A program made the position numbers and the translations under genes. The notes beneath the pieces were generated by a model. The model was not told the origin of the DNA. It worked only from the letters and a program-made list of their open reading frames with translations, and did not search any database. Source: Streptomyces nigrescens (GTDB taxonomy: Bacteria; Actinomycetota; Actinomycetes; Streptomycetales; Streptomycetaceae). Taken from it: a stretch of 64,000 nt of DNA. Where the stretch lies: NCBI GenBank assembly GCA_024349765.1, contig AP026073.1:1612001-1676000 (forward strand). Reading direction: 5' to 3'. This document shows, piece by piece, positions 1 through 64,000 of this stretch. Within the stretch, counting starts at the first letter, position 1. Each line of letters starts with the position of its first letter.

Positions 1-3000
1 CCACCGTCCGGCTCGCCGGGGGCGAAGTCCGTGGCGAGGACCTCCTCGGCGATCAGACCGGCGTGCTCGGCGAGGGCCGTACGGACCTCCTCGTCGGACG
101 ACGCCCAGCGCAGCGCGATCCGGTCGGCGACGTCCAGGCCGCTGTTCTTCCGCGCCTCCTGGATCAGCCGGATCGCGTCCCGGGCCAGACCGGCCCGGCG
201 CAGCTCGGGGGTGATCTCCAGGTCCAGGGCGACCGTGGCGCCCGCGTCGGAGGCCACCGACCAGCCCTCGCGCGGGGTTTCGGTGATGATCACCTCGTCC
301 GGGGCGAGGGAGAGGGTCTCGCCGTCGACCTCGACGCTCGCCGTGCCCTCCCGGAGCGCGAGCGAGAGCGCCGCGGCGTCCGCGCCGGCGATGGCCTTGG
401 CGACCGCCTGGACGCCCTTGCCGAACCGCTTGCCCAGCGCACGGAAGTTGGCCTTCGCGGTGGTGTCGACGAGCGAGCCGCCCACCTCCGACAGTGAGGC
501 CAGCGAGCTGACGTTCAGCTCCTCGGCGATCTGGGCGCGCAGGTCCTCGGGCAGCCCGGCGAAGCCGTGGGCCGCGACCAGCGCGCGGGACAGCGGCTGG
601 CGGGTCTTCACACCGGACTCGGCGCGGGTCGCCCGGCCCAGCTCGACCAGTCGGCGGACCAGCGCCATCTGGGCGGAGAGCGCCGGGTCGATCAGCGACT
701 GCTCGGCGACCGGCCAGGTGGAGAGGTGGACGGAGTCCGGCGCGTCCGGGGTCACCGGGGCGACCAGGTCCTGCCAGACCCGCTCGGTGATGAACGGGGT
801 GAGCGGCGCCATCAGGCGGGTGACCGTCTCGATGACCTCGTGGAGGGTGCGCAGCGCGGCCGCGTCGCCCTGCCAGAAGCGGCGGCGCGAGCGGCGGACG
901 TACCAGTTGGACAGGTCGTCGACGAAGGTGGACAGCAGCTTGCCGGCGCGCTGGGTGTCGAAGGTCTCCAGCGACTCGGTGACCTGCTCGACGAGGGTGT
1001 TCAGCTCACCGAGCAGCCAGCGGTCCAGCAGCGGCCGCTCGGCCGGGGCCGGGTCGGACGCGGACGGCGCCCACTGGGACGTCCGGGCGTACAGCGCCTG
1101 GAAGGCGACGGTGTTCCAGTACGTCAGCAGGGTCTTGCGGACGACTTCCTGGATGGTGTTGTGGCCCACCCGGCGGGCGGCCCACGGCGAACCGCCGGCC
1201 GCCATGAACCAGCGGACCGCGTCCGCGCCGTGCTGGTCCATGAGCGGGATCGGCTGGAGGGTGTTGCCCAGGTGCTTGGACATCTTCCGGCCGTCCTCGG
1301 CGAGGATGTGGCCGAGGCAGACCACGTTCTCGTACGAGGACTTGTCGAAGACCAGGGTGCCGACGGCCATCAGCGTGTAGAACCAGCCGCGGGTCTGGTC
1401 GATGGCCTCCGAGATGAACTGCGCCGGGTAGCGCTTCTCGAACAGCTCCTTGTTGCGGTACGGGTAGCCCCACTGCGCGAACGGCATCGAGCCGGAGTCG
1501 TACCAGGCGTCGATGACCTCCGGGACGCGCACGGCGGTGTGGGCGCAGCCCTCCTGCGGGCAGCCGAAGGTGATCGCGTCGATGAACGGGCGGTGCGGGT
1601 CCAGGCCCGACTGGTCGGTGCCGGTCAGCTCGGTCAGCTCGGTGAGCGAGCCGACGCAGGTGAGGTGGTCGTCCTCGCAGCGCCAGATGGGCAGCGGGGT
1701 GCCCCAGTAGCGGTTGCGGGACAACGCCCAGTCGATGTTGTTGCTCAGCCAGTCGCCGAAGCGGCCGTGCTTGACCGACTCGGGGAACCAGTTGGTGTTC
1801 TCGTTCTCCCGGAGGAGGGCGTCCTTGATCGCGGTGGTGCGGATGTACCACGACGGCTGGGCGTAGTAGAGCAGCGCGGTGTGGCAGCGCCAGCAGTGCG
1901 GGTAGCTGTGCTCGTAGGCGATGTGCTTGAAGAGCAGGCCGCGGGCGTCCAGGTCGGCCACCAGCGTGCCGTCGGCCTTCTTGAAGAACTGGCCGCCGAC
2001 CAGCGGGAGTTCCTCCTCGAAGGTGCCGTCGGGGCGGACCGGGTTGACCACCGGGAGGCCGTACGCCTTGCAGGTCTTGAGGTCGTCCTCACCGAAGGCC
2101 GGGGCCTGGTGGACCAGGCCCGTGCCGTCGTCGGTCGTGACGTACTCGGCGTTGACGACGAAGTTGGCGCCCTCCAGCTCGACCAGGGAGAACGGGCGCT
2201 CGTAGGACCAGCGCTCCATCTCGCGGCCGGTGAAGGACTGGCCGGTGGCCTCCCAGCCCTCGCCCAGCGCCTTCTCCAGCAGCGGTTCGGCGACGACCAG
2301 CTTCTCCGTGCCGTCGGTGGCGACGACGTACGTGACGTCCGGGTGTGCGGCGGCGGCGACGTTGGAGACCAGGGTCCAGGGGGTCGTCGTCCAGATCAGG
2401 AGCGCGGCCTCGCCGGCCAGCGGGCCGGAGGTCAGCGGGAGGCGGACGTAGACCGAGGGGTCGACGACGGTTTCGTAGCCCTGCGCCAGCTCGTGGTCCG
2501 ACAGGCCGGTACCGCAGCGCGGGCACCACGGGGCGACGCGGTGGTCCTGGACCAGCAGGCCCTTGGTGAAGATCTGCTTCAGCGACCACCAGACCGACTC
2601 GATGTAGTCGGGGTCCATGGTGCGGTAGGGGCTGTCGAGGTCGGTCCAGTAGCCCATCCGCGTGGTGAGCTCGGCGAAGGCGTCGGTGTGCCGGGTCACC
2701 GACTCGCGGCACTTGGCGTTGAACTCGGCGATGCCGTACGCCTCGATGTCCTTCTTGCCGCTGAAGCCGAGCTCCTTCTCGACGGTCAGCTCGACCGGCA
2801 GGCCGTGGCAGTCCCAGCCGGCCTTGCGGTCGACGTGGTAGCCCTGCATCGTGCGGAACCGGGGGAAGACGTCCTTGAAGACGCGGGCCTCGATGTGGTG
2901 CGCGCCGGGCATGCCGTTGGCCGTCGGCGGGCCCTCGAAGAAGACCCACTCGGGCCGGCCCTCGGACTGCTGGAGGGTGCGGGCGAAGATCTTCTGCTCC

Positions 3001-3083
3001 TGCCAGAAATCGAGCACGGCGTGCTCGAGGGCGGGCAGGTCGACCTGGGCGGGTACCTGGCGGTACAAGGGCTGCTCACTCAT
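1..3083 (-). CDS. ileS: Isoleucyl-tRNA synthetase, 5' part of gene (runs off left edge)
   Basis: Class I aminoacyl-tRNA synthetase that charges tRNA-Ile in the cytoplasm. The protein begins MSEQPLYRQVPAQVDLPALE, with ATG at 3081-3083 and a GGAGG-type sequence just upstream. The variant HIGH signature reads PGAHHIEARV (near 2890-2920) and the second catalytic motif reads KMSKHLG (near 1270-1290). Both are read on the minus strand. About 1027 codons are present and the C-terminal end lies beyond base 1, which agrees with the roughly 1050 residues usual for actinobacterial IleS. It is preceded by a T-box leader, so expression should respond to uncharged tRNA-Ile. Both catalytic motifs and the specific leader make the identification firm. 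Confidence 0.95.
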   Translation of the reverse strand, partial: MSEQPLYRQVPAQVDLPALEHAVLDFWQEQKIFARTLQQSEGRPEWVFFEGPPTANGMPGAHHIEARVFKDVFPRFRTMQGYHVDRKAGWDCHGLPVELTVEKELGFSGKKDIEAYGIAEFNAKCRESVTRHTDAFAELTTRMGYWTDLDSPYRTMDPDYIESVWWSLKQIFTKGLLVQDHRVAPWCPRCGTGLSDHELAQGYETVVDPSVYVRLPLTSGPLAGEAALLIWTTTPWTLVSNVAAAAHPDVTYVVATDGTEKLVVAEPLLEKALGEGWEATGQSFTGREMERWSYERPFSLVELEGANFVVNAEYVTTDDGTGLVHQAPAFGEDDLKTCKAYGLPVVNPVRPDGTFEEELPLVGGQFFKKADGTLVADLDARGLLFKHIAYEHSYPHCWRCHTALLYYAQPSWYIRTTAIKDALLRENENTNWFPESVKHGRFGDWLSNNIDWALSRNRYWGTPLPIWRCEDDHLTCVGSLTELTELTGTDQSGLDPHRPFIDAITFGCPQEGCAHTAVRVPEVIDAWYDSGSMPFAQWGYPYRNKELFEKRYPAQFISEAIDQTRGWFYTLMAVGTLVFDKSSYENVVCLGHILAEDGRKMSKHLGNTLQPIPLMDQHGADAVRWFMAAGGSPWAARRVGHNTIQEVVRKTLLTYWNTVAFQALYARTSQWAPSASDPAPAERPLLDRWLLGELNTLVEQVTESLETFDTQRAGKLLSTFVDDLSNWYVRRSRRRFWQGDAAALRTLHEVIETVTRLMAPLTPFITERVWQDLVAPVTPDAPDSVHLSTWPVAEQSLIDPALSAQMALVRRLVELGRATRAESGVKTRQPLSRALVAAHGFAGLPEDLRAQIAEELNVSSLASLSEVGGSLVDTTAKANFRALGKRFGKGVQAVAKAIAGADAAALSLALREGTASVEVDGETLSLAPDEVIITETPREGWSVASDAGATVALDLEITPELRRAGLARDAIRLIQEARKNSGLDVADRIALRWASSDEEVRTALAEHAGLIAEEVLATDFAPGEPDG

Positions 3084-3099
3084 CGGGGGCTTCCTCCGG

Positions 3100-3392
3100 C
3101 GGACATCTGCTGCTTCTCCGTCCGGAGGGACGAGAGCCCTGGCTCCCGCGGTACCACCCTCCTTGGCGGTGCGTGTCGCACCGCCCCCTCATTGGGGTCG
3201 CGCTGCCGGTTCTACTCGCCCTGGACGGCCGGCGGCCCGTGGGGCGCAGCCCACTGTCCAGAGCTTTCTTCCGGCGGCTCCGGGGTGATCTTCACGCCGC
3301 GCACGCCCCCGGGCTTCCACCGTCCCCGGGTCGCTGCTGGCTGCGTACGGCGCTACTCGTCCCATCACTGCCTCTCGCTGGGCCCAGTGTAC
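3100..3392 (-). ncRNA. T-box leader of ileS
   Basis: The minus strand upstream of ileS carries the highly conserved T-box core TGGTACCGCGG at 3146-3156, whose central bases pair with the tRNA acceptor end. A candidate specifier ATC (isoleucine) lies in GAAGATCACC at 3287-3289, and a typical T-box start (GCAGTGATGGGACGAGTAG) lies near 3350-3370. The core lies only about 60 bases before the start codon. This fits the translational type known for actinobacterial ileS, where the structure controls access to the ribosome binding site. The boundaries are approximate. Confidence 0.88.
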
Positions 3393-3675
3393 GGGGCGCC
3401 ACCGACAGCGGCCGACCGAATTCCGACGGCCCTCGCACGGGCCCCGGGCGCGGGGTGCCGTAGGGGCTGCCGGGGCGGCGGCGCGGGACCGGGGCGCTCG
3501 GCCGGGGCCGTGACCCGAATGGCCAGCGGCCGGGTGCCGGACGGCCAAGCGGATTACCGGGCGGGCAGCGGGGCACAACCGAGGCAGACCGGACTTCCGG
3601 GCCGGGTGGCAGGACCCGATGGGGCGGTGCGTCCCGTTGCCGCGTGCTCTGTGGCGATTTATCGTTCCCGTCACG

Positions 3676-3702
3676 ATTCGCGAATAAAAGTCACATATGT
3701 GA
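3676..3702. promoter_or_regulatory. Two adjacent perfect palindromes before the DksA-like gene
   Basis: ATTCGCGAAT (3676-3685) and TCACATATGTGA (3691-3702) are perfect palindromes separated by five bases, ending 13 bases before the start codon at 3716. Both are much more A/T-rich than their surroundings. The rest of the stretch from about 3393 to 3675 is GC-rich with no gene that I can support; it must hold the divergent promoters of ileS and the downstream gene. Operator function is inferred from position and symmetry only. Confidence 0.4.
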
Positions 3703-3715
3703 AGGGGTCGCGGCC

Positions 3716-4429
3716 ATGGTGGCGAAGAAGACCGCCGCGGAGAAGAGCACGACGCCTGCCGGCGAGGCCGTCGCGAAGCAGCCCGCACCGAAGAACAGCA
3801 CTCCGAAGAAGGCCGCTCCGAAGAAGGCGGCCGCCCGGAAGACGGCGGCCGAGAAGACCACGGCCAAGAAGACGGCGGCCGCGAAGACCGCGAAGCGGGC
3901 TCCGGCCACGAAGGCCGCGGTGCCCGCGAAGAAGACGGGAGCCAAGACGGTGGTGGCGAAGAAGACGGCGGCCGCGGCGGCCGGGGAGCACGGCAACGAC
4001 TCCGCGGTGCCCGGGGTCCGCACGGCCGTGGCGCCCGGCGAGCTCGCCGTACGGCCCGGTGAGGACCCCTGGACGACCGCCGAGGTCGACGAGGCGCGGT
4101 CGGCGCTGCGGGAGGAGACGGAGCGGCTGCGGCTGGAGATCACCTCCGCCGAGGACGCCATCGCCGGGCTGATGCGCGACTCCGGCGACGGCGCCGGCGA
4201 CGACGAGGCGGACACCGGCAGCAAGAACATCACCCGCGAACACGAGCTCGCGCTCGCCTCCAACGCCCGCGAGATGCTCCACCAGACCGAGCGCGCCCTC
4301 GGCCGGCTGGACGCGGGCACCTACGGACTGTGCGAGAACTGCGGCAACCCCATCGGCAAGGCGCGGATGCAGGCATTCCCCCGGGCGACGCTGTGCGTGG
4401 AGTGCAAGCAGAAGCAGGAGCGCCGCTGA
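3716..4429 (+). CDS. DksA/TraR-type C4 zinc-finger protein with long basic N-terminal tail
   Basis: The 237-residue protein has two halves. Roughly residues 1-95 are Lys/Ala/Thr-rich with repeated AKKT and KKAA units, like a histone H1 tail. The C-terminal half is a DksA/TraR-like helical region ending in a C4 zinc finger, with CENCG and CVECK near the end. DksA-family proteins bind in the secondary channel of RNA polymerase; the basic tail suggests nucleic-acid contact, which is inference. ATG at 3716 was chosen because GAAGGGG lies about 10 bases upstream, and an upstream in-frame alternative (3644) has no such site. The gene diverges from ileS and precedes lspA. A terminator-like hairpin follows it. 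Confidence 0.85.
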
Positions 4430-4453
4430 GCCGGCGCCTCCCGACCGGTCGTC

Positions 4454-4477
4454 GCGGGCGGCCCCCGGACCGCCCGC
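4454..4477 (+). terminator. GC hairpin after the DksA-like gene
   Basis: GCGGGCGG (4454-4461) pairs perfectly with CCGCCCGC (4470-4477) across an 8-base loop, 24 bases after the stop codon. There is no T-run, as is usual for this GC class. Confidence 0.5.
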
Positions 4478-4557
4478 GCCCGCACGTGTGTGCCGTACTC
4501 TCGTGGTTCAGCCAGGCACGGCCTGGCCGCGGACACGACGGGCTGAGGGACTCACAC

Positions 4558-5154
4558 GTGGCAGAGGCGGAACGCATCACCGGCACGCCGGAACCCGAGC
4601 CGGGTACCGGAGCGGATCCCACACCGGGGGCCGCAGCGGAAGCACCGGCGGAGCAGGGCGCCGGCCGCGGCAAGCGGCGGATCGCCGCGCTGCTGCTGGT
4701 CGCGTGCGTCGTCTACCTGCTCGACCTGGGCAGCAAGCTGCTGGTCGTCGCCAAGCTGGAGAACCACGAGCCGATCCAGGTCATCGGCACGCTGCTGCAG
4801 TTCAACGTGATCCGCAACCGCGGCGCCGCCTTCAGCATCGGCGAGGCGCTGACGATCTTCCTGACGATCATCGCGGCGGCCGTGATCCTGGTCATCGCCC
4901 GGGTCGCCCGCAAGCTCTACAGCCTGCCCTGGGCCATCGCCCTCGGGCTGCTGCTCGGCGGCGCCTTCGGCAACCTCACCGACCGGATCTTCCGCTCGCC
5001 GGGCGTCTTCGAGGGCGCCGTGGTCGACTTCATCGCCCCCGCGCACTTCGCCGTCTTCAACCTCGCCGACTCCGCGATCGTCTGCGGCGGCATCCTGATC
5101 GTGATCCTCTCGTTCCGGGGGCTGGACCCCGACGGGACGCTCCACAAGGACTGA
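4558..5154 (+). CDS. lspA: Lipoprotein signal peptidase (signal peptidase II)
   Basis: Membrane aspartyl protease that removes the signal peptide from lipid-modified prolipoproteins, acting after Lgt (encoded at 47882-49012). The 198-residue protein has a Pro/Glu/Gly-rich cytoplasmic N-terminus of about 40 residues and then four hydrophobic segments. The two catalytic aspartates sit in the family motifs GNLTDR and FNLADS. The GTG start at 4558 is preceded by CTGAGGGA. It is followed 72 bases downstream by rluD, an arrangement common in bacteria. Length and motifs are normal for the family. Confidence 0.95.
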
Positions 5155-5226
5155 CCGCGCGGCGGTCCGGTGCCGGGCCCCCGGCCGCCGGGCAGGACAC
5201 CATAGGACAACTGCCATACTCGTGGG

Positions 5227-6168
5227 GTGAGCACGCTTCCCGAGATCCGCACCCTGCCCGTACCGGACGGCCTGGAGGGCGAGCGCGTCGACGCCGCGCT
5301 GGCCCGGATGTTCGGTTTCTCCCGTACGAAGGCGGCCGAACTCGCCGCCTCCGGAAAGGTCCGGGTCGACGGGTCCGAGGTGATGAAGTCCGAGCGGGTG
5401 CGCGGCGGTGCCTGGCTGGAAGTCGAGATGCCGCAGGCCGCGGCGCCCGTGGAGATCGTGCCCGAGCCCGTCGAGGGCATGGAGATCGTGCATGACGACG
5501 ACGACATCGTCGTGATCGTCAAGCCGGTCGGCGTGGCCGCGCACCCCAGCCCCGGCTGGACCGGCACCACCGTCATCGGCGGACTGGCCGCGGCCGGCTA
5601 CCGCATCTCCACCTCCGGTGCCGCCGAGCGCCAGGGCATCGTGCACCGCCTCGACGTCGGCACCTCCGGCCTGATGGTCGTGGCCAAGTCGGAGCGGGCC
5701 TACACGTCATTGAAGCGGCAGTTCAAGGAGCGCGTCCCCGACAAGCGGTACCACGCGCTCGTGCAGGGCCACCCCGACCCGATGAGCGGCACCATCGACG
5801 CCCCCATCGGCCGGCACCCGCAGCACGACTACAAGTGGGCGGTCACCGCCGAGGGCAAGCCGTCGGTCACGCACTACGACCTGATCGAGGCGTTCCGCGC
5901 GGCCAGCCTGCTCGACATCAAGCTGGAGACCGGCCGCACCCACCAGATCCGGGTGCACATGGCCGCTCACCGCCACCCCTGCGTCGGCGACCTCACCTAC
6001 GGCGCGGACCCCACCCTCGCCAAGCGGCTGGGCGTCGGCCGGCAGTGGCTGCACGCGGTCCGGCTGGGCTTCGAGCACCCCTCCGACGGCGGCTGGGTCG
6101 AGTTCGCGTCGGCCTATCCGGACGACCTCCAGCACGCCCTGGACACCGTGCGGGACGAGAGCAGCTGA
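5227..6168 (+). CDS. rluD: RluD-like 23S rRNA pseudouridine synthase
   Basis: The 313-residue protein has an N-terminal S4 RNA-binding domain ([20 protein letters not shown], near residues 17-36) and an RluA-type pseudouridine synthase domain. The catalytic aspartate is in [12 protein letters not shown], and the later signature [12 protein letters not shown] is intact. It most likely isomerises uridines in 23S rRNA during ribosome assembly. The start is GTG at 5227, consistent with the conserved N-terminus. It follows lspA on the same strand. Which uridines it modifies cannot be read from sequence, so RluC-like specificity is also possible. Confidence 0.9.
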
Positions 6169-6298
6169 CGGAGCTCGGTGCCGGTGCGCGGTCGGTGGAA
6201 CGCGGCGCCGCGCGGGCCGGCACGGCGGTCAACCACGGCGGCCGTGGCACCCTTGGGCGGAAAGTGATCGAATCCGACCGCTCCGGAGCGTAGCCACC

Positions 6299-7891
6299 GT
6301 GGATCAGATGGCTCTGCTGTTCGTCCTTCTGCTCGGAGCCGTGGTGATGGTTCCGGTCGGCGACCGGCTGCGGCTGCCGTCACCGGTGCTGATGACCCTC
6401 GCCGGGGCCGTCCTGGCGCTGCTGCCGTTCGTCCCCAACGTCGAGGTACCGCCCGAGTTCATCCTGCCGGTGGTGCTGCCGCCGCTGCTCTACGCGGCCG
6501 TGCAGCGCACGTCCTGGCGGCAGTTCACCGCCAACCTCCGGCCGATCCTCCTGCTCGCCGTGGCCCTGGTCTTCGCCACCACGGCCGCGGTGGCCGCGGT
6601 CGCCCAGGCGGTGGTGCCCGGGATGCCGGTGGCCGCCGCGGTGGTGCTCGGCGCGCTGGTCGCCCCGCCCGACCCGGTGGCCGCGACCGCGGTCGCCGGC
6701 AAACTCGGGCTGCCCCGCCGGCTGGTCTCCATCCTGGAGGGCGAGGGCCTCTTCAACGACGTCACCGCGATCGTGCTCTACCACGTCGCGCTCGCCGCGG
6801 TGGTCAGCGGCAGCTTCTCGGTGCCCGGCGCGCTCGGCTCCCTCGTCCTGTCCGCCGTGGTGGCCATAGCGGTCGGTCTGGCGCTCGGCTGGGTGACCAA
6901 CAAGCTGATGGGCCTGCTCGGCGACCCCACGCTGCAGATCGGGCTGACGCTGCTGGTGCCGTTCGTGGCGTACGTGCTCGCCGAGGAGTTCCGCGGCTCC
7001 GGGGTGCTGGCGGTGCTGACCTGCGCGCTCTTCCTCGCCGAGTACGCGGTCGACCCGGACGACGTGATGGGCCGGCTCGCCGGATACACCTTCTGGGAGG
7101 TCGTCGACACCCTCGTCACCGGAGTGGCCTTCGGGCTGATCGGCCTGGAGCTGCACAACATCTTCGGGGCCGCCGCACACCGCTGGGGCCAGCTGCTCGC
7201 TGCCGGCGCCGCGGTCGTGGCGGTGGTCGTCGCCGTCCGGCTGCTGTGGCTGCTGCCCGCCGCCTGGCTGGCCAAGCGGATGCACAAGCGCCGCGACTAC
7301 GACGAGGACATCCCGATGAGCTGGCGCGAGACGCTCATCATGTGGTGGTCGGGGATGCGCGGGGTGGCGTCGGTGGCGCTGGCGCTGGCCATCCCGTTCG
7401 GCGTCGACGGCGGGGCGTTCCCGGCCCGGGACGACATCCTCTTCATCGCCTTCGCGGTGGTGCTCTCCACCCTCCTCGTCCAGGGCCTGACGCTGCCCTG
7501 GCTCGTGCGCAAGCTGCGGGTGCGGGCCGACACCGACGCCGTGGACGCCCTGGAGCGGGAGCTGGCGATCCGGGTGATCAAGGCGTCCAAGCGGCGGCTG
7601 AAGGAGATCATGGAGGTCGAGGAGCTGCCCGACGAGGTCAGCGACCAGCTCTCCCGCCGGGCCTTCGACATCGGCGCCCGGATCGCGCCGGACATCGTCG
7701 ACGACGAGCGGCGCGACCTCTTCGAGAAGCGGATCGGCCGGCTGAAGAAGGTGCAGCGCATCCAGGGCGAGATGCTCTCGGCGGCCCGCCACGAGGTGCT
7801 GGCCGCGCGCAGCGAACCGGGCGCCGACCCGGAGATCGTCGACCGGGTGCTGCGCCACCTGGACATGCGCAGTCTGCGCGGCGCCCCCTGA
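6299..7891 (+). CDS. Na+/H+ antiporter, CPA1 family
   Basis: The 530-residue membrane protein has about twelve hydrophobic segments in the first 410 residues and a charged cytoplasmic tail. Family landmarks include ALVAPPDPVAATAV, where the aspartate is the expected ion-binding residue, EGEGLFNDVTAIVLY, and the arginine-containing MSWRETLIMWWSGMRGVASV. It should exchange Na+ or K+ for protons at the cell membrane. The tail (after about residue 410) is helical and rich in Arg/Glu, as in bacterial NhaP/YjcE types. The start is GTG at 6299; an ATG three codons later (6308) is equally possible. It converges on the mscS gene with only 18 bases between stops. Confidence 0.9.
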   Translation: MDQMALLFVLLLGAVVMVPVGDRLRLPSPVLMTLAGAVLALLPFVPNVEVPPEFILPVVLPPLLYAAVQRTSWRQFTANLRPILLLAVALVFATTAAVAAVAQAVVPGMPVAAAVVLGALVAPPDPVAATAVAGKLGLPRRLVSILEGEGLFNDVTAIVLYHVALAAVVSGSFSVPGALGSLVLSAVVAIAVGLALGWVTNKLMGLLGDPTLQIGLTLLVPFVAYVLAEEFRGSGVLAVLTCALFLAEYAVDPDDVMGRLAGYTFWEVVDTLVTGVAFGLIGLELHNIFGAAAHRWGQLLAAGAAVVAVVVAVRLLWLLPAAWLAKRMHKRRDYDEDIPMSWRETLIMWWSGMRGVASVALALAIPFGVDGGAFPARDDILFIAFAVVLSTLLVQGLTLPWLVRKLRVRADTDAVDALERELAIRVIKASKRRLKEIMEVEELPDEVSDQLSRRAFDIGARIAPDIVDDERRDLFEKRIGRLKKVQRIQGEMLSAARHEVLAARSEPGADPEIVDRVLRHLDMRSLRGAP

Positions 7892-7909
7892 CGCTCCCGG
7901 GCGCCGCGG

Positions 7910-8983
7910 TCAGTCGCGCGCAGGCCGCGCGCCCGGCCGGTCGAGCTCCGCCGGTGCCGTGCTGATCCGCGGCAGCGCGTAGGCGTGCTCGGTCCGCAGC
8001 CATTCGAGCATCCGCTCGCGGACCTCGCAGCGCACCGCCCAGATCGCGTCCGCGTCCCGCGCGGTGACCAGCGCCCGCACCATGATCGTGGACGGCGTGG
8101 TGTCGGTGACCACCAGGCTCCAGGCCCGGCCGTCCCAGTCCGGGCACTCCTGGAGGACCTCCAGCAGCCGCTGCCGCATCTTCTCCACCGGCGCGCTGTG
8201 GTCGAGGTGGAAGAAGACCGTGCCGGTCATCTGGGCGCCGCCGCGCGACCAGTTCTCGAACGGCTTGCCGGTGAAGTACGACACCGGCATGGTGATCCGC
8301 CGCTCGTCCCAGGTCCGCACGGTCAGGAAGGTCAGGGTGATCTCCTCGACGGTGCCCCACTCGCCGTCCACCACGACCGTGTCGCCGATCCGCACCATGT
8401 CGCCGAAGGCGATCTGCAGCCCGGCGAAGAGGTTGCCCAGGGTGGACTGGGCGGCGATACCGGCGACGATGCCCACCAGCCCGGCCGACGCCAGCATGGA
8501 CGTACCGACCGTCCGCATCTCCGGGAACGTCAGCAGCATCGAGGCGGCCGCGACGACGGTCACCACCGCCGTCACCACCCGCTGGATCAGCGTCACCTGG
8601 GTGCGCACCCGCCGCACCCGCGCCGCGTCCCGGGCGCTCGCCGCGTAGCGGGAGTACGACGACTCCACTATCGCCGCGGCGGCCCGCATGGTCAGCCAGG
8701 CGGTGGCCGCGATCAGCACCAGGCTGAGCGTCTGGCCGATCCCCGCCTCGTGCTCCTCGACGGTCTTCAGCCCGGTCTCGTCGTACGCGCCGCGCAGCAG
8801 GGCCGCGCACAGCACCACCTGCAGCGGTATCCGGCAGCGCCGCAGCAGTCCCCACAGCGGGGTCTCGGGGTGCGCGGCGTCCATCCGGCGCAGCGCCCGG
8901 TCGGCGAGCCAGACCAGGACGAGCGTGATGACGACGGAGCCGCCCAGGACGGCGATCGGGCGCAGCACGTCCTCCACGGACAC
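7910..8983 (-). CDS. MscS-family mechanosensitive channel
   Basis: The 357-residue protein has four or so N-terminal hydrophobic segments and then an MscS core. The pore helix is near GLVGIVAGIAAQSTLGNLFA, followed by the beta domain (FGDMVRIGDTVVVDGEWGTV) and an alpha/beta C-terminal domain (TVFFHLDHSAPVEKMR). Such channels open under membrane tension to release solutes on osmotic downshift; closely related proteins can instead carry small ions. The GTG start at 8983 is preceded by GAGGAGGAA, a good ribosome binding site. It diverges from the hydrolase gene at 9088. Confidence 0.9.
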   Translation of the reverse strand: MSVEDVLRPIAVLGGSVVITLVLVWLADRALRRMDAAHPETPLWGLLRRCRIPLQVVLCAALLRGAYDETGLKTVEEHEAGIGQTLSLVLIAATAWLTMRAAAAIVESSYSRYAASARDAARVRRVRTQVTLIQRVVTAVVTVVAAASMLLTFPEMRTVGTSMLASAGLVGIVAGIAAQSTLGNLFAGLQIAFGDMVRIGDTVVVDGEWGTVEEITLTFLTVRTWDERRITMPVSYFTGKPFENWSRGGAQMTGTVFFHLDHSAPVEKMRQRLLEVLQECPDWDGRAWSLVVTDTTPSTIMVRALVTARDADAIWAVRCEVRERMLEWLRTEHAYALPRISTAPAELDRPGARPARD

Positions 8984-9087
8984 AGATTCCTCCTCGGGTG
9001 GGATGCGCTGTCTGTGCGGGTACCCGGTCCTGCCGACCGTAACTGGCAGGATGGAAGGAGAACGATCCGATCAAGGGAAGTGATGCA

Positions 9088-9693
9088 GTGCCGGCCTCCA
9101 GCGAGCCCGCGACCAGCGGGGTTCCGACGATTGTGCTGTTCCACTCGGTGTGTGGGCTGCGCCCCGCGGTGCACGCGGCCGCGGACCGGCTGCGCGCCGC
9201 GGGACACGAGGTGATCGTCCCCGACCTCTTCGACGGGCGGACCGCCGACTCGGTGCCGGACGGCATCCTGATCAAGGACGAGATCGGCAAGGAGGAGCTG
9301 CTCAAGCGCGCCATCACGGCCGTCGCCCCGTACTCCGACCGCGGCCTGGTCTACGCCGGGTTCTCCTTCGGCGGCGCGGTCGCGCAGAACCTCGCGCTGG
9401 GCGACGAGAAGGCCCGCGGGCTGCTGCTGATGCACGGCACCTCGGACATCGCCGAGGGCACGGCCGTCGACGAGCTGCCGGTGCAGCTGCACGTCGCCGA
9501 CCCCGATCCGTTCGAGCCGCACGACTGGCTGACCGCCTGGTACCTGCAGATGCGCCGGGCCGGCGCGGACGTGGAGGTCTTCCGCTACGCCGGCGCCGGC
9601 CACCTCTTCACCGACCCCGACCTGCCGGACTACGACGCGGAGGCGGCGGAGAGCGCCTGGAAGGTGGCGCTGGGGTTCCTGGCGGAGCTCTGA
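9088..9693 (+). CDS. Dienelactone-hydrolase-family alpha/beta hydrolase
   Basis: The 201-residue single-domain alpha/beta hydrolase has a nucleophile elbow reading YAGFSFGGAVAQ, with Ser where true dienelactone hydrolases carry Cys. The catalytic acid is likely in HVADPDPFEP and the histidine in GAGHLFTDPDLP. The size fits the DLH family. The substrate is unknown, and the Ser nucleophile argues against classical chlorocatechol-pathway dienelactone hydrolysis. The GTG start at 9088 has AAGGGAAG about seven bases upstream. It converges on phoD, with a strong hairpin between the two genes. Confidence 0.8.
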   Translation: MPASSEPATSGVPTIVLFHSVCGLRPAVHAAADRLRAAGHEVIVPDLFDGRTADSVPDGILIKDEIGKEELLKRAITAVAPYSDRGLVYAGFSFGGAVAQNLALGDEKARGLLLMHGTSDIAEGTAVDELPVQLHVADPDPFEPHDWLTAWYLQMRRAGADVEVFRYAGAGHLFTDPDLPDYDAEAAESAWKVALGFLAEL

Positions 9694-9699
9694 GGGCGG

Positions 9700-9728
9700 G
9701 GGGCCAGGGGGAGTCGCCCCCTGGCCCC
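9700..9728. terminator. Bidirectional terminator hairpin between hydrolase and phoD
   Basis: GGGGCCAGGGGG (9700-9711) and CCCCCTGGCCCC (9717-9728) form a perfect 12-bp stem with a 5-base loop, placed exactly between two convergent genes. Confidence 0.75.
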
Positions 9729-9735
9729 GGCCGTC

Positions 9736-11379
9736 CTAGCCCGCCGGCCGGTCCGCCCGCTCGACCTGCTGGGTGCCGCTGCGGGTGCGGTAGGAGCGCA
9801 GCAGGGTGCTGGTCGCGTTCGGGTCGGTCTTGTCGGAGATGCCGTAGTAGTCCATCTGCGTGCGCTCGCCGCTGACGTCCAGGACGCCGTAGCCGTGCGA
9901 GTCCATGTCCAGCCACTTCACGTGCCGGTTGGCGGCCCGGATGGCGGCGACCCCGGCCAGCGAGACGGTGTGCGGGGCGACGTGCAGGAAGTCGTCGACG
10001 TTGTCGGAGGTGACGGAGGTGACCACGAACTCCGTCGCCACCGGCCGGGTGGCGGGGTAGGTCGCCGCCTGCAGCGGGACGTCGTTGGCCCAGGCCATGT
10101 GGATGTCGCCGGTCAGGAAGACGGTGTTGTCGATCCCGCGGTCGCTGAGGTGGCCGAGCAGTTCCCGCCGGTCGTCGGTGTAGCCGTCCCACTGGTCGGT
10201 GTTGATCGCCAGCCCCTCCTTGGGTATCCCGAGGATCTCGGCGAGCGGGCCGAGCAGACGCGCCGGTATGGAGCCGAAGGCGACCTGGGAGATCATCACC
10301 GAGGTGCCGACCAGCCGCCAGGCGGTGTCCGAGCGTTCGAGGCCGGCCTTGAGCCAGTCCAGCTGGGCCCGCCCGGTGATCGTCCGGCTCGGGTCGTCGA
10401 CCGCGCCGCTGCCCGGTGCGGCCTGCTGGTCACGGAACGACCGCAGGTCCAGCAGGTGCAGATCGGCGAGGTTGCCGAAGCGCAGCCGTCGGTAGGTGGT
10501 CCCGGCGACGGACGGCCGCACCGGCATCCACTCGAAGTACGCCTGCTTCGCCGCGGCCATCCGGGCGGACCAGGAACCCTCGGTGTCCGGCTGGTGGTTG
10601 ACCGCACCGCCCTTCCAGGCGTTGTCGGCGAACTCGTGGTCGTCCCAGATGGCGATGACCGGGTGGGTGGCGTGCATCGCCAGCGCGTCCGGGTCGGTCT
10701 TGTGGACGCCGTGCCGGACGCGGTAGTCGGCGAGCGTGAGCAGCTCGTGGGCGGGGGAGTGCGGGCGCACCACGTACTTGAAGTCCGGGTACTCGCCGGA
10801 CTTGTACTCGTAGAGGTAGTCGCCGAGGTGCAGCACCGCGTCCAGCTCGGTGCGGGCGGCCAGGTGCCGGTACGGCGAGAAGTACCCGGACTCCCAGTTG
10901 GCGCAGGAGACCACGCCGAAGCGGACGTTGCCCGGCGCGGCGTCGTGCGCGGGGGCGGTGCGGGTGCGGCCGACGGGGGAGTGCTGCCCGCCCGCGGTGA
11001 AGCGGTAGTAGTAGGTGGTGGCCGGCCGCAGGCCGCGGACGTCCGCCTTGACGGTGTGGTCGTGGGCCGCCGACGCGGTCACCTTCCCCCGGGCGAGGAC
11101 CGTGCCGAAGCCCTTGTCGGCGGACACCTCCCAGGACACTTCGGTGGCCGGGCCGCGGCCGGAGCCCGGCGTGGCCGACGGGGCCGGGGTGACCCGGGTC
11201 CACAGCAGTACGCCGTCCGGCAGCGGGTCCCCCGAAGCGACCCCGTGCTGGAAGAACGAGCCCTGGCCCGGGCCCTGTTGGGCGTGGGCGGCGGTGGCAC
11301 CGGCGAGCGGCAGGAGGGCGGCGGTGGCGGCGACGGCCGTGACGGCGGTGCGGCGCGAGATCTGGTCGTGATCGGTCAC
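9736..11379 (-). CDS. phoD: PhoD-family alkaline phosphatase / phosphodiesterase, Tat-secreted
   Basis: The 547-residue protein has a twin-arginine signal peptide (SRRTAV near residues 8-13, then a hydrophobic stretch ending AHAQ near residue 34). A fibronectin-like N-terminal PhoD domain ([19 protein letters not shown]) follows. The metallophosphatase core includes [43 protein letters not shown] and LTGDIHMAW, which carry the expected metal ligands. It should release phosphate from extracellular esters or teichoic acids. The start is GTG at 11379. PhoD genes are usually PhoP-controlled; I did not see a convincing PHO box upstream. Confidence 0.92.
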
Positions 11380-11409
11380 GGGCGCTCACCTTACTGGCCG
11401 GTAGACCGC

Positions 11410-11457
11410 CAACGGGAGGGCAGCGCAGGGGAATTACCGGAATTCGCCCTCCCGTTG
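11410..11457 (-). terminator. Long inverted repeat between phoD and the DsbA-like gene
   Basis: CAACGGGAGGGC (11410-11421) and GCCCTCCCGTTG (11446-11457) are perfect 12-base arms around a 24-base centre that contains GAATT/AATTC. It lies 13 bases beyond the stop of the DsbA-like gene (same strand flow) and about 30 bases upstream of the phoD start. It may therefore end one transcript or act as a phoD control site. Confidence 0.45.
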
Positions 11458-11469
11458 CCGGACGTCCGC

Positions 11470-12396
11470 TCAGTGGGCGCCCGTGGGGTCCTTTTCGCCC
11501 TCGCGGATACCCTTTCCGCCGCTCTTGCCGGAATCGCCGCCGGAGTTCTTGCCCTTCGCCGGGCCGAACTCCTTGTCGATCATCTTCTCGAAGTTGGCCT
11601 TCGCCAGCTGGTTGTACTGCGCCTGCGTCATCCGCGGGTCCTGCGGGATCTGGTCCATCACCAGCTTCTTGCCGCCGTGCATGAACGTCGGCGTGCCCTT
11701 GACGCCCTTGCGGCCGAACAGCGCCGTCATGTCCATCGCCCAGCGGTCGTAGGTGCCCTTCTTGACCGCGGTCTCGAACGCCTTGTTGTTCTTCAGCTCC
11801 GGCACGTCGGCCGCGACCTTGAGCAGCTCGGAGTCCTTGGCGTAGAGGTCCTCGCGCTCGTCGGGGTGGTACTTCTCCGAGTACAGCGCGGACTTGTACT
11901 TCAGGAACGCCTCCGGGCTGACGTTCAGCGCCGCGCCGAGCGCGCTCAGCGCGTTCTTGGAGCCCTCGCCGCCCTGCATGCCGTCGATGAAGGTGTACAT
12001 CGTGAAGCGGACCCGGTAGCGGCCGTCGTGGATGTCCTTGAGGAGGGCCGAGCCGCTGCTCTGCTCGAAGGCCGCGCACGCCGGGCAGCGGACGTCCTCG
12101 AAGACCTCCATGGTCTCCTTGGCCTTCGGGTCGCCTATCAGGATCTCCGTGTGGTCCTTGCCCTGGGTGTGCGCCGGGGCGACCTGCCGGGCCTCCTTGG
12201 CGGCCTCCCAGCCGGTCGGCTCGTTGGCCTTGAGGACGGCGAAGCCGATCCCGCCGGCCACGGCGAGCACGCCGACCACGGCGCCGGCCACGACGAGCTG
12301 CCGGCGCAGCCGCTCCTTCTTCTTCTGCCGCTCGCGCTCGGCGCGGATGCGCTCGCGGGCCGCCTGCTTGTTGCCCTGGCTGTTGCGGTTGCTCAT
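11470..12396 (-). CDS. Membrane-anchored DsbA-like thiol-disulfide protein, copy 1
   Basis: The 308-residue protein starts MSNRNSQGNKQAARER. About 32 highly charged cytoplasmic residues are followed by one membrane segment (about 33-54) and then a DsbA-type thioredoxin domain outside the cell. The redox motif is CPAC at 104-107 (DVRCPACAAFEQ) and the cis-proline is in KGTPTFMHGG. A Lys/Gly/Ser-rich tail ends the protein. ATG at 12396 was chosen because the same N-terminus recurs in copy 2 and the bases before it are GAGGGACCCC. It sits 41 bases downstream of a membrane-protein gene on the same strand, and the pair is duplicated at 13253-14914. It is probably an oxidase or isomerase for secreted proteins. 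Confidence 0.85.
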   Translation of the reverse strand: MSNRNSQGNKQAARERIRAERERQKKKERLRRQLVVAGAVVGVLAVAGGIGFAVLKANEPTGWEAAKEARQVAPAHTQGKDHTEILIGDPKAKETMEVFEDVRCPACAAFEQSSGSALLKDIHDGRYRVRFTMYTFIDGMQGGEGSKNALSALGAALNVSPEAFLKYKSALYSEKYHPDEREDLYAKDSELLKVAADVPELKNNKAFETAVKKGTYDRWAMDMTALFGRKGVKGTPTFMHGGKKLVMDQIPQDPRMTQAQYNQLAKANFEKMIDKEFGPAKGKNSGGDSGKSGGKGIREGEKDPTGAH

Positions 12397-12437
12397 GTGG
12401 GGGTCCCTCGCGGTGGTGTGGTGGTGCGTACGGAAGG

Positions 12438-13151
12438 TCAGACGGCGGCCGGGCGGGGCGGGCCGCGGCGCCGGACGCAGTGCACGAGGAGGGGGAGCGG
12501 ACGGGCCGGCGGCAGCGGGTGCAGCGGACGGACCCGGCGGCGGGGCGGGAGCAGTGCCGCCGCGGCCACCGCGGCCGCGGTCAGCAACGGGCGGAAGGTG
12601 GCGCCCGCCGCGGCGCGCAGCAGCGCGTCCAGGGCGGCGTCCCCGCGGTGCAGCCAGCCGGCGGCGAGCAGGCCGACCGTGAGGTGGGCGGCCAGCAGCA
12701 GCCAGGGCGCGGCGGCCGGTACGGCCGGCGGCAGCGGACCGCCGGGGTGGGCCGCCAGCCGGGCCAGCGGGGTGCCCAACTCGCCGTTCCGGCACAGCAG
12801 ATCGACGCCCACCGAGTGGAGCGGGCCGGCGAGCGGCCCGCCGGGCGGGGCGTAACAGGTGTGCTGCCCGGCGGTGAAGACGGTGTCGGCGGCCAGCTCC
12901 AGCGGCACCAGCAGCCCGGCCACGGCACGGTAGCCGCGCTCCCGGCCGGTCAGCGGATAGGCCGCGGCGAAGACCCCGGCACAGATCGCGGCGACCGCGG
13001 CGGGCGGCAACGGGGCGTGCGAGAGCAGCACATGGGAGGCCGCGGACAGGGTGGTGCACAGCGCGGTGAACAGCGCCGCCCGCACCACCCTGAGCTGAAC
13101 CGCCGGTGCGCCCGCGGGACGGGCGCCCGGGCGCACTCCCGTCGCCTGCAC
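12438..13151 (-). CDS. Cysteine-conserving membrane protein next to DsbA-like gene, copy 1
   Basis: I do not recognise a named family. The protein (about 237 residues from the GTG at 13151) has roughly five hydrophobic segments and a Pro/Arg-rich C-terminus. It aligns by eye along its length with the protein at 14237-14914. Shared landmarks are RAALFTALC, GRERGY, PLELAAD, GQHTCY, GVDLLC and PLLVHCV. Five cysteines are conserved between the two copies (about residues 32, 57, 99, 120 and 225 here), with 20 residues between the third and fourth in both. Adjacent location and upstream order suggest a redox partner for the DsbA-like protein, as DsbB or VKOR would be; this is inference. The start codon is uncertain, and further upstream or internal GTG codons are possible. 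Confidence 0.65.
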   Translation of the reverse strand: MQATGVRPGARPAGAPAVQLRVVRAALFTALCTTLSAASHVLLSHAPLPPAAVAAICAGVFAAAYPLTGRERGYRAVAGLLVPLELAADTVFTAGQHTCYAPPGGPLAGPLHSVGVDLLCRNGELGTPLARLAAHPGGPLPPAVPAAAPWLLLAAHLTVGLLAAGWLHRGDAALDALLRAAAGATFRPLLTAAAVAAAALLPPRRRVRPLHPLPPARPLPLLVHCVRRRGPPRPAAV

Positions 13152-13252
13152 GGTCGGGAGTCTGCCATGTGCACGGCATCCGGCCGGGTCAAGATTTGGC
13201 ATCGGCCGGCGCGCGGACCGCACGCCGGCCGGGGAACACCACGACCGTCAGG

Positions 13253-14119
13253 TCAGTGCTTGAGCTCCTTGTCGACCATCGAGTTGAAGGCCGCGACGGT
13301 GGACGGCGCCACCTTGCCCTGCGGGCTGTCCGTGCCGATGACGGTGTCGTTGACCTTCAGGGTCGGGGTGCTGCTCACGTCCTTGTGGGAGTTGAACTCG
13401 GCGGACATCTCCAGCGCCCACCGGTCGTACGTCCCGGCCTTGACGGCCTTCTGGAACGCCGCGTTGCCCTTCAGCGCCGGGACGGTGTCGGCGACCTTGA
13501 TCAGGTAGCTGTCGTCGGCGAACTTGTCCGGGCCGGTCTCCTCCGGGTGGAACTCCTTCGAGTACAGCGCGTACTTGTACTTCAGGAAGGCGTCCGGGCT
13601 GACGTTGAGCGCGGCGCCCAGCGCGGACAGCGCGTTCTTGGAACCGGTGCCCTTGAGGTTGGCGTCGAGGAACGTGCCGAGGTGGTACTGCGCCTTGTAC
13701 CGGCCGTCCTTGATGTCCTTCTCGACGGTCGCGCCGACGTTCTGCTCGAAGGCCGAGCAGCCCGGGCAGCGCGGGTCCTCGAAGAGGCTGAGGGTGTTCT
13801 TGGCGTCCGGCTTGCCGACGACGACGGTCGTGCCGTTGGCGCCGGTGGTGTTCGCGGGCTTGACCAGCTTGGCCTTGGCGGCCTTCGCCCATGCCGTGCT
13901 GTCGCCCGCGCTGGCCGCGGCGTCGCCGCCGGAGGAGCTGCCGCCCCCCGAGGTGGCGACCGCGACCCCGATGCCGCCGGCGATCGCCAGCACGCCGACG
14001 ATCGCGCCGCCGACGATCAGCTGCCGGCGCATCCGGTCCTTCTTCGCCTGCCGCTCGCGCTCGGCGCGCAGCCGCTCGCGGGCTGCCTGCTTGTTGGCCT
14101 GGCTGTTGCGGTTGCTCAT
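13253..14119 (-). CDS. Membrane-anchored DsbA-like thiol-disulfide protein, copy 2
   Basis: The 288-residue protein begins MSNRNSQANKQAARERLRAE, nearly identical to copy 1 over the first 35 residues. A single membrane segment (about 33-54) is followed by a Gly/Ser/Ala linker and a DsbA-type thioredoxin domain. The redox motif is CPGC at 118-121 (DPRCPGCSAFEQ), differing from CPAC in copy 1, and the cis-proline lies in SSTPTLKVND. Sequence between the two copies diverges outside the anchor and active site, so the duplication is old. AGGAAG precedes the ATG at 14119. It lies downstream of the second membrane-protein copy on the same strand. Confidence 0.85.
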   Translation of the reverse strand: MSNRNSQANKQAARERLRAERERQAKKDRMRRQLIVGGAIVGVLAIAGGIGVAVATSGGGSSSGGDAAASAGDSTAWAKAAKAKLVKPANTTGANGTTVVVGKPDAKNTLSLFEDPRCPGCSAFEQNVGATVEKDIKDGRYKAQYHLGTFLDANLKGTGSKNALSALGAALNVSPDAFLKYKYALYSKEFHPEETGPDKFADDSYLIKVADTVPALKGNAAFQKAVKAGTYDRWALEMSAEFNSHKDVSSTPTLKVNDTVIGTDSPQGKVAPSTVAAFNSMVDKELKH

Positions 14120-14236
14120 GACTTCCTGCTCCGTGGGTCCGTGGGACGGGTGTGCGTGCTGCGGGAGGCGTACGCGGCGCGGGTGAGCGTACGCGTACGG
14201 CGCTGCCGGGCCGCGCGGGCCGGGGGGAAACCGGCC

Positions 14237-14914
14237 TCAGGCGGCGAGCGCGCAGGGCGGTCCGCGGCGCACGACGCAGTGCACGAGCAGGGGGACGGCG
14301 CGGGCCCGCGGCCCGGTCCGTACGGAGGCGGGGACCGGGCGGCGCGGGGCGGCCGTGGCGCCGACGACCGCGACCGCGATCAGCAGCGGGCGGAACGCGA
14401 CCGCGCAGACCGCGTCGAGCAGCTGGGCCAGCGCGGCCTCGCCGCGGCGCAGCCAGCCGGCCGCCAGCAGCCCGACGGCCAGGTGGGCCGCGAGCAGCAG
14501 CAGCCAGGCCGAGGCGGGCGCCGGGGCCTCGTCGGTGAGCCGCAGGAAGGGGGCGCCGACGCTGCCGCCGCCGCAGAGCAGATCCACCCCGAGCGAGCGC
14601 AGCGGGCCGGCCACCGGGCCGCCCGCAGCGCCGTAGCAGGTGTGCTGACCCAGGCTGAAGACCAGGTCGGCGGCGAGCTCCAGGGGGAGCAGCAGCGCCG
14701 CGATCCGCCAGTAGCCGCGCTCCCGGCCGGCCAGCGCGTAGGCGAGCGCGAAGACGGCGGCGCAGAGCGCGGCGACGGTGCTGAGCGGGAGCGGCATCCG
14801 GGAGAGCAGCACGTGGGAGCCCGCGGACAGCGTCACGCACAGCGCCGTGAAGAGCGCCGCGCGCAGTGCCCGCAGGTGTGCCGCCGAGATGTCCATCGCT
14901 GCCGAGTGTGCCAT
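14237..14914 (-). CDS. Cysteine-conserving membrane protein next to DsbA-like gene, copy 2
   Basis: Paralogue of the protein at 12438-13151, about 225 residues with four or five hydrophobic segments. It keeps all five cysteines shared with copy 1: ALC in segment 1, LCAA in segment 2, GQHTCY, GVDLLC and PLLVHC. The spacing GQHTC-20-C is the same, placing two cysteines in what looks like an extracytoplasmic loop. No domain name comes to mind. Two in-frame ATG codons exist (14914 and 14896); neither has a strong ribosome binding site, so the longer is given. The gene precedes DsbA-like copy 2 on the same strand with a 117-base gap. Confidence 0.65.
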   Translation of the reverse strand: MAHSAAMDISAAHLRALRAALFTALCVTLSAGSHVLLSRMPLPLSTVAALCAAVFALAYALAGRERGYWRIAALLLPLELAADLVFSLGQHTCYGAAGGPVAGPLRSLGVDLLCGGGSVGAPFLRLTDEAPAPASAWLLLLAAHLAVGLLAAGWLRRGEAALAQLLDAVCAVAFRPLLIAVAVVGATAAPRRPVPASVRTGPRARAVPLLVHCVVRRGPPCALAA

Positions 14915-14988
14915 GCGCCGGGATAAGCGGCGCCTAAGGGGACGGGGGCCCCGACCAGGCATGATCATGGACCCCCGCCCCGAGCCGG

Positions 14989-16344
14989 CTAGGCCTCCGT
15001 AAGGCCCGGGATCCGGCCGTTGCGGAAGAGGTCGACGAAGATCTGGTGGTCGGCACGGGCCCGGGCGCCGTAGGAGTGCGCGAAGTCCACCAGCAGCGGG
15101 GCGAAGCCGTCCTCGTCGGCGGCGATCGCCGCGTCGATGGCCCGCTCGGTCGAGAACGGGACCAGGGAGTGGCCGCTCTCGTCGTCCGCCGCGGCGTGCA
15201 TCGTGGCCGTGGCGCGGCCCAGGTCGGCGACGACCGCGGCGATCTCCTGCGGGTCGTCGATGTCCGACCAGTCCAGGTCGACCGCGTACGGCGAGATCTC
15301 GGCGACCAGCTGGCCGGTGCGGCGTCCGTCCTCCTCGATCTGCGTCCAGCCCAGCCACGGGTCGGCGTGGTCCTGGAGGGCGCGCTGCGAGATGACCGTG
15401 CGGTGGCCCTCGTGCTCGAAATAGCCGCGGACCGCGGCATCGGTGATGTGCCGGGAGACGGCCGGGGTCTGCGCCTGCTTCATGTAGATCACGACGTCGT
15501 TCTCCAGGGCGTCGCTGTTGCCCTCCAGGAGGATGTTGTACGACGGCAGGCCGGCCGAGCCGATGCCGATGCCGCGCCGGCCCACCACGTCCTTGACCCG
15601 GTAGGAGTCGGGGCGGCCCAGGCTCGACTCCGGCAGCGTCTCCAGATAGCCGTCGAACGCGGCGAGCACCTTGTAGCGGGTCGCCGCGTCCAGCTCGACG
15701 CTGCCGCCGCCCGCGGCGAAGCGCCGCTCGAAGTCGCGGATCTCGGTCATCGAGTCCAGCAGCGCGAAGCGGGTCAGCGACCGGGCGTCGCGCAGCGCGT
15801 CCAGCAGCGGGCCCTCGGCGGTGTCCAGGGTGAAGGGCGGCACCTCGTCCGTCTTCGCGCCGGAGGCCAGCGCGTGGATCCGCTCCCGGTAGGCACCGGC
15901 GTATATCCGCACCAGCCGGGTGATCTGCTCGTCGCCGAGCGCCTTGGCGTAGCCGATCAGCGCGACCGAGGCGGCGAACCGCTTCAGGTCCCAGGTGAAC
16001 GGGCCGACGTACGCCTCGTCGAAGTCGTTGACGTTGAAGATCAGCCGGCCGGTGGCGTCCATGTACGTGCCGAAGTTCTCGGCGTGCAGATCGCCGTGGA
16101 TCCACACCCGGCCGGTGCGCTCGTCCAGGTACGGACCGCGGTCGGCGCCGTCCGCCAGGTCCCGGTAGAACAGGCAGGCCGTGCCGCGGTAGAAGGCGAA
16201 CGCGGAGGCGGCCATCTTCCGGAATTTCACCCGGAATGCCGCGGGGTCGGCGGCGAGCAGCTCTCCGAAGGCGGTGTCGAAGACGGCGAGGATCTCCTCG
16301 CCGCGCTGCGCGGCGTCCTGCGCCGGGGCGTACTGGGACGGCAT
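14989..16344 (-). CDS. DUF2252 family protein, kinase-like fold
   Basis: The 451-residue protein matches the DUF2252 family. Its centre reads VWIHGDLHAENFGTY followed by FNVNDFDEAYVGPFTWDL, resembling the HGDLH...N and DxD catalytic segments of aminoglycoside-phosphotransferase-like kinases. No substrate is established for the family to my knowledge. The ATG at 16344 is preceded by AGGAGGCACCC, an excellent ribosome binding site. The gene diverges from dnaE and lies downstream of no obvious partner. A cytoplasmic small-molecule or protein kinase role is plausible but unproven. Confidence 0.8.
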   Translation of the reverse strand: MPSQYAPAQDAAQRGEEILAVFDTAFGELLAADPAAFRVKFRKMAASAFAFYRGTACLFYRDLADGADRGPYLDERTGRVWIHGDLHAENFGTYMDATGRLIFNVNDFDEAYVGPFTWDLKRFAASVALIGYAKALGDEQITRLVRIYAGAYRERIHALASGAKTDEVPPFTLDTAEGPLLDALRDARSLTRFALLDSMTEIRDFERRFAAGGGSVELDAATRYKVLAAFDGYLETLPESSLGRPDSYRVKDVVGRRGIGIGSAGLPSYNILLEGNSDALENDVVIYMKQAQTPAVSRHITDAAVRGYFEHEGHRTVISQRALQDHADPWLGWTQIEEDGRRTGQLVAEISPYAVDLDWSDIDDPQEIAAVVADLGRATATMHAAADDESGHSLVPFSTERAIDAAIAADEDGFAPLLVDFAHSYGARARADHQIFVDLFRNGRIPGLTEA

Positions 16345-16400
16345 CGCTGGGTGCCTCCTGGGGTGCGGAAAACAAGGGCGGAGAGCCGGAACTGACCGTG

Positions 16401-16414
16401 TGGGGGACACCCCC
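16401..16414. repeat. Short palindromic repeat TGGGGGACACCCCC, copy 1
   Basis: TGGGGG-ACA-CCCCC lies in the divergent spacer between the DUF2252 gene and dnaE. The identical 14 bases occur inside the end of hisC at 30778-30791. Confidence 0.6.
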
Positions 16415-16564
16415 GGGCGGGGCCGGGGGCGGGTCTGCCGGGACATCTGCCGGGACAACGGCCGAGGCTACCCACGAGTGCCCCGCGCGTGTCAGTGGGG
16501 AGTCGTAGACTTCGAGACCGTTCCGTCCACCAGTCGCCCACTTGTCTTCCGGAGGTCCCGCGCC

Positions 16565-19500
16565 GTGGCCAAGCCGCCGTTCACGCACCTGCACGTGCAC
16601 ACCCAGTACTCCCTGCTGGACGGTGCGGCGCGGTTGTCGGACATGTTCAAGGCGGCGAACGAGATGGGCATGTCGCACATCGCCATGTCCGACCACGGCA
16701 ACCTCCACGGCGCCTACGACTTCTTCCACTCGGCGCAGAAGGCCGGGGTCACGCCGATCATCGGCATCGAGGCGTACGTCGCCCCCGAGTCGCGGCGCAA
16801 CAAGCGCAAGATCCAGTGGGGCCAGCCGCACCAGAAGCGCGACGACGTCTCCGGTTCCGGTGGTTACACCCACAAGACCATCTGGGCGGCGAACAAGACC
16901 GGTCTGCACAACCTCTTCCGGCTGTCCTCGGACGCCTACGCCGAGGGCTGGCTGCAGAAGTGGCCGCGAATGGACAAGGAGACCATCGCGCAGTGGTCCG
17001 AGGGCCTGATCGCGTCCACCGGCTGCCCGTCGGGCGAGCTGCAGACCCGGCTGCGCCTGGGCCAGTACGACGAGGCGCGCCAGGCGGCCTCGGACTACCA
17101 GGACATCTTCGGCAAGGACCGGTATTTCCTGGAGCTGATGGACCACGGCATCGAGATCGAGCGCCGGGTCCGCGAGGACCTGCTGAAGATCGGCAAGGAA
17201 CTCGGCATCCCGCCGCTGGTGACCAACGACTCGCACTACACCTACGCCCACGAGTCCACGGCGCACGACGCGCTGCTGTGCATCCAGACCGGCAAGAACC
17301 TCTCCGACCCGGACCGCTTCCGCTTCGACGGCACGGGCTACTACCTCAAGTCCACCGAGGAGATGTACGCCATCGACTCCTCGGACGCCTGGCAGCAGGG
17401 GTGTGACAACACCCGGCTGGTCGCCGAGCAGATCGACACCACCGGGATGTTCGAGAAGCGCGACCTGATGCCGAAGTTCGACATCCCGGAGGGCTTCACC
17501 GAGGTCACCTGGTTCCAGGAAGAGGTCCGGCGCGGCATGAAGCGCCGCTTCCCGGGCGGCGTCCCCGAGGACCGCCAGAAGCAGGCCGAGTACGAGATGG
17601 ACGTCATCATCCAGATGGGGTTCCCCGGCTACTTCCTCGTGGTCGCCGACTTCATCATGTGGGCCAAGAACAACGGCATCGCGGTCGGCCCGGGCCGAGG
17701 CTCCGCGGCCGGTTCGATCGTCGCCTACGCGATGGGCATCACCGACCTCGACCCGATCGAGCACGGGCTGATCTTCGAGCGGTTCCTCAACCCCGAGCGC
17801 GTCTCCATGCCCGATGTCGACATCGACTTCGACGAGCGCAGGCGCGTCGAGGTGATCCGGTACGTCACGGAGAAGTACGGCGCCGACAAGGTCGCCATGA
17901 TCGGCACCTACGGCAAGATCAAGGCCAAGAACGCGATCAAGGACTCCGCCCGCGTCCTCGGCTACCCGTACGCGATGGGCGACCGCCTCACCAAGGCCAT
18001 GCCCGCCGACGTCCTCGGCAAGGGCATCGACCTCGACGGCATCACCAACCCCTCGCACCCCCGGTACAACGAGGCCGGCGAGATCCGCGGGATGTACGAG
18101 AACGAACCGGACGTGAAGAAGGTCATCGACACCGCCAAGGGCGTCGAGGGCCTGGTCCGGCAGATGGGTGTGCACGCGGCCGGCGTGATCATGTCCAGCG
18201 AGCCGATCGTCGACCACGCCCCGATCTGGGTGCGGCACACCGACGGTGTGACGATCACGCAGTGGGACTACCCCCAGTGCGAATCGCTCGGCCTGCTGAA
18301 GATGGACTTCCTGGGCCTGCGCAACCTCACCATCATGGACGACGCCGTCAAGATGGTGAAGAAGAACAAGGGCGTCGAGCTGGAGCTGCTCTCCGTCCCG
18401 CTGGACGACCCCAAGACGTACGAGATGCTCTGCCGCGGTGACACCCTCGGCGTCTTCCAGTTCGACGGCGGCCCGATGCGTTCGCTGCTGCGGCTGATGA
18501 AGCCCGACAACTTCGAGGACATTTCCGCCGTCTCGGCCCTGTACCGCCCGGGCCCGATGGGCATGGACTCGCACACCAACTACGCGCTGCGCAAGAACGG
18601 CCTCCAGGAGATCACCCCGATCCACCCGGAGCTGGAGGAGCCGCTCAAGGAGGTCCTCGGCCTCACCTACGGCCTGATCGTCTACCAGGAGCAGGTGCAG
18701 AAGGCCGCCCAGATCATCGCCGGGTACTCCCTCGGCGAGGCCGACATCCTGCGCCGCGTCATGGGCAAGAAGAAGCCCGAGGAGCTGGCGAAGAACTTCG
18801 TGCTCTTCCAGGAGGGCGCGCGGAAGAACGGCTTCTCCGACCAGGCCATCCAGGCGCTGTGGGACGTCCTGGTCCCGTTCGCCGGCTACGCCTTCAACAA
18901 GGCGCACTCCTCCGCGTACGGCCTGGTCACGTACTGGACCGCGTACCTCAAGGCGAACTACCCGGCCGAGTACATGTCCGCGCTGCTGACGTCCGTGCGC
19001 GACGACAAGGACAAGTCGGCGGTCTATCTGAACGAGTGCCGCCGCATGGGCATCAAGGTGCTGCCGCCCAACGTCAACGAGTCCGAGGCCAACTTCGCGG
19101 CCCAGGGCGACGACGTGATCCTCTTCGGCCTCACCGCGGTCCGCAACGTCGGCCAGAACGTCGTCGATTCGATCATCCGCTGCCGCAAGGCCAAGGGGAA
19201 GTACGCCTCGTTCCCGGACTACCTCGACAAGGTCGACGCGGTGGTGTGCAACAAGCGCACCACCGAATCGCTGATCAAGGCCGGTGCCTTCGACGAGCTG
19301 GGCCACACCCGCAAGGGCCTGACGGCGCACTACGAATCGATGATCGACAACGTCGTCCAGGTCAAGCGCAAGGAGGCCGAGGGCCAGTTCGACCTCTTCG
19401 GCGGCATGGGCGACGACTCCGCCGACGACGGCCCCGGATTCGGCCTGGACGTGGAGTTCTCCGAGGACGAGTGGGACAAGACCTATCTGCTCGCCCAGGA

Positions 19501-20107
19501 GCGCGAGATGCTCGGTCTGTACGTCTCCGACCACCCGCTCTTCGGCCTGGAGCACGTGCTGTCCGACAAGGCCGACGCCGCCATCTCCCAGCTCACCGGC
19601 GGCGACTACTCCGACGGCTCGATCGTCACCATCGGCGGCATCATCTCCGGCCTCCAGCGCAAGATGACCAAGCAGGGCAACGCCTGGGCGATCGCCACCG
19701 TCGAGGACCTGGCCGGCTCCATCGACTGCATGTTCTTCCCGGCCACCTACCAGCTGGTGTCCACCCAACTCGTCGAGGACACCGTGGTCTTCGTCAAGGG
19801 CCGCCTCGACAAGCGGGAGGACATCCCGCGGCTGGTCGCCATGGAGATGATGGTCCCCGACCTCTCCGAGGCCGGCACCAACGCCCCCGTGACGATCACC
19901 ATCCCGACGGTCAAGGTCACCCCCCCGATGGTCGAGAAGCTCGGTGAGGTGCTCAGCAGCCACCGCGGCTCCACCGAGGTGCGGATCAAGCTCCAGGGCG
20001 CCCGCAAGACCACGGTGCTCCGACTGGACCGGCACCGGGTCACCCCCGACCCGTCGCTCTTCGGCGACCTCAAGGTGCTGCTCGGCCCGTCCTGCCTGGC
20101 CGGCTGA
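16565..20107 (+). CDS. dnaE: DNA polymerase III alpha subunit
   Basis: Replicative polymerase, 1180 residues, DnaE1 type. The N-terminal PHP domain begins HLHVHTQYSLLDGA. The catalytic core includes GPGRGSAAGSIVAYAMGITD and PDVDIDFDERRR, whose aspartates bind the catalytic metals. YAFNKAHSSAYGLVTYWTAY leads into the fingers, and a helix-hairpin-helix region is followed by an OB fold (VTIGGIISGLQRKMTKQGNAWA). The GTG start at 16565 is preceded by CCGGAGG and gives the expected MAKPPFTHLHVH N-terminus; the open frame upstream is not coding. The gene ends in a strong terminator hairpin. Confidence 0.98.
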   Translation: MAKPPFTHLHVHTQYSLLDGAARLSDMFKAANEMGMSHIAMSDHGNLHGAYDFFHSAQKAGVTPIIGIEAYVAPESRRNKRKIQWGQPHQKRDDVSGSGGYTHKTIWAANKTGLHNLFRLSSDAYAEGWLQKWPRMDKETIAQWSEGLIASTGCPSGELQTRLRLGQYDEARQAASDYQDIFGKDRYFLELMDHGIEIERRVREDLLKIGKELGIPPLVTNDSHYTYAHESTAHDALLCIQTGKNLSDPDRFRFDGTGYYLKSTEEMYAIDSSDAWQQGCDNTRLVAEQIDTTGMFEKRDLMPKFDIPEGFTEVTWFQEEVRRGMKRRFPGGVPEDRQKQAEYEMDVIIQMGFPGYFLVVADFIMWAKNNGIAVGPGRGSAAGSIVAYAMGITDLDPIEHGLIFERFLNPERVSMPDVDIDFDERRRVEVIRYVTEKYGADKVAMIGTYGKIKAKNAIKDSARVLGYPYAMGDRLTKAMPADVLGKGIDLDGITNPSHPRYNEAGEIRGMYENEPDVKKVIDTAKGVEGLVRQMGVHAAGVIMSSEPIVDHAPIWVRHTDGVTITQWDYPQCESLGLLKMDFLGLRNLTIMDDAVKMVKKNKGVELELLSVPLDDPKTYEMLCRGDTLGVFQFDGGPMRSLLRLMKPDNFEDISAVSALYRPGPMGMDSHTNYALRKNGLQEITPIHPELEEPLKEVLGLTYGLIVYQEQVQKAAQIIAGYSLGEADILRRVMGKKKPEELAKNFVLFQEGARKNGFSDQAIQALWDVLVPFAGYAFNKAHSSAYGLVTYWTAYLKANYPAEYMSALLTSVRDDKDKSAVYLNECRRMGIKVLPPNVNESEANFAAQGDDVILFGLTAVRNVGQNVVDSIIRCRKAKGKYASFPDYLDKVDAVVCNKRTTESLIKAGAFDELGHTRKGLTAHYESMIDNVVQVKRKEAEGQFDLFGGMGDDSADDGPGFGLDVEFSEDEWDKTYLLAQEREMLGLYVSDHPLFGLEHVLSDKADAAISQLTGGDYSDGSIVTIGGIISGLQRKMTKQGNAWAIATVEDLAGSIDCMFFPATYQLVSTQLVEDTVVFVKGRLDKREDIPRLVAMEMMVPDLSEAGTNAPVTITIPTVKVTPPMVEKLGEVLSSHRGSTEVRIKLQGARKTTVLRLDRHRVTPDPSLFGDLKVLLGPSCLAG

Positions 20108-20125
20108 CCGTACGCCGGTGCACCC

Positions 20126-20157
20126 GAGGGGCGCGTCCCGCCGTGGACGCGCCCCTC
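20126..20157. terminator. Terminator hairpin after dnaE
   Basis: GAGGGGCGCGTCC (20126-20138) and GGACGCGCCCCTC (20145-20157) form a perfect 13-bp stem with a 6-base loop between convergent dnaE and the small gene at 20177-20344. It is followed by AATTCGTC. Confidence 0.85.
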
Positions 20158-20176
20158 AATTCGTCTGCCCCAAAGG

Positions 20177-20344
20177 TCAGTTGTGGCCGAACCGGCGCTC
20201 GCGGTTCTTGCGGGCGAGATCCCCCGGGGTGGCGGTGACCGACTTCGTCTGGGCCTCCATGGACGACTTCTGGGCCGCCTGCTGGCCGCGCTCCGCCGGG
20301 CTGGCGGCCTTCTGACTGCGGTTCTGCTTCTTGTCCTTGGCCAT
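20177..20344 (-). CDS. Small basic hypothetical protein (55 aa)
   Basis: The gene encodes 55 residues starting MAKDKKQNRSQKAASPAERG and ending DLARKNRERRFGHN. It is Lys/Arg/Gln-rich with no membrane segment and probably unstructured. AGGAGG lies eight bases upstream of the ATG at 20344, a near-perfect ribosome binding site that strongly supports expression. It converges on dnaE and shares an upstream region with the NYN-domain gene at 20620. I do not know a function; the composition resembles small nucleic-acid-binding or ribosome-associated proteins. Confidence 0.75.
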   Translation of the reverse strand: MAKDKKQNRSQKAASPAERGQQAAQKSSMEAQTKSVTATPGDLARKNRERRFGHN

Positions 20345-20411
20345 GACCGTTGCCTCCTGAGGGGGAATCTGGGATCGGGGCCGGGACCAGACTTACACGC
20401 GGGACAGAACC

Positions 20412-20444
20412 CTGCATTTCGGGCAATTACCCTCCGTAATGCAG
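20412..20444. promoter_or_regulatory. Nested dyad in divergent promoter region
   Basis: CTGCATT (20412-20418) and AATGCAG (20438-20444) are perfect arms around a 19-base centre that itself contains GGG...CCC and is A/T-rich. It lies between the divergent 55-aa gene (start 20344) and the NYN gene (start 20620). The remainder of this 275-base gap shows nothing else that I can name. Confidence 0.35.
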
Positions 20445-20619
20445 ACGATCACGCGCTGTACCCGAGATCCCCGCCGAATCCGCCACGCCGATGATCCAGT
20501 TCCGGCAGATAACGCCCGTACGGTCGGGCAGACTCGAAGGAAAGTCGAAGGAAAACTCGTGCCACGGGCCGAGCCGGGGGGCGACCGGACTTTCAGCACC
20601 TCAGGGAAGAGGGTGGAAC

Positions 20620-21900
20620 GTGGATCGCTGCGTCGTCCTGGTGGACGCCGGATACTTGCTCGGCGCCGCCGCGAGCCTGCTCGCCGGAGAGCCCGCCCGT
20701 TCCCGGATCACCGTCGATCACGCCGCCCTCATCCAGGGCCTGCGCCAGCGCGCCGAGGCGGACACCGAACGCCCCCTGCTGCGCATCTACTGGTTCGACG
20801 GCGCCCCCGACCGCGTCCCGCAGCCCGAGCACCGCCGGCTGCGCGTGATGCCCCGGGTCACCGTCCGGCTGGGCGCCCTGACCCGCAGCGACGGCCGCTG
20901 GGCGCAGAAGGGCGTGGACGCCGCCATGCACGCCGAGCTGACCGAACTCGCCCGTAACCGCGCCTGCTCCGACATCGTCCTGGTCACCGGCGACGGCGAT
21001 CTGCTGCCCGGCCTGATGTCCGCCAAGGAACACGGCGTCGCCGTCCACCTCTGGGCCGTCCAGGCCGCCGACGGCGACTACAACCAGTCCGAGGACCTGG
21101 TCGCCGAGGCCGACGAGCGCCGCGTCCTCGACCGCACCTGGATCACCCGCGCGGTGCGCGCCAAGGAACTCGGCGGCCCCTGCGCGCCCCCGCCCGTCCC
21201 GCGCCCCGAGATCGCCGCGATCCTCTCCGCGCCGCTGCCCGAGTCCGCGGTCGCCGCCGCCGCGGCGGCCGCCTCGCCCGCCGGCCCGGACACCGCCGAC
21301 CGCACCCACCAGGGCACCCCGGCCAACGGTGTGGCCCGCCCGGCCGCCGGCGCGGGCGGCGACCAGCCCTCGGCCGGCGAGCCCGGCACCGGCGGCGGCC
21401 GGGGTGTGCCCACCCCCAAGGACCTGGCCGGCCTCGGCCGCGACCGGGCGGCCGGCCAGAGCGCCGCACAGGCCGCCGGCGCCACCCTGCGCTGGTCCTC
21501 CGACAAGGGCTGGGTCGAGCGCGGCGGCCCGCTCGGCGAACCGGACGCGACCGCCGCCCTGCCCACCCTCGCCCAGCTCACCAGCGCCGAACAGCGCTGG
21601 GCCGACCGTGAGGAGGACATCACCGCGGTCAGCGGCGACCCCTTCGAGGTCGGCCAGGTCTTCGCCCGCCGCTGGACCGAGCGGCTCTCCGACCCGGTCC
21701 ACCTCCAGCAGCTGTCGACCGAGTACCCGCGCATCCCGCACCGGATCGACGGCGAACTGCTGCGCTACGCCGCCCGGTTCGGGCTGCTCGCCCACAAGGA
21801 CGACCAGATCGACGAGCACGACCGCTACGCGATCCGGGCCGGCTTCTGGCGCGAGGTCGACCTGCGCACCGCCGCGGAACACGCCCCTGTCGGGGACTGA
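20620..21900 (+). CDS. NYN/PIN-like domain protein (putative ribonuclease)
   Basis: The 426-residue protein has an N-terminal NYN (PIN-like) nuclease domain of about 180 residues. Conserved acidic positions are in CVVLVDAGYLL (near residue 5-12), KGVDAAMHAELTELA and DIVLVTGDGDLLPGL. An Ala/Pro/Gly-rich linker of about 110 residues follows. The C-terminal domain (EVGQVFARRWTERL ... GFWREVDLR) resembles a region seen in other actinobacterial NYN proteins. Such proteins are predicted metal-dependent RNases. The GTG at 20620 gives the N-terminus with the catalytic strand immediately after it; GAAGAGGG lies upstream. Confidence 0.8.
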   Translation: MDRCVVLVDAGYLLGAAASLLAGEPARSRITVDHAALIQGLRQRAEADTERPLLRIYWFDGAPDRVPQPEHRRLRVMPRVTVRLGALTRSDGRWAQKGVDAAMHAELTELARNRACSDIVLVTGDGDLLPGLMSAKEHGVAVHLWAVQAADGDYNQSEDLVAEADERRVLDRTWITRAVRAKELGGPCAPPPVPRPEIAAILSAPLPESAVAAAAAAASPAGPDTADRTHQGTPANGVARPAAGAGGDQPSAGEPGTGGGRGVPTPKDLAGLGRDRAAGQSAAQAAGATLRWSSDKGWVERGGPLGEPDATAALPTLAQLTSAEQRWADREEDITAVSGDPFEVGQVFARRWTERLSDPVHLQQLSTEYPRIPHRIDGELLRYAARFGLLAHKDDQIDEHDRYAIRAGFWREVDLRTAAEHAPVGD

Positions 21901-21975
21901 CCACCGTCACCCGGCACCCCCGCCACGGTGCCCCGCGGACCGGCGGCGGGCCCGGGACGCGTACCCTCATAGCTC

Positions 21976-22986
21976 GTGAGGACGGGCGCAGAAGGGCCGG
22001 AGCACGGCGGGCCGGTGATCGCCGTGCGGGAGCTGGTCAAGACCTACCCCGCACCGCGCGGGCGCCGCGGGGCGGCAGCAGCCCCCGCCGTACGGGCCAG
22101 CGACGGCATCAGCCTGGACGTACGCCGCGGGGAGATCTTCGGGCTGCTCGGACCCAACGGCGCCGGCAAGTCCACCCTGGTCCGCCAGCTGACCGGCCTG
22201 CTCCGCCCGGACGCCGGCAGCATCCACGTCCTCGGCCACGACCTGGTGCGCCACCCCGAACGCGCCGCCCGGCTGCTCGGCTACCTGGGCCAGGAGTCCA
22301 CCGCCCTGGACGAGCTGACCGTCTCGCTGGCCGTGGAGACCACCGGCCGGCTGCGCGGCCTCGGCGCCCGCGAGGCGCGCGCCGAGCGGGACGCGGTCCT
22401 CGCCGAGCTGGGCCTCACCGACCTCGCGGCCCGCCCCCTGAAGAAGCTCTCCGGCGGCCAGCGGCGGCTGGCCTGCTTCGCCACCGCGCTGACCGGCGAG
22501 CGCCCGCTGCTGGTCCTGGACGAGCCGACCACCGGCATGGACCCGGTCGCCCGGCGCGCCGTATGGGCCGCGGTGGACCGCCGCCGGGCCGAGCGCGGCG
22601 CCACGGTCGTGCTCGTCACCCACAACGTGCTGGAGGCCGAGAGCGTGCTGGACCGGGTCGCGGTGATCGACCGCGGCCGGGTCATCGCCTGCGACACACC
22701 CGGCGGGCTGAAGGACCTGGTCAGCGACGAGGTCCGGCTGGAGCTGGTCTGGCGCGACCGCCCGCCGCTGGACGTGCCCGAGGTCGCCGCCCTCGAAGCC
22801 GCCGCACGCACCTCCGGCCGCCGCTGGACCCTCCGCCTCCCCGCCGACCAGGCCCGCGCCGCGGTCACCACGGTCACCGCCGGCCCCGCGTTCGCCGCCC
22901 TCGACGACTTCACGCTCGCCACGCCGAGCCTGGAGGACGTCTACCTGGCGCTCGGCGGACGCGCCGAGGGACTGGTGAAGGCATGA
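21976..22986 (+). CDS. ABC transporter ATP-binding protein
   Basis: The 336-residue ATPase has Walker A GPNGAGKST, the Q-loop LGQESTALDELTVS, signature LSGGQRRLACFATAL, Walker B LLVLDEPTTGMDP and the switch histidine in VVLVTHNVLE. An extra C-terminal domain of about 100 residues is typical of drug- or daunorubicin-type exporters. It pairs with the permease at 23081-23905. Its stop codon overlaps the ATG of a 33-codon mini-ORF (ATGA at 22983-22986). The substrate is unknown; an exporter is most likely. The GTG start at 21976 has no strong ribosome binding site, so the protein may start a few codons later. Confidence 0.92.
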   Translation: MRTGAEGPEHGGPVIAVRELVKTYPAPRGRRGAAAAPAVRASDGISLDVRRGEIFGLLGPNGAGKSTLVRQLTGLLRPDAGSIHVLGHDLVRHPERAARLLGYLGQESTALDELTVSLAVETTGRLRGLGAREARAERDAVLAELGLTDLAARPLKKLSGGQRRLACFATALTGERPLLVLDEPTTGMDPVARRAVWAAVDRRRAERGATVVLVTHNVLEAESVLDRVAVIDRGRVIACDTPGGLKDLVSDEVRLELVWRDRPPLDVPEVAALEAAARTSGRRWTLRLPADQARAAVTTVTAGPAFAALDDFTLATPSLEDVYLALGGRAEGLVKA

Positions 22987-23084
22987 ACGCCGCGGGGTCC
23001 GGCGGACGTACCGCACACCGGGGAACGACCGGGGGACCGACGACGCAGGGGGGACACCACGAGGAAGGCTGGATGACACGGTGA
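22983..23084 (+). CDS. 33-aa mini-ORF bridging ATPase and permease genes
   Basis: ATG at 22983 overlaps the stop codon of the ATPase gene (ATGA). The mini-ORF's own stop (TGA at 23082-23084) overlaps the GTG start of the permease (GTGA). The product (MNAAGSGGRTAHRGTTGGPT...GWMTR) is Gly/Thr-rich and has no known relatives that I recognise. It may exist to carry ribosomes from one gene to the next rather than for its product. GAGGAAGG inside it serves as the permease ribosome binding site. Confidence 0.35.
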   Translation: MNAAGSGGRTAHRGTTGGPTTQGGHHEEGWMTR

Positions 23085-23905
23085 GTGTGGTTCCCGCGCA
23101 GGCGGTGGCCGGGACGACGTCCCCGGGCGCCGCGGACCCGTCCGCCGAGGCCGCCCCGCTGGCGCCGCGCGCCCGCTTCGGGCCCGCGCTCGGCGCCGTC
23201 TACCGCGCCCAGCTCTCCCGCGCCCGGGTCGCCCGGATACCGCTGCTGTTCGTCGCCACCTTCCAGTCCATCGGGATCATGGTCCTGCTGCGCGGGGTCG
23301 TCGACGGCGGCGACCCGGCCCGGGACGTGGTCGCCGGCTCCAGCGTGCTGGTCGTCGCCTTCGTGGCGCTGAACCTCCTCGCCCAGTACTTCGGCCAGCT
23401 GCGGGCCGGCGGCGGACTCGACCACTACGCGACGCTGCCGGTGCCGCCGGCCGCCGTGGTGCTCGGCGCGGCCGCCGCCTACGCGTCCTTCACCGTGCCC
23501 GGCACTCTGGTCACCGCCGTCACCGGCTGTCTGCTCTTCCAGCTGCCGATGGCCCACCTGTGGGTGCTGGCCGCCGTGCTGCCGCTCGCCGGCGCCGCGC
23601 TGGCCGGACTCGGCGCGGCCCTCGGGCTGCTCGCCCCGCGCCCCGAACTCGCCACGCTCTGCGGCCAGTTGGGCATGTCGGCGGCGCTGCTGCTGGGCGT
23701 GCTGCCGGCCGCCCGGATGCCCGAGCTGGTCGGCTGGGCGCGCGATCTGCTGCCCTCCACCTACGGCGTGGAGGCGCTGGCCCGCAGCTTCGGCCCGCAC
23801 CCCGACTGGTCGGCGGTCGGCGCCGACCTCGGCGTCTGCGCCGCCGTCGGCGTGCTCTCGCTGGCCGTCGCCACCTGGGCCTACCGCCGCGCGGCGACCC
23901 GATGA
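23081..23905 (+). CDS. ABC transporter permease (ABC-2 type)
   Basis: The 274-residue membrane protein has about six hydrophobic segments, starting near residue 55 (IPLLFVATFQSIGIMVLL). The long soluble N-terminus is Ala/Pro-rich. The pattern near the end (DLLPSTYGVEALARSF) is like the ABC-2 permeases that partner drug-export ATPases. The GTG start at 23081 is preceded by GAGGAAGG. The stop codon overlaps the ATG of the next gene (23902). Confidence 0.85.
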   Translation: MSVVPAQAVAGTTSPGAADPSAEAAPLAPRARFGPALGAVYRAQLSRARVARIPLLFVATFQSIGIMVLLRGVVDGGDPARDVVAGSSVLVVAFVALNLLAQYFGQLRAGGGLDHYATLPVPPAAVVLGAAAAYASFTVPGTLVTAVTGCLLFQLPMAHLWVLAAVLPLAGAALAGLGAALGLLAPRPELATLCGQLGMSAALLLGVLPAARMPELVGWARDLLPSTYGVEALARSFGPHPDWSAVGADLGVCAAVGVLSLAVATWAYRRAATR

Positions 23906-24645
23906 CCGGCGCCCCGGCGCCCAACGGGCGTCCTGCTTCCGGTCCCACCGGCCCCACCTGGCACGATGACGGGGTGACCGCACCGCTGACGCCCTCCGAC
24001 AACCAGCCGCCCGAAGAGCCGCAGCACCCCGACGCCGCGCCCGCCGCCGGCCCGGGTGCCCCCGCCGGCACCGACGACCCCCCGCTCGGCCGCGAGCTGC
24101 GCGAGGCCGCGCTGATCGCGCTGGTGGTCGCGGTCAGCGGCGTACTGCTCGGCGTCCTGTGGAACTGGCTCGCCCCGCACATCCCACTGATCGCGGACAC
24201 CCGCAACGTCTACCTCAAGGACACCGAGGGCGAGGAGGCGATCGGCACGGACGGCACCTTCCTGCTGCTGTCCCTCGGCTTCGGCCTGGTCAGCGCCGCC
24301 GTGACGTTCCTCGTCCGCCGCCGCGGCGGCATCCCGCTGGTCGTGGCGCTCACCGTGGGCGGACTCCTCGGCGCGGCCGTCGGCTGGTTCACCGGCATGT
24401 GGCTGGGCCCCACCCCCGACGTCGTCGCGCACGCCAAGCAGGTCGGTCCCGGCGTCACCTTCTACGGCCCGCTCCGCCTCCAGGCCAAGGGCGCCCTGCT
24501 GGCCTGGCCCCTCGCCGCGATGGTGACCCAGCTCGTACTGACCGGGTTCCTCGGCCCCCGCGACCCGGAACCGCCGGCCCCGGACTGGTCCATGGCGCCC
24601 GCGCCCGGTGACCACCACGGCCACCGGCCGCCCGCCGACGGCTGA
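23902..24645 (+). CDS. Integral membrane protein, DUF2567-like
   Basis: The 247-residue protein has a Pro/Gly-rich N-terminus of about 65 residues, then four hydrophobic segments (first one LIALVVAVSGVLLGVLWNWL). The region between segments 1 and 2 reads PHIPLIADTRNVYLKDTEGEEAIGTD in part, which resembles the DUF2567 family of actinobacteria. ATG at 23902 overlaps the permease stop (ATGA). A second in-frame start, GTG at 23973, would remove 23 residues. Operon position suggests a link with the ABC transporter, but nothing more is shown. Confidence 0.65.
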   Translation: MTGAPAPNGRPASGPTGPTWHDDGVTAPLTPSDNQPPEEPQHPDAAPAAGPGAPAGTDDPPLGRELREAALIALVVAVSGVLLGVLWNWLAPHIPLIADTRNVYLKDTEGEEAIGTDGTFLLLSLGFGLVSAAVTFLVRRRGGIPLVVALTVGGLLGAAVGWFTGMWLGPTPDVVAHAKQVGPGVTFYGPLRLQAKGALLAWPLAAMVTQLVLTGFLGPRDPEPPAPDWSMAPAPGDHHGHRPPADG

Positions 24646-24649
24646 CGAC

Positions 24650-24674
24650 GGGGGCGGCAACCACGGCCGCCCCC
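24650..24674. terminator. Terminator hairpin between DUF2567-like gene and ybaK
   Basis: GGGGGCGGC (24650-24658) and GCCGCCCCC (24666-24674) form a perfect 9-bp stem with a 7-base loop between convergent genes. Confidence 0.7.
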
Positions 24675-24688
24675 TCGCACGCCCCTCC

Positions 24689-25183
24689 TCAGCCCCGGGC
24701 GATCGGCGCCAGCCGCGCCCCCGTGAGCGCCACCAGGTCCTGCGGCGACAGCTCGACCTCCAGCCCGCGCCGCCCCGCCGACACGCACACCGTCGGCCGG
24801 TCCTCGGCCGAGGCGTCCACGACCGTGGGCAGCCGCTTGCGCTGGCCCAGCGGCGAGATCCCGCCCACGACGTACCCGGTGGTGCGCTCGGCCACCGCCG
24901 GATCCGCCATCGCGGCCCGCTTGCCGCCCACCGCGGCCGCCAGCGCCTTGAGGTCCAGCGACCCCGACACCGGCACCACGGCGACCGTGAGCGTCCCGTC
25001 GACGTCCGCCAGCAGTGTCTTGAAGACCTGCTCGGGCGCGACGCCGAGCGCCTCGGCGGCCTCCTCGCCGTACGAGGCGGTGGCCGGGTCGTGGTCGTAG
25101 GAGTGGGTGGTGAAGGCGACACCGGCCGCGGTGAGCGCGACCGTCGCCGGGGTGCCGACGGATTTCCTGGACTTCTTCGCCAA
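24689..25183 (-). CDS. ybaK: YbaK/EbsC family Cys-tRNA(Pro) deacylase
   Basis: The 164-residue editing-domain protein hydrolyses mischarged Cys-tRNA-Pro in trans. Family landmarks are VFKTLLADVDGTLTVAVVPV (the lysine of FKTLL contacts the substrate), GGKRAAMADP and YVVGGISPLGQRKRLP. Length matches stand-alone YbaK. The only in-frame start giving the standard N-terminus is TTG at 25183 (MAKKSRKSVGTPA), with AGAGG 10-14 bases upstream and no nearby in-frame ATG or GTG. Confidence 0.9.
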   Translation of the reverse strand: MAKKSRKSVGTPATVALTAAGVAFTTHSYDHDPATASYGEEAAEALGVAPEQVFKTLLADVDGTLTVAVVPVSGSLDLKALAAAVGGKRAAMADPAVAERTTGYVVGGISPLGQRKRLPTVVDASAEDRPTVCVSAGRRGLEVELSPQDLVALTGARLAPIARG

Positions 25184-25276
25184 CGTCTTCGTGCCTCTTC
25201 GTGCGGCTGGGGGCCTCTGGGGCCGCTGGGTGCCCCGCGTCGGACCCGTCCGCTGCGGTCCCGCCGCGACCGGTCG

Positions 25277-26017
25277 TCAGTTGGGGCTGGTCGGCTGCCG
25301 GGTCAGCTCCACCGCCGGCAGCGACGGGAGCTTACCGAGCAGCGCCGACTCCTGACGAAGGAGTTTCAGCTCCTGCCCGAGCCGGGCCGCGGTGTCCGGC
25401 GCCTCCAGCAGCCGCTGCTTGGCCGGCACGTCCAGCACGGCCGCCGCCGCGACGAGGTACGACAGCACCGCCGGGTCCGCCGGCAGGTCCTGTCCGCTGG
25501 ACAGGGTCCGCTCGTTCGCCCAGGCCAGCCGCTTCTGATACGTACGGAAGGCCCGCACGACACCCGAGGCGAGCGCGCCCGCGCCGTCGCCCTGGCTCTC
25601 CTCCAGCTCCTCCACCTCGCCGGTCAGATACGGCCCGGAGGCGTCCACGGACAGCAGCCGGAAGCGGGTGGTGCCGGTCGCCAGGACCTCGTAGCCGGTG
25701 TCGGCGGCGGACGACTTCTCGCGGATGGTCGCGGCGTCCGCCACGCACCCCACCGCGTGGAACGCCCGCATCGGCTCGTCCCCGAAGCCCGCCGCGGGCC
25801 CCTTCTCCTCGGGCAGCGTGGCGTCCGGCAGGCCCTGCGCGGTGGGTGCGACCTCGCGTCCGTCCCGGATCGCGATCACCGCGAACCGGCGCTCGTCCTC
25901 GGGCAGCGCGGACAGATCGCGCATCATCGCCCGGTACCGCGCCTCGAACACGTTCAGGGGCAGCACGAGCCCCGGGAACAGGACCGAGTTGAGCGGAAAG
26001 AGGGGTAGCGAGGTCAC
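25277..26017 (-). CDS. Lon-protease substrate-binding-domain protein
   Basis: The 246-residue protein corresponds to the N-terminal substrate-binding domain of Lon without ATPase or protease domains. It begins TSLPLFPLNSVLFPGLVLPL and continues NVFEARYRAMMRD, the classic start of that domain. The middle includes VGCVADAAT and ATGTTRFRLLSV, and the C-terminal 90 residues are helical. Stand-alone versions are common in actinobacteria, and their target is unclear. The GTG start at 26017 is preceded by AACGCC with only a weak ribosome binding site. The long palindromic element at 26072-26388 lies immediately upstream. Confidence 0.85.
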   Translation of the reverse strand: MTSLPLFPLNSVLFPGLVLPLNVFEARYRAMMRDLSALPEDERRFAVIAIRDGREVAPTAQGLPDATLPEEKGPAAGFGDEPMRAFHAVGCVADAATIREKSSAADTGYEVLATGTTRFRLLSVDASGPYLTGEVEELEESQGDGAGALASGVVRAFRTYQKRLAWANERTLSSGQDLPADPAVLSYLVAAAAVLDVPAKQRLLEAPDTAARLGQELKLLRQESALLGKLPSLPAVELTRQPTSPN

Positions 26018-26170
26018 GGCGTTAGCCTAGCCGCCCACGTTTTTGGCTTTCCGGCCGTGGGGGTTGCTCGCCGTTGTGCGCTTTGCGGCGCCCCGCACGT
26101 ACCTGTCTGCGGCGCCGCGGGTCGTCTCGCCGTTGCGCCTGCGGCGGGCTGGGTTGTTGTTGGGTGCGGT

Positions 26171-26242
26171 GACGGGCCTCCGGGGCCGGTTGTGTGGACT
26201 GCTGACGCTTTACGTCCACACAACCGGCCCCTCCGGCCCGTC
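26171..26242. repeat. Inner inverted repeat of the palindromic element
   Basis: The arms 26171-26198 and 26215-26242 match over 28 bases apart from a short central mismatch. The perfect 13-bp core is CCGGTTGTGTGGA / TCCACACAACCGG. The loop is CTGCTGACGCTTTACG. It lies between the outer arms at 26072-26160 and 26301-26388. Confidence 0.75.
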
Positions 26243-26279
26243 CCCTCCCGTGAGAGGGGAAGTTAAGGACGGTGGGGGT

Positions 26280-26298
26280 GCACGTGACGTCCACGTGC
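26280..26298. repeat. Short hairpin GCACGTG-ACGTC-CACGTGC
   Basis: Perfect 7-base arms (26280-26286 and 26292-26298) with a 5-base loop lie between the inner repeat and the right outer arm. The whole element is therefore built of several palindromes. Confidence 0.6.
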
Positions 26299-26402
26299 CG
26301 ACAACACCACGCCCGCCGCCAGGCGCAACGGCGAGACGCCCCGCGGCGGGAGAGACGGGTACGTACGGGGCGCCGCAAAGCGCAGCGGAACGGTACGTGG
26401 GG

Positions 26403-28004
26403 CTACTGCCGCCGCAACAGGCGGGACGCCCCCGCTGCCACCGTTGTTGCCAGGACCCAGCCCGCCAGGATGAGGATCGCCGCTGCCCATTGGGCGGTTC
26501 CTCCTGGTTTCCAGGCGGCGTCCTGGTTGAGGTCTATGACGGGGAGGAGGAGGTCGAGGGAGTAGAGGTACGGGTTCCAGGGGGGTGCCTCGCCCGCCTT
26601 GAGGGGTGGGGGCGGGGTCGTCGAGAAGTAGGCCGTGCCGATGGCCCAGAGGATGGCCATCCAGACCGCGGCGCGGCCGGGGCGGTAGCCGTAGGCGACG
26701 GTCCAGTCCTGGAGGAAGCCCCACGCCTTCGCGGCCAGCGGCAGCGTCTCGCGGCGGCGGCGCTGCTTGGCCAGCAGGACCTCGCGGGCGTCGGAATCCT
26801 CGCCGCTGGCGCGCAGCGAGGCGGCGAGCATTTCGTAGGGCTCGGGCGCGTATTCGGGGGTGGCCGCGGCGACCCACTGGAGGCGCAGCGCCAGCGGGAA
26901 GTGGCCGCGCGGGATCAGCGTCTCGTACGCGAAGCCGGCCATCCACAGGCCGCCCAGGCCGGGCCAGCTCGCGGATTTGTCGACGAGGTTGACGACCCGG
27001 GCGCCGGAGAGGATCACCCGGCCGCGCTGCGGCCGCTCGCCGAGGAAGCGCAGCTCCGGCGTCTGGATCCGGCGCAGCGACAGCTCCTGGTCGGACTCCA
27101 TGACGAACCGCGCGTGCTCGAAGTCGACCGCGTCGCCGAACCGGCCGTCGTCCAGCCGCATCCCGCCCTCGCACTCGAAGCGCTGCATACGGGTGCCGCG
27201 GGGCGGGGTGTTGGTGATGCCGTACGGGGGAGTGGTGCCGCTGGAGAACGGGGAGTTCGCCAGGCCCGCGGCGGTCAGATAGAGGGTGCGCTCGACGGTC
27301 AGCTGCGGGGCGTTCAGCGCCCGGCGGCCGAACGGGTTGCTCAGGTGGCTGCCGCGCAGGCTCAGCGACACCCCGACCGTGGCGCCGCGCAGCGACAGCT
27401 CGCCGTAGGACTCCAGCATCTCCGCCTGCAGGTCCTGGGCCACGGTCAGGCCGTCCGCCATGATGGAGCGGCCCTGGCGGTCCTTGTGCACGACGGTCTG
27501 GTTGAGCATGAGGTCGGTGCCTATGTGGGCGTCGGTGAGGCGGATGCCGGACTGCACCACGCACCGCGGCAGATGCAGATCGCCCTCGGTGTGCAGCCGG
27601 GCGGCCTCCAGCCGGGGTATCGCGCAGTTCACCATCCGCAGCGTGCTGAACCGGCTCTCCGGCAGCACCACCTCGGCCTCGAAGCGGCAGTCCCGCAGCT
27701 CCACGAATGGCTTGATCGTGCCGCCCGCCACGTCGAGAGTGTCCGTGATGTACGCGCCGGTCAGCTTCAGCGCCGACACCCGGCCCGGCTGCGCCGGCGG
27801 TCCGTCGAGCAGCAGCAGCGCCACCACGCGGGCCCGCACCCGGCGCTCCGGGCCCCACAGGTGCTGCCCGTGCGGATCGTCGCGGACCGGGTCCCCGATG
27901 TGCAGATCGCAGGTGCTGCCGTTGCGGAACGCCTGCCACATGCTCCACTCCGCCGAGGTCAGCCGCAGGTCGGCGGGCGCGTCGCCGTCCCTGGTCTCCG
28001 TCAC
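26403..28004 (-). CDS. Beta-helix-like membrane-associated protein of unknown function
   Basis: The 533-residue protein starts with GTG at 28004, preceded by AAGGGGGAC. Residues of roughly 60-400 show short regularly spaced beta-strand motifs of the pentapeptide/right-handed-helix kind (for example LTGAYITDTLDVAGG, LRGATVGVSLSLRGS, LNAPQLTVERTLYL). The C-terminal 130 residues hold two or three hydrophobic segments (AAVWMAILWAIGTAYF; AQWAAAILILAGWVLATTV). Homologues in Streptomyces are often labelled membrane-associated oxidoreductase, but I see no cofactor motif here. It diverges from hisD. Confidence 0.6.
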   Translation of the reverse strand: MTETRDGDAPADLRLTSAEWSMWQAFRNGSTCDLHIGDPVRDDPHGQHLWGPERRVRARVVALLLLDGPPAQPGRVSALKLTGAYITDTLDVAGGTIKPFVELRDCRFEAEVVLPESRFSTLRMVNCAIPRLEAARLHTEGDLHLPRCVVQSGIRLTDAHIGTDLMLNQTVVHKDRQGRSIMADGLTVAQDLQAEMLESYGELSLRGATVGVSLSLRGSHLSNPFGRRALNAPQLTVERTLYLTAAGLANSPFSSGTTPPYGITNTPPRGTRMQRFECEGGMRLDDGRFGDAVDFEHARFVMESDQELSLRRIQTPELRFLGERPQRGRVILSGARVVNLVDKSASWPGLGGLWMAGFAYETLIPRGHFPLALRLQWVAAATPEYAPEPYEMLAASLRASGEDSDAREVLLAKQRRRRETLPLAAKAWGFLQDWTVAYGYRPGRAAVWMAILWAIGTAYFSTTPPPPLKAGEAPPWNPYLYSLDLLLPVIDLNQDAAWKPGGTAQWAAAILILAGWVLATTVAAGASRLLRRQ

Positions 28005-28254
28005 TGTGTCCCCCTTGCCATTCCGTGGTCCGCCGCGGCGCGTGCCTGCCCCGCCGTCTTCGCGTGTCGCAACCTGTTCGGACGCATCCCGTGCGCCGGT
28101 CCGCGCGCGTCCCACAGCCGCTCCCGCAGGTCTCCCCGTACGCCGCTACGTGGCCCTTGCCCGCCCGGTGACCGGTTGAACACGCGTGGTCAGGGCCAAC
28201 TCCGGTCAACTTCAGGGCGCCGGGTCACCCTGCGTCCGGCCCCCGCGTCGCTGT

Positions 28255-28271
28255 GTATCACTGAGTGATAC
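28255..28271. promoter_or_regulatory. Perfect palindrome upstream of hisD
   Basis: GTATCACT-G-AGTGATAC is a perfect 17-base dyad ending 40 bases before the hisD start. The 307-base divergent spacer (28005-28311) otherwise shows no gene. The palindrome is A/T-rich relative to its surroundings and placed where an operator for the his operon would act. Confidence 0.5.
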
Positions 28272-28311
28272 GGGCGGCCGGGCGCAGGATCGGGTCTGAG
28301 ACACTGGGGGC

Positions 28312-29637
28312 GTGATCTCCCGAATCGATCTGCGCGGTGACGCCCTTCCCGAGGGCGGCGCCCTGCGCGACCTGCTGCCCCGTGCCGAGTTCGACGTGGA
28401 AGCCGCCCTGGAGAAGGTGCGGCCGATCTGCGAGGACGTGCATCATCGTGGCGACGCGGCGCTGATCGAGTACGCGGAGAGGTTCGACGGGGTCACGCTC
28501 GACCAGGTCCGGGTGCCGGCCGCCGCGCTGACCCGTGCCCTGGAGGAGCTCGACCCGGCCGTGCGCGCGAGCCTGGAGGAGTCCATCCGGCGCGCCCGCA
28601 TCGTCCACCGCGCCCAGCGCCGCGCCCCGCACACCACCCAGGTCGTCCCCGGCGGCACGGTCAGCGAGAAGTGGGTGCCGGTCGAGCGGGTCGGGCTGTA
28701 CGCCCCGGGCGGCCGCTCGGTCTACCCGTCGTCCGTGATCATGAACGTGGTGCCGGCCCAGGAGGCCGGTGTCGAGTCGATCGCGCTCGCCTCCCCGGCC
28801 CAGGCCGACTTCGGCGGGCTGCCGCACCCGACGATCCTCGCCGCGTGCGCGCTGCTCGGCGTGGACGAGGTCTACGCGGCCGGCGGCGCCACCGCCGTCG
28901 CGATGTTCGCGCACGGCACCGAGTCCTGCCCGCCCGCGAACATGGTCACCGGCCCCGGCAACATCTGGGTCGCCGCCGCCAAGCGCTACTTCACCGGCAA
29001 GATCGGCATCGACGCCGAGGCCGGACCGACCGAGATCGCCATCCTCGCCGACGACACCGCCGACGCCGCGCACGTCGCCGCCGACCTGATCAGCCAGGCC
29101 GAGCACGACCCGCTGGCCGCCGCGGTCCTCGTCACCGACTCCGTGGAGCTCGCCGAGGCCGTCGAGAAGGAGCTGGAGCCGCAGGTCGCCGCGACCCGGC
29201 ACGTCGACGACCGGATCGTCCCGGCGCTGTCCGGCAGGCAGTCCGCGATCGTCCTGGTGGACGGCGTCGAGGAGGGCCTGCGGGTCGTCGACGCGTACGG
29301 CGCGGAGCACCTGGAGATCCAGACCGCGGACGCCGCCGCCCTCGCCCAGCGGGTGAAGAACGCCGGCGCGATCTTCGTCGGCCCCTGGGCGCCGGTCTCG
29401 CTCGGCGACTACTGCGCGGGCTCCAACCACGTCCTGCCCACCGGCGGCTGCGCCTGCCACTCCTCGGGACTGTCCGTGCAGTCGTTCCTGCGCGGCATCC
29501 ACATCGTCGACTACACCAAGGACGCGCTGGCCGAGGTCGCGCACCACGTCGTGACGCTGGCCGAGGCCGAGGACCTGCCCGCACACGGGGCGGCCGTCAA
29601 GGCCCGGTTCGGCTGGAAGGTCCCCGAAGGCAAGTGA
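28312..29637 (+). CDS. hisD: Histidinol dehydrogenase
   Basis: NAD-dependent enzyme that oxidises L-histidinol to L-histidine, the last two steps of the pathway. It has 441 residues. Typical segments are [62 protein letters not shown] (zinc-ligand histidine region) and the C-terminal ELVAHH-like stretch [15 protein letters not shown]. The GTG start is at 28312. The stop overlaps GTGA (29634-29637), showing tight coupling to hisC. It is the first gene of the his operon. Confidence 0.97.
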
Positions 29638-29663
29638 CGCGAACGAAGCAAGGCACCGCACCC

Positions 29664-30818
29664 ATGACCCGCAACTCCGCAGTGGCCGGCCTGGACGACC
29701 TCCCGGTGCGCGACGAACTGCGCGGCAAGTCCCCTTACGGCGCCCCGCAGCTGGACGTCCCGGTACGGCTGAACACCAACGAGAACCCCTACCCGCTGCC
29801 CGAGCCGCTGGTCGAGCGGATCGCGGAGCGGGTGCGCGAGGCCGCCCGCGACCTCAACCGCTATCCGGACCGGGACGCGGTCGAGCTGCGCACCGAGCTG
29901 GCCCGCTACCTCACCCGCACCGGCCGGTACGAGGTCGGCATCGACAACGTCTGGGCCGCCAACGGCTCCAACGAGGTCATCCAGCAGCTGCTGCAGACCT
30001 TCGGCGGGCCGGGCCGCACCGCGATCGGCTTCGAGCCCTCGTACTCGATGCACTCGCTCATCGCGCGCGGCACGGGCACCGGCTGGATCTCCGGTCCGCG
30101 CAACGACGACTTCACCATCGACGTGCCGGCGGCCGAGCGCGCCATCGCCGAGCACCGCCCCGACGTCGTCTTCATCACCACCCCCAACAACCCCACCGGC
30201 AACGCCGTCCCGGCCGAGGCGGTGCTCGCCCTGTACGAGGCGGCCCAGGCGGCCAAGCCGTCGATGGTCGTGGTCGACGAGGCGTACATCGAGTTCAGCC
30301 ACGGCGACTCGCTGCTGCCGCTGCTCGCCGGGCGGCCCCACCTCGTCATCTCCCGCACGATGTCGAAGGCCTTCGGCGCGGCCGGGCTGCGCCTCGGCTA
30401 CCTCGCCGCGGACCCGGCGGTGGTGGACGCGGTCCAGCTCGTCCGGCTGCCGTACCACCTCTCGGCGGTCACCCAGGCCACCGCGCTGGCCGCGCTGGAG
30501 CACACCGACACCCTGCTGGGGTACGTCGAGCAGCTCAAGCAGGAGCGCGACCGGCTGGTCGACGAACTGCGCGCCATCGGCTACGACGTGACGGAGTCGG
30601 ACGCCAACTTCGTCCAGTTCGGGCGGTTCGACGACGCCCACGCGGTCTGGCAGCAGATCCTCGACCGCGGCGTGCTGGTCCGCGACAACGGCGTACCGGG
30701 ATGGCTGCGGGTCTCCGCGGGCACCCCGGCAGAGAACGACGCGTTCCTCGACGCGGCCCGTGAACTAGTGAAGTTCGTGGGGGACACCCCCACACCCCTG
30801 AAGGAGCAGAGCGCATGA
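29664..30818 (+). CDS. hisC: Histidinol-phosphate aminotransferase
   Basis: PLP enzyme converting imidazole-acetol phosphate to histidinol phosphate, 384 residues from the ATG at 29664. The N-terminal signature is [20 protein letters not shown], and the PLP lysine is in [17 protein letters not shown]. An in-frame GTG at 29634, overlapping the hisD stop, could extend it by ten residues. The last codons ([13 protein letters not shown]) lie over the palindrome GTGGGGGACACCCCCAC, which appears to have lengthened the C-terminus. The stop overlaps the hisB start (ATGA). Confidence 0.95.
30777..30793. repeat. Palindromic repeat inside the 3' end of hisC
   Basis: GTGGGGG-ACA-CCCCCAC at 30777-30793 is a perfect palindrome within the last codons of hisC. 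Its 14-base core is identical to 16401-16414 upstream of dnaE. Confidence 0.6.
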
Positions 30819-31408
30819 ACCGCGTCGGGCGCGTGGAGCGCACCACGAAGGAAACCTCCGTGCTCGTCGAGATCGACCTCGACGGCCGGGGCGAGGTCGA
30901 CGTGTCGACGGGTGTCGGCTTCTACGACCACATGCTCGACCAGCTCGGCCGGCACGGCCTGTTCGACCTCAAGGTCAAGACCGACGGCGACCTGCACATC
31001 GACACCCACCACACCATCGAGGACACCGCCCTCGCGCTCGGTGCCGCCTTCAAGCAGGCCCTCGGCGACAAGTCCGGGATCTACCGCTTCGGCAACTGCA
31101 CCGTCCCGCTGGACGAGTCGCTCGCCCAGGTCACCGTCGACCTCTCCGGCCGCCCGTACCTCGTGCACACCGAGCCCGAGAACATGGCGCCGATGATAGG
31201 CAGCTACGACACGACGATGACCCGGCACATCTTCGAGTCCTTCGTCGCCCAGGCGCAGATCGCCCTGCACATCCACGTCCCGTACGGGCGCAACGCCCAC
31301 CACATCGTGGAGTGCCAGTTCAAGGCCCTGGCCCGGGCCCTGCGCTACGCCAGCGAGCGCGACCCGCGCGCGGCCGGGATCATCCCGTCGACCAAGGGAG
31401 CCCTGTGA
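30815..31408 (+). CDS. hisB: Imidazoleglycerol-phosphate dehydratase
   Basis: Mn-dependent dehydratase of the histidine pathway, 197 residues, the monofunctional form without the phosphatase domain seen in enterobacteria. Metal-binding segments are [32 protein letters not shown] and [22 protein letters not shown] overlaps the hisC stop. Its own stop overlaps the GTG of the next small ORF (GTGA at 31405-31408). Confidence 0.97.
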
Positions 31409-31569
31409 ACGGCCTGTCGACCGTCTTCATCCTCCTCGGGCTCTTCCTCCTCGGCGGCGTCTACTCCTTCTGGAAGCAGCAGCTGCCCAAGAGCCTGATC
31501 GTGCTGCTCTCCGTCGGCTCGGCGATGTGCCTGGCCGCCGGTGTGCTGCGGCTGGAGGTGTGGAATTGA
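31405..31569 (+). CDS. 54-aa membrane protein inside the his operon
   Basis: GTG at 31405 overlaps the hisB stop, and the TGA at 31567-31569 overlaps the hisH start (TTGA). The product is one hydrophobic hairpin of two segments ([19 protein letters not shown] and [18 protein letters not shown]) joined by KQQLPKS. GGAGG inside its last codons is the hisH ribosome binding site. The even codon bias and double overlap argue that it is translated. The function is unknown; an actinobacterial his-operon small membrane protein seems the best description. Confidence 0.7.
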
Positions 31570-32216
31570 CCGCTCCGTCCTCCCGTAAGAAGGTCGTCGT
31601 CCTCGACTACGGCTTCGGCAACGTCCGCTCCGCGGAGCGCGCGCTGGCGCACGTCGGTGCGGACGTGGAGATCACCCGGGACTTCGACCGGGCGATGAAC
31701 GCCGAGGGGCTGCTGGTCCCCGGCGTGGGCGCGTTCGCCGCCTGCATGCGCGGGCTGAAGGAGGCCCGCGGCGACTGGATCGTCGGGCGCCGGCTGGCCG
31801 GCGGCCGCCCGGTCATGGGCATCTGCGTCGGCATGCAGGTCCTCTTCAACCGCGGCATCGAGCACGGCGTGGAGACCGAGGGCCTGGACGAGTGGCCCGG
31901 CACGGTCGGCCCGCTCAAGGCCGACATCGTCCCGCACATGGGCTGGAACACCGTCGACGCCCCCGAGGGCTCGCAGCTGTTCGCCGGGCTGCCCGCCGAC
32001 GCCCGCTACTACTTCGTGCACTCCTACGCGGTGCACGACTGGGAGCTGGAGATCGGCAACCCGCACCTCGCCGCGCCCAAGGTCACCTGGGCCACGCACG
32101 GCGAACCGTTCGTGGCCGCGGTCGAGAACGGCCCGCTGTGGGCCACCCAGTTCCACCCCGAGAAGTCCGGCGACGCCGGTGCCCAGCTCCTGACCAACTG
32201 GATCGAAACGCTGTGA
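31566..32216 (+). CDS. hisH: Imidazole glycerol phosphate synthase, glutaminase subunit
   Basis: Class I glutamine amidotransferase that delivers ammonia to HisF, 216 residues. The nucleophile cysteine is in [11 protein letters not shown], the catalytic His/Glu in [12 protein letters not shown], and the oxyanion loop in [11 protein letters not shown]. The start is probably TTG at 31566 (preceded by GGAGG seven bases away and overlapping the upstream stop); GTG at 31560 is an alternative. HisF is encoded three genes downstream, with priA and ridA between. Confidence 0.95.
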
Positions 32217-32221
32217 ACGCT

Positions 32222-32947
32222 GTGAACACGCTTGAACTGCTGCCCGCCGTCGACGTCCGCGACGGCCAGGCCGTCCGCCTGGTGCACGGCGAGTCCGGCT
32301 CGGAGACCTCCTACGGCGACCCGCTGGAGGCGGCCCTCGCCTGGCAGCGCGCCGGCGCCGAGTGGCTGCACCTCGTCGACCTCGACGCGGCCTTCGGCAC
32401 CGGCGACAACCGCGCGCAGATCGCCGAGGTGGCCCGCTCGATGGACATCAAGGTCGAGCTGTCCGGCGGCATCCGCGACGACGCCTCGCTCGCCGCGGCG
32501 CTGGCCACCGGCTGCACCCGGGTCAACATCGGCACCGCGGCGCTGGAGAACCCCGAGTGGGTCGCCAAGATCATCGCCGAGTACGGCGACCGGATCGCGG
32601 TCGGCCTGGACGTCCGGGGGACGACGCTGCGCGGCCGCGGCTGGACCCGCGACGGCGGCGACCTCTACGAGACGCTGGCCCGTCTGGACTCCGAGGGCTG
32701 CGCCCGCTACGTCGTCACCGACATCAACAAGGACGGCACCCTCCAGGGCCCCAACCTGGAGCTGCTGAGGAACGTCTGCGCCGCCACCGACCGCCCCGTC
32801 GTCGCCTCCGGCGGTGTCTCCTCCCTCGACGACCTGCGGGCCATCGCGGGCCTGGTGCCGGAGGGCGTCGAGGGCGCCATCGTCGGCAAGGCGCTCTACG
32901 CCAAGGCGTTCACCCTGGAGGAAGCCCTGGAGGCGGTGTCCCGATGA
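32222..32947 (+). CDS. priA: Bifunctional phosphoribosyl isomerase A (HisA/TrpF)
   Basis: Beta/alpha-barrel isomerase that in Streptomyces and relatives serves both the histidine (ProFAR) and tryptophan (PRA) pathways. It has 241 residues. The catalytic aspartates are expected in [20 protein letters not shown] and [12 protein letters not shown]; phosphate-binding segments are LSGGIRDD and VVASGGVSS. The absence of a trpF gene among the trp genes here fits the dual role. GTG at 32222 gives the normal N-terminus; GTG at 32213, overlapping the hisH stop, is the alternative. The stop overlaps the next ATG. Confidence 0.95.
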
Positions 32948-33381
32948 GCGAGGCCGTGCGGCGCGTCCAGTCCGACAGCCCCTGGGAGGGGGCCTTCGGC
33001 CATGCACGTGCCGTCGCGGCCGGGGACCGGGTCCTCGTCGCCGGCACCCTGCCGTTCACCGGCACGGTGCTGCACGGCGAGGGGGACCCGTACGAACAGG
33101 CGCTCGCGGCCTTCCGGCAGGGCCTCGACGCGCTGCGGGAATTCGGCCTGGGCGCCGAATCCGTCATCCGCACCCGTATGTACCTCACCCACGTGCGCGA
33201 CGTGGACGCCGTCGGCCGGGCCCACAAGGAGCTCTTCGACGCCGCGCGGCCCGCCGCGACCATGGTCGTGGTCTCCGGCTTCGTCGATCCGCGGGTGCTG
33301 GTGCAGGTCGAACTCGAAGCATTCCGCGACAGCGCAACCCCGGGGAGCGCACCCCGGGCCCCCGAAGGAGATCCGCGATGA
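32944..33381 (+). CDS. RidA-family (YjgF/YER057c/UK114) protein
   Basis: The 145-residue protein of the Rid family has the conserved Arg in [18 protein letters not shown] and the terminal [10 protein letters not shown] with the Glu usual near the active site. RidA proteins hydrolyse reactive enamine/imine intermediates released by PLP enzymes. The ATG overlaps the priA stop (ATGA), and its own stop overlaps hisF (ATGA), so it is made with the histidine enzymes. Protection of pathway intermediates is a reasonable inference; the exact subgroup is not settled. Confidence 0.88.
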
Positions 33382-34142
33382 CCCTGGCGGTCCGAGTCAT
33401 CCCTTGCCTGGACGTCGACAACGGCCGGGTCGTCAAGGGCGTCAACTTCCAGAACCTCCGCGACGCCGGCGACCCCGTCGAGATGGCCAAGATCTACGGC
33501 GACGAGGGCGCCGACGAGCTGACCTTCCTCGACATCACCGCCTCCTCCGGCAACCGCGAGACCACCTACGACGTGGTCCGTCGCACCGCCGAACAGGTCT
33601 TCATCCCGCTGACCGTCGGCGGCGGCGTCCGCACCCCCGAGGACGTCGACAAACTCCTGCGGGCCGGCGCCGACAAGGTCGGCGTCAACACCGCCGCCAT
33701 CGCCCGCCCCGACGTGATCCGCGAGATCGCCGAACGCTTCGGCAGCCAGGTCCTGGTCCTGTCGGTCGACGCCCGCCGCACCGACGCCGGCACACCGTCC
33801 GGCTTCGAGGTCACCACCCACGGCGGCCGCCGCGGCACCGGCATCGACGCCGTCGAATGGGCCCACCGCGCCGCCGAACTCGGCGCCGGCGAGATCCTGC
33901 TGAACTCCATGGACGCCGACGGCACCAAGGACGGCTACGACGTCGAGATGATCGAGGCGGTCCGCAAGCACGTCACCATCCCGGTCATCGCCTCCGGCGG
34001 CGCCGGCCGGCTCTCCCACTTCCCCCCGGCCGTCGCCGCCGGCGCCGACGCGGTCCTCGCCGCCTCCGTCTTCCACTTCGGCGACCTCCGCATCAGCGAG
34101 GTCAAGCAGACCCTGCGCGAGGCGGGGCACCCGGTGCGCTGA
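33378..34142 (+). CDS. hisF: Imidazole glycerol phosphate synthase, cyclase subunit
   Basis: Beta/alpha-barrel cyclase of 254 residues that uses ammonia from HisH. The catalytic aspartates sit in [16 protein letters not shown] and VLSVDARR. Phosphate-binding segments are TVGGGVRT and [12 protein letters not shown]. The ATG overlaps the ridA stop. It is the last gene of this his cluster and converges on sdhB with a hairpin between. Confidence 0.97.
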
Positions 34143-34149
34143 CCACGGT

Positions 34150-34173
34150 GCCCCGCCCCGGCGCGGGCGGGGC
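34150..34173. terminator. Terminator hairpin between hisF and sdhB
   Basis: GCCCCGCCC (34150-34158) pairs with GGGCGGGGC (34165-34173) across a 6-base loop, between convergent genes. Confidence 0.7.
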
Positions 34174-34175
34174 GC

Positions 34176-34915
34176 TCAGCGCCCCTTCCGGGCCGCCTGG
34201 ACGAACTCGCGGTTCATCTTCGTGATGCTGAACAGCGGGATGCCCTTGGGGCAGGCGGTGGCGCACTCGCCGGTGAGGGTGCAGCCGCCGAAGCCCTCCT
34301 CGTCCATCTGGGACACCATGTCCAGCACCCGGGACGCGCGTTCCGGGGCGCCCTGCGGCAGGACGCCCAGGTGGTTGACCTTGGCGGAGGTGAAGAGCAT
34401 CGCCGCCCCGTTCGGGCAAGCGGCGACACACGCCCCGCAGCCGATGCACTCGGCGTGCTCGAAGGCGAAGTCGGCGTCCGGCTTCGGCACGGGCGTCGCG
34501 TGCGCCTCCGGCGCGGAGCCGGTCGGGGCGGTGATGTAGCCGCCGGCCTGGATGATCCGGTCGAAGGCCGAGCGGTCGACGACGAGATCCTTGATCACGG
34601 GGAAGGCGGAGGCCCGCCACGGCTCGATGTCGAGGGTGTCGCCGTCCTGGAAGGACCGCATGCGCAGCTGGCAGGTGGTGGTGCGCTCCGGGCCGTGCGC
34701 CTCGCCGTTGATGACGAGCGAGCAGGCGCCGCAGATGCCCTCGCGGCAGTCGTGGTCGAAGGCGACGGGTTCCTCGCCGGACAGGATGAGCTGTTCGTTG
34801 AGGACGTCCAGCATCTCCAGGAAGGACATGTCGGGCGAGATGCCGTCCACCTCGTACGGGGACATGGCACCTTCGGTGCCGGCGTTCTTCTGGCGCCAGA
34901 CGCGCAGGGTGAGCC

Positions 34916-34919
<4 letters not shown>
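34176..34919 (-). CDS. sdhB: Succinate dehydrogenase / fumarate reductase iron-sulfur subunit
   Basis: The 247-residue subunit carries all three clusters. The [2Fe-2S] site is [11 protein letters not shown], the second is [14 protein letters not shown] and the third is [16 protein letters not shown]. It passes electrons from the flavoprotein to the membrane cytochrome. The start ATG at 34919 overlaps the sdhA stop. The operon order sdhC-sdhA-sdhB (minus strand) and the single large cytochrome subunit put it with the Bacillus/Wolinella-like class rather than the four-subunit enzyme. Confidence 0.93.
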
Positions 34920-36865
<1,946 letters not shown>

Positions 36866-36867
36866 GG

Positions 36868-37623
36868 TCAGCTCACCACTTGGGTCATGACGGCGACGGG
36901 TACGGAGACGAAGCCCACCGTCAGCACCAGCGCGAGGACGTTGGCGGTGGTCTTCAGGAAACGGTCACGGGTGCGGCTGCCCACGCCGAGGCTCTGCGCG
37001 GCGCTCCAGAAGCCGTGCCGGACGTGCAGGCCGAGCGCCAGCATCGCGACGATGTAGAGGACGTTGCCGTACCAGGTGGAGAAGGTGTCCACCACGTTCC
37101 GGTACGGGTGGCCGGGCCGGAAGCCGGGGTGCACGGTGCCGGTCGTCAGGTCGAGCAGGTGCCAGACGAGGAACAGGCCGAGGATGATCCCGCCCCAGCG
37201 CATGGTGCGCGTCGCGTAGCTGGCCCGCCGCTTCTTGTGCACGTACTTGGTGGGGCGCGCCTTGATGTCGCGGCGGCTGAGCTGGTACGCGGACGTGGCG
37301 TGGGCGACGACGGCGACGAGGAGCACGACGCGGACCAGCCACAGCGTCCACTCGTAGTGCATGAACGGCTCGCCGACCACCCGCAGCCAGTGCGCGTAGT
37401 GGTCGAACTCGCCCGGCCCGAAGAAGATCTTCAGGTTCCCGATCATGTGGACGACCAGGTAGAGCAGCATGACCAGCCCGCTCACGGCCATCACGGTCTT
37501 CTTGCCGACGGAGCTGTCCCACAGGGTGCGCCCGCCCGTCGCCCGGCCACCACCCCTCATCGAGCGCTGTCGCGCGCTGCCCGTCTTCGACGGCCGTCGG
37601 TCCGTCCGTATGCCCAGTGCCAT
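36868..37623 (-). CDS. sdhC: Succinate dehydrogenase cytochrome b subunit
   Basis: Membrane anchor with five hydrophobic segments, about 251 residues from the ATG at 37623. Candidate haem-ligand histidines are in [33 protein letters not shown] and [10 protein letters not shown], consistent with a di-haem cytochrome b558 type. The N-terminus before residue 45 is basic and non-conserved-looking. ATG at 37653 or 37560 are alternative starts; none has a strong ribosome binding site. It diverges from a LysR regulator that is a good candidate to control the operon. Confidence 0.88.
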
Positions 37624-37682
37624 GGATCCCGACCGTAAGGAGCGCCCCGTCATCAGTCCAAGACATGCTCCGGCTCATCTCC

Positions 37683-37697
37683 ATAGGCTGAGGCTAT
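37683..37697. promoter_or_regulatory. LysR-type box ATAG-N7-CTAT
   Basis: ATAGGCTGAGGCTAT (37683-37697) contains the T-N11-A dyad of LysR-family sites and lies in the short divergent spacer between sdhC and the lysR gene. It probably serves autoregulation and control of sdhCAB. Confidence 0.5.
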
Positions 37698-37717
37698 CGA
37701 TGCCTTACATTCCCCTT

Positions 37718-38689
37718 ATGCAGCTGCAGCAGCTCCGCTACTTCACCGCGGTCGCCGACACCCGCCACTTCACCCGCGCCGCCGAGCGCGAACACGTCGC
37801 CCAGCCCTCGCTCTCCCAGCAGATCCGGTCCCTGGAACGGGAGCTGGGCGCCGAGCTCTTCCACCGCGCCCGCGGCCACATCACCCTCACCGACGCCGGC
37901 GAGACCCTGCTGCCGCTCGCCCGCCGGATCCTCGCCGACGCCGAGACCGCCCGCCGCGAGGTCCAGGAGGTCGCCCAGCTGCGCCGCGGCCGGCTCCGGC
38001 TCGGCGCCCCGCCCAGCCTCTGCGCCAGCCTCGTCCCCGACGTCCTGAGCGCCTTCCACGCGACCTACCCCGGCGTCGACCTGATCGTCACCGAGGACGG
38101 CTCCCAGGACCTGGTGCGCGCCCTGGCCGACGGCGCCCTCGACCTCGCCCTGATCATCACCCCGCTGCCCGTCCAGGCCCCCGCCCTGGCCACCTCCGAG
38201 CTGCTGCGCGAGGAACTGGTCGTGGTCTCCGCCCCGGACCGCCCCGCCCCGGTGACCGGCCGGCGCACCCGGATCCACGTCGAGGACCTCCGCGGCCGCC
38301 CGCTGGCCATGTTCCGCCGCGGCTACGACCTGCGGGAATTCACCACCGCCGCGTGCCGCGCGGCCGGCTTCGAGCCGACCTTCACCGTCGAGGGCGGCGA
38401 GATGGACGCGGTCCTCGGCTTCGTCCGCGCCGGCCTCGGCATCGCCGTCGTGCCCAGCATGGTCGCTGAGCGCTCCGGCCTGCGCATCACGCCCTTCGCC
38501 ACCCCCGGCATGCACCGCGTCGTCTCCGTCGCCCACCGCGGCGACGTCTCCCCGTCCCGCGCCGCCCGCGAACTGGAACGCATCCTCAAGGAACACCTGG
38601 GCCTCGGGCCGTCCGCCGCCCCTCGCCCGCGCCCCGGCCCGCCGCGGGGTCCGCGCGGCGCCGTGGCAGGTGATCGCGACCGGCCGTAG
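37718..38689 (+). CDS. LysR-family transcriptional regulator
   Basis: The 323-residue regulator has an N-terminal winged helix-turn-helix (LRYFTAVADTRHFTRAAERE, then QPSLSQQIRSLERELG) and a two-lobed periplasmic-binding-like effector domain (from about residue 90). ATG at 37718 gives the standard MQLQQLRYF start; ATG at 37700, six codons earlier, is an alternative that would overlap the end of the dyad. It lacks the paired redox cysteines of OxyR. Divergence from sdhCAB suggests control of succinate oxidation; the effector is unknown. Confidence 0.9.
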   Translation: MQLQQLRYFTAVADTRHFTRAAEREHVAQPSLSQQIRSLERELGAELFHRARGHITLTDAGETLLPLARRILADAETARREVQEVAQLRRGRLRLGAPPSLCASLVPDVLSAFHATYPGVDLIVTEDGSQDLVRALADGALDLALIITPLPVQAPALATSELLREELVVVSAPDRPAPVTGRRTRIHVEDLRGRPLAMFRRGYDLREFTTAACRAAGFEPTFTVEGGEMDAVLGFVRAGLGIAVVPSMVAERSGLRITPFATPGMHRVVSVAHRGDVSPSRAARELERILKEHLGLGPSAAPRPRPGPPRGPRGAVAGDRDRP

Positions 38690-38699
38690 GCTGGCCGTT

Positions 38700-39332
38700 A
38701 TGTCGACCCATGCGAAGCGTGAACGACTCCTCCTCGCCGACCTGTTGGAGAGCGCCGGGCCCGAGGCGCCGACGCTCTGTGCGAACTGGACCACCCGGGA
38801 CCTGGCCGCGCACGTGGTCGTCCGCGAGCGGCGCGCCGACGCGGCCGGCGGGCTGCTGGTCAAACCGCTGGCGGGCCGGCTGGAGCGGGTGCAGGCGGAA
38901 TTCGCGGCCAAACCGTACGGCGAGCTGATCCACCTGATCCGGACCGGCCCGCCCAGGCTGTCGCCGTTCGCGCTCAAGCCGATCGACGAGGCGTCCAACA
39001 CCGTCGAGTTCTACGTCCACGCCGAGGACGTCCGGCGCGCCCGCCCGGAGTGGACCCCGCGCGAGGTGGACCCCGTCTTCGCGGACGCGCTGTGGACCCG
39101 GATCGAGCGGATGGCCCGGGTGCTGGGCCGCAGATCACCGGTCGGGCTGGTGCTGCGCCGCCCGGACGGACGCACGGCGGTCGCCCACCGCGGCACACCG
39201 GTGGTCACGGTCGTCGGCGAGCCCGGCGAGCTGACGATGTTCGCCTTCGGCCGGCAGCAGGTCGCCGATGTGCAGCTGGACGGCGACAAGGAAGCGATCG
39301 ACCGGCTGCTGGCGGCGAAGCTCGGCATCTGA
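38700..39332 (+). CDS. TIGR03085 / mycothiol-maleylpyruvate-isomerase-like protein
   Basis: The 210-residue protein has an N-terminal four-helix-bundle region of the DinB/maleylpyruvate isomerase type (RERLLLADLLESAGP, then LCANWTTRDLAAHVVVRERR). The C-terminal alpha/beta part (VVTVVGEPGELTMFAFGRQQ) fits the TIGR03085 family of actinobacteria. Members are thought to use mycothiol, but no reaction is known. The histidine of AAHVVVRERR is at the usual metal-ligand position. The start is ATG at 38700. Confidence 0.8.
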   Translation: MSTHAKRERLLLADLLESAGPEAPTLCANWTTRDLAAHVVVRERRADAAGGLLVKPLAGRLERVQAEFAAKPYGELIHLIRTGPPRLSPFALKPIDEASNTVEFYVHAEDVRRARPEWTPREVDPVFADALWTRIERMARVLGRRSPVGLVLRRPDGRTAVAHRGTPVVTVVGEPGELTMFAFGRQQVADVQLDGDKEAIDRLLAAKLGI

Positions 39333-39371
39333 CCGGCGGCTGCGGGCCACCGGGCCCGGGCCGCCGGGCCC

Positions 39372-39521
39372 TCAGCGGTGCAGCAGCACCAGCACGACCA
39401 CCACCGCCACCACCACCGCCGCCGCGAACACCGCCCCCAGCACCCGCGCCGCCACCCGCGCGGCCCGGTCCGGCTCCGGCGGCGGGGGCGGTGGTACGGG
39501 CGGCGGCGGTTGCGGGGGCAT
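39372..39521 (-). CDS. Small Pro-rich single-span membrane protein (49 aa)
   Basis: The 49-residue product starts [20 protein letters not shown] and ends in one long hydrophobic segment ([20 protein letters not shown]) followed by LHR. ATG at 39521 has no clear ribosome binding site and may be leaderless. It lies in the spacer between the TIGR03085 gene and hisI, antisense to the hisI promoter region. Small membrane ORFs are frequent here in Streptomyces, but expression is not certain. Confidence 0.5.
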
Positions 39522-39560
39522 ATCTGCAGGATGACAGGGTCCGCACGGCACAATGGAGCC

Positions 39561-39947
39561 ATGAGCAGCAGCCGCACGCCCCTCGCCGACTCCGCGCTGG
39601 ACCCCGCGATCGCCGCCCGCCTCAAGCGCGGCGCCGACGGCCTGGTGCCCGCCATCGCCCAGCAGTACGACACCGGTGAGGTGCTGATGATGGGCTGGAT
39701 GGACGACGAGGCGCTGCACCGCACGCTGACCAGCGGACGCTGCACGTACTGGTCCCGCAGCCGCCAGGAGTACTGGGTCAAGGGCGACACCTCCGGCCAC
39801 GTCCAGTACGTCAAGTCGGTCGCCCTGGACTGCGACGCGGACACCCTCCTGGTGAAGGTCGACCAGGTCGGCGCCGCCTGCCACACCGGCGCCCGCACCT
39901 GCTTCGACGCCGATGTGCTGACGACCGGGGACCCCCGGGACCAGTAG
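39561..39947 (+). CDS. hisI: Phosphoribosyl-AMP cyclohydrolase
   Basis: The 128-residue zinc enzyme of histidine synthesis is separated from the main his cluster by the sdh genes. The signature runs through [33 protein letters not shown] and [19 protein letters not shown], with the three zinc cysteines in LDCDA, GAACHTG and RTCF. This is the stand-alone HisI form; hisE is not in the window. The ATG is at 39561. It is followed after 11 bases by trpE, so the two may be cotranscribed. Confidence 0.95.
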
Positions 39948-39958
39948 GCTCCGCTGCC

Positions 39959-41494
39959 ATGACCACGGGAACCACCGGCACCGCCCATCCGGACCTCGAC
40001 ACCTTCCGCACGCTCGCCAAGGACCGGCGGGTCATCCCCGTCACCCGGCGCCTGCTCGCGGACGGCGACACACCGGTCGGGCTGTACCGAAAACTCGCCG
40101 CCGAGCGCCCCGGCACCTTCCTGTTGGAATCCGCCGAGAACGGCCGCACGTGGTCGCGCTACTCCTTCGTCGGCGTCCGCAGCGCCGCCACCCTCACCAC
40201 CCGCGACGGCCGGGCGCACTGGCTCGGCACCCCGCCGGTCGGCGTGCCCACCGACGGCGACCCGCTCGCCACCCTGCGCGCCACCGTCGAGACCCTGCAC
40301 ACCCCGCGCGACCTCATCGAGGGCGCGGGCCTGCCGCCCTTCACCGGCGGCATGGTCGGCTACCTCGGCTACGACATCGTGCGCCGCCTGGAGAAGATCG
40401 GCGACAGCACCGCCGACGACCTCCGGCTGCCCGAGCTGACCATGCTGCTCACCTCCGACCTCGCCGTCCTCGACCACTGGAACGGCACGGTCCTGCTGAT
40501 CGCCAACGCGATCAACCACAACGACCTCGACACCGGCATCGACGAGGCGTACGCCGACGCGGTGGCCCGCCTGGACACCATGGCCGACGACCTCGCCCGG
40601 CCCGCGCCGCCCAGCGCCGCCGCGCTGCCGCCGTCCGAGGTCCCCGCGTACACCGCCGAATGGGGCGGCCCCGCCTACCAGGACGCCGTCGAGGACATCA
40701 AGGAGCGCATCCGGGCCGGCGAGGCCTTCCAGGTGGTGCCCTCCCAGCGCTTCGAAACCCCCTGCACCGCAAGCGCGTTGGACGTCTACCGCGTGCTGCG
40801 GGCCACCAACCCCAGCCCGTACATGTACCTCTTCCGCTTCGAGGCCGCCGACGGCAGCGCCTTCGACGTGGTGGGCTCCAGCCCCGAGGCGCTGGTGAAG
40901 GTCGAGGGCGGCCGGGCCATGGTCCACCCCATCGCCGGCACCCGCCCGCGCGGTGCGTCCGTCCAGGAGGACCAGGCCCTCGCCGACGAGCTGCTGGCCG
41001 ACCCCAAGGAGCGCGCCGAGCACCTGATGCTGGTCGACCTGGGCCGCAACGACCTCGGCCGGGTCTGCGCACCGGGCAGCGTCGAGGTCGTCGACTTCAT
41101 GTCCATCGAGCGCTACAGCCACGTGATGCACATCGTCTCGACGGTCACCGGCGAGGTTGCCGAGGGCCGCACCGCTTTCGACGTGCTCACCGCCTGCTTC
41201 CCGGCCGGCACCCTCTCCGGCGCGCCCAAGCCCCGCGCCATGCAGATCATCGAGGAGCTGGAGCCGACCAGGCGCGGCCTGTACGGCGGCTGCGTGGGCT
41301 ACCTCGACTTCGCCGGCGACTCCGACACCGCCATCGCGATCCGCACGGCGCTGCTGCGGGACGGCACCGCCTACGTCCAGGCGGGCGCCGGCGTGGTCGC
41401 CGACTCCGACCCGGTGGCCGAGGACACCGAGTGCCGCAACAAGGCGGCGGCGGTGCTCCGCGCCGTGCACACCGCCAACCACCTGGGGCGCTAG
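39959..41494 (+). CDS. trpE: Anthranilate synthase component I
   Basis: The 511-residue enzyme makes anthranilate from chorismate with ammonia from TrpG (not encoded here). The tryptophan feedback site is in [19 protein letters not shown]. The chorismate domain shows [63 protein letters not shown] and [14 protein letters not shown]. The ATG is at 39959. A perfect 11-bp hairpin follows 27 bases after the stop. Confidence 0.96.
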
Positions 41495-41520
41495 CCGCCC
41501 GCCCGTCCGGTACCACCCCC

Positions 41521-41548
41521 GCGCACCGGCCCCCTCCGGCCGGTGCGC
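41521..41548 (+). promoter_or_regulatory. Perfect 11-bp hairpin between trpE and the Trp-region membrane gene
   Basis: GCGCACCGGCC (41521-41531) and GGCCGGTGCGC (41538-41548) pair perfectly with a 6-base loop. It ends only 13 bases before the next gene's start (41562), occupying the place of a ribosome binding site. It may act as a trpE terminator or restrict translation of the downstream gene. Confidence 0.55.
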
Positions 41549-41561
41549 GATAGTGGTACGC

Positions 41562-42278
41562 GTGAGTGCCGCACCGCAGACCCCCGCCGCCACCGAGTCC
41601 TCGGACGCCACCGAGTCCCCGGACACCGCGCCTCCGGCCGAGACCGCGCCCCCGGCCGGCACCCCGTCGGGTCCGGCCCGGCCCGCCGGCGGCGCCCGGC
41701 GCAGCCTCGCGCTCGCGCTGCTGACCGGCGCGGCCGGCGCCGGCCTGGCCCTGCTGGCCTCCGGCCGCACCTGGGCCCGCGGCTCCGCGGTGCTGGCCCA
41801 GGGCGAACTGCCGCGCACGGTCACCGGCGCCGATGTCACCGGCGTGCCCGGCGCACTGGCCGTGGTCGGCCTGGCCGCGCTGGTCGCCGTCTTCGCGGTC
41901 CGCCGGGCCGGCCGCATCGCGGTCGCCACGCTGCTCGCGCTCAGCGGCACCGGCATCGTCGTCGCCGCCGTGCTCGGCAACTCCGACACCTCCGCACTGC
42001 GCGAGAAGGCGGCCACCGCCGTCGGCCTGACCGGTGCCGATGTGCATCACGTCACGCACACCGGCTGGCCCTGGGTGGCCGCGGCCGGCGGTCTGCTGCT
42101 GCTCGTCGCCGGCGTCCTGGCGCTGGTGTTCGGGCGCCGCTGGCCTGCGATGTCGGGCCGTTACGAGCGCACGCCCGGCGGCGCCCGCGGCCCGCGCCGC
42201 GCCCCGGCGGCCCCGGACCTGGACCGCCCGGAGGAGATCTGGAAGTCCCTGGACCGCGGTGAGGACCCCACCCGGTAA
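41562..42278 (+). CDS. Trp-region conserved membrane protein (Trp_oprn_chp family)
   Basis: The 238-residue protein has a Pro/Ala/Thr-rich N-terminus of about 45 residues, four hydrophobic segments and a charged C-terminus (APDLDRPEEIWKSLDRGED). It matches the actinobacterial membrane-protein family found beside trp genes. Conserved-looking segments are LLASGRTWARG and DVTGVPGALAVVGLAALVAV. The function is unknown; transport or regulation linked to tryptophan is suggested by location only. The start is GTG at 41562; GTG at 41553 is in frame and also possible. Confidence 0.8.
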   Translation: MSAAPQTPAATESSDATESPDTAPPAETAPPAGTPSGPARPAGGARRSLALALLTGAAGAGLALLASGRTWARGSAVLAQGELPRTVTGADVTGVPGALAVVGLAALVAVFAVRRAGRIAVATLLALSGTGIVVAAVLGNSDTSALREKAATAVGLTGADVHHVTHTGWPWVAAAGGLLLLVAGVLALVFGRRWPAMSGRYERTPGGARGPRRAPAAPDLDRPEEIWKSLDRGEDPTR

Positions 42279-42363
42279 AGGGGCCCCGCCCGGCATCGGT
42301 GACAATGGACGCCGAGGATCACCGCGCCCGGACCCCGGCGCGATAGAGCAACGAGGAGCACTC

Positions 42364-42606
42364 ATGTCGAGCAGTGGCCACGGACACACCCCCGCAGCCT
42401 GGACGGGCGTCATCATCTCGTTCATCGGCTTCTGTGTCGCCGGAGCCTTCATCGTGCTGGGGAGCGTGCCCGGCTTCTGGGCCGGCATGGTGCTCATCGG
42501 TGCCGGCGCCGTGGTGGGCGGTCTGATGCGCGCGGCCGGCCTGGGCCAGGAGCCCAAGGGCGCGGCCAAGGCCCGCACCCCCCAGGCGCAGCCGCAGGAG
42601 GGCTGA
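42364..42606 (+). CDS. HGxxPAAW-family small membrane protein
   Basis: The 80-residue protein begins MSSSGHGHTPAAWTG, the motif that names the family, followed by two hydrophobic segments (VIISFIGFCVAGAFIVLGSV and GMVLIGAGAVVGGLM) and a polar tail. Such proteins occur next to trp genes throughout Streptomyces. ATG at 42364 has ACGAGGAGC seven bases upstream. No function is established. Confidence 0.85.
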   Translation: MSSSGHGHTPAAWTGVIISFIGFCVAGAFIVLGSVPGFWAGMVLIGAGAVVGGLMRAAGLGQEPKGAAKARTPQAQPQEG

Positions 42607-42765
42607 GCCCGCCCCGCACCGGGTGATCCTCCGGACCGCCCTGCCCCCGAAGGCGCCGCTTCCCGGCCCGTACGCACCCCGCGGGTGCCGTACCCGCCGT
42701 CCGTGTCCACTCCGTACGGCGGCCGAGAAGCTGCGCCTTCGCGCGTATCCGCGCACAATCGGCAC

Positions 42766-43224
42766 GTGAGCGATCGCGCGGCCGGTGCCCGGCCCCCAGC
42801 TCCGCCGGCAGCCCCGCCGGCGGCCGGACCGCCCCGCCGCCTCCGGGCCCCGCTGGGCACGCTGACCGCCGCCCTCGCGGCCTTCGGCTACGTCGGCGCC
42901 GTCGATCCCAACCAGCCCGGCCACTACCCCGTGTGCCCGCTGCGGCACCTCACCGGCGTCCTCTGCCCGGCCTGCGGCGGGCTCCGCAGCGCCCACGCCC
43001 TCGCCCACGCGGACCTGGCCGCCGCCCTGGCCGCCAACGCCCTCCTGGTGGCCGCCTGTGCCGCCGGCGCGGCCTTCTGGGCGGTCTGGGCCGGCCGGGC
43101 GGCCCGCGGGCTCCGCACGGCCGGACCGCGGCCGCGCGCCGTGCACTGGTGGGCGCTGGGCGGCCTGCTGCTGGTCTTCACGACCGTCCGCAACCTCCCC
43201 TTCGGCAGTGGTCTGGCGCCATGA
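42766..43224 (+). CDS. DUF2752 membrane protein
   Basis: The 152-residue protein has a Pro/Ala-rich N-terminus and three hydrophobic segments. The family signature is [20 protein letters not shown] followed by HALAHADL, with three conserved cysteines (CP..., CPACG) that look like a metal or redox site. The start is GTG at 42766. It is located between the other Trp-region membrane genes and trpC. Biochemical role unknown. Confidence 0.85.
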
Positions 43225-43268
43225 GCCGCCGGCGCGGAGGTGTCCAGCTTGTGGGACCACGGTCAACC

Positions 43269-43344
43269 GGATGCGGGACCTGCATCCCGTGGCGGATACC
43301 ATCGGAGTGCCGGATGGGGCAGTGCGTCCCACGGGCCACTGTCC
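43269..43344 (+). promoter_or_regulatory. Two hairpins in the leader of trpC
   Basis: GGATGC/GCATCC (43269-43274, 43282-43287) and GGGCAGTG/CACTGTCC (43317-43324, 43337-43344, one G-U pair) precede the trpC ribosome binding site AAGGAGG. I saw no Trp-codon-rich leader peptide, so this is a possible structured leader rather than a shown attenuator. Confidence 0.3.
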
Positions 43345-43375
43345 ACCTCCCCCGCTCAAGAAGGAGGCCGCTCGC

Positions 43376-44185
43376 GTGAGTGTGCTCGACGAGATCATCG
43401 ACGGGGTCCGCGCCGACCTGGCCGAGCGGCAGGCGCGCACCTCCCTCGACGAGCTCAAGGAGCGGGCCCGCAAGGCACGCCCCGCGATGGACGGTGTCGC
43501 GGCACTCAAGGGCGAGAGCGTCACGGTCATCTGCGAGGTCAAGCGCTCCAGCCCCTCCAAGGGCGCGCTGGCCGCGATCGCCGACCCGGCCGGCCTGGCC
43601 GCGGACTACGAGGCCGGCGGCGCCGCGGTGATCTCCGTACTGACCGAACAGCGCAAGTTCGGCGGTTCGCTGGCCGACCTGGAGGCCGTCCGGGCCCGGG
43701 TCGACATCCCCGTGCTGCGCAAGGACTTCATCGTCACCGCCTACCAGCTGTGGGAGGCCCGCGCCTACGGTGCCGACCTCGCGCTGCTGATCGTCTCCGC
43801 GCTGGAGCAGGAGGCGCTGGTCTCGCTGATCGAGCGGGCCGAGTCGATCGGGCTGACGCCGCTGGTCGAGGTGCACGACGAGGAAGAGGTCGCCCGCGCG
43901 GTGGACGCCGGCGCCCGGATCATCGGCGTCAACGCCCGCAACCTCAAGACGCTGGAGGTCGACCGCGGCAACTTCGCCCGGGTCGCCCCCGAGATCCCGG
44001 ACCACATCGTCAAGATCGCCGAGTCCGGTGTCCGCGGACCGCACGACCTGATCGCGTACGCCAACGACGGCGCGGACGCGGTCCTGGTCGGCGAGTCGCT
44101 GGTCACCGGCAAGGACCCCAAGACCGCGGTGGCCGACCTGGTCGCCGCCGGTTCCCACCCGGCGATCCGCCACGGACGGGCCTGA
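43376..44185 (+). CDS. trpC: Indole-3-glycerol phosphate synthase
   Basis: The 269-residue beta/alpha-barrel enzyme has catalytic lysine and glutamate segments [25 protein letters not shown] and [10 protein letters not shown]. Phosphate-binding loops are in [14 protein letters not shown] and [11 protein letters not shown]. It makes indole-glycerol phosphate for TrpA. The GTG at 43376 is preceded by AAGGAGG. It is the first gene of trpC-trpM-trpB-trpA. Confidence 0.96.
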
Positions 44186-44202
44186 GGCCCCGGACGCCCC
44201 GG

Positions 44203-44439
44203 ATGACCGCCACCGCCTTCCGCATCCGCCGCCCCGGCCCGGGCCACCGCCCCGGGCCGGCGGCGCTGCTCGCCGCTGCCCCCGGCGACGGCCGGCATGC
44301 GGGACTGGGCCGCGGCTGCCGGCCGCGCGGCTGCCGCGCGCCGGCCCGCCGGGTCCGCGGACGGCGGGTGCGCTACCACATCGGCTCGGAGCCGGGACAG
44401 ATCAACGGGCGCCGATGGCGCAGCGCTGCCGCACGCTGA
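44203..44439 (+). CDS. trpM: TrpM-like small protein between trpC and trpB
   Basis: The 78-residue Arg/Gly/Pro-rich protein starts with ATG at 44203, 17 bases after trpC, and ends EPGQINGRRWRSAAAR. Position between trpC and trpB, size and composition match the small gene (trpX/trpM) described in Streptomyces coelicolor, where the product modulates tryptophan synthesis and differentiation. The C-terminal stretch YHIGSEPGQINGRRW looks like the conserved part. Identity rests mainly on position, so it should be confirmed by alignment. Confidence 0.65.
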   Translation: MTATAFRIRRPGPGHRPGPAALLAAAPGDGRHAGLGRGCRPRGCRAPARRVRGRRVRYHIGSEPGQINGRRWRSAAAR

Positions 44440-44550
44440 TCCGGGACGGACGTCCGTCCCCGGTACCGGCCTGCGCGGCAGTCTCTCCCGTAGCGTGATG
44501 TCCGAAATCCGATAGTGCGGGGCGTACGCCCCGATCGAGGAGCGCGTTTC

Positions 44551-45830
<1,280 letters not shown>

Positions 45831-45831
<1 letters not shown>

Positions 45832-46649
45832 TGGCAGGCAACATCGAACTGCTCGATTCCGTACTGGCCCAGGCCAAGGCGGAGAACCGCGCCGCGCTGG
45901 TCGGCTACCTCCCGGCCGGCTTCCCGACCGTCGACGGCGGCGTCCGCGCGATGACCGAGATGCTGGACGGCGGCTGCGACATCGTCGAGGTCGGCCTGCC
46001 GCACAGCGACCCGGTCCTGGACGGCCCGGTCATCCAGACCGCCGACGACATCGCGCTGCGCGGCGGCATCAAGATCGTCGACGTCATCCGCACGGTCCGC
46101 GACGTGCACGCCGCCACCGGCGCACCGGTGCTGTGCATGACGTACTGGAACCCCGTCGACGCCTACGGTGTCGAGCGGTTCGCCGCCGACCTGGCCGAGG
46201 CCGGCGGCGCCGGCTGCATCCTGCCGGACCTCCCCGTCGAGGAGTCCGAGGTGTGGCGCAAGGCCGCCGAGCAGCACGGCCTGGCCACCGTCTTCGTGGT
46301 CGCGCCGAGCAGCCGGGACGAGCGGCTCGCCAAGATCACCGCGGCCGGCAGCGGCTTCGTCTACGCCGCCTCGCTGATGGGTGTCACCGGCACCCGCGAG
46401 TCCGTCGGCCGGGAGGCCCAGGAGCTCGTGGTGCGCACCCGCGCCACCACCGAGCTGCCGGTCTGCGTCGGGCTGGGCGTCTCCAACGCCACCCAGGCCG
46501 CCGAGGTGGCCCAGTTCGCGGACGGGGTGATCGTCGGCTCGGCGTTCGTCAAGCGGCTGCTGGAGGCCGACGGCGACGAACAAGCCGGTCTCGCCGGGGT
46601 GCGCGCCCTGGCGGGCGAGCTGGCCGAGGGCGTGCGCAAGCGCTCCTGA
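45831..46649 (+). CDS. trpA: Tryptophan synthase alpha chain
   Basis: The 272-residue beta/alpha-barrel cleaves indole-glycerol phosphate and passes indole to TrpB. The catalytic glutamate and aspartate are in CDIVEVGLPHSDPVLDGP and LPDLPVEESEVW. The phosphate-binding loop is VGLGVSNATQ. The ATG at 45831 shares a base with the trpB stop, giving 1:1 coupling of the two chains. It ends the trp operon. Confidence 0.97.
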
Positions 46650-46650
46650 G

Positions 46651-46730
46651 GCCGCAGGCCGGAAGGGACAGCCGCAGGCCGGGAAGGACAGCCGCAGGCC
46701 GGGAGGGACAGCCGCCGGCCGGGCGGACGT
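46651..46730. repeat. Four tandem 20-bp repeats after trpA
   Basis: The unit GCCGCAGGCCGGGAAGGACA is repeated at 46651, 46671, 46691 and, more degenerate, 46711. They start just two bases after the trpA stop and lie before the terminator. Each unit contains the partly self-complementary GCCGCAGGCCGG. Confidence 0.8.
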
Positions 46731-46775
46731 CCACGGCGGCACGGAACGCCGTCCCTCGATAGGGCGAACATCGGT

Positions 46776-46803
46776 GCGGAGGGGTGCGACGGCACCCCTC
46801 CGC
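46776..46803 (+). terminator. Terminator of the trp operon
   Basis: GCGGAGGGGTGC (46776-46787) and GCACCCCTCCGC (46792-46803) form a perfect 12-bp stem with a 4-base loop, followed by TTCGTTTG. It lies just 16 bases ahead of the next gene's GTG. Confidence 0.8.
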
Positions 46804-46819
46804 TTCGTTTGTCAGGGGC

Positions 46820-47785
46820 GTGAGCCAGAAGAACCAAGAGGGTAAGAGAAGCGCCCGCGAGCGGCTGCAGGCCCAGCGGGAGAAGGAGCAGGCGCGCGCC
46901 CGGCGCGGCCGGCAGGCGATCGTGGCCGGGGCGGTGCTGGTGGTGCTGGCCATCGCCGGCGGCATCACCGCCTGGGTGATGTCGTCGGGCAGCGGCGGCA
47001 GCAGCTCCGACAACGAGACGGCCCTGCCGAAGCAGGCCAGCGGCGGCGACCGACCAGCCGTCACGGTGGGCGCACCGAACGCCCCCTCCACCCTCACGGT
47101 GTGGGAGGACTTCCGCTGCCCCGCCTGCCAGCAGTTCGAGACCGGTTTCCGCCCGGTGATCCACGAACTCCAGGACCAGGGCCGGCTGAAGAGCGAGTAC
47201 CACCTCGTGACGATCATCGACGGCAATGCCGGCGGCAAGGGCTCCCTCAACGCCGCCAACGCCGCGCTGTGCGCCCAGGACGCCGGACGGTTCCGCGACT
47301 TCCACGACGTCCTCTACGCGAACCAGCCGCCCGAGCAGGAGGACAAGTTCGCCGACAAGAAGGTCCTCCTCCAACTGGCCGGCAAGGTCAAGGGCCTGAC
47401 CACCCCCGCCTTCACCGCATGTGTCAACGACGGCAAATACGACGCCTTCGTCCGCAAGTCCAACGACGCCTTCGCCTCCTCCGGATACCGCGGCACCCCG
47501 ACCGTCCTGCTCAACGGCAAGGACCTGTCCAAGGTCAAGGGCGGCCGGATGACCCCGGCGGACCTGAAGCAGATGGTCCTCGACGCCGACAAGGGCAAGC
47601 AGCCGGGCACCGGCGCCCCGTCCGCCCCCGCCTCGCCGGGCCACGGCGGATCGTCGGGCCACCGCGCATCACGGGGCCACCACGCCTCACCCGCCACGAG
47701 TGCCTCGCCCGGCACGGGCGCCGGCGCCGCACCCGGCACCGGCGCGCACGCCCACCGGGGGGCCGCGGCCTCGCCCGCCTTCTGA
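46820..47785 (+). CDS. Membrane-anchored DsbA-like thiol-disulfide protein, copy 3
   Basis: The 321-residue protein has the same plan as the two copies at 11470-14119: a charged N-terminus (MSQKNQEGKRSARERLQ), a membrane segment (about 33-53) and a DsbA-type domain with CPAC at 100-103 (DFRCPACQQFET) and cis-proline in RGTPTVLLNG. Unlike them it ends in about 60 residues rich in Gly, Ser, Pro, Ala and His. No membrane-protein partner lies beside it; lgt follows on the same strand. The GTG at 46820 gives a start like the paralogues. Confidence 0.85.
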   Translation: MSQKNQEGKRSARERLQAQREKEQARARRGRQAIVAGAVLVVLAIAGGITAWVMSSGSGGSSSDNETALPKQASGGDRPAVTVGAPNAPSTLTVWEDFRCPACQQFETGFRPVIHELQDQGRLKSEYHLVTIIDGNAGGKGSLNAANAALCAQDAGRFRDFHDVLYANQPPEQEDKFADKKVLLQLAGKVKGLTTPAFTACVNDGKYDAFVRKSNDAFASSGYRGTPTVLLNGKDLSKVKGGRMTPADLKQMVLDADKGKQPGTGAPSAPASPGHGGSSGHRASRGHHASPATSASPGTGAGAAPGTGAHAHRGAAASPAF

Positions 47786-47881
47786 CCACACAGCGTCACG
47801 ACGCACCGGCGGGGTCGTTACGGAGCCGTTGCCGGGCGGGTTGTCGCCGACCCGGCCCGGCGCGGTAGCGTCGTCCCTGCC

Positions 47882-49012
47882 ATGGAACTCGCATTCATTC
47901 CCAGCCCGTCGGTCGGCGTCGTACACCTCGGCCCGATCCCGCTGCGCGGCTACGCGTTCTGCATCATCATCGGCGTCTTCGTGGGCGTCTGGCTCGGCAA
48001 CAAGCGCTGGGTCCAGCGCGGCGGCCGCTCCGGCACGGTCGCGGACATCGCCGTGTGGGCCGTGCCCTTCGGGCTGGTCGGCGGCCGCCTCTACCACGTC
48101 ATCACGACGTACGAGCCGTACTTCGGCAAGGACGGGCACCCGCTCAACGCCTTCAAGGTGTGGGAGGGCGGCCTGGGCATCTGGGGTGCGGTGGCGCTCG
48201 GCGCGGTCGGTGCCTGGATCGGCTGCCGCCGCCGCGGCATCCCGCTGCCGGCCTACGCCGACGCGCTGGCGCCGGGCCTGGCGCTGGGCCAGGCGATCGG
48301 CCGCTGGGGCAACTGGTTCAACCAGGAGCTCTACGGCAAGCCCACCGACGTCCCCTGGGCGCTGAAGATCAGTTCCGACCCGGCCATCGGACGCGTCGGC
48401 GGCACGTACCACCCGACCTTCCTCTACGAGTGCCTGTGGTGCATCGGCGTCGCGGCGCTGGTGATCTGGGCCGACAAGCGCTTCCGGCTCGGCCACGGAC
48501 GGGCCTTCGCGCTGTACGTCGCCGCCTACTGCGCGGGCCGCGCCTGGATCGAGTACATGCGGGTCGACGAGGCGCACCACATCCTGGGCCTGCGGCTGAA
48601 CGTCTGGACCGCGCTGATCGTCTTCGTCCTGGCCGTCGTCTACTTCGTGGTCTCCGCCAAGAAGGTGCCCGGCCGCGAAGAGGTCGTCGAGCCCGGTGCG
48701 CTGGAGGAGCGCGCGGCCGCGGAGGCCGCCGCGGCCGGCAAGGACGGCGGGGAGGGCGAGCCCACCGACGGCGCCTCCGCGGAAGCCGAGGACGGGGGCC
48801 GGGACAAGGTCTCGGTCGACAAGCCCGCCGCGAAGGCCGACAAGCCCGCCGCGAAGACGGAGAAGCCCGCAGGCAAGACGGAAAAGACCGAGCAGGCGGA
48901 AAAGGCGGAGCAGGCGGACCCGGCGCGGGACGGGAAGCCGGAGGCGGCGGCCGCCGACGAGCCGGTTGCTGACGCGCCGGCCGCCGAGGCCGCGGACAGC
49001 AAGAAGTCGTGA
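47882..49012 (+). CDS. lgt: Prolipoprotein diacylglyceryl transferase
   Basis: Membrane enzyme that attaches diacylglycerol to the lipobox cysteine of prolipoproteins, the step before LspA. Seven hydrophobic segments lie in the first 265 residues. The Lgt signature GQAIGRWGNWFNQELYG and the C-terminal RAWIEYMRVDEAH are intact. A further 110 residues are an Ala/Lys/Glu/Asp-rich tail with repeated DKPAAK/EKPAGK units, probably flexible and cytoplasmic. The ATG is at 47882. It ends in a perfect 15-bp terminator. Confidence 0.95.
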   Translation: MELAFIPSPSVGVVHLGPIPLRGYAFCIIIGVFVGVWLGNKRWVQRGGRSGTVADIAVWAVPFGLVGGRLYHVITTYEPYFGKDGHPLNAFKVWEGGLGIWGAVALGAVGAWIGCRRRGIPLPAYADALAPGLALGQAIGRWGNWFNQELYGKPTDVPWALKISSDPAIGRVGGTYHPTFLYECLWCIGVAALVIWADKRFRLGHGRAFALYVAAYCAGRAWIEYMRVDEAHHILGLRLNVWTALIVFVLAVVYFVVSAKKVPGREEVVEPGALEERAAAEAAAAGKDGGEGEPTDGASAEAEDGGRDKVSVDKPAAKADKPAAKTEKPAGKTEKTEQAEKAEQADPARDGKPEAAAADEPVADAPAAEAADSKKS

Positions 49013-49041
49013 GGATCGGGATCTGACCTTTTTCGAGGCCT

Positions 49042-49076
49042 GAGGCGGCCCGGGACCCGGTGTCCCGGGCCGCCTC
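49042..49076. terminator. Terminator between lgt and the CitE-like gene
   Basis: GAGGCGGCCCGGGAC (49042-49056) and GTCCCGGGCCGCCTC (49062-49076) form a perfect 15-bp stem with a 5-base loop. It overlaps the last stop codon of the convergent operon. Confidence 0.85.
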
Positions 49077-50133
49077 ATTGTCTGCGCTCGGCCAGCGACA
49101 GCACCCGCCGGGCGCCGGCCACCACGGCCGCGTCCACGAACCGCCCGTCCGCCAGCACCTGGGCCCCGCCGTCCGCGGCGGCCGCCCGGACGATCTCCGC
49201 CGCCGCCTCGATCTCCTCCGGCGAGGGGAGGTGGGCCGCTTCGATGACCGGCAGCTGGCGCGGGTGGATCGCCGCCCGGCCCAGGAACCCCATCGCCCGG
49301 CCCTGGGCGCAGGACCGGGCCAGGCCCTCCAGGTCGTGCACGTCCGGGTAGACCGACTGCGGCGGCGGTGCCAGCCCGGCCGCCCGGGCCGCGACCACGG
49401 CCCGGCTGCGCGGCCACGCCAGCCCCGCCTCGTCCCGTACCCCCAGCTCCGCCGCCAGGTCGGCCTCGCCGAGCGCGATCCCGCGCAGCGCCGGGTGGGC
49501 GGTGGCGATGACGAAGGCGTGCTCGATGCCGAGGGCGGACTCCAGCAGGGCGTAGAGCGCCGGGGTGGCGGGCAGCGCGCGGGTGGCCGGGCCGGCCGCG
49601 GGGGCGAGGGTGGCGGTGGCCGTGCCGGGGCCGGGCCGGGCGGTGCGGGGGCCGCGGGCGGTGCGTCCGGCGGCGAGCCGGCCGGTGAGGGCGGGCGCGG
49701 CCAGCGGTGTGGCGACCGGTTCCGCGAACCGTCCGCCGGCCGGCCCGCCGAGCGGCCCGGCGGCCGTCGTGGCCCAGCCCGCGGCCCGGCGGATGTCGGC
49801 CGGCCCCTGCACCTTGGGCAGCCGCAGCCCGGCCAGCCCCGGCAGCGCGGCGAGGGTGCGGATCTCGTGCTCGGCGAGCGGACCGTCCAGCGCGTTGACG
49901 CGGACGTGCACCGGCACCGGGCCCGGCGCCGGGTCGCTCAGCAGCTCGGCGGTGGCCCGCAGCGCGTACTCCTTGCGGTCCGGGGCGACCGCGTCCTCCA
50001 GGTCGAGGACCACCACGTCGGCCCCGCAGCCGAGCGCCTTGGCGACCGGCCCGGGCCGGTCGCCGGGCACATAGAGCCAGGTCAGCGGCGTCGCGACGGG
50101 GGATTCCTGGGGCATCGGCGGGGCCTTGGTCAC
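49075..50133 (-). CDS. CitE-like (HpcH/HpaI aldolase/citrate lyase) protein
   Basis: The 352-residue TIM-barrel protein is of the CitE type. Landmarks are WLYVPGDRPGPVAKAL, VVVLDLEDAVAPDRKE, HVRVNALDG, LRLPKVQGP and a metal-binding LGEADLAAELG. It probably cleaves or forms a carbon-carbon bond on an acyl-CoA thioester, which fits the CoA-transferase just upstream in the operon. Unusually, about 55 Ala/Gly/Pro/Arg/Thr residues are inserted between the PKV strand and the ALLESALG segment. The GTG at 50133 overlaps the CoA-transferase stop. It is the last gene of the six-gene operon. Confidence 0.8.
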   Translation of the reverse strand: MTKAPPMPQESPVATPLTWLYVPGDRPGPVAKALGCGADVVVLDLEDAVAPDRKEYALRATAELLSDPAPGPVPVHVRVNALDGPLAEHEIRTLAALPGLAGLRLPKVQGPADIRRAAGWATTAAGPLGGPAGGRFAEPVATPLAAPALTGRLAAGRTARGPRTARPGPGTATATLAPAAGPATRALPATPALYALLESALGIEHAFVIATAHPALRGIALGEADLAAELGVRDEAGLAWPRSRAVVAARAAGLAPPPQSVYPDVHDLEGLARSCAQGRAMGFLGRAAIHPRQLPVIEAAHLPSPEEIEAAAEIVRAAAADGGAQVLADGRFVDAAVVAGARRVLSLAERRQ

Positions 50134-51380
50134 AGCGCGCCCGCCTCCCGCAGTCCGGTGATCTCCCCTTCGTCCAGGCCGAGGGCGGCCAGTACCTCGT
50201 CGGTGTCCGCGCCGTGCGGGCGGCCGGCCCACCGGATGGCGCCCGGGGTTTCGGACAGCCGGAAGAGGACGTTCTGCATCCGCAGGGGGCCGAGCTCGTC
50301 GTCCGGGACCTCGGTGATCGAGCCCAGCGCCGCGTACTGCGGGTCCGCCAGCACGTCCCGGACGTCGTAGACGGGCGCGATCGCCGCCTCGGCCAGTTCG
50401 AAGGCGGCCAGCACCTCGGCCCGGTCGTGCCGGGCGATCCAGTCGCCGACCGCCGCGTCCAGCTCGTCGGCGTGCCGGGCCCGGCCGGCGCCGGTCGCGA
50501 ACCACGGCTCGTCGATCACCTCCGGCCGGCCGACCAGCCGCATCACCCGCTCCGCGACCGACTCGGCGGAGGTGGAGACCGCGACCCAGGAGCCGTCGGC
50601 GGTGCGGTAGGTGTTGCGCGGGGCGACGTTGGCGGAGCGGTTGCCGGTCCGCGGCTGGACGTGGCCGAGCTGGTCGTACCAGAGCGGGTGCGGGCCGAGG
50701 ACGGTCAGCAGCGGTTCGATCAGTGCCAGGTCGATGACCTGGCCGCGGCCGGTGGCCTCCCGCCCGCGCAGCGCGGCCATCACGGCGTACGACGCGGTGA
50801 GCGCCGCGATGCCGTCGGCGAGGCCGAACGGCGGCAGGGTCGGCGGCCCGTCCGGCTCGCCGGTGATCGCCGCGAAGCCGCTCATCGCCTCGGCGAGGGT
50901 GCCGAACCCGGCCCGCCGGGCGTACGGGCCGAACTGCCCGAAGCCGGTGACCCGGGCCAGCACCAGCCGCGGGTTGACCGCGGACAGCTCGGCCCAGCCC
51001 AGCCCCCATTTCTCCAGGGTTCCGGGCCGGAAGTTCTCGATGACCACGTCCGCCCCGGCGGCCAGCCGCAGCAGCACCTCCCGGCCGTCCGGATGGGACA
51101 GGTCGAGCGTCATGGTCCTCTTGTTGCGGCCCAGCAGCTTCCACCACAGCCCGACGCCGTCCTTGGCGGGTCCGTGCCCGCGCGCGGGATCGGGCCGGTG
51201 CGGATGCTCGACCTTGATCACCTCGGCGCCGAAGTCGCCGAGCAGGGTGGCGGCGAGCGGGCCGGCGAACAGCGTGGCGAGGTCGAGCACCCGCAGCCCG
51301 TCGAGCGGGCCGGGGGAGGGCGCGGCGTCCGGGCCGGCGGCAGCGGGCCGGGACATCCCGGACAGGGACGGGTCGGTCAT
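50130..51380 (-). CDS. CaiB/BaiF class III CoA-transferase
   Basis: The 416-residue protein moves CoA between carboxylic acids. It begins with the standard DGLRVLDLATLFAGPLAATLLGDFGAEVIKVEHP segment (residues 27-60; quoted in part), contains GRNKRTMTLDL and VVIENFRPGTLEKWGLG. The catalytic aspartate is expected in PPFGLADG near residue 189. The donor and acceptor acids are unknown. ATG at 51380 overlaps the stop of the preceding ADP-ribosylglycohydrolase-like gene, and its stop overlaps the CitE-like gene. Confidence 0.9.
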   Translation of the reverse strand: MTDPSLSGMSRPAAAGPDAAPSPGPLDGLRVLDLATLFAGPLAATLLGDFGAEVIKVEHPHRPDPARGHGPAKDGVGLWWKLLGRNKRTMTLDLSHPDGREVLLRLAAGADVVIENFRPGTLEKWGLGWAELSAVNPRLVLARVTGFGQFGPYARRAGFGTLAEAMSGFAAITGEPDGPPTLPPFGLADGIAALTASYAVMAALRGREATGRGQVIDLALIEPLLTVLGPHPLWYDQLGHVQPRTGNRSANVAPRNTYRTADGSWVAVSTSAESVAERVMRLVGRPEVIDEPWFATGAGRARHADELDAAVGDWIARHDRAEVLAAFELAEAAIAPVYDVRDVLADPQYAALGSITEVPDDELGPLRMQNVLFRLSETPGAIRWAGRPHGADTDEVLAALGLDEGEITGLREAGAL

Positions 51381-52891
51381 GGTGCGGTGACCTCCGGTCG
51401 GTCGGGCAAGGGGGCGACTCGGTCCGGGGGGACGACGAGCGCGGCGGTGCGGTGGGCGAGGGCGTCGAAGCCGATGCCGTCCAGCCCGCCGACGCTCGTG
51501 GCGAGCCGGTTGCGCAGCGGCGCGGTCCAGTGGCCGGGCAGCGCGTCCGGCGCGCCGGCGAGCAGCCCGGTCAGCGAACCCGCGGTCGCCCCGTTGGAGT
51601 CGGTGTCCCAGCCGCCGGACACCACCCGGCAGACCGAACCGGCGAAGTCGCCGTCGGCATGGGTCAGCGCCGCGGCCAGCAGCGCGGCGTTCGGCACCGC
51701 GTGCACCCAGTGGTGGTGGCCGTAGGCGGTGTGCAACTGGTCGGCGACGGCGGCGAATCCGGCCGGTGTGCGGTCCGGCGCCTCGCAGGCCAGGGCGATG
51801 CCGCGGCGGACCGCCCGGGCCAGCCGGGACCGGGGCGGTACCACCGCGAGCCCGGCCCGCAGCGCGCCGTGCACATCGGTGCCTCCCTCACCCCCGGCTT
51901 CGCTCGAGCGGGGGGACCCCCCTCCGGCCGCGGCCAGTGCGGCGGCCGTGAACATCGCCGCGTAGACGCCGTTGGCGGTGTGGCTGAGCGTGGCGTCCCG
52001 CCAGGCCAGCGCCGCGGCCGCGGCCGGGTCGCCGGGCCGGGTCCAGCCGAAGACGTCCGCCCGGATCTGCGCGCCGATCCACTCCCGGAACGGGTTGCGG
52101 TGGCGCGCGGTGTGCGGCGGCTCGATGCCGTCCAGCAGGTTGCGGTACGCGATCCGCTCCGCGGTGAAGGTCCGCCCGGCCGGCAGCTCGTCCAGCCACA
52201 ACCGGGCCACGTCGGCGGCGGTGAAGTCCGGCCCGTGCCGTTCGAGCAGCAGCAGGTTCAGCAGCGGGTAGTTGAGGTCGTCGTCCTCGGGCATCCCGTC
52301 GATGCTCCCGGCGAGCGAGGTGGCGCGGCTGCGGCGGTTCCACGGGTACCGCGCGGCCACCGCCGGATCGAGCCCCTCGTCGGTGAAGTACGAGGTCAGC
52401 GGCCAGTTCCCGGTCGCGCGGGCGAGCGCCCGGATACCGTCCAGCGGCAGCTTCTCCACGGGCTTGCCGAGCAGGCAGCCGGCCGCCCGCCCGAGCCAGG
52501 CGGCCTCCAGCCGGGCGGCGGCCGGCCCACCGGGGCCCGCGCCGGTCCGTGCCAACGGCCATGACGGACAAGCCGCCTGAATGGCTGTCAGATCCGTCGG
52601 CTCGTCAACCGCCAACGGGCTGGGCAGTGCGGCCAGTTCGTCGAGCAGGGCGGTCGCGGTGGCGCGCAGTTCCGGGTCCGCGGGGCGGTCCGAGGCGCCC
52701 GCCCGCTCCGGTGCCGGCGTCCCGCCCGCCGCCTGCCAGCGCCGCGCGATCCGGGCCACCGCGGCGGCGTCCCGGCCGTCCTCCGCCGCCTGCCGCAGCT
52801 CGTGCCCGAGCAGGTCCTCGGGCTGCACCCAGGTCAGCCGGAGCGGTGCGGCCGGGGCGGGCCGGGCGGCGGCCGGCGCCTTGGCCGTCAC
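51377..52891 (-). CDS. ADP-ribosylglycohydrolase-family protein, divergent (ARH-1)
   Basis: The 504-residue protein has an N-terminal extension of about 125 residues (LTWVQPEDLLGHELRQAAED) and then an ADP-ribosylglycohydrolase-type fold. In place of the usual TDDT metal motif it has MPEDDDLNY (200-208), and in place of the C-terminal GRDxD it has SGGWDTDSNGATAG (425-438). Three or more Asp/Glu are kept, so metal binding is plausible, but substrate may differ. A GC-palindromic insertion encodes residues about 322-338. GTG at 52891 overlaps the ARH-2 stop. Confidence 0.75.
   Translation of the reverse strand: MTAKAPAAARPAPAAPLRLTWVQPEDLLGHELRQAAEDGRDAAAVARIARRWQAAGGTPAPERAGASDRPADPELRATATALLDELAALPSPLAVDEPTDLTAIQAACPSWPLARTGAGPGGPAAARLEAAWLGRAAGCLLGKPVEKLPLDGIRALARATGNWPLTSYFTDEGLDPAVAARYPWNRRSRATSLAGSIDGMPEDDDLNYPLLNLLLLERHGPDFTAADVARLWLDELPAGRTFTAERIAYRNLLDGIEPPHTARHRNPFREWIGAQIRADVFGWTRPGDPAAAAALAWRDATLSHTANGVYAAMFTAAALAAAGGGSPRSSEAGGEGGTDVHGALRAGLAVVPPRSRLARAVRRGIALACEAPDRTPAGFAAVADQLHTAYGHHHWVHAVPNAALLAAALTHADGDFAGSVCRVVSGGWDTDSNGATAGSLTGLLAGAPDALPGHWTAPLRNRLATSVGGLDGIGFDALAHRTAALVVPPDRVAPLPDRPEVTAP
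51881..51925. repeat. GC-rich interspersed element inserted in-frame in ARH-1
   Basis: The minus strand reads GGTCCCCCCGCTCGAGCG followed by AAGCCGGGGGTGAGGGAGG. It encodes GGGSPRSSEAGGEGG-type residues in a loop of ARH-1. From memory, near-identical strings recur between and within genes in Streptomyces genomes. Confidence 0.5.
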
Positions 52892-54201
52892 CGTGCGCCC
52901 GCCTCCGCCAGGGCCGGGATGGCCGAGATCGCGGTGAACGCCTGCTCGTGGGTGCGGGCCCGGGCCCGGTCGCGGGTGAAGATCTCGCGGGCGACGGTCG
53001 CCAGCGCCGCGCCGGGGGCCTGCAGATCGAGGCGGCTGGCGCGGGCGACCTCGGCGCTCCACTCCTCGGGCACCGCCGAGGCGCCGCGCAGCGCACCGGC
53101 CAGCGCGCCGCTCATCGTGGCGATCGAGTCGCAGTCCCGGCCGTAGTTGACCGAGCCCAGCACGGTGGACCGGAAGTCGCCGCCGCCGACCAGCAACATG
53201 CCCAGTGCGATGGGGAGTTCCTCGATCGCGTGCAGCCGGGAGGGGCGGCGGGCGCCGAGCGAGGGGTTGCGGTAGTCCGGGCCGACGGTGTCGAACGGGG
53301 CGACCGCGGCCCGCAGCGGGGCCAGCGCCGACTCGTGGTCGCGCAGCGGTGCGGCCGCCTCGCAGACCGCCTCGATCGCGGCGCGGGTGCCGTCCTTCGC
53401 CAGCCGCAGGGCCTGCACGACGACCGAGGACGGGGTGGCGTCGGGCATGAACGCGGCGGCCACCGCCGCGGCGAACACCCCGGCCGCCTCCCGCCCGTAG
53501 GAGGACTGGTGCGCACCGGCGATGTCCAGCGCCTCGGCGTAGGCCCGGTCCGGATTACCGGCGTTGACCACGCCGACCGGCGCCATGTACATCGCCGCAC
53601 CGCAGTTGACGATGTTTCCGACGCCCGCCTCGCGCGGATCGGCGTGCCCGTAGTGCAGCCGGGCCACGATCCACTTCTCGGCGAGGAAGATCCGCTGCAG
53701 CGGCAGCGCCTCGGCCTCCAGCTCCGGGATCCAGCGCGGGGTGCCGATCAGGTCCGGGACGAGGTGGTCGGCGACGTCGTAGGCGTCGAGGTGGTCGCGC
53801 ACCGACTCGTAGACCCGGACCAGCGCATGGGTCATCAGGGTGTCGTCGGTGACGTGGCCGTTGCCCTTGTGGTAAGGCGCGAGGGGGCGGGCGGTGCGCC
53901 AGTCGTCGTGGAACGGGCCGACGATGCCGGTGACCCGGCCGCCGTACCGTTTGACGATCTCCTCCGGCGTCCGGCCCTCGACCGGACCACCGAGCGCATC
54001 ACCGACCGCGGCCCCCACCAGAGCGCCGATCGCCCGGTCCTCCAGGGAGGGGGCATCGGGCCTGACCGGCGGGGCGACCGGGGCGGCCGGTGTGGGCGGG
54101 GCGGACGCGACGGGGGTGACGGGCAGGATCTGGGTGTCCCCGACGCCGAGGACATCGGGCGCGCCCGGTGCCTTTGGTGCGGTGTCGCTGGTGTACGTCA
54201 T
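52888..54201 (-). CDS. ADP-ribosylglycohydrolase, canonical motifs (ARH-2)
   Basis: The 437-residue protein has a Pro/Ala-rich N-terminus of about 55 residues and then a complete DraG/ARH domain: GAAVGDALGGPVEG (64-76), metal motif VTDDTLM (117-123) and NYGRDCDSIATMSGAL (352-367) with the second metal-binding aspartates. Such enzymes remove ADP-ribose from proteins, nucleic acids or small molecules. The ATG at 54201 overlaps the ARH-3 stop, and its stop overlaps ARH-1. The natural substrate is unknown. Confidence 0.9.
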   Translation of the reverse strand: MTYTSDTAPKAPGAPDVLGVGDTQILPVTPVASAPPTPAAPVAPPVRPDAPSLEDRAIGALVGAAVGDALGGPVEGRTPEEIVKRYGGRVTGIVGPFHDDWRTARPLAPYHKGNGHVTDDTLMTHALVRVYESVRDHLDAYDVADHLVPDLIGTPRWIPELEAEALPLQRIFLAEKWIVARLHYGHADPREAGVGNIVNCGAAMYMAPVGVVNAGNPDRAYAEALDIAGAHQSSYGREAAGVFAAAVAAAFMPDATPSSVVVQALRLAKDGTRAAIEAVCEAAAPLRDHESALAPLRAAVAPFDTVGPDYRNPSLGARRPSRLHAIEELPIALGMLLVGGGDFRSTVLGSVNYGRDCDSIATMSGALAGALRGASAVPEEWSAEVARASRLDLQAPGAALATVAREIFTRDRARARTHEQAFTAISAIPALAEAGAR

Positions 54202-55499
54202 GTGCGGACGAGTCCTTCCACGAGGGGGGCGGGGGAGGGGGAGGGGTCCGGAGCGGCCTCCGGGGCGGCTCCGGGCGGGGCTGCGGGGCCGGTGCCCGCG
54301 GGGTCTTCCGGGGCGGTCAGCTCCGCCCGGGCCAGCGCGCCGGCCAGTTCGACGAGGTCGGTGCCGGCCAGCCGGGGCAGTGCGCAGCCGGACAGCACCC
54401 GGCAGGCGTCGCGCCAGGTGCGGGGCAGTCCGGGGGCACCGCCGAGCGCGCCGGTCAGCGCCCCGGCGAGGGCGGGCGCGGAGTCGGCGACCCGGGAGAG
54501 GCAGGCGGCGGCCGGCACGGCCTCGGCGACCTGCCCGTCGGTCGCGAGGGCCAGGGCCAGGGCCACCGGCACGGTCTCGGCGGCGGCGATGCCGTAGCTG
54601 TAGACGTGGTCGACGATCTCGTGCTCCAGCACCGGCACCAGGGCGAACGCGGTGCCGGGGCGGCCGGGCCGGTCGGCGGCGTGGGTCCGGGCGAGGTGGA
54701 CCGCGTGCAGGGCGTTGCGGCGGATCTCGGTGCCGTCGGGCAGCTGGGCCAGCGCGGTGTCGACCGCGGCGGACGCCGGGGCGCCGCCGAGCGCGGCGGC
54801 CACCGCGGCGGCCATCGCCCGGGCCCCGTGCACCCCGTCGCCGTCCTGGGTGTAGCGCGCGTCGTACTCGGCCAGGTCCGCCGCCGCGGCCGGGTCGCCC
54901 GGGTGCACCACGGCCAGGACGGCGGCCCGGACGCACGCCGCGTCGTCGAAGAAGTGCGGGTTGTCGTGGCCGGTGGCGGGCGGCCGCAGCCCGGCGGCGA
55001 GGTTGCCGAGCCCGGCGCGTACGGAGATCCGGGCGCGCAGCGGCAGGACGGCGGACTCCACCTCGGGGGCCCGGTCGGCGGCCGCGGCGACCTCGCTCGC
55101 CAGTGCGTTCCAGGCGAGGTCGAGGGCGGCCCGCATCCGGCGGCTCCGGCCCAGGTCGCTGAGCAGCGCCCCGGCCGCGGTCAGCACGGACCCGGCGGTG
55201 AAGGCCGCCCACTCGGCGTCGTCGGACGGGCCCAGCCGCAGCGGCTCGGGCGGCTGGTTCAGGGCGATCGGCACCGGCAGGGTGGTGGTGGCGTTCTGCT
55301 CCGCGAAGGTGTCCAGCTCGCGGGTGAGCCGCCGGGTCCACTCCGGCATCCGCGCCGCCCGGTGCCGGGCCGCGGGCCACCCGGCGGCGTCCCCCGCGGC
55401 CAGCCCGAGCAGCAGCCCCTCGATCCGGCCGTGCGCGGCGTCCACGGGCCCGCCGGCGCCCGTCCCGCCACCCACCCGGCCGCTCATCCCGTGGCTCAT
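54198..55499 (-). CDS. ADP-ribosylglycohydrolase-family protein, probably degenerate (ARH-3)
   Basis: The 433-residue protein has the ARH fold start EGLLLGLAAGDAAGWP (27-42), but the metal motif reads PSDDAEW (91-97) and the second motif reads LSRVADSAPALAGALTGALGG in part (334-354), losing the first aspartate of GRDxD. One acidic pair is kept, so hydrolase activity is doubtful and a regulatory or partner role is possible. The ATG at 55499 overlaps the ARH-4 stop. The C-terminal 40 residues are Pro/Ala-rich. Confidence 0.75.
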   Translation of the reverse strand: MSHGMSGRVGGGTGAGGPVDAAHGRIEGLLLGLAAGDAAGWPAARHRAARMPEWTRRLTRELDTFAEQNATTTLPVPIALNQPPEPLRLGPSDDAEWAAFTAGSVLTAAGALLSDLGRSRRMRAALDLAWNALASEVAAAADRAPEVESAVLPLRARISVRAGLGNLAAGLRPPATGHDNPHFFDDAACVRAAVLAVVHPGDPAAAADLAEYDARYTQDGDGVHGARAMAAAVAAALGGAPASAAVDTALAQLPDGTEIRRNALHAVHLARTHAADRPGRPGTAFALVPVLEHEIVDHVYSYGIAAAETVPVALALALATDGQVAEAVPAAACLSRVADSAPALAGALTGALGGAPGLPRTWRDACRVLSGCALPRLAGTDLVELAGALARAELTAPEDPAGTGPAAPPGAAPEAAPDPSPSPAPLVEGLVRT

Positions 55500-56671
55500 C
55501 CCGGCCCCACCCCGGCGCCGGCCTGCGCCCCGGTGGCTCCGGCCCCGGGAACGGGCCACGCCCCGGGGGACGCCCCGGACGGGCCCCCGCCCGCCCCGCC
55601 CGGTGCCAGCAGGTCGGCGATGTCCAGAACGTGGTAGCCGGCCATCGACGGCAGGCAGCTGCCGCGGGCCGGGCCGATGGCGCGGGCCCAGTCCTCGGGG
55701 ATCGCGGTGGCCCCGCCCAGGGCTCCGGCGAGGGCCCCGGCGACCGCGGCCGTGGTGTCGGCGTCCCGGCCCATGTTGACCGCGGTCAGCACCGAGCCCC
55801 GGAAGTCGCCGCGGGCCGCCGCGAACGCCCCGAAGGCCAGCCCGACCGCCTCCGGCGCCAGGTCCGTCCAGGGATAGCCGCCGACCACGACGGCGGAGCG
55901 CACCGCGCGTTCCGTACCGAGCTGGGTGATGCCCGGATCGTGGCCGCAGCGCTGGGCCGCGGCCACCGCCCGGCGCAGCGAGCGGGCGGTCCAGGAGTCC
56001 TCCGGGACGACGGACAGCGCGGCGGCGAGCACCACGTCGGTGAGCGGCGTCCCCCCTGGCCCGGAGCGCGCCGAGGGCCCCGGGGGGAGGGCGACCATCG
56101 CGGCGGCGACCCCGGCGGCCACCGCCCGGCCGCCGTAGATCCCCTCGCCGTCATGGCTGACCGTGCCGTCGATGGCGACCAGCCGGGCGGCCTCGGCGGG
56201 CCGGCCGGCCGCGAACACCCCGAACGGCGCGGCGCGCATCGCCAGCCCGTCGCTCCAGGCGTGCCGGTGCTGCGCGGAGATCGGGGCGGCCAGGCCGCGC
56301 CGCAGGTTCTCCAGGGTGCCGCGCTCGCTGAAGCCGGCGCCGCGGAACGGGCCCTCGTCCCGGTCGGCGATCCACTGGTGCCAGGCCGCCTCGACGTCCG
56401 CGACGGTCAGTGCCGAGCCGTGCGCGGCCAGCAGCAGCCCGGAGAAGATCGCGTACTCGGTGTCGTCGGTGCCGGCCGGGTCGTCCTCGACATAGCCCTC
56501 GATCCGGCCCCAGCGGCGGCGGATCTGCGAGGGCTTCATGTTCTCCGCGGGGGCGCCCAGCGCGTCCCCCACGGCGAGCCCGAGCAGCGCCCCGCGGGCC
56601 CGGTCGCGTACGCCGTCGCCGGCCGGGCCCGGGGCGCCCGGCTCCGGGGACGGGGGGTCCGCTGCGCTCAT
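55496..56671 (-). CDS. ADP-ribosylglycohydrolase, canonical motifs (ARH-4)
   Basis: The first gene of the operon encodes 391 residues. The full ARH domain has GALLGLAVGDALGAPAENM (27-45), metal motif TDDT (68-71), SHDGEGIYGGRAVAAG (172-187) and NMGRDADTTAAVAGALAG (299-316). The metal sites are intact, so ADP-ribose hydrolysis is likely. A low-complexity Gly/Pro/Ala tail follows. A GC palindrome encodes residues about 195-208 (LPPGPSARSGPGG). ATG at 56671 was chosen as the only start near the conserved domain; a weak GGAGG lies upstream. Confidence 0.9.
   Translation of the reverse strand: MSAADPPSPEPGAPGPAGDGVRDRARGALLGLAVGDALGAPAENMKPSQIRRRWGRIEGYVEDDPAGTDDTEYAIFSGLLLAAHGSALTVADVEAAWHQWIADRDEGPFRGAGFSERGTLENLRRGLAAPISAQHRHAWSDGLAMRAAPFGVFAAGRPAEAARLVAIDGTVSHDGEGIYGGRAVAAGVAAAMVALPPGPSARSGPGGTPLTDVVLAAALSVVPEDSWTARSLRRAVAAAQRCGHDPGITQLGTERAVRSAVVVGGYPWTDLAPEAVGLAFGAFAAARGDFRGSVLTAVNMGRDADTTAAVAGALAGALGGATAIPEDWARAIGPARGSCLPSMAGYHVLDIADLLAPGGAGGGPSGASPGAWPVPGAGATGAQAGAGVGPG
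56050..56088. repeat. GC palindrome inside the ARH-4 gene
   Basis: TCCCCCCTGGCCC (56050-56062) and GGGCCCCGGGGGGA (56075-56088) are near-perfect arms around a 12-base centre. The stretch encodes a Pro/Gly-rich loop in ARH-4 and is unlike the flanking coding sequence. Confidence 0.5.
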
Positions 56672-56973
56672 GGTGCTATGCGTGCCACGCGGCGCCCCGG
56701 CTCTCCTGCGCGGGGCCGCGAGGTCACCCGGTCGACGCCCCGGCCGGGACGCCCCTACGAACCCCCGAGGGAACCACGAGCGGGCCCGCAAGCGGCCCGA
56801 TCACCGCCCGTGACCGGCCTCCCATTCCCGACTTTTTGAAGAAGCCGCAGGTCAGCGCGGTAAGTTCGGCCTTCCTTGCTAGCGGCGGAGGGTGCTCCCC
56901 GCATAACTTCGAGGGGTTGCAGGGGGAAGTGCCGCCATCGGCCCACACCTCGCGGAAGGGAGCAGGTCCCGAT
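56672..56973. other. Divergent spacer between the ARH operon and the metal transporter gene
   Basis: The 302 bases contain no gene that I can support. They must carry the promoters of both the six-gene minus-strand operon and the VIT1-type gene. A short partial hairpin (GCGGAGGG...CTCCCCGC, about 56883-56900) lies ahead of the transporter; I could not match it to a known metal-sensing RNA. Confidence 0.5.
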
Positions 56974-57714
56974 ATGTCCGTCATGGAGATCATGGATGCC
57001 GCGGCGCCGACGCATGTGGCACACCGCGACAACCACACCCACCGCGATGTCAACGGCGGCTGGCTGCGCCCCGCCGTCTTCGGCGCGATGGACGGCCTGG
57101 TCTCGAACCTCGCCCTGATGACGGGTGTCGCGGGCGGTGCGCTGTCACAGCAGACGATCATCATCACCGGCCTCGCCGGGCTGGCCGCCGGTGCCTTCTC
57201 GATGGCCGCGGGGGAGTACACCTCGGTCGCCTCGCAGCGCGAGCTGGTGCAGGCCGAGCTGGACATCGAACGCGACGAGCTGCGCAAGCACCCCAAGGAC
57301 GAGCAGGAGGAGCTCGCGGCCCTCTACGAGTCCCGCGGCGTCGAGCCGGAGCTCGCCCGCCAGGTCGCCGAACAGCTCTCCCGCGACCCCGAGCAGGCGC
57401 TGGAGATCCACGCCCGCGAGGAACTCGGGATAGACCCGTCCGACCTTCCTTCTCCGGCCATTGCCGCCATTTCTTCCTTTGGATCCTTTGCGCTGGGCGC
57501 GCTTCTCCCTGTCCTTCCTTACCTGTTGGGGGCTTCCGCGATCTGGCCCGCGGTGCTGCTCGCACTGGTCGGACTGTTCGCCTGCGGCGCCGTCGTGGCG
57601 CGGGTGACGGCCCGCTCCTGGTGGTACAGCGGACTGCGCCAACTCGCCCTCGGCGGCGCCGCCTCGGGTGTGACGTACGCCCTGGGAGCACTGTTCGGAA
57701 CCGTCGTAGGGTGA
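56974..57714 (+). CDS. VIT1/CCC1-family metal transporter
   Basis: The 246-residue protein has five hydrophobic segments. The family signature runs through FGAMDGLVSNLALMTGVAGG, then AGAFSMAAGEYTSVASQREL, with conserved Glu/Asp in DIERDELRKHP and EIHAREELGID. These residues form the cytoplasmic metal-binding domain in plant VIT1. The likely substrate is Fe2+ or Mn2+ moved out of the cytoplasm. ATG at 56974 has AAGGGAGCAGG upstream. It lies between the ARH operon and gltB. Confidence 0.88.
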   Translation: MSVMEIMDAAAPTHVAHRDNHTHRDVNGGWLRPAVFGAMDGLVSNLALMTGVAGGALSQQTIIITGLAGLAAGAFSMAAGEYTSVASQRELVQAELDIERDELRKHPKDEQEELAALYESRGVEPELARQVAEQLSRDPEQALEIHAREELGIDPSDLPSPAIAAISSFGSFALGALLPVLPYLLGASAIWPAVLLALVGLFACGAVVARVTARSWWYSGLRQLALGGAASGVTYALGALFGTVVG

Positions 57715-57734
57715 CGTGTCATGCGGGTGACTGC

Positions 57735-57772
57735 ATAATTAACCCGTTACCCCGCGGTTTCGGTTTGTTGAC
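57735..57772 (-). promoter_or_regulatory. GlnR-box-like site upstream of gltB
   Basis: On the minus strand the sequence reads GTCAA-N6-GAAAC-N6-GTAAC-N6-ATTAT. GlnR sites in Streptomyces follow gTnAc-N6-GaAAc repeated with 6-base gaps. Two boxes match perfectly, one in four of five positions and the last poorly; spacing is exact throughout. It lies 20 bases after the VIT1 gene and about 230 bases before gltB. Confidence 0.55.
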
Positions 57773-57952
57773 GACCGGGCATAAGCCCCAGGCGTCGCGG
57801 GCAATGTCGCTCGCCGAACGCCGCCTTGTGGGACGGCTGGTTTCCGTCCGCGTTCACGACTCACCGCGCGTGCGGTGTCCGCATTTTGGAAGCCTCTTTT
57901 CGGTTCTCGGGAAGCGGGCCATCCTGTAACCTGCACGAAATTTCGCGGAGGG

Positions 57953-57995
57953 CCAACGTCGTCCCTCGGCAATGCCTATGCCACGACGACGTTGG
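57953..57995 (+). promoter_or_regulatory. Perfect 11-bp hairpin abutting the gltB ribosome binding site
   Basis: CCAACGTCGTC (57953-57963) pairs with GACGACGTTGG (57985-57995) across 21 bases that contain a second small hairpin (GGCA...TGCC). The 3' arm runs into GGGAGAG, the likely ribosome binding site for the ATG at 58004. Upstream are a TAACCT -10-like element (57926-57931) and the palindrome CGAAATTTCG (57936-57945). Confidence 0.6.
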
Positions 57996-58003
57996 GAGAG
58001 CCG

Positions 58004-61000
58004 ATGCGTTTCGCGTCCACGCACTCCGCGACCACCAGCAGCGCCCACGCCGCCGCCTGGTCGCCCATGGACGGGCGCCCCGCCCAGCAGGGGATGTACG
58101 ACCCGCGCAACGAGCACGACGCCTGCGGCGTCGGCTTCGTGGCCACCCTCACCGGCGAGGCCAGCCACGCACTGGTCGAACAGGCGCTCACCGTCCTGAC
58201 GAACCTGGAGCACCGCGGTGCCACCGGCTCCGAGCCCGACTCGGGCGACGGCGCCGGCATCCTGCTCCAGGTCCCGGACGCGTTCCTGCGCGAGAACGTC
58301 ACGTTCGAGCTCCCCGAGGCCGGCGCCTACGCCGTCGGCATCGCCTTCCTGCCGTCCGACGCCCAGGCCGCCGCCGACGCCGTCTCCCGCATCGAGACGA
58401 TCGCCGGCGAAGAGGGCCTGGACGTCATCGGCTGGCGCGTCGTCCCGGTCGCCCCGCAGCTGCTCGGGAACGGCGCCCGCGCCACCATGCCGGCCTTCTC
58501 CCAGCTCTTCGTCGCCGACGGCGAGAACACCGGCCTGGCGCTGGACCGCAAGGCCTTCGCGCTGCGCAAGCGCGCCGAGCGCGAGGCCGGGGTCTACTTC
58601 CCCTCGCTGTCCGCCCGCACGATCGTGTACAAGGGCATGCTGACCACCGGCCAGCTGGAGCCCTTCTTCCCGGACCTGTCCGACCGCCGCTTCGCCACCG
58701 CGATCGCCCTCGTCCACTCCCGCTTCTCCACCAACACCTTCCCGAGCTGGCCGCTCGCGCACCCCTACCGCTTCGTCGCGCACAACGGCGAGATCAACAC
58801 CGTCCAGGGCAACCGCAACTGGATGCGCGCCCGCGAGTCCCAGCTCGCCTCGAAGCTCTTCGGCGCGGAGAACGCCGAGAAGCTGGAGCGGCTGTTCCCG
58901 GTCTGCACCCCGGACGCCTCCGACTCCGCCTCCTTCGACGAGGTCCTGGAGCTGCTGCATCTCGGCGGCCGCTCGCTGCCGCACTCCGTGCTGATGATGG
59001 TCCCGGAGGCGTGGGAGAACTCCACCTCCATGGACCCGGCCCGGCGCGCCTTCTACCAGTACCACTCCACGATGATGGAGCCCTGGGACGGCCCCGCCTG
59101 CGTCACCTTCACCGACGGCACCCAGGTCGGCGCGGTCCTCGACCGCAACGGCCTGCGCCCCGGCCGCTACTGGGTCACCGACGACGGCCTGGTCGTGCTC
59201 TCCTCCGAGGTCGGCGTCCTCGACATCGACCCCGGCAAGGTCGTCCGCAAGGGCCGCCTGCAGCCCGGCAAGATGTTCCTCGTCGACACCGCCGAGCACC
59301 GCATCATCGAGGACGACGAGATCAAGGCGCAGCTCGCCGCCGAGCAGCCCTACCAGGAGTGGCTGGACTCCGGCCTGATCGAGCTCGCCGACCTGCCCGA
59401 GCGCGAGCACATCGTGCACACCCACGCCTCGGTCACCCGCCGCCAGCAGACCTTCGGCTACACCGAGGAAGAGCTGCGGGTGCTGCTCGCCCCCATGGCC
59501 AAGGCCGGCGCCGAGCCGATCGGCTCGATGGGCACCGACTCGCCGATCGCCGCGCTCTCCGAGCGCCCCCGGCTGCTCTTCGACTACTTCACCCAGCTCT
59601 TCGCGCAGGTCACCAACCCGCCGCTGGACGCCATCCGCGAGGAACTGGTCACCTCGCTGATCTCCTCCCTCGGCCCCCAGGGCAACCTCCTGGAGCCCAC
59701 CGCGGCCTCCTGCCGCAGCGTGACCCTGCCCTTCCCGGTCATCGACAACGACGAGCTGGCCAAGCTCATCCACATCAACGCCGACGGCGACATGCCCGGC
59801 ATGAAGGCCGTGACCCTCTCCGGCCTCTACCGGGTCTCCGGCGGCGGCGAGACGCTGGCCGCCCGTATCGAGGAGATCTGCGCCGAGGCCGACGCCGCCA
59901 TCGCCGACGGCGCCCGCCTGATCGTGCTCTCCGACCGGCACTCCGACGCCGAGCACGCGCCGATCCCGTCGCTGCTGCTGACCGCCGCGGTCCACCACCA
60001 CCTCATCGCCACCAAGACCCGCACCCAGGTCGGGCTGCTCGTCGAGGCCGGCGACGTCCGCGAGGTGCACCACGTCGCCCTGCTCATCGGCTACGGCGCC
60101 GCCGCGGTCAACCCCTACCTGGCCATGGAGTCCGTCGAGGACCTGGTCCGCGCCGGCACCTTCCTGCCCGACGTCGAGCCCGAGACGGCCATCAAGAACC
60201 TCATCAAGGCGCTCGGCAAGGGCGTGTTGAAGGTCATGTCCAAGATGGGCATCTCCACCGTCGCCTCCTACCGCGGCGCGCAGGTCTTCGAGGCCATCGG
60301 CCTGGACGAGGAGTTCGTCGACCGGTACTTCCACGGCACCGCCACCAAGATCGGCGGCGCCGGCCTGGACGTCATCGCCAAGGAGGTCGCGGCCCGGCAC
60401 GCCAAGGCCTACCCGGCCTCCGGCATCGCCGCCACGCACCGCGCGCTGGAGATCGGCGGCGAGTACCAGTGGCGCCGCGAGGGCGAACCGCACCTCTTCG
60501 ACCCGGACACCGTCTTCCGGCTGCAGCACGCCACCCGCAGCCGCCGCTACGACATCTTCAAGAAGTACACCGAGCGGGTCAACGAGCAGTCCGAGCGCCT
60601 GATGACGCTCCGCGGCCTGTTCGGCTTCAAGTCCGACCGCCCGTCCATCCCCCTGGACGAGGTCGAGTCGGCCGCCGACATCGTCAAGCGCTTCTCCACC
60701 GGCGCCATGTCGTACGGCTCCATCTCCCAGGAGGCGCACGAGACCCTCGCCATCGCCATGAACCAGCTGGGCGGCAAGTCCAACACCGGTGAGGGCGGCG
60801 AGGACCCCGAGCGCCTCTACGACCCGGCGCGCCGCTCGGCCATCAAGCAGGTCGCCTCCGGCCGCTTCGGCGTCACCAGCGAGTACCTCGTCAACTCCGA
60901 CGACATCCAGATCAAGATGGCGCAGGGCGCCAAGCCCGGCGAGGGCGGCCAGCTGCCCGGCCACAAGGTCTACCCCTGGGTCGCCAAGACCCGGCACTCC

Positions 61001-62617
61001 ACCCCGGGCGTCGGCCTGATCTCCCCGCCGCCGCACCACGACATCTACTCCATCGAGGACCTCGCCCAGCTGATCCACGACCTCAAGAACGCGAACCCGC
61101 AGGCGCGGATTCACGTCAAGCTGGTCTCCGAGGTCGGCGTCGGCACGGTCGCCGCGGGCGTCTCCAAGGCCCACGCGGACGTCGTGCTCATCTCCGGCCA
61201 CGACGGCGGTACCGGTGCCTCCCCGCTGACCTCGCTGAAGCACGCGGGCGGCCCCTGGGAGCTCGGCCTCGCCGAGACCCAGCAGACCCTGCTGCTCAAC
61301 GGCCTGCGCGACCGCATCGTCGTGCAGACCGACGGCCAGCTCAAGACCGGCCGCGACGTCGTCATCGCCGCCCTGCTGGGCGCCGAGGAGTACGGCTTCG
61401 CGACCGCACCGCTGGTCGTCTCCGGCTGCGTCATGATGCGCGTCTGCCACCTGGACACCTGCCCGGTCGGCATCGCCACCCAGAACCCGACGCTGCGCGA
61501 GCGGTTCAACGGCAAGGCCGAATACGTCGTCAACTTCTTCCAGTTCATCGCCGAAGAGGTCCGCGAGCTCCTGGCCGAGCTGGGCTTCCGCAGCCTCGAC
61601 GAGGCCATCGGCCACGCCGAAATCCTCGACACCACCCGGGCCGTCAGCCACTGGAAGGCGCAGGGCCTCGACCTCGCCCCGCTGCTGCACGTCCCCGAGC
61701 TGTCCGACGGCGCGGTCCGCCACCAGGTCGTCGAGCAGGACCACGGCCTGGAGAAGGCGCTCGACAACGAGCTGATCAAGCTCGCCGCCGACGCGCTGGC
61801 CGCGGACACCGCCGAGGCCGCCCAGCCGGTCCGGGCCCAGGTCGCGATCCGCAACATCAACCGGACCGTCGGCACCATGCTCGGCCACGAGGTGACGAAG
61901 AAGTTCGGTGGCGCCGGCCTGCCCGACGACACCATCGACATCACCTTCACCGGCTCGGCCGGCCAGTCCTTCGGCGCGTTCCTGCCGCGCGGCATCACGC
62001 TGCGCCTGGAGGGCGACGCCAACGACTACGTCGGCAAGGGCCTGTCCGGCGGCCGGGTCGTGGTCCGCCCGGACCGCGGTGCCGACCACCTCGCCGAGTA
62101 CTCCACCATCGCGGGCAACACCCTCGCCTACGGCGCCACCGGCGGCGAGCTGTTCCTGCGCGGCCGGGTCGGCGAGCGGTTCTGCGTCCGCAACTCCGGT
62201 GCCACGGTGGTCTCCGAGGGCGTCGGCGACCACGGCTGCGAGTACATGACCGGCGGCAACGCGGTCGTCCTGGGCGAGACCGGCCGCAACTTCGCGGCGG
62301 GCATGTCCGGCGGCTTCGCCTACGTCATCGACCTGGACAAGAACAACGTCAACAAGGAACTCGTCGGCGCGGTGCACCCGCTGGACGAGAACGACAAGCA
62401 GTGGCTGCACGACGTGGTGCGCCGCCACCAGGAGGAGACCGGCTCCACCGTCGCCGAGAAGCTCCTCGCCGACTGGGATGCCGCGGCCCCGCGGTTCAGC
62501 AAGGTCATCCCGCCCACGTACCAGGCAGTGCTCGCCGCCAAGGAAGCCGCCGAGCAGGCCGGGCTCTCCGAGTCCGAGACCCACGAGAAGATGATGGAGG
62601 CGGCGACCAATGGCTGA
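58004..62617 (+). CDS. gltB: Glutamate synthase large subunit
   Basis: NADPH-GOGAT alpha subunit, 1537 residues. The amidotransferase cysteine is in [13 protein letters not shown]; about 40 residues precede it and are probably removed on maturation. The FMN/synthase domain shows [38 protein letters not shown] and the [3Fe-4S] ligands [17 protein letters not shown]. The C-terminal Gly-rich helix domain ([20 protein letters not shown]) is intact. The start is ATG at 58004; an upstream frame from 57875 is open but lacks a ribosome binding site. The stop overlaps gltD by eight bases. Confidence 0.97.
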
Positions 62618-64000
62618 CCCCAAGGGCTTCCTGACCCACGAGCGCGAGACTGCCAAGACCCGCCCCGTCGAGGAGCGCGTCCAGGACTGGAACGAGGTCT
62701 ACCAGCCCGGCTCCCTGCTGCCGATCATCAGCAAGCAGGCGTCGCGCTGCATGGACTGCGGCATCCCCTTCTGCCACAACGGCTGCCCGCTCGGCAACCT
62801 CATCCCCGAGTGGAACGACTACGCCTACCGCGGGGACTGGACCGAGGCCAGCGAGCGGCTGCACGCGACCAACAACTTCCCGGAGTTCACCGGTCGCCTC
62901 TGCCCCGCGCCCTGTGAGGCCGCCTGTGTGCTGGGCATCAACCAGCAGCCGGTGACCATCAAGAACGTCGAGGTCTCCATCATCGACAAGGCGTGGGACA
63001 ACGGCGACGTCACCCCGCAGCCGCCCGAGCGCCTCTCCGGCAAGACCGTCGCCGTCATCGGCTCCGGCCCGGCCGGTCTCGCCGCCGCCCAGCAGCTGAC
63101 GCGGGCCGGCCACACGGTCGCGGTGTACGAGCGCGCGGACCGCATCGGCGGCCTGCTCCGCTACGGCATCCCCGAGTTCAAGATGGAGAAGCGCCACATC
63201 AACCGCCGCATCGAGCAGATGCGCGCGGAGGGCACCAAGTTCCGCACGGAGGTGGAGATCGGCCGCGACATCGACGCGGCGAAGCTCCGCAAGCGCTACG
63301 ACGCGGTCGTCATCGCCGCCGGCGCCACCACCTCCCGCGACCTGCCGGTGCCCGGCCGGGAGCTCAAGGGCATCCACTTCGCGATGGAGTACCTGCCGCT
63401 CGCCAACAAGGTGCAGGAGGGTGACCTGACCGTTGCCCCGATCACCGCCGAGGGCAAGCACGTGGTCGTCATCGGCGGAGGCGACACCGGCGCGGACTGC
63501 GTCGGCACCGCCCACCGCCAGGGCGCGGCCTCCGTCACCCAGCTGGAGATCATGCCCCGCCCGGGCGAGGAGCGGAACGCGGTGACGCAGCCGTGGCCGA
63601 CCTTCCCGATGCTCTACAAGGTCACCTCCGCGCACGAGGAGGGCGGCGAGCGGGTCTACTCCGTCTCCACCACCCACTTCGAGGGCGACGAGGACGGCAA
63701 CGTCCAGTGGCTGCACCTCATCGAGGTGGAGTTCGTCGACGGCAAGCTGGAGCAGAAGCCGGGCACGGAGCGCAAGATCCCCGCCCAACTGGTCACCCTC
63801 GCCATGGGCTTCACCGGCACCGACCAGCAGAACGGCCTGGTCGAGCAGTTCGGCCTGGAGCTCGACGCCCGCGGCAACGTCGCCCGCGACGCCGACTTCG
63901 CCACCAACGTCCCCGGCGTGTTCGTCGCCGGTGACGCCGGCCGCGGCCAGTCGTTGATCGTGTGGGCCATCGCCGAGGGCCGCTCCGCCGCCCGCGGTGT
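62610..64000 (+). CDS. gltD: Glutamate synthase small subunit, 5' part (runs off right edge)
   Basis: NADPH-oxidising beta subunit of GOGAT; 463 residues are present and the frame is open at the edge. The N-terminal cysteines ([27 protein letters not shown]) bind Fe-S clusters. The FAD fold begins [17 protein letters not shown], and the NADPH fold begins [33 protein letters not shown] is the usual FAD-binding end. The ATG at 62610 lies inside the end of gltB (8-base overlap), giving tight coupling of the two subunits. Confidence 0.97.

What the first reader, a model, noticed from the sequence alone, without database searches (positions are those of the whole stretch)
49075..56671. Operon of four different ADP-ribosylglycohydrolase-family proteins with a CoA-transferase and a CitE-like lyase
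Six minus-strand genes are joined by 4-base ATGA/GTGA overlaps, so they are almost certainly one transcript. Four encode ARH/DraG-family proteins that differ widely from one another. Two keep the full metal motifs (TDDT 68-71 and GRDAD 301-305 in ARH-4; TDDT 118-121 and GRDCD 354-358 in ARH-2). ARH-1 has EDDD and WDTDSNG instead. ARH-3 has PSDD and SRVAD, losing a metal aspartate. A mix of active-looking and altered copies in one operon, followed by acyl-CoA enzymes, suggests a pathway for a specific ADP-ribose- or nucleoside-linked compound, not general protein de-ADP-ribosylation. That is inference; I know no described system of this composition.
Basis: partly seen in the sequence, partly recalled or inferred. 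Interest (0 to 1): 0.75.

Follow-up and report, generated by a model that had tools for sequence, protein, structure and literature searches.

The report
Probable ribose-conjugate breakdown operon in Streptomyces
A row of six soil-bacterium genes looks like a shortened copy of a widespread gene set that takes up an unknown ribose-containing compound and breaks it down, using an enzyme family better known for removing ADP-ribose from proteins.

Summary
In detail: six minus-strand genes (49075-56671), five 4-base ATGA/GTGA overlaps, four PF03747 proteins, a CoA-transferase, a CitE-like lyase. Relatives have a longer row: LacI repressor, two sugar-ABC permeases, binding protein, ARH-4, -3, -2, -1, ribokinase, CoA-transferase, lyase. 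One Streptomyces has all of these at the window's own site between VIT and lgt; the window lacks regulator, transporter and kinase. Of eight kinases from such rows, two pass the curated ribokinase cut-off. A related set (LacI, permeases, ARH-2, mostly an ARH-1-like protein, often CoA-transferase and lyase) lies on alphaproteobacterial plasmids. Best reading: a catabolic operon for a ribosylated organic acid; ARHs release ribose, ribokinase phosphorylates it, transferase and lyase break the acid. ARH-1, -2 and -4 keep their metal motifs almost without exception in 89-103 orthologues. ARH-3 groups with ARH-4 but lacks the catalytic Glu and a metal Asp; it accompanies ARH-4 in 95 of 95 loci with ARH-4: probably a non-catalytic partner. 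The substrate is unknown, no activity is shown, and ADP-ribosyl substrates are not excluded. Ten searches of an open-access library showed no description.

The parts
55496..56671 (-). ARH-4: ADP-ribosylglycohydrolase-family hydrolase, complete motif set (Glu43, TDDT 68-71, DADT 303-306)
   Evidence: PF03747 191.1 bits; in 89 aligned orthologues Glu43 in 83 of 83 with a residue there, T68 88, the other motif residues 89
54198..55499 (-). ARH-3: relative of ARH-4 without the catalytic Glu (Ala44), with SDDA for TDDT and VADS for DADT; probable non-catalytic partner
   Evidence: PF03747 121.7 bits; 0 of 67 orthologues with a residue there have Glu; first Asp of the third motif is V, L or N in 88 of 88; groups with ARH-4; model pLDDT 72.5, pTM 0.77, top PDB matches ARH3, loosely superposed
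52888..54201 (-). ARH-2: complete motif set (Glu75, TDDT 118-121, DCDS 356-359); the ARH lineage shared with alphaproteobacterial operons
   Evidence: PF03747 183.5 bits; T118, D119, D120, T121, D356, D358, S359 in 103 of 103, Glu75 in 99 of 99 with a residue there; joins four alphaproteobacterial sequences at 100/99 support
51377..52891 (-). ARH-1: variant motif set (Glu146, EDDD 202-205, DTDS 429-432) with an extra N-terminal region of about 125 residues
   Evidence: PF03747 148.3 bits; Glu146, D203, D204, D205, D429, D431, S432 in 102 of 102, E202 in 101; model pLDDT 81.2, pTM 0.86, top PDB match DraG
50130..51380 (-). CoA-transferase family III (CaiB/BaiF)
   Evidence: PF02515 420.6 bits; closest NCBIfam models succinate--glutarate and formyl-CoA transferases, all below cut-off
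49075..50133 (-). CitE-like acyl-CoA lyase
   Evidence: PF03328 104.7 bits; closest NCBIfam model RipC/Ccl (itaconate degradation C-C lyase), below cut-off
51377..51380 (-). junction ARH-1/CaiB: the place where a PfkB/ribokinase gene lies in 58 of 105 loci; absent here
56672..56931 (-). upstream region: the side on which LacI, two permeases and a binding protein lie in 27 of 105 loci; absent here, the divergent VIT gene follows
   Evidence: S. daqingensis L112 has them between VIT and ARH-4

Best explanation
The six genes are a reduced copy of a catabolic operon whose full form is LacI repressor, sugar-type ABC importer (two permeases and a binding protein), four ARH proteins, ribokinase, family III CoA-transferase, CitE-like lyase. 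The importer brings in a compound that carries ribose. The metal-dependent ARHs (ARH-4, -2, -1) hydrolyse its ribosyl bonds, each a different bond or a different member of a family of compounds; ARH-3, a relative of ARH-4 without catalytic residues, acts as a structural or binding partner. Ribose goes to ribose-5-phosphate. The released acid is joined to CoA by CaiB and split by the CitE-like enzyme, probably into acetyl-CoA and a 2-oxo acid. In the window's genome the operon's regulator, transporter and kinase are missing; a related orphan transporter and the ordinary rbs ribokinase elsewhere in the genome could serve instead. Shown: gene set, order, conservation, motif state, family assignments. 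Inferred: substrate, every enzymatic step, the role of ARH-3, the stand-in transporter and kinase.
For: Of 104 loci fetched for holding ARH-1 plus the window, 95 have all four ARHs together, 99 CaiB and CitE, 58 the kinase, 27 LacI with the ABC genes, 16 everything from LacI to CitE. S. daqingensis L112 has the complete set at the window's site between VIT and lgt; L177 has only the transporter there. The kinase passes the ribokinase equivalog cut-off of 299.65 in L112 (309.2) and L083 (307.6) and falls 1 to 9 bits short in L050, L045 and L160; the two LacI proteins scanned score best, below cut-off, with ribose repressor RbsR. Related operons: 12 alphaproteobacterial plasmid loci with LacI, permeases and ARH-2, 11 with an ARH-1-like protein, 7 with CaiB; Deinococcus with LacI, ABC, ARH, ribokinase, ARH; Mycolicibacterium with LacI, ARH, ABC, ribokinase. 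In 246 genomes of the class, 42 of 43 with an ARH-1 orthologue also have ARH-3, against 2 of 203 others (counted by eye). Close CaiB relatives elsewhere lie with CitE and a membrane protein that Pfam calls DctM in the two scanned. ARH1 and ARH3 hydrolyse only alpha-linked ADP-ribose and bind its distal ribose through the metals (PMC6309922, passages).
Against: No substrate or activity is known. The window genome lacks the operon's regulator, transporter and kinase, so import there is not shown; its orphan binding protein (about 60% identity) belongs to a paralogous transporter with its own conserved surroundings, since one genome has both. ARH-1 and the binding protein co-occur only moderately in the genus (111 both, 39 ARH-1 only, 24 binding protein only, 25 neither; Fisher two-sided p 0.0016, phylogeny not corrected). 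Three Streptomyces keep the ARHs without CaiB/CitE, and L046 has its ARH row without them. CaiB and CitE pass no NCBIfam cut-off, and CaiB relatives of 60% identity or more occur in at least 15 genomes without an ARH-1 orthologue, so the pair is not specific to this pathway. The motif sets of ARH-1, -2 and -4 would also suit ADP-ribosyl substrates. Six of eight kinases from ARH rows miss the ribokinase cut-off.
Confidence: 0.6

Rival explanations
1. A set of ADP-ribose erasers: the ARHs remove ADP-ribose from proteins, nucleic acids or O-acetyl-ADP-ribose, and the CoA enzymes are passengers.
For: Most named solved relatives are ADP-ribosyl hydrolases; motif sets of ARH-4 and ARH-2 match the published ARH1/ARH3 patterns; an ARH-1 paralogue in Streptomyces lies beside a NUDIX gene (Pfam) and one that looks like Sir2.
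Against: LacI, sugar ABC and ribokinase in the longer rows of relatives; no PADLOC family; far below the DraG and Tri1 cut-offs. I did not search for ADP-ribosyltransferases or macrodomains; none is named in the annotated neighbourhoods.
Confidence: 0.15
2. The reduced Streptomyces version works inside the cell, salvaging or detoxifying a self-made ribosylated metabolite, whatever the ancestral operon did with imported compounds.
For: 65 of 105 loci lie complete between VIT and lgt without LacI or ABC genes, 62 of them with CaiB, and the ARH motifs stay conserved in a set made up largely of such loci.
Against: 111 of 150 Streptomyces genomes with ARH-1 hold a related binding protein somewhere.
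Confidence: 0.25
3. The sugar is not ribose: the ARHs open another furanoside or N-glycoside and the PfkB kinase acts on that sugar.
For: PfkB kinases are variable; the L159 (189.6), L062 (274.7) and L193 (279.4) kinases fall well below the ribokinase cut-off; one ARH-1-like row (L062) has an alpha-amylase-family gene nearby.
Against: Two kinases pass the ribokinase cut-off; LacI is nearest RbsR; known ARHs recognise ribofuranose.
Confidence: 0.2

Closest known systems
DraG / ARH1 / ARH3 (ADP-ribosylglycohydrolase family, PF03747)
   Same: Family score and, in ARH-4 and ARH-2, the complete Glu ... [T/S]DDT ... DxD[T/S] metal set; PDB matches (ARH-4 by sequence; ARH-3 and ARH-1 by fold)
   Different: In relatives part of a sugar-catabolic gene row, four different copies together, one without catalytic residues; below the DraG equivalog cut-off (77.5 and 59.2 against 337 bits)
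Classical rbs operon (RbsR, RbsABC, RbsK)
   Same: LacI-type repressor, ABC import, ribokinase; the window's genome appears to have one too (L173)
   Different: Different permeases and binding protein (MalF/MalG type), ARHs, CoA-transferase and lyase
Staphylococcal ARH-permease-ribokinase gene row (PMC3637587, PMC3900703, passages read)
   Same: ARH beside a permease and a ribokinase
   Different: One ARH, a cytosine/purine-type permease, no CoA enzymes named; the passages give no function
Bacteroides ribose-scavenging (rus) loci
   Same: Recalled, from no call: ribokinase loci that can carry ARH genes
   Different: Recalled: outer-membrane uptake of Bacteroidota and nucleoside enzymes; the paper I looked for is not held
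Citramalyl-CoA pathways (CoA-transferase plus RipC/Ccl or CLYBL lyase)
   Same: Same two protein families
   Different: No hydratase gene in the row, scores below cut-offs, joined to ARHs and ribokinase

Membership tests
PF03747 ADP-ribosylglycohydrolase family | Pfam gathering score | tested here: met
   191.1, 121.7, 183.5 and 148.3 bits against 26.2
PF03747 ADP-ribosylglycohydrolase family | catalytic Glu and binuclear metal motifs in ARH-4, ARH-2 and ARH-1 | tested here: met
   ARH-1 has EDDD for [T/S]DDT, all Asp kept
PF03747 ADP-ribosylglycohydrolase family | catalytic Glu and binuclear metal motifs in ARH-3 | tested here: not met
   Ala44 for Glu, SDDA for TDDT, VADS for DxD[T/S]; published work on ARH1 and ARH3 found activity lost on mutating a single Mg ligand
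DraG (ADP-ribosyl-[dinitrogen reductase] hydrolase) | NCBIfam TIGR02662 equivalog cut-off | tested here: not met
   ARH-4 77.5 and ARH-2 59.2 bits against 337.05; ARH-3 and ARH-1 no match
Tri1-type ADP-ribosylarginine hydrolase | NCBIfam NF041672 equivalog cut-off | tested here: not met
   20.6 to 54.3 bits against 490 for ARH-4, -3, -2; ARH-1 no match
Ribose catabolic operon (longer row of relatives) | ribokinase equivalog TIGR02152 | tested here: inconclusive
   met in L112 and L083; short in L050, L045, L160, L193, L062, L159; the window genome's own rbs kinase (L173) is at the cut-off, 299.8 against 299.65
Ribose catabolic operon (longer row of relatives) | ribose formed and used | not testable with these tools
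   needs enzyme assays
Citramalyl-CoA lyase RipC/Ccl | NCBIfam NF038242 cut-off | tested here: not met
   139.8 bits against 375
Succinate--glutarate CoA-transferase | NCBIfam NF052585 cut-off | tested here: not met
   247.5 bits against 750
Anti-phage defence system | match to a PADLOC model | tested here: not met
   0 of 6 proteins at E 0.01

The most novel reading that the evidence does not exclude
There is an unrecognised class of soil and plant-associated metabolites in which ribofuranose is joined, by alpha-O-glycosidic or 1-O-acyl bonds, to small hydroxy-dicarboxylic acids (malate or citramalate type). Bacteria of at least two phyla eat them with one conserved pathway: LacI-controlled ABC import, ARH-fold ribosyl hydrolases, ribokinase for the sugar half, CoA-transferase plus lyase for the acid half. 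ARH-3 would be a conserved pseudo-hydrolase subunit of ARH-4.
Probability: 0.22. Interest if true: 0.8.

Novelty: new variant of a known kind. Interest (0 to 1): 0.6.

Why it matters
ARH-fold enzymes are usually read as erasers of ADP-ribosylation, and many bacterial copies are named so. A cross-phylum operon in which several of them belong to a sugar-uptake and CoA pathway would mean that part of the family may be ordinary ribosyl hydrolases, would give a handle on an unknown compound shared by actinomycetes and rhizobia, and would supply a natural series from active ARH to pseudo-enzyme. Each step is directly testable with purified proteins.

Tried and rejected
Protein de-ADP-ribosylation or defence: no PADLOC match, scores far below DraG and Tri1; kept as a rival. 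A recent or strain-specific cluster: rejected by conservation. 'The transporter moved elsewhere in the genome': rejected as stated, because one genome holds both the operon copy and the orphan copy; kept as a possible stand-in. CaiB/CitE as markers specific to this pathway: rejected, because close CaiB relatives occur without ARHs. The large FGE-domain protein found in 7 of 105 loci gave no substrate hint: only its C-terminal FGE-sulfatase domain is recognised. Ten paper searches (the last and on side questions) listed no paper that I recognised as about this gene row; only titles and abstract starts of the listed part were seen, and the library is open-access only. Passages read and not used further: PMC10434189 (an ARH gene in a hemin locus), PMC8883491 (review of ADP-ribosylation). 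The 'motif decay' reading of ARH-1 was rejected by its invariance.
Full report
What is there. The window lies in a Streptomyces chromosome: a 9.33 Mb assembly with nine PF03747 matches, four of them here. The genus is inferred: G302, called 'same genus', has a 635,696-base contig with the same gene row as NZ_QLLY01000002.1 of Streptomyces sp. PsTaAH-137, of the same length. Six minus-strand genes run without a gap from 56671 to 49075, each overlapping the next by ATGA or GTGA. They stand between a divergent VIT-family gene (PF01988) and lgt, with gltB and trpBA beyond (named from sequence, not scanned). One transcript is likely but not shown.

The row is a remnant. Order is almost fixed: ARH-4, -3, -2, -1, then kinase, CaiB, CitE; L058 is rearranged. 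All four ARHs: 95 of 105; the other ten end within 124 bases (nine) or 859 bases (L055) of the last ARH seen. CaiB and CitE: 99 of 105; of the six without, L086, L091 and L102 have the ARHs alone, L046 has other genes there, L073 and L139 end. A PfkB kinase between ARH-1 and CaiB: 58. LacI, two permeases and a binding protein upstream of ARH-4: 27. Everything: 16. These counts are conditional on ARH-1 and lean to Streptomyces. S. daqingensis (L112) has the complete row at the window's own site; L177 has only the transporter there. The window's six genes are therefore best read as the reduced state. Pfam confirms LacI, SBP_bac_1, two BPD_transp_1 and PfkB in L050.

Wider spread. In 246 genomes drawn from the class, 50 match ARH-1 at 1e-10; by my reading of the table 43 hold an orthologue of 55% identity or more (G131 by a fragment at a contig end). 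Of the 43, 42 have ARH-3 at 1e-15 and 43 a CaiB of 65% identity or more; of the other 203, 2 have an ARH-3-like gene and at least 15 a CaiB of 60% or more (counted by eye; only about 7 candidates per genome are scored, so absences are soft). Outside the class, ARH-2 matches 22 plasmid records: 20 alphaproteobacterial, Nonomuraea (an actinomycete) and Halalkalicoccus (an archaeon). I fetched 12 of the 20 (L192-L203; ARH-2 at 42-53% identity): LacI, two permeases and ARH-2 in 12 of 12, an ARH-1-like protein with a long C-terminal extension in 11, CaiB in 7, CitE beside it in at least 5 of the 7, a ribokinase next door in 2, a fragment of one in a third. Tree support for ARH-2 joining four alphaproteobacterial sequences is 100/99. 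Deinococcus aetherius has LacI, ABC, ARH, ribokinase, ARH; Mycolicibacterium arabiense LacI, ARH, ABC, ribokinase; a Rhizobium plasmid an ARH-like gene behind a BMP-family importer. Not every homologous transporter goes with ARHs: the nearest Deinococcus binding protein (41%) has none annotated beside it.

State of the ARHs. Rack et al. 2018 (PMC6309922, passages read) give the metal motifs as E ... SDDT ... DSDS (ARH1) and E ... [T/S]DDT ... DTDT (ARH3), report loss of activity on changing a single Mg ligand, and state that only alpha-linked ADP-ribose is hydrolysed. ARH-4 and ARH-2 fit. ARH-1 has EDDD ... DTDS with Glu146; its five Asp are present in 102 of 102 orthologues. ARH-3 has Ala44 for the Glu (Glu in 0 of 67 with a residue there), SDDA (Ala in 88 of 89) and V, L or N for the first Asp of the third motif (88 of 88); 89 orthologues were aligned. 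ARH-3 and ARH-4 group together (95/97; the tree is unrooted). Relatives show steps: L075 and L076 keep Glu and TDDT but have Gln for that Asp, L062 lacks all three. ARH-4 was never without ARH-3 (95 of 95), and ARH-3 is strongly conserved, so this is not simple decay; a partner or ligand-binding role is inferred. Models: ARH-3 pLDDT 72.5, pTM 0.77, poorly predicted at 61-91 and 145-183; ARH-1 81.2, 0.86. Foldseek ranks ARH3 first for ARH-3 and DraG for ARH-1, with query TM-scores of only 0.38-0.51 and, for ARH-3, rmsd near 9-12 A, so metal geometry cannot be judged. Among weaker matches are two subunits of large complexes, 8xks_Q and 6sga_FP; that these are non-catalytic is recalled.

The sugar half. 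Of eight kinases from ARH rows, two pass the NCBIfam ribokinase cut-off (L112, L083), three are within 9 bits (L050, L045, L160) and three lower (L193, L062, L159). The two LacI proteins scanned score best with RbsR, far below its cut-off. A published staphylococcal row of ARH, permease and ribokinase (PMC3637587, PMC3900703; passages) is an independent link between ARH and ribokinase.

The acid half. CaiB and CitE pass no equivalog cut-off; the nearest models are succinate--glutarate CoA-transferase and the citramalyl-CoA-type lyase RipC/Ccl. The plasmid CitE is nearest, among solved structures, to the human mitochondrial CitE-like protein 5vxc, which I recall as CLYBL. I looked at 18 stretches around close CaiB relatives, 15 from genomes without an ARH-1 orthologue: in three (L211, L212, L221) CaiB-CitE is followed by a membrane protein that Pfam calls DctM in the two scanned, and those two come from genomes whose ARH row shows no CaiB beside it (L073, cut by its contig end, and L046); in about 13, by eye, there are hydantoinase-, cyclase-, MmgE/PrpD- or flavoprotein-like genes, Pfam-checked in L208 only. 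This suggests a small di- or hydroxy-carboxylic acid for the pair and shows that it is a reusable module.

The window's own genome. It has a related transporter (MalF 73%, MalG 67%, binding protein 60%) as an orphan at C1 about 5.464-5.468 Mb, a paralogue rather than the moved operon copy, and a row that looks like an rbs operon with a ribokinase at the cut-off. In 199 Streptomyces genomes ARH-1 and the binding protein co-occur in 111 (39 ARH-1 only, 24 binding protein only, 25 neither; two-sided Fisher p 0.0016, phylogeny not corrected).

Verdict. A real, widely conserved operon whose full form is best read as a ribose-conjugate uptake and breakdown pathway; the window holds a shortened version. 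Substrate and activities are unknown. ADP-ribosyl substrates remain possible, since ARH-1, -2 and -4 keep the residues that known ADP-ribosyl hydrolases use for their metals.

Noticed in passing
L172:9517-12625 (window genome C1 about 5.464-5.468 Mb): Orphan sugar-ABC permeases and binding protein related to the operon's transporter, in similar surroundings in several other Streptomyces stretches, without ARHs.
   Followed up: partly
L064:9682-12079; L065 and L066 similar: A Streptomyces paralogue of ARH-1 beside a NUDIX gene, and in L064 a gene that looks like Sir2: a possible NAD/ADP-ribose link for that paralogue.
   Followed up: no
49075-50133: The window's CitE has an Ala/Gly/Pro-rich stretch of about 70 residues (119-191) that does not align with solved relatives; the median length of 14 orthologues aligned is 288 aa against 352 here.
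   Followed up: no
L062:16014-17969: A 651-aa PF03747 protein that begins like a secreted protein, beside genes that look like a ribose-type ABC importer and an alpha-amylase-family protein.
   Followed up: partly
L050:6208-8124: A 638-aa protein with an unrecognised N-terminal part and a C-terminal FGE-sulfatase domain inside the operon in 7 of 105 loci; in L057 it seems fused to the kinase.
   Followed up: partly
L208:4083-15822 and similar in L205, L206, L213-L217, L219, L220: Recurring gene cluster with CaiB, CitE, cyclase, MmgE/PrpD, flavoprotein, hydantoinase-like and Asp/Glu-racemase-like genes, which shares the CoA module; I did not search for a description of it.
   Followed up: partly
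L204:2057-10023: Halalkalicoccus plasmid: ARH-2-like gene next to IclR, two mandelate racemase-family genes and a tripartite tricarboxylate transporter.
   Followed up: no
L086, L091, L102: Three Streptomyces keep the four ARHs between VIT and lgt but have no CaiB, CitE or kinase there.
   Followed up: no
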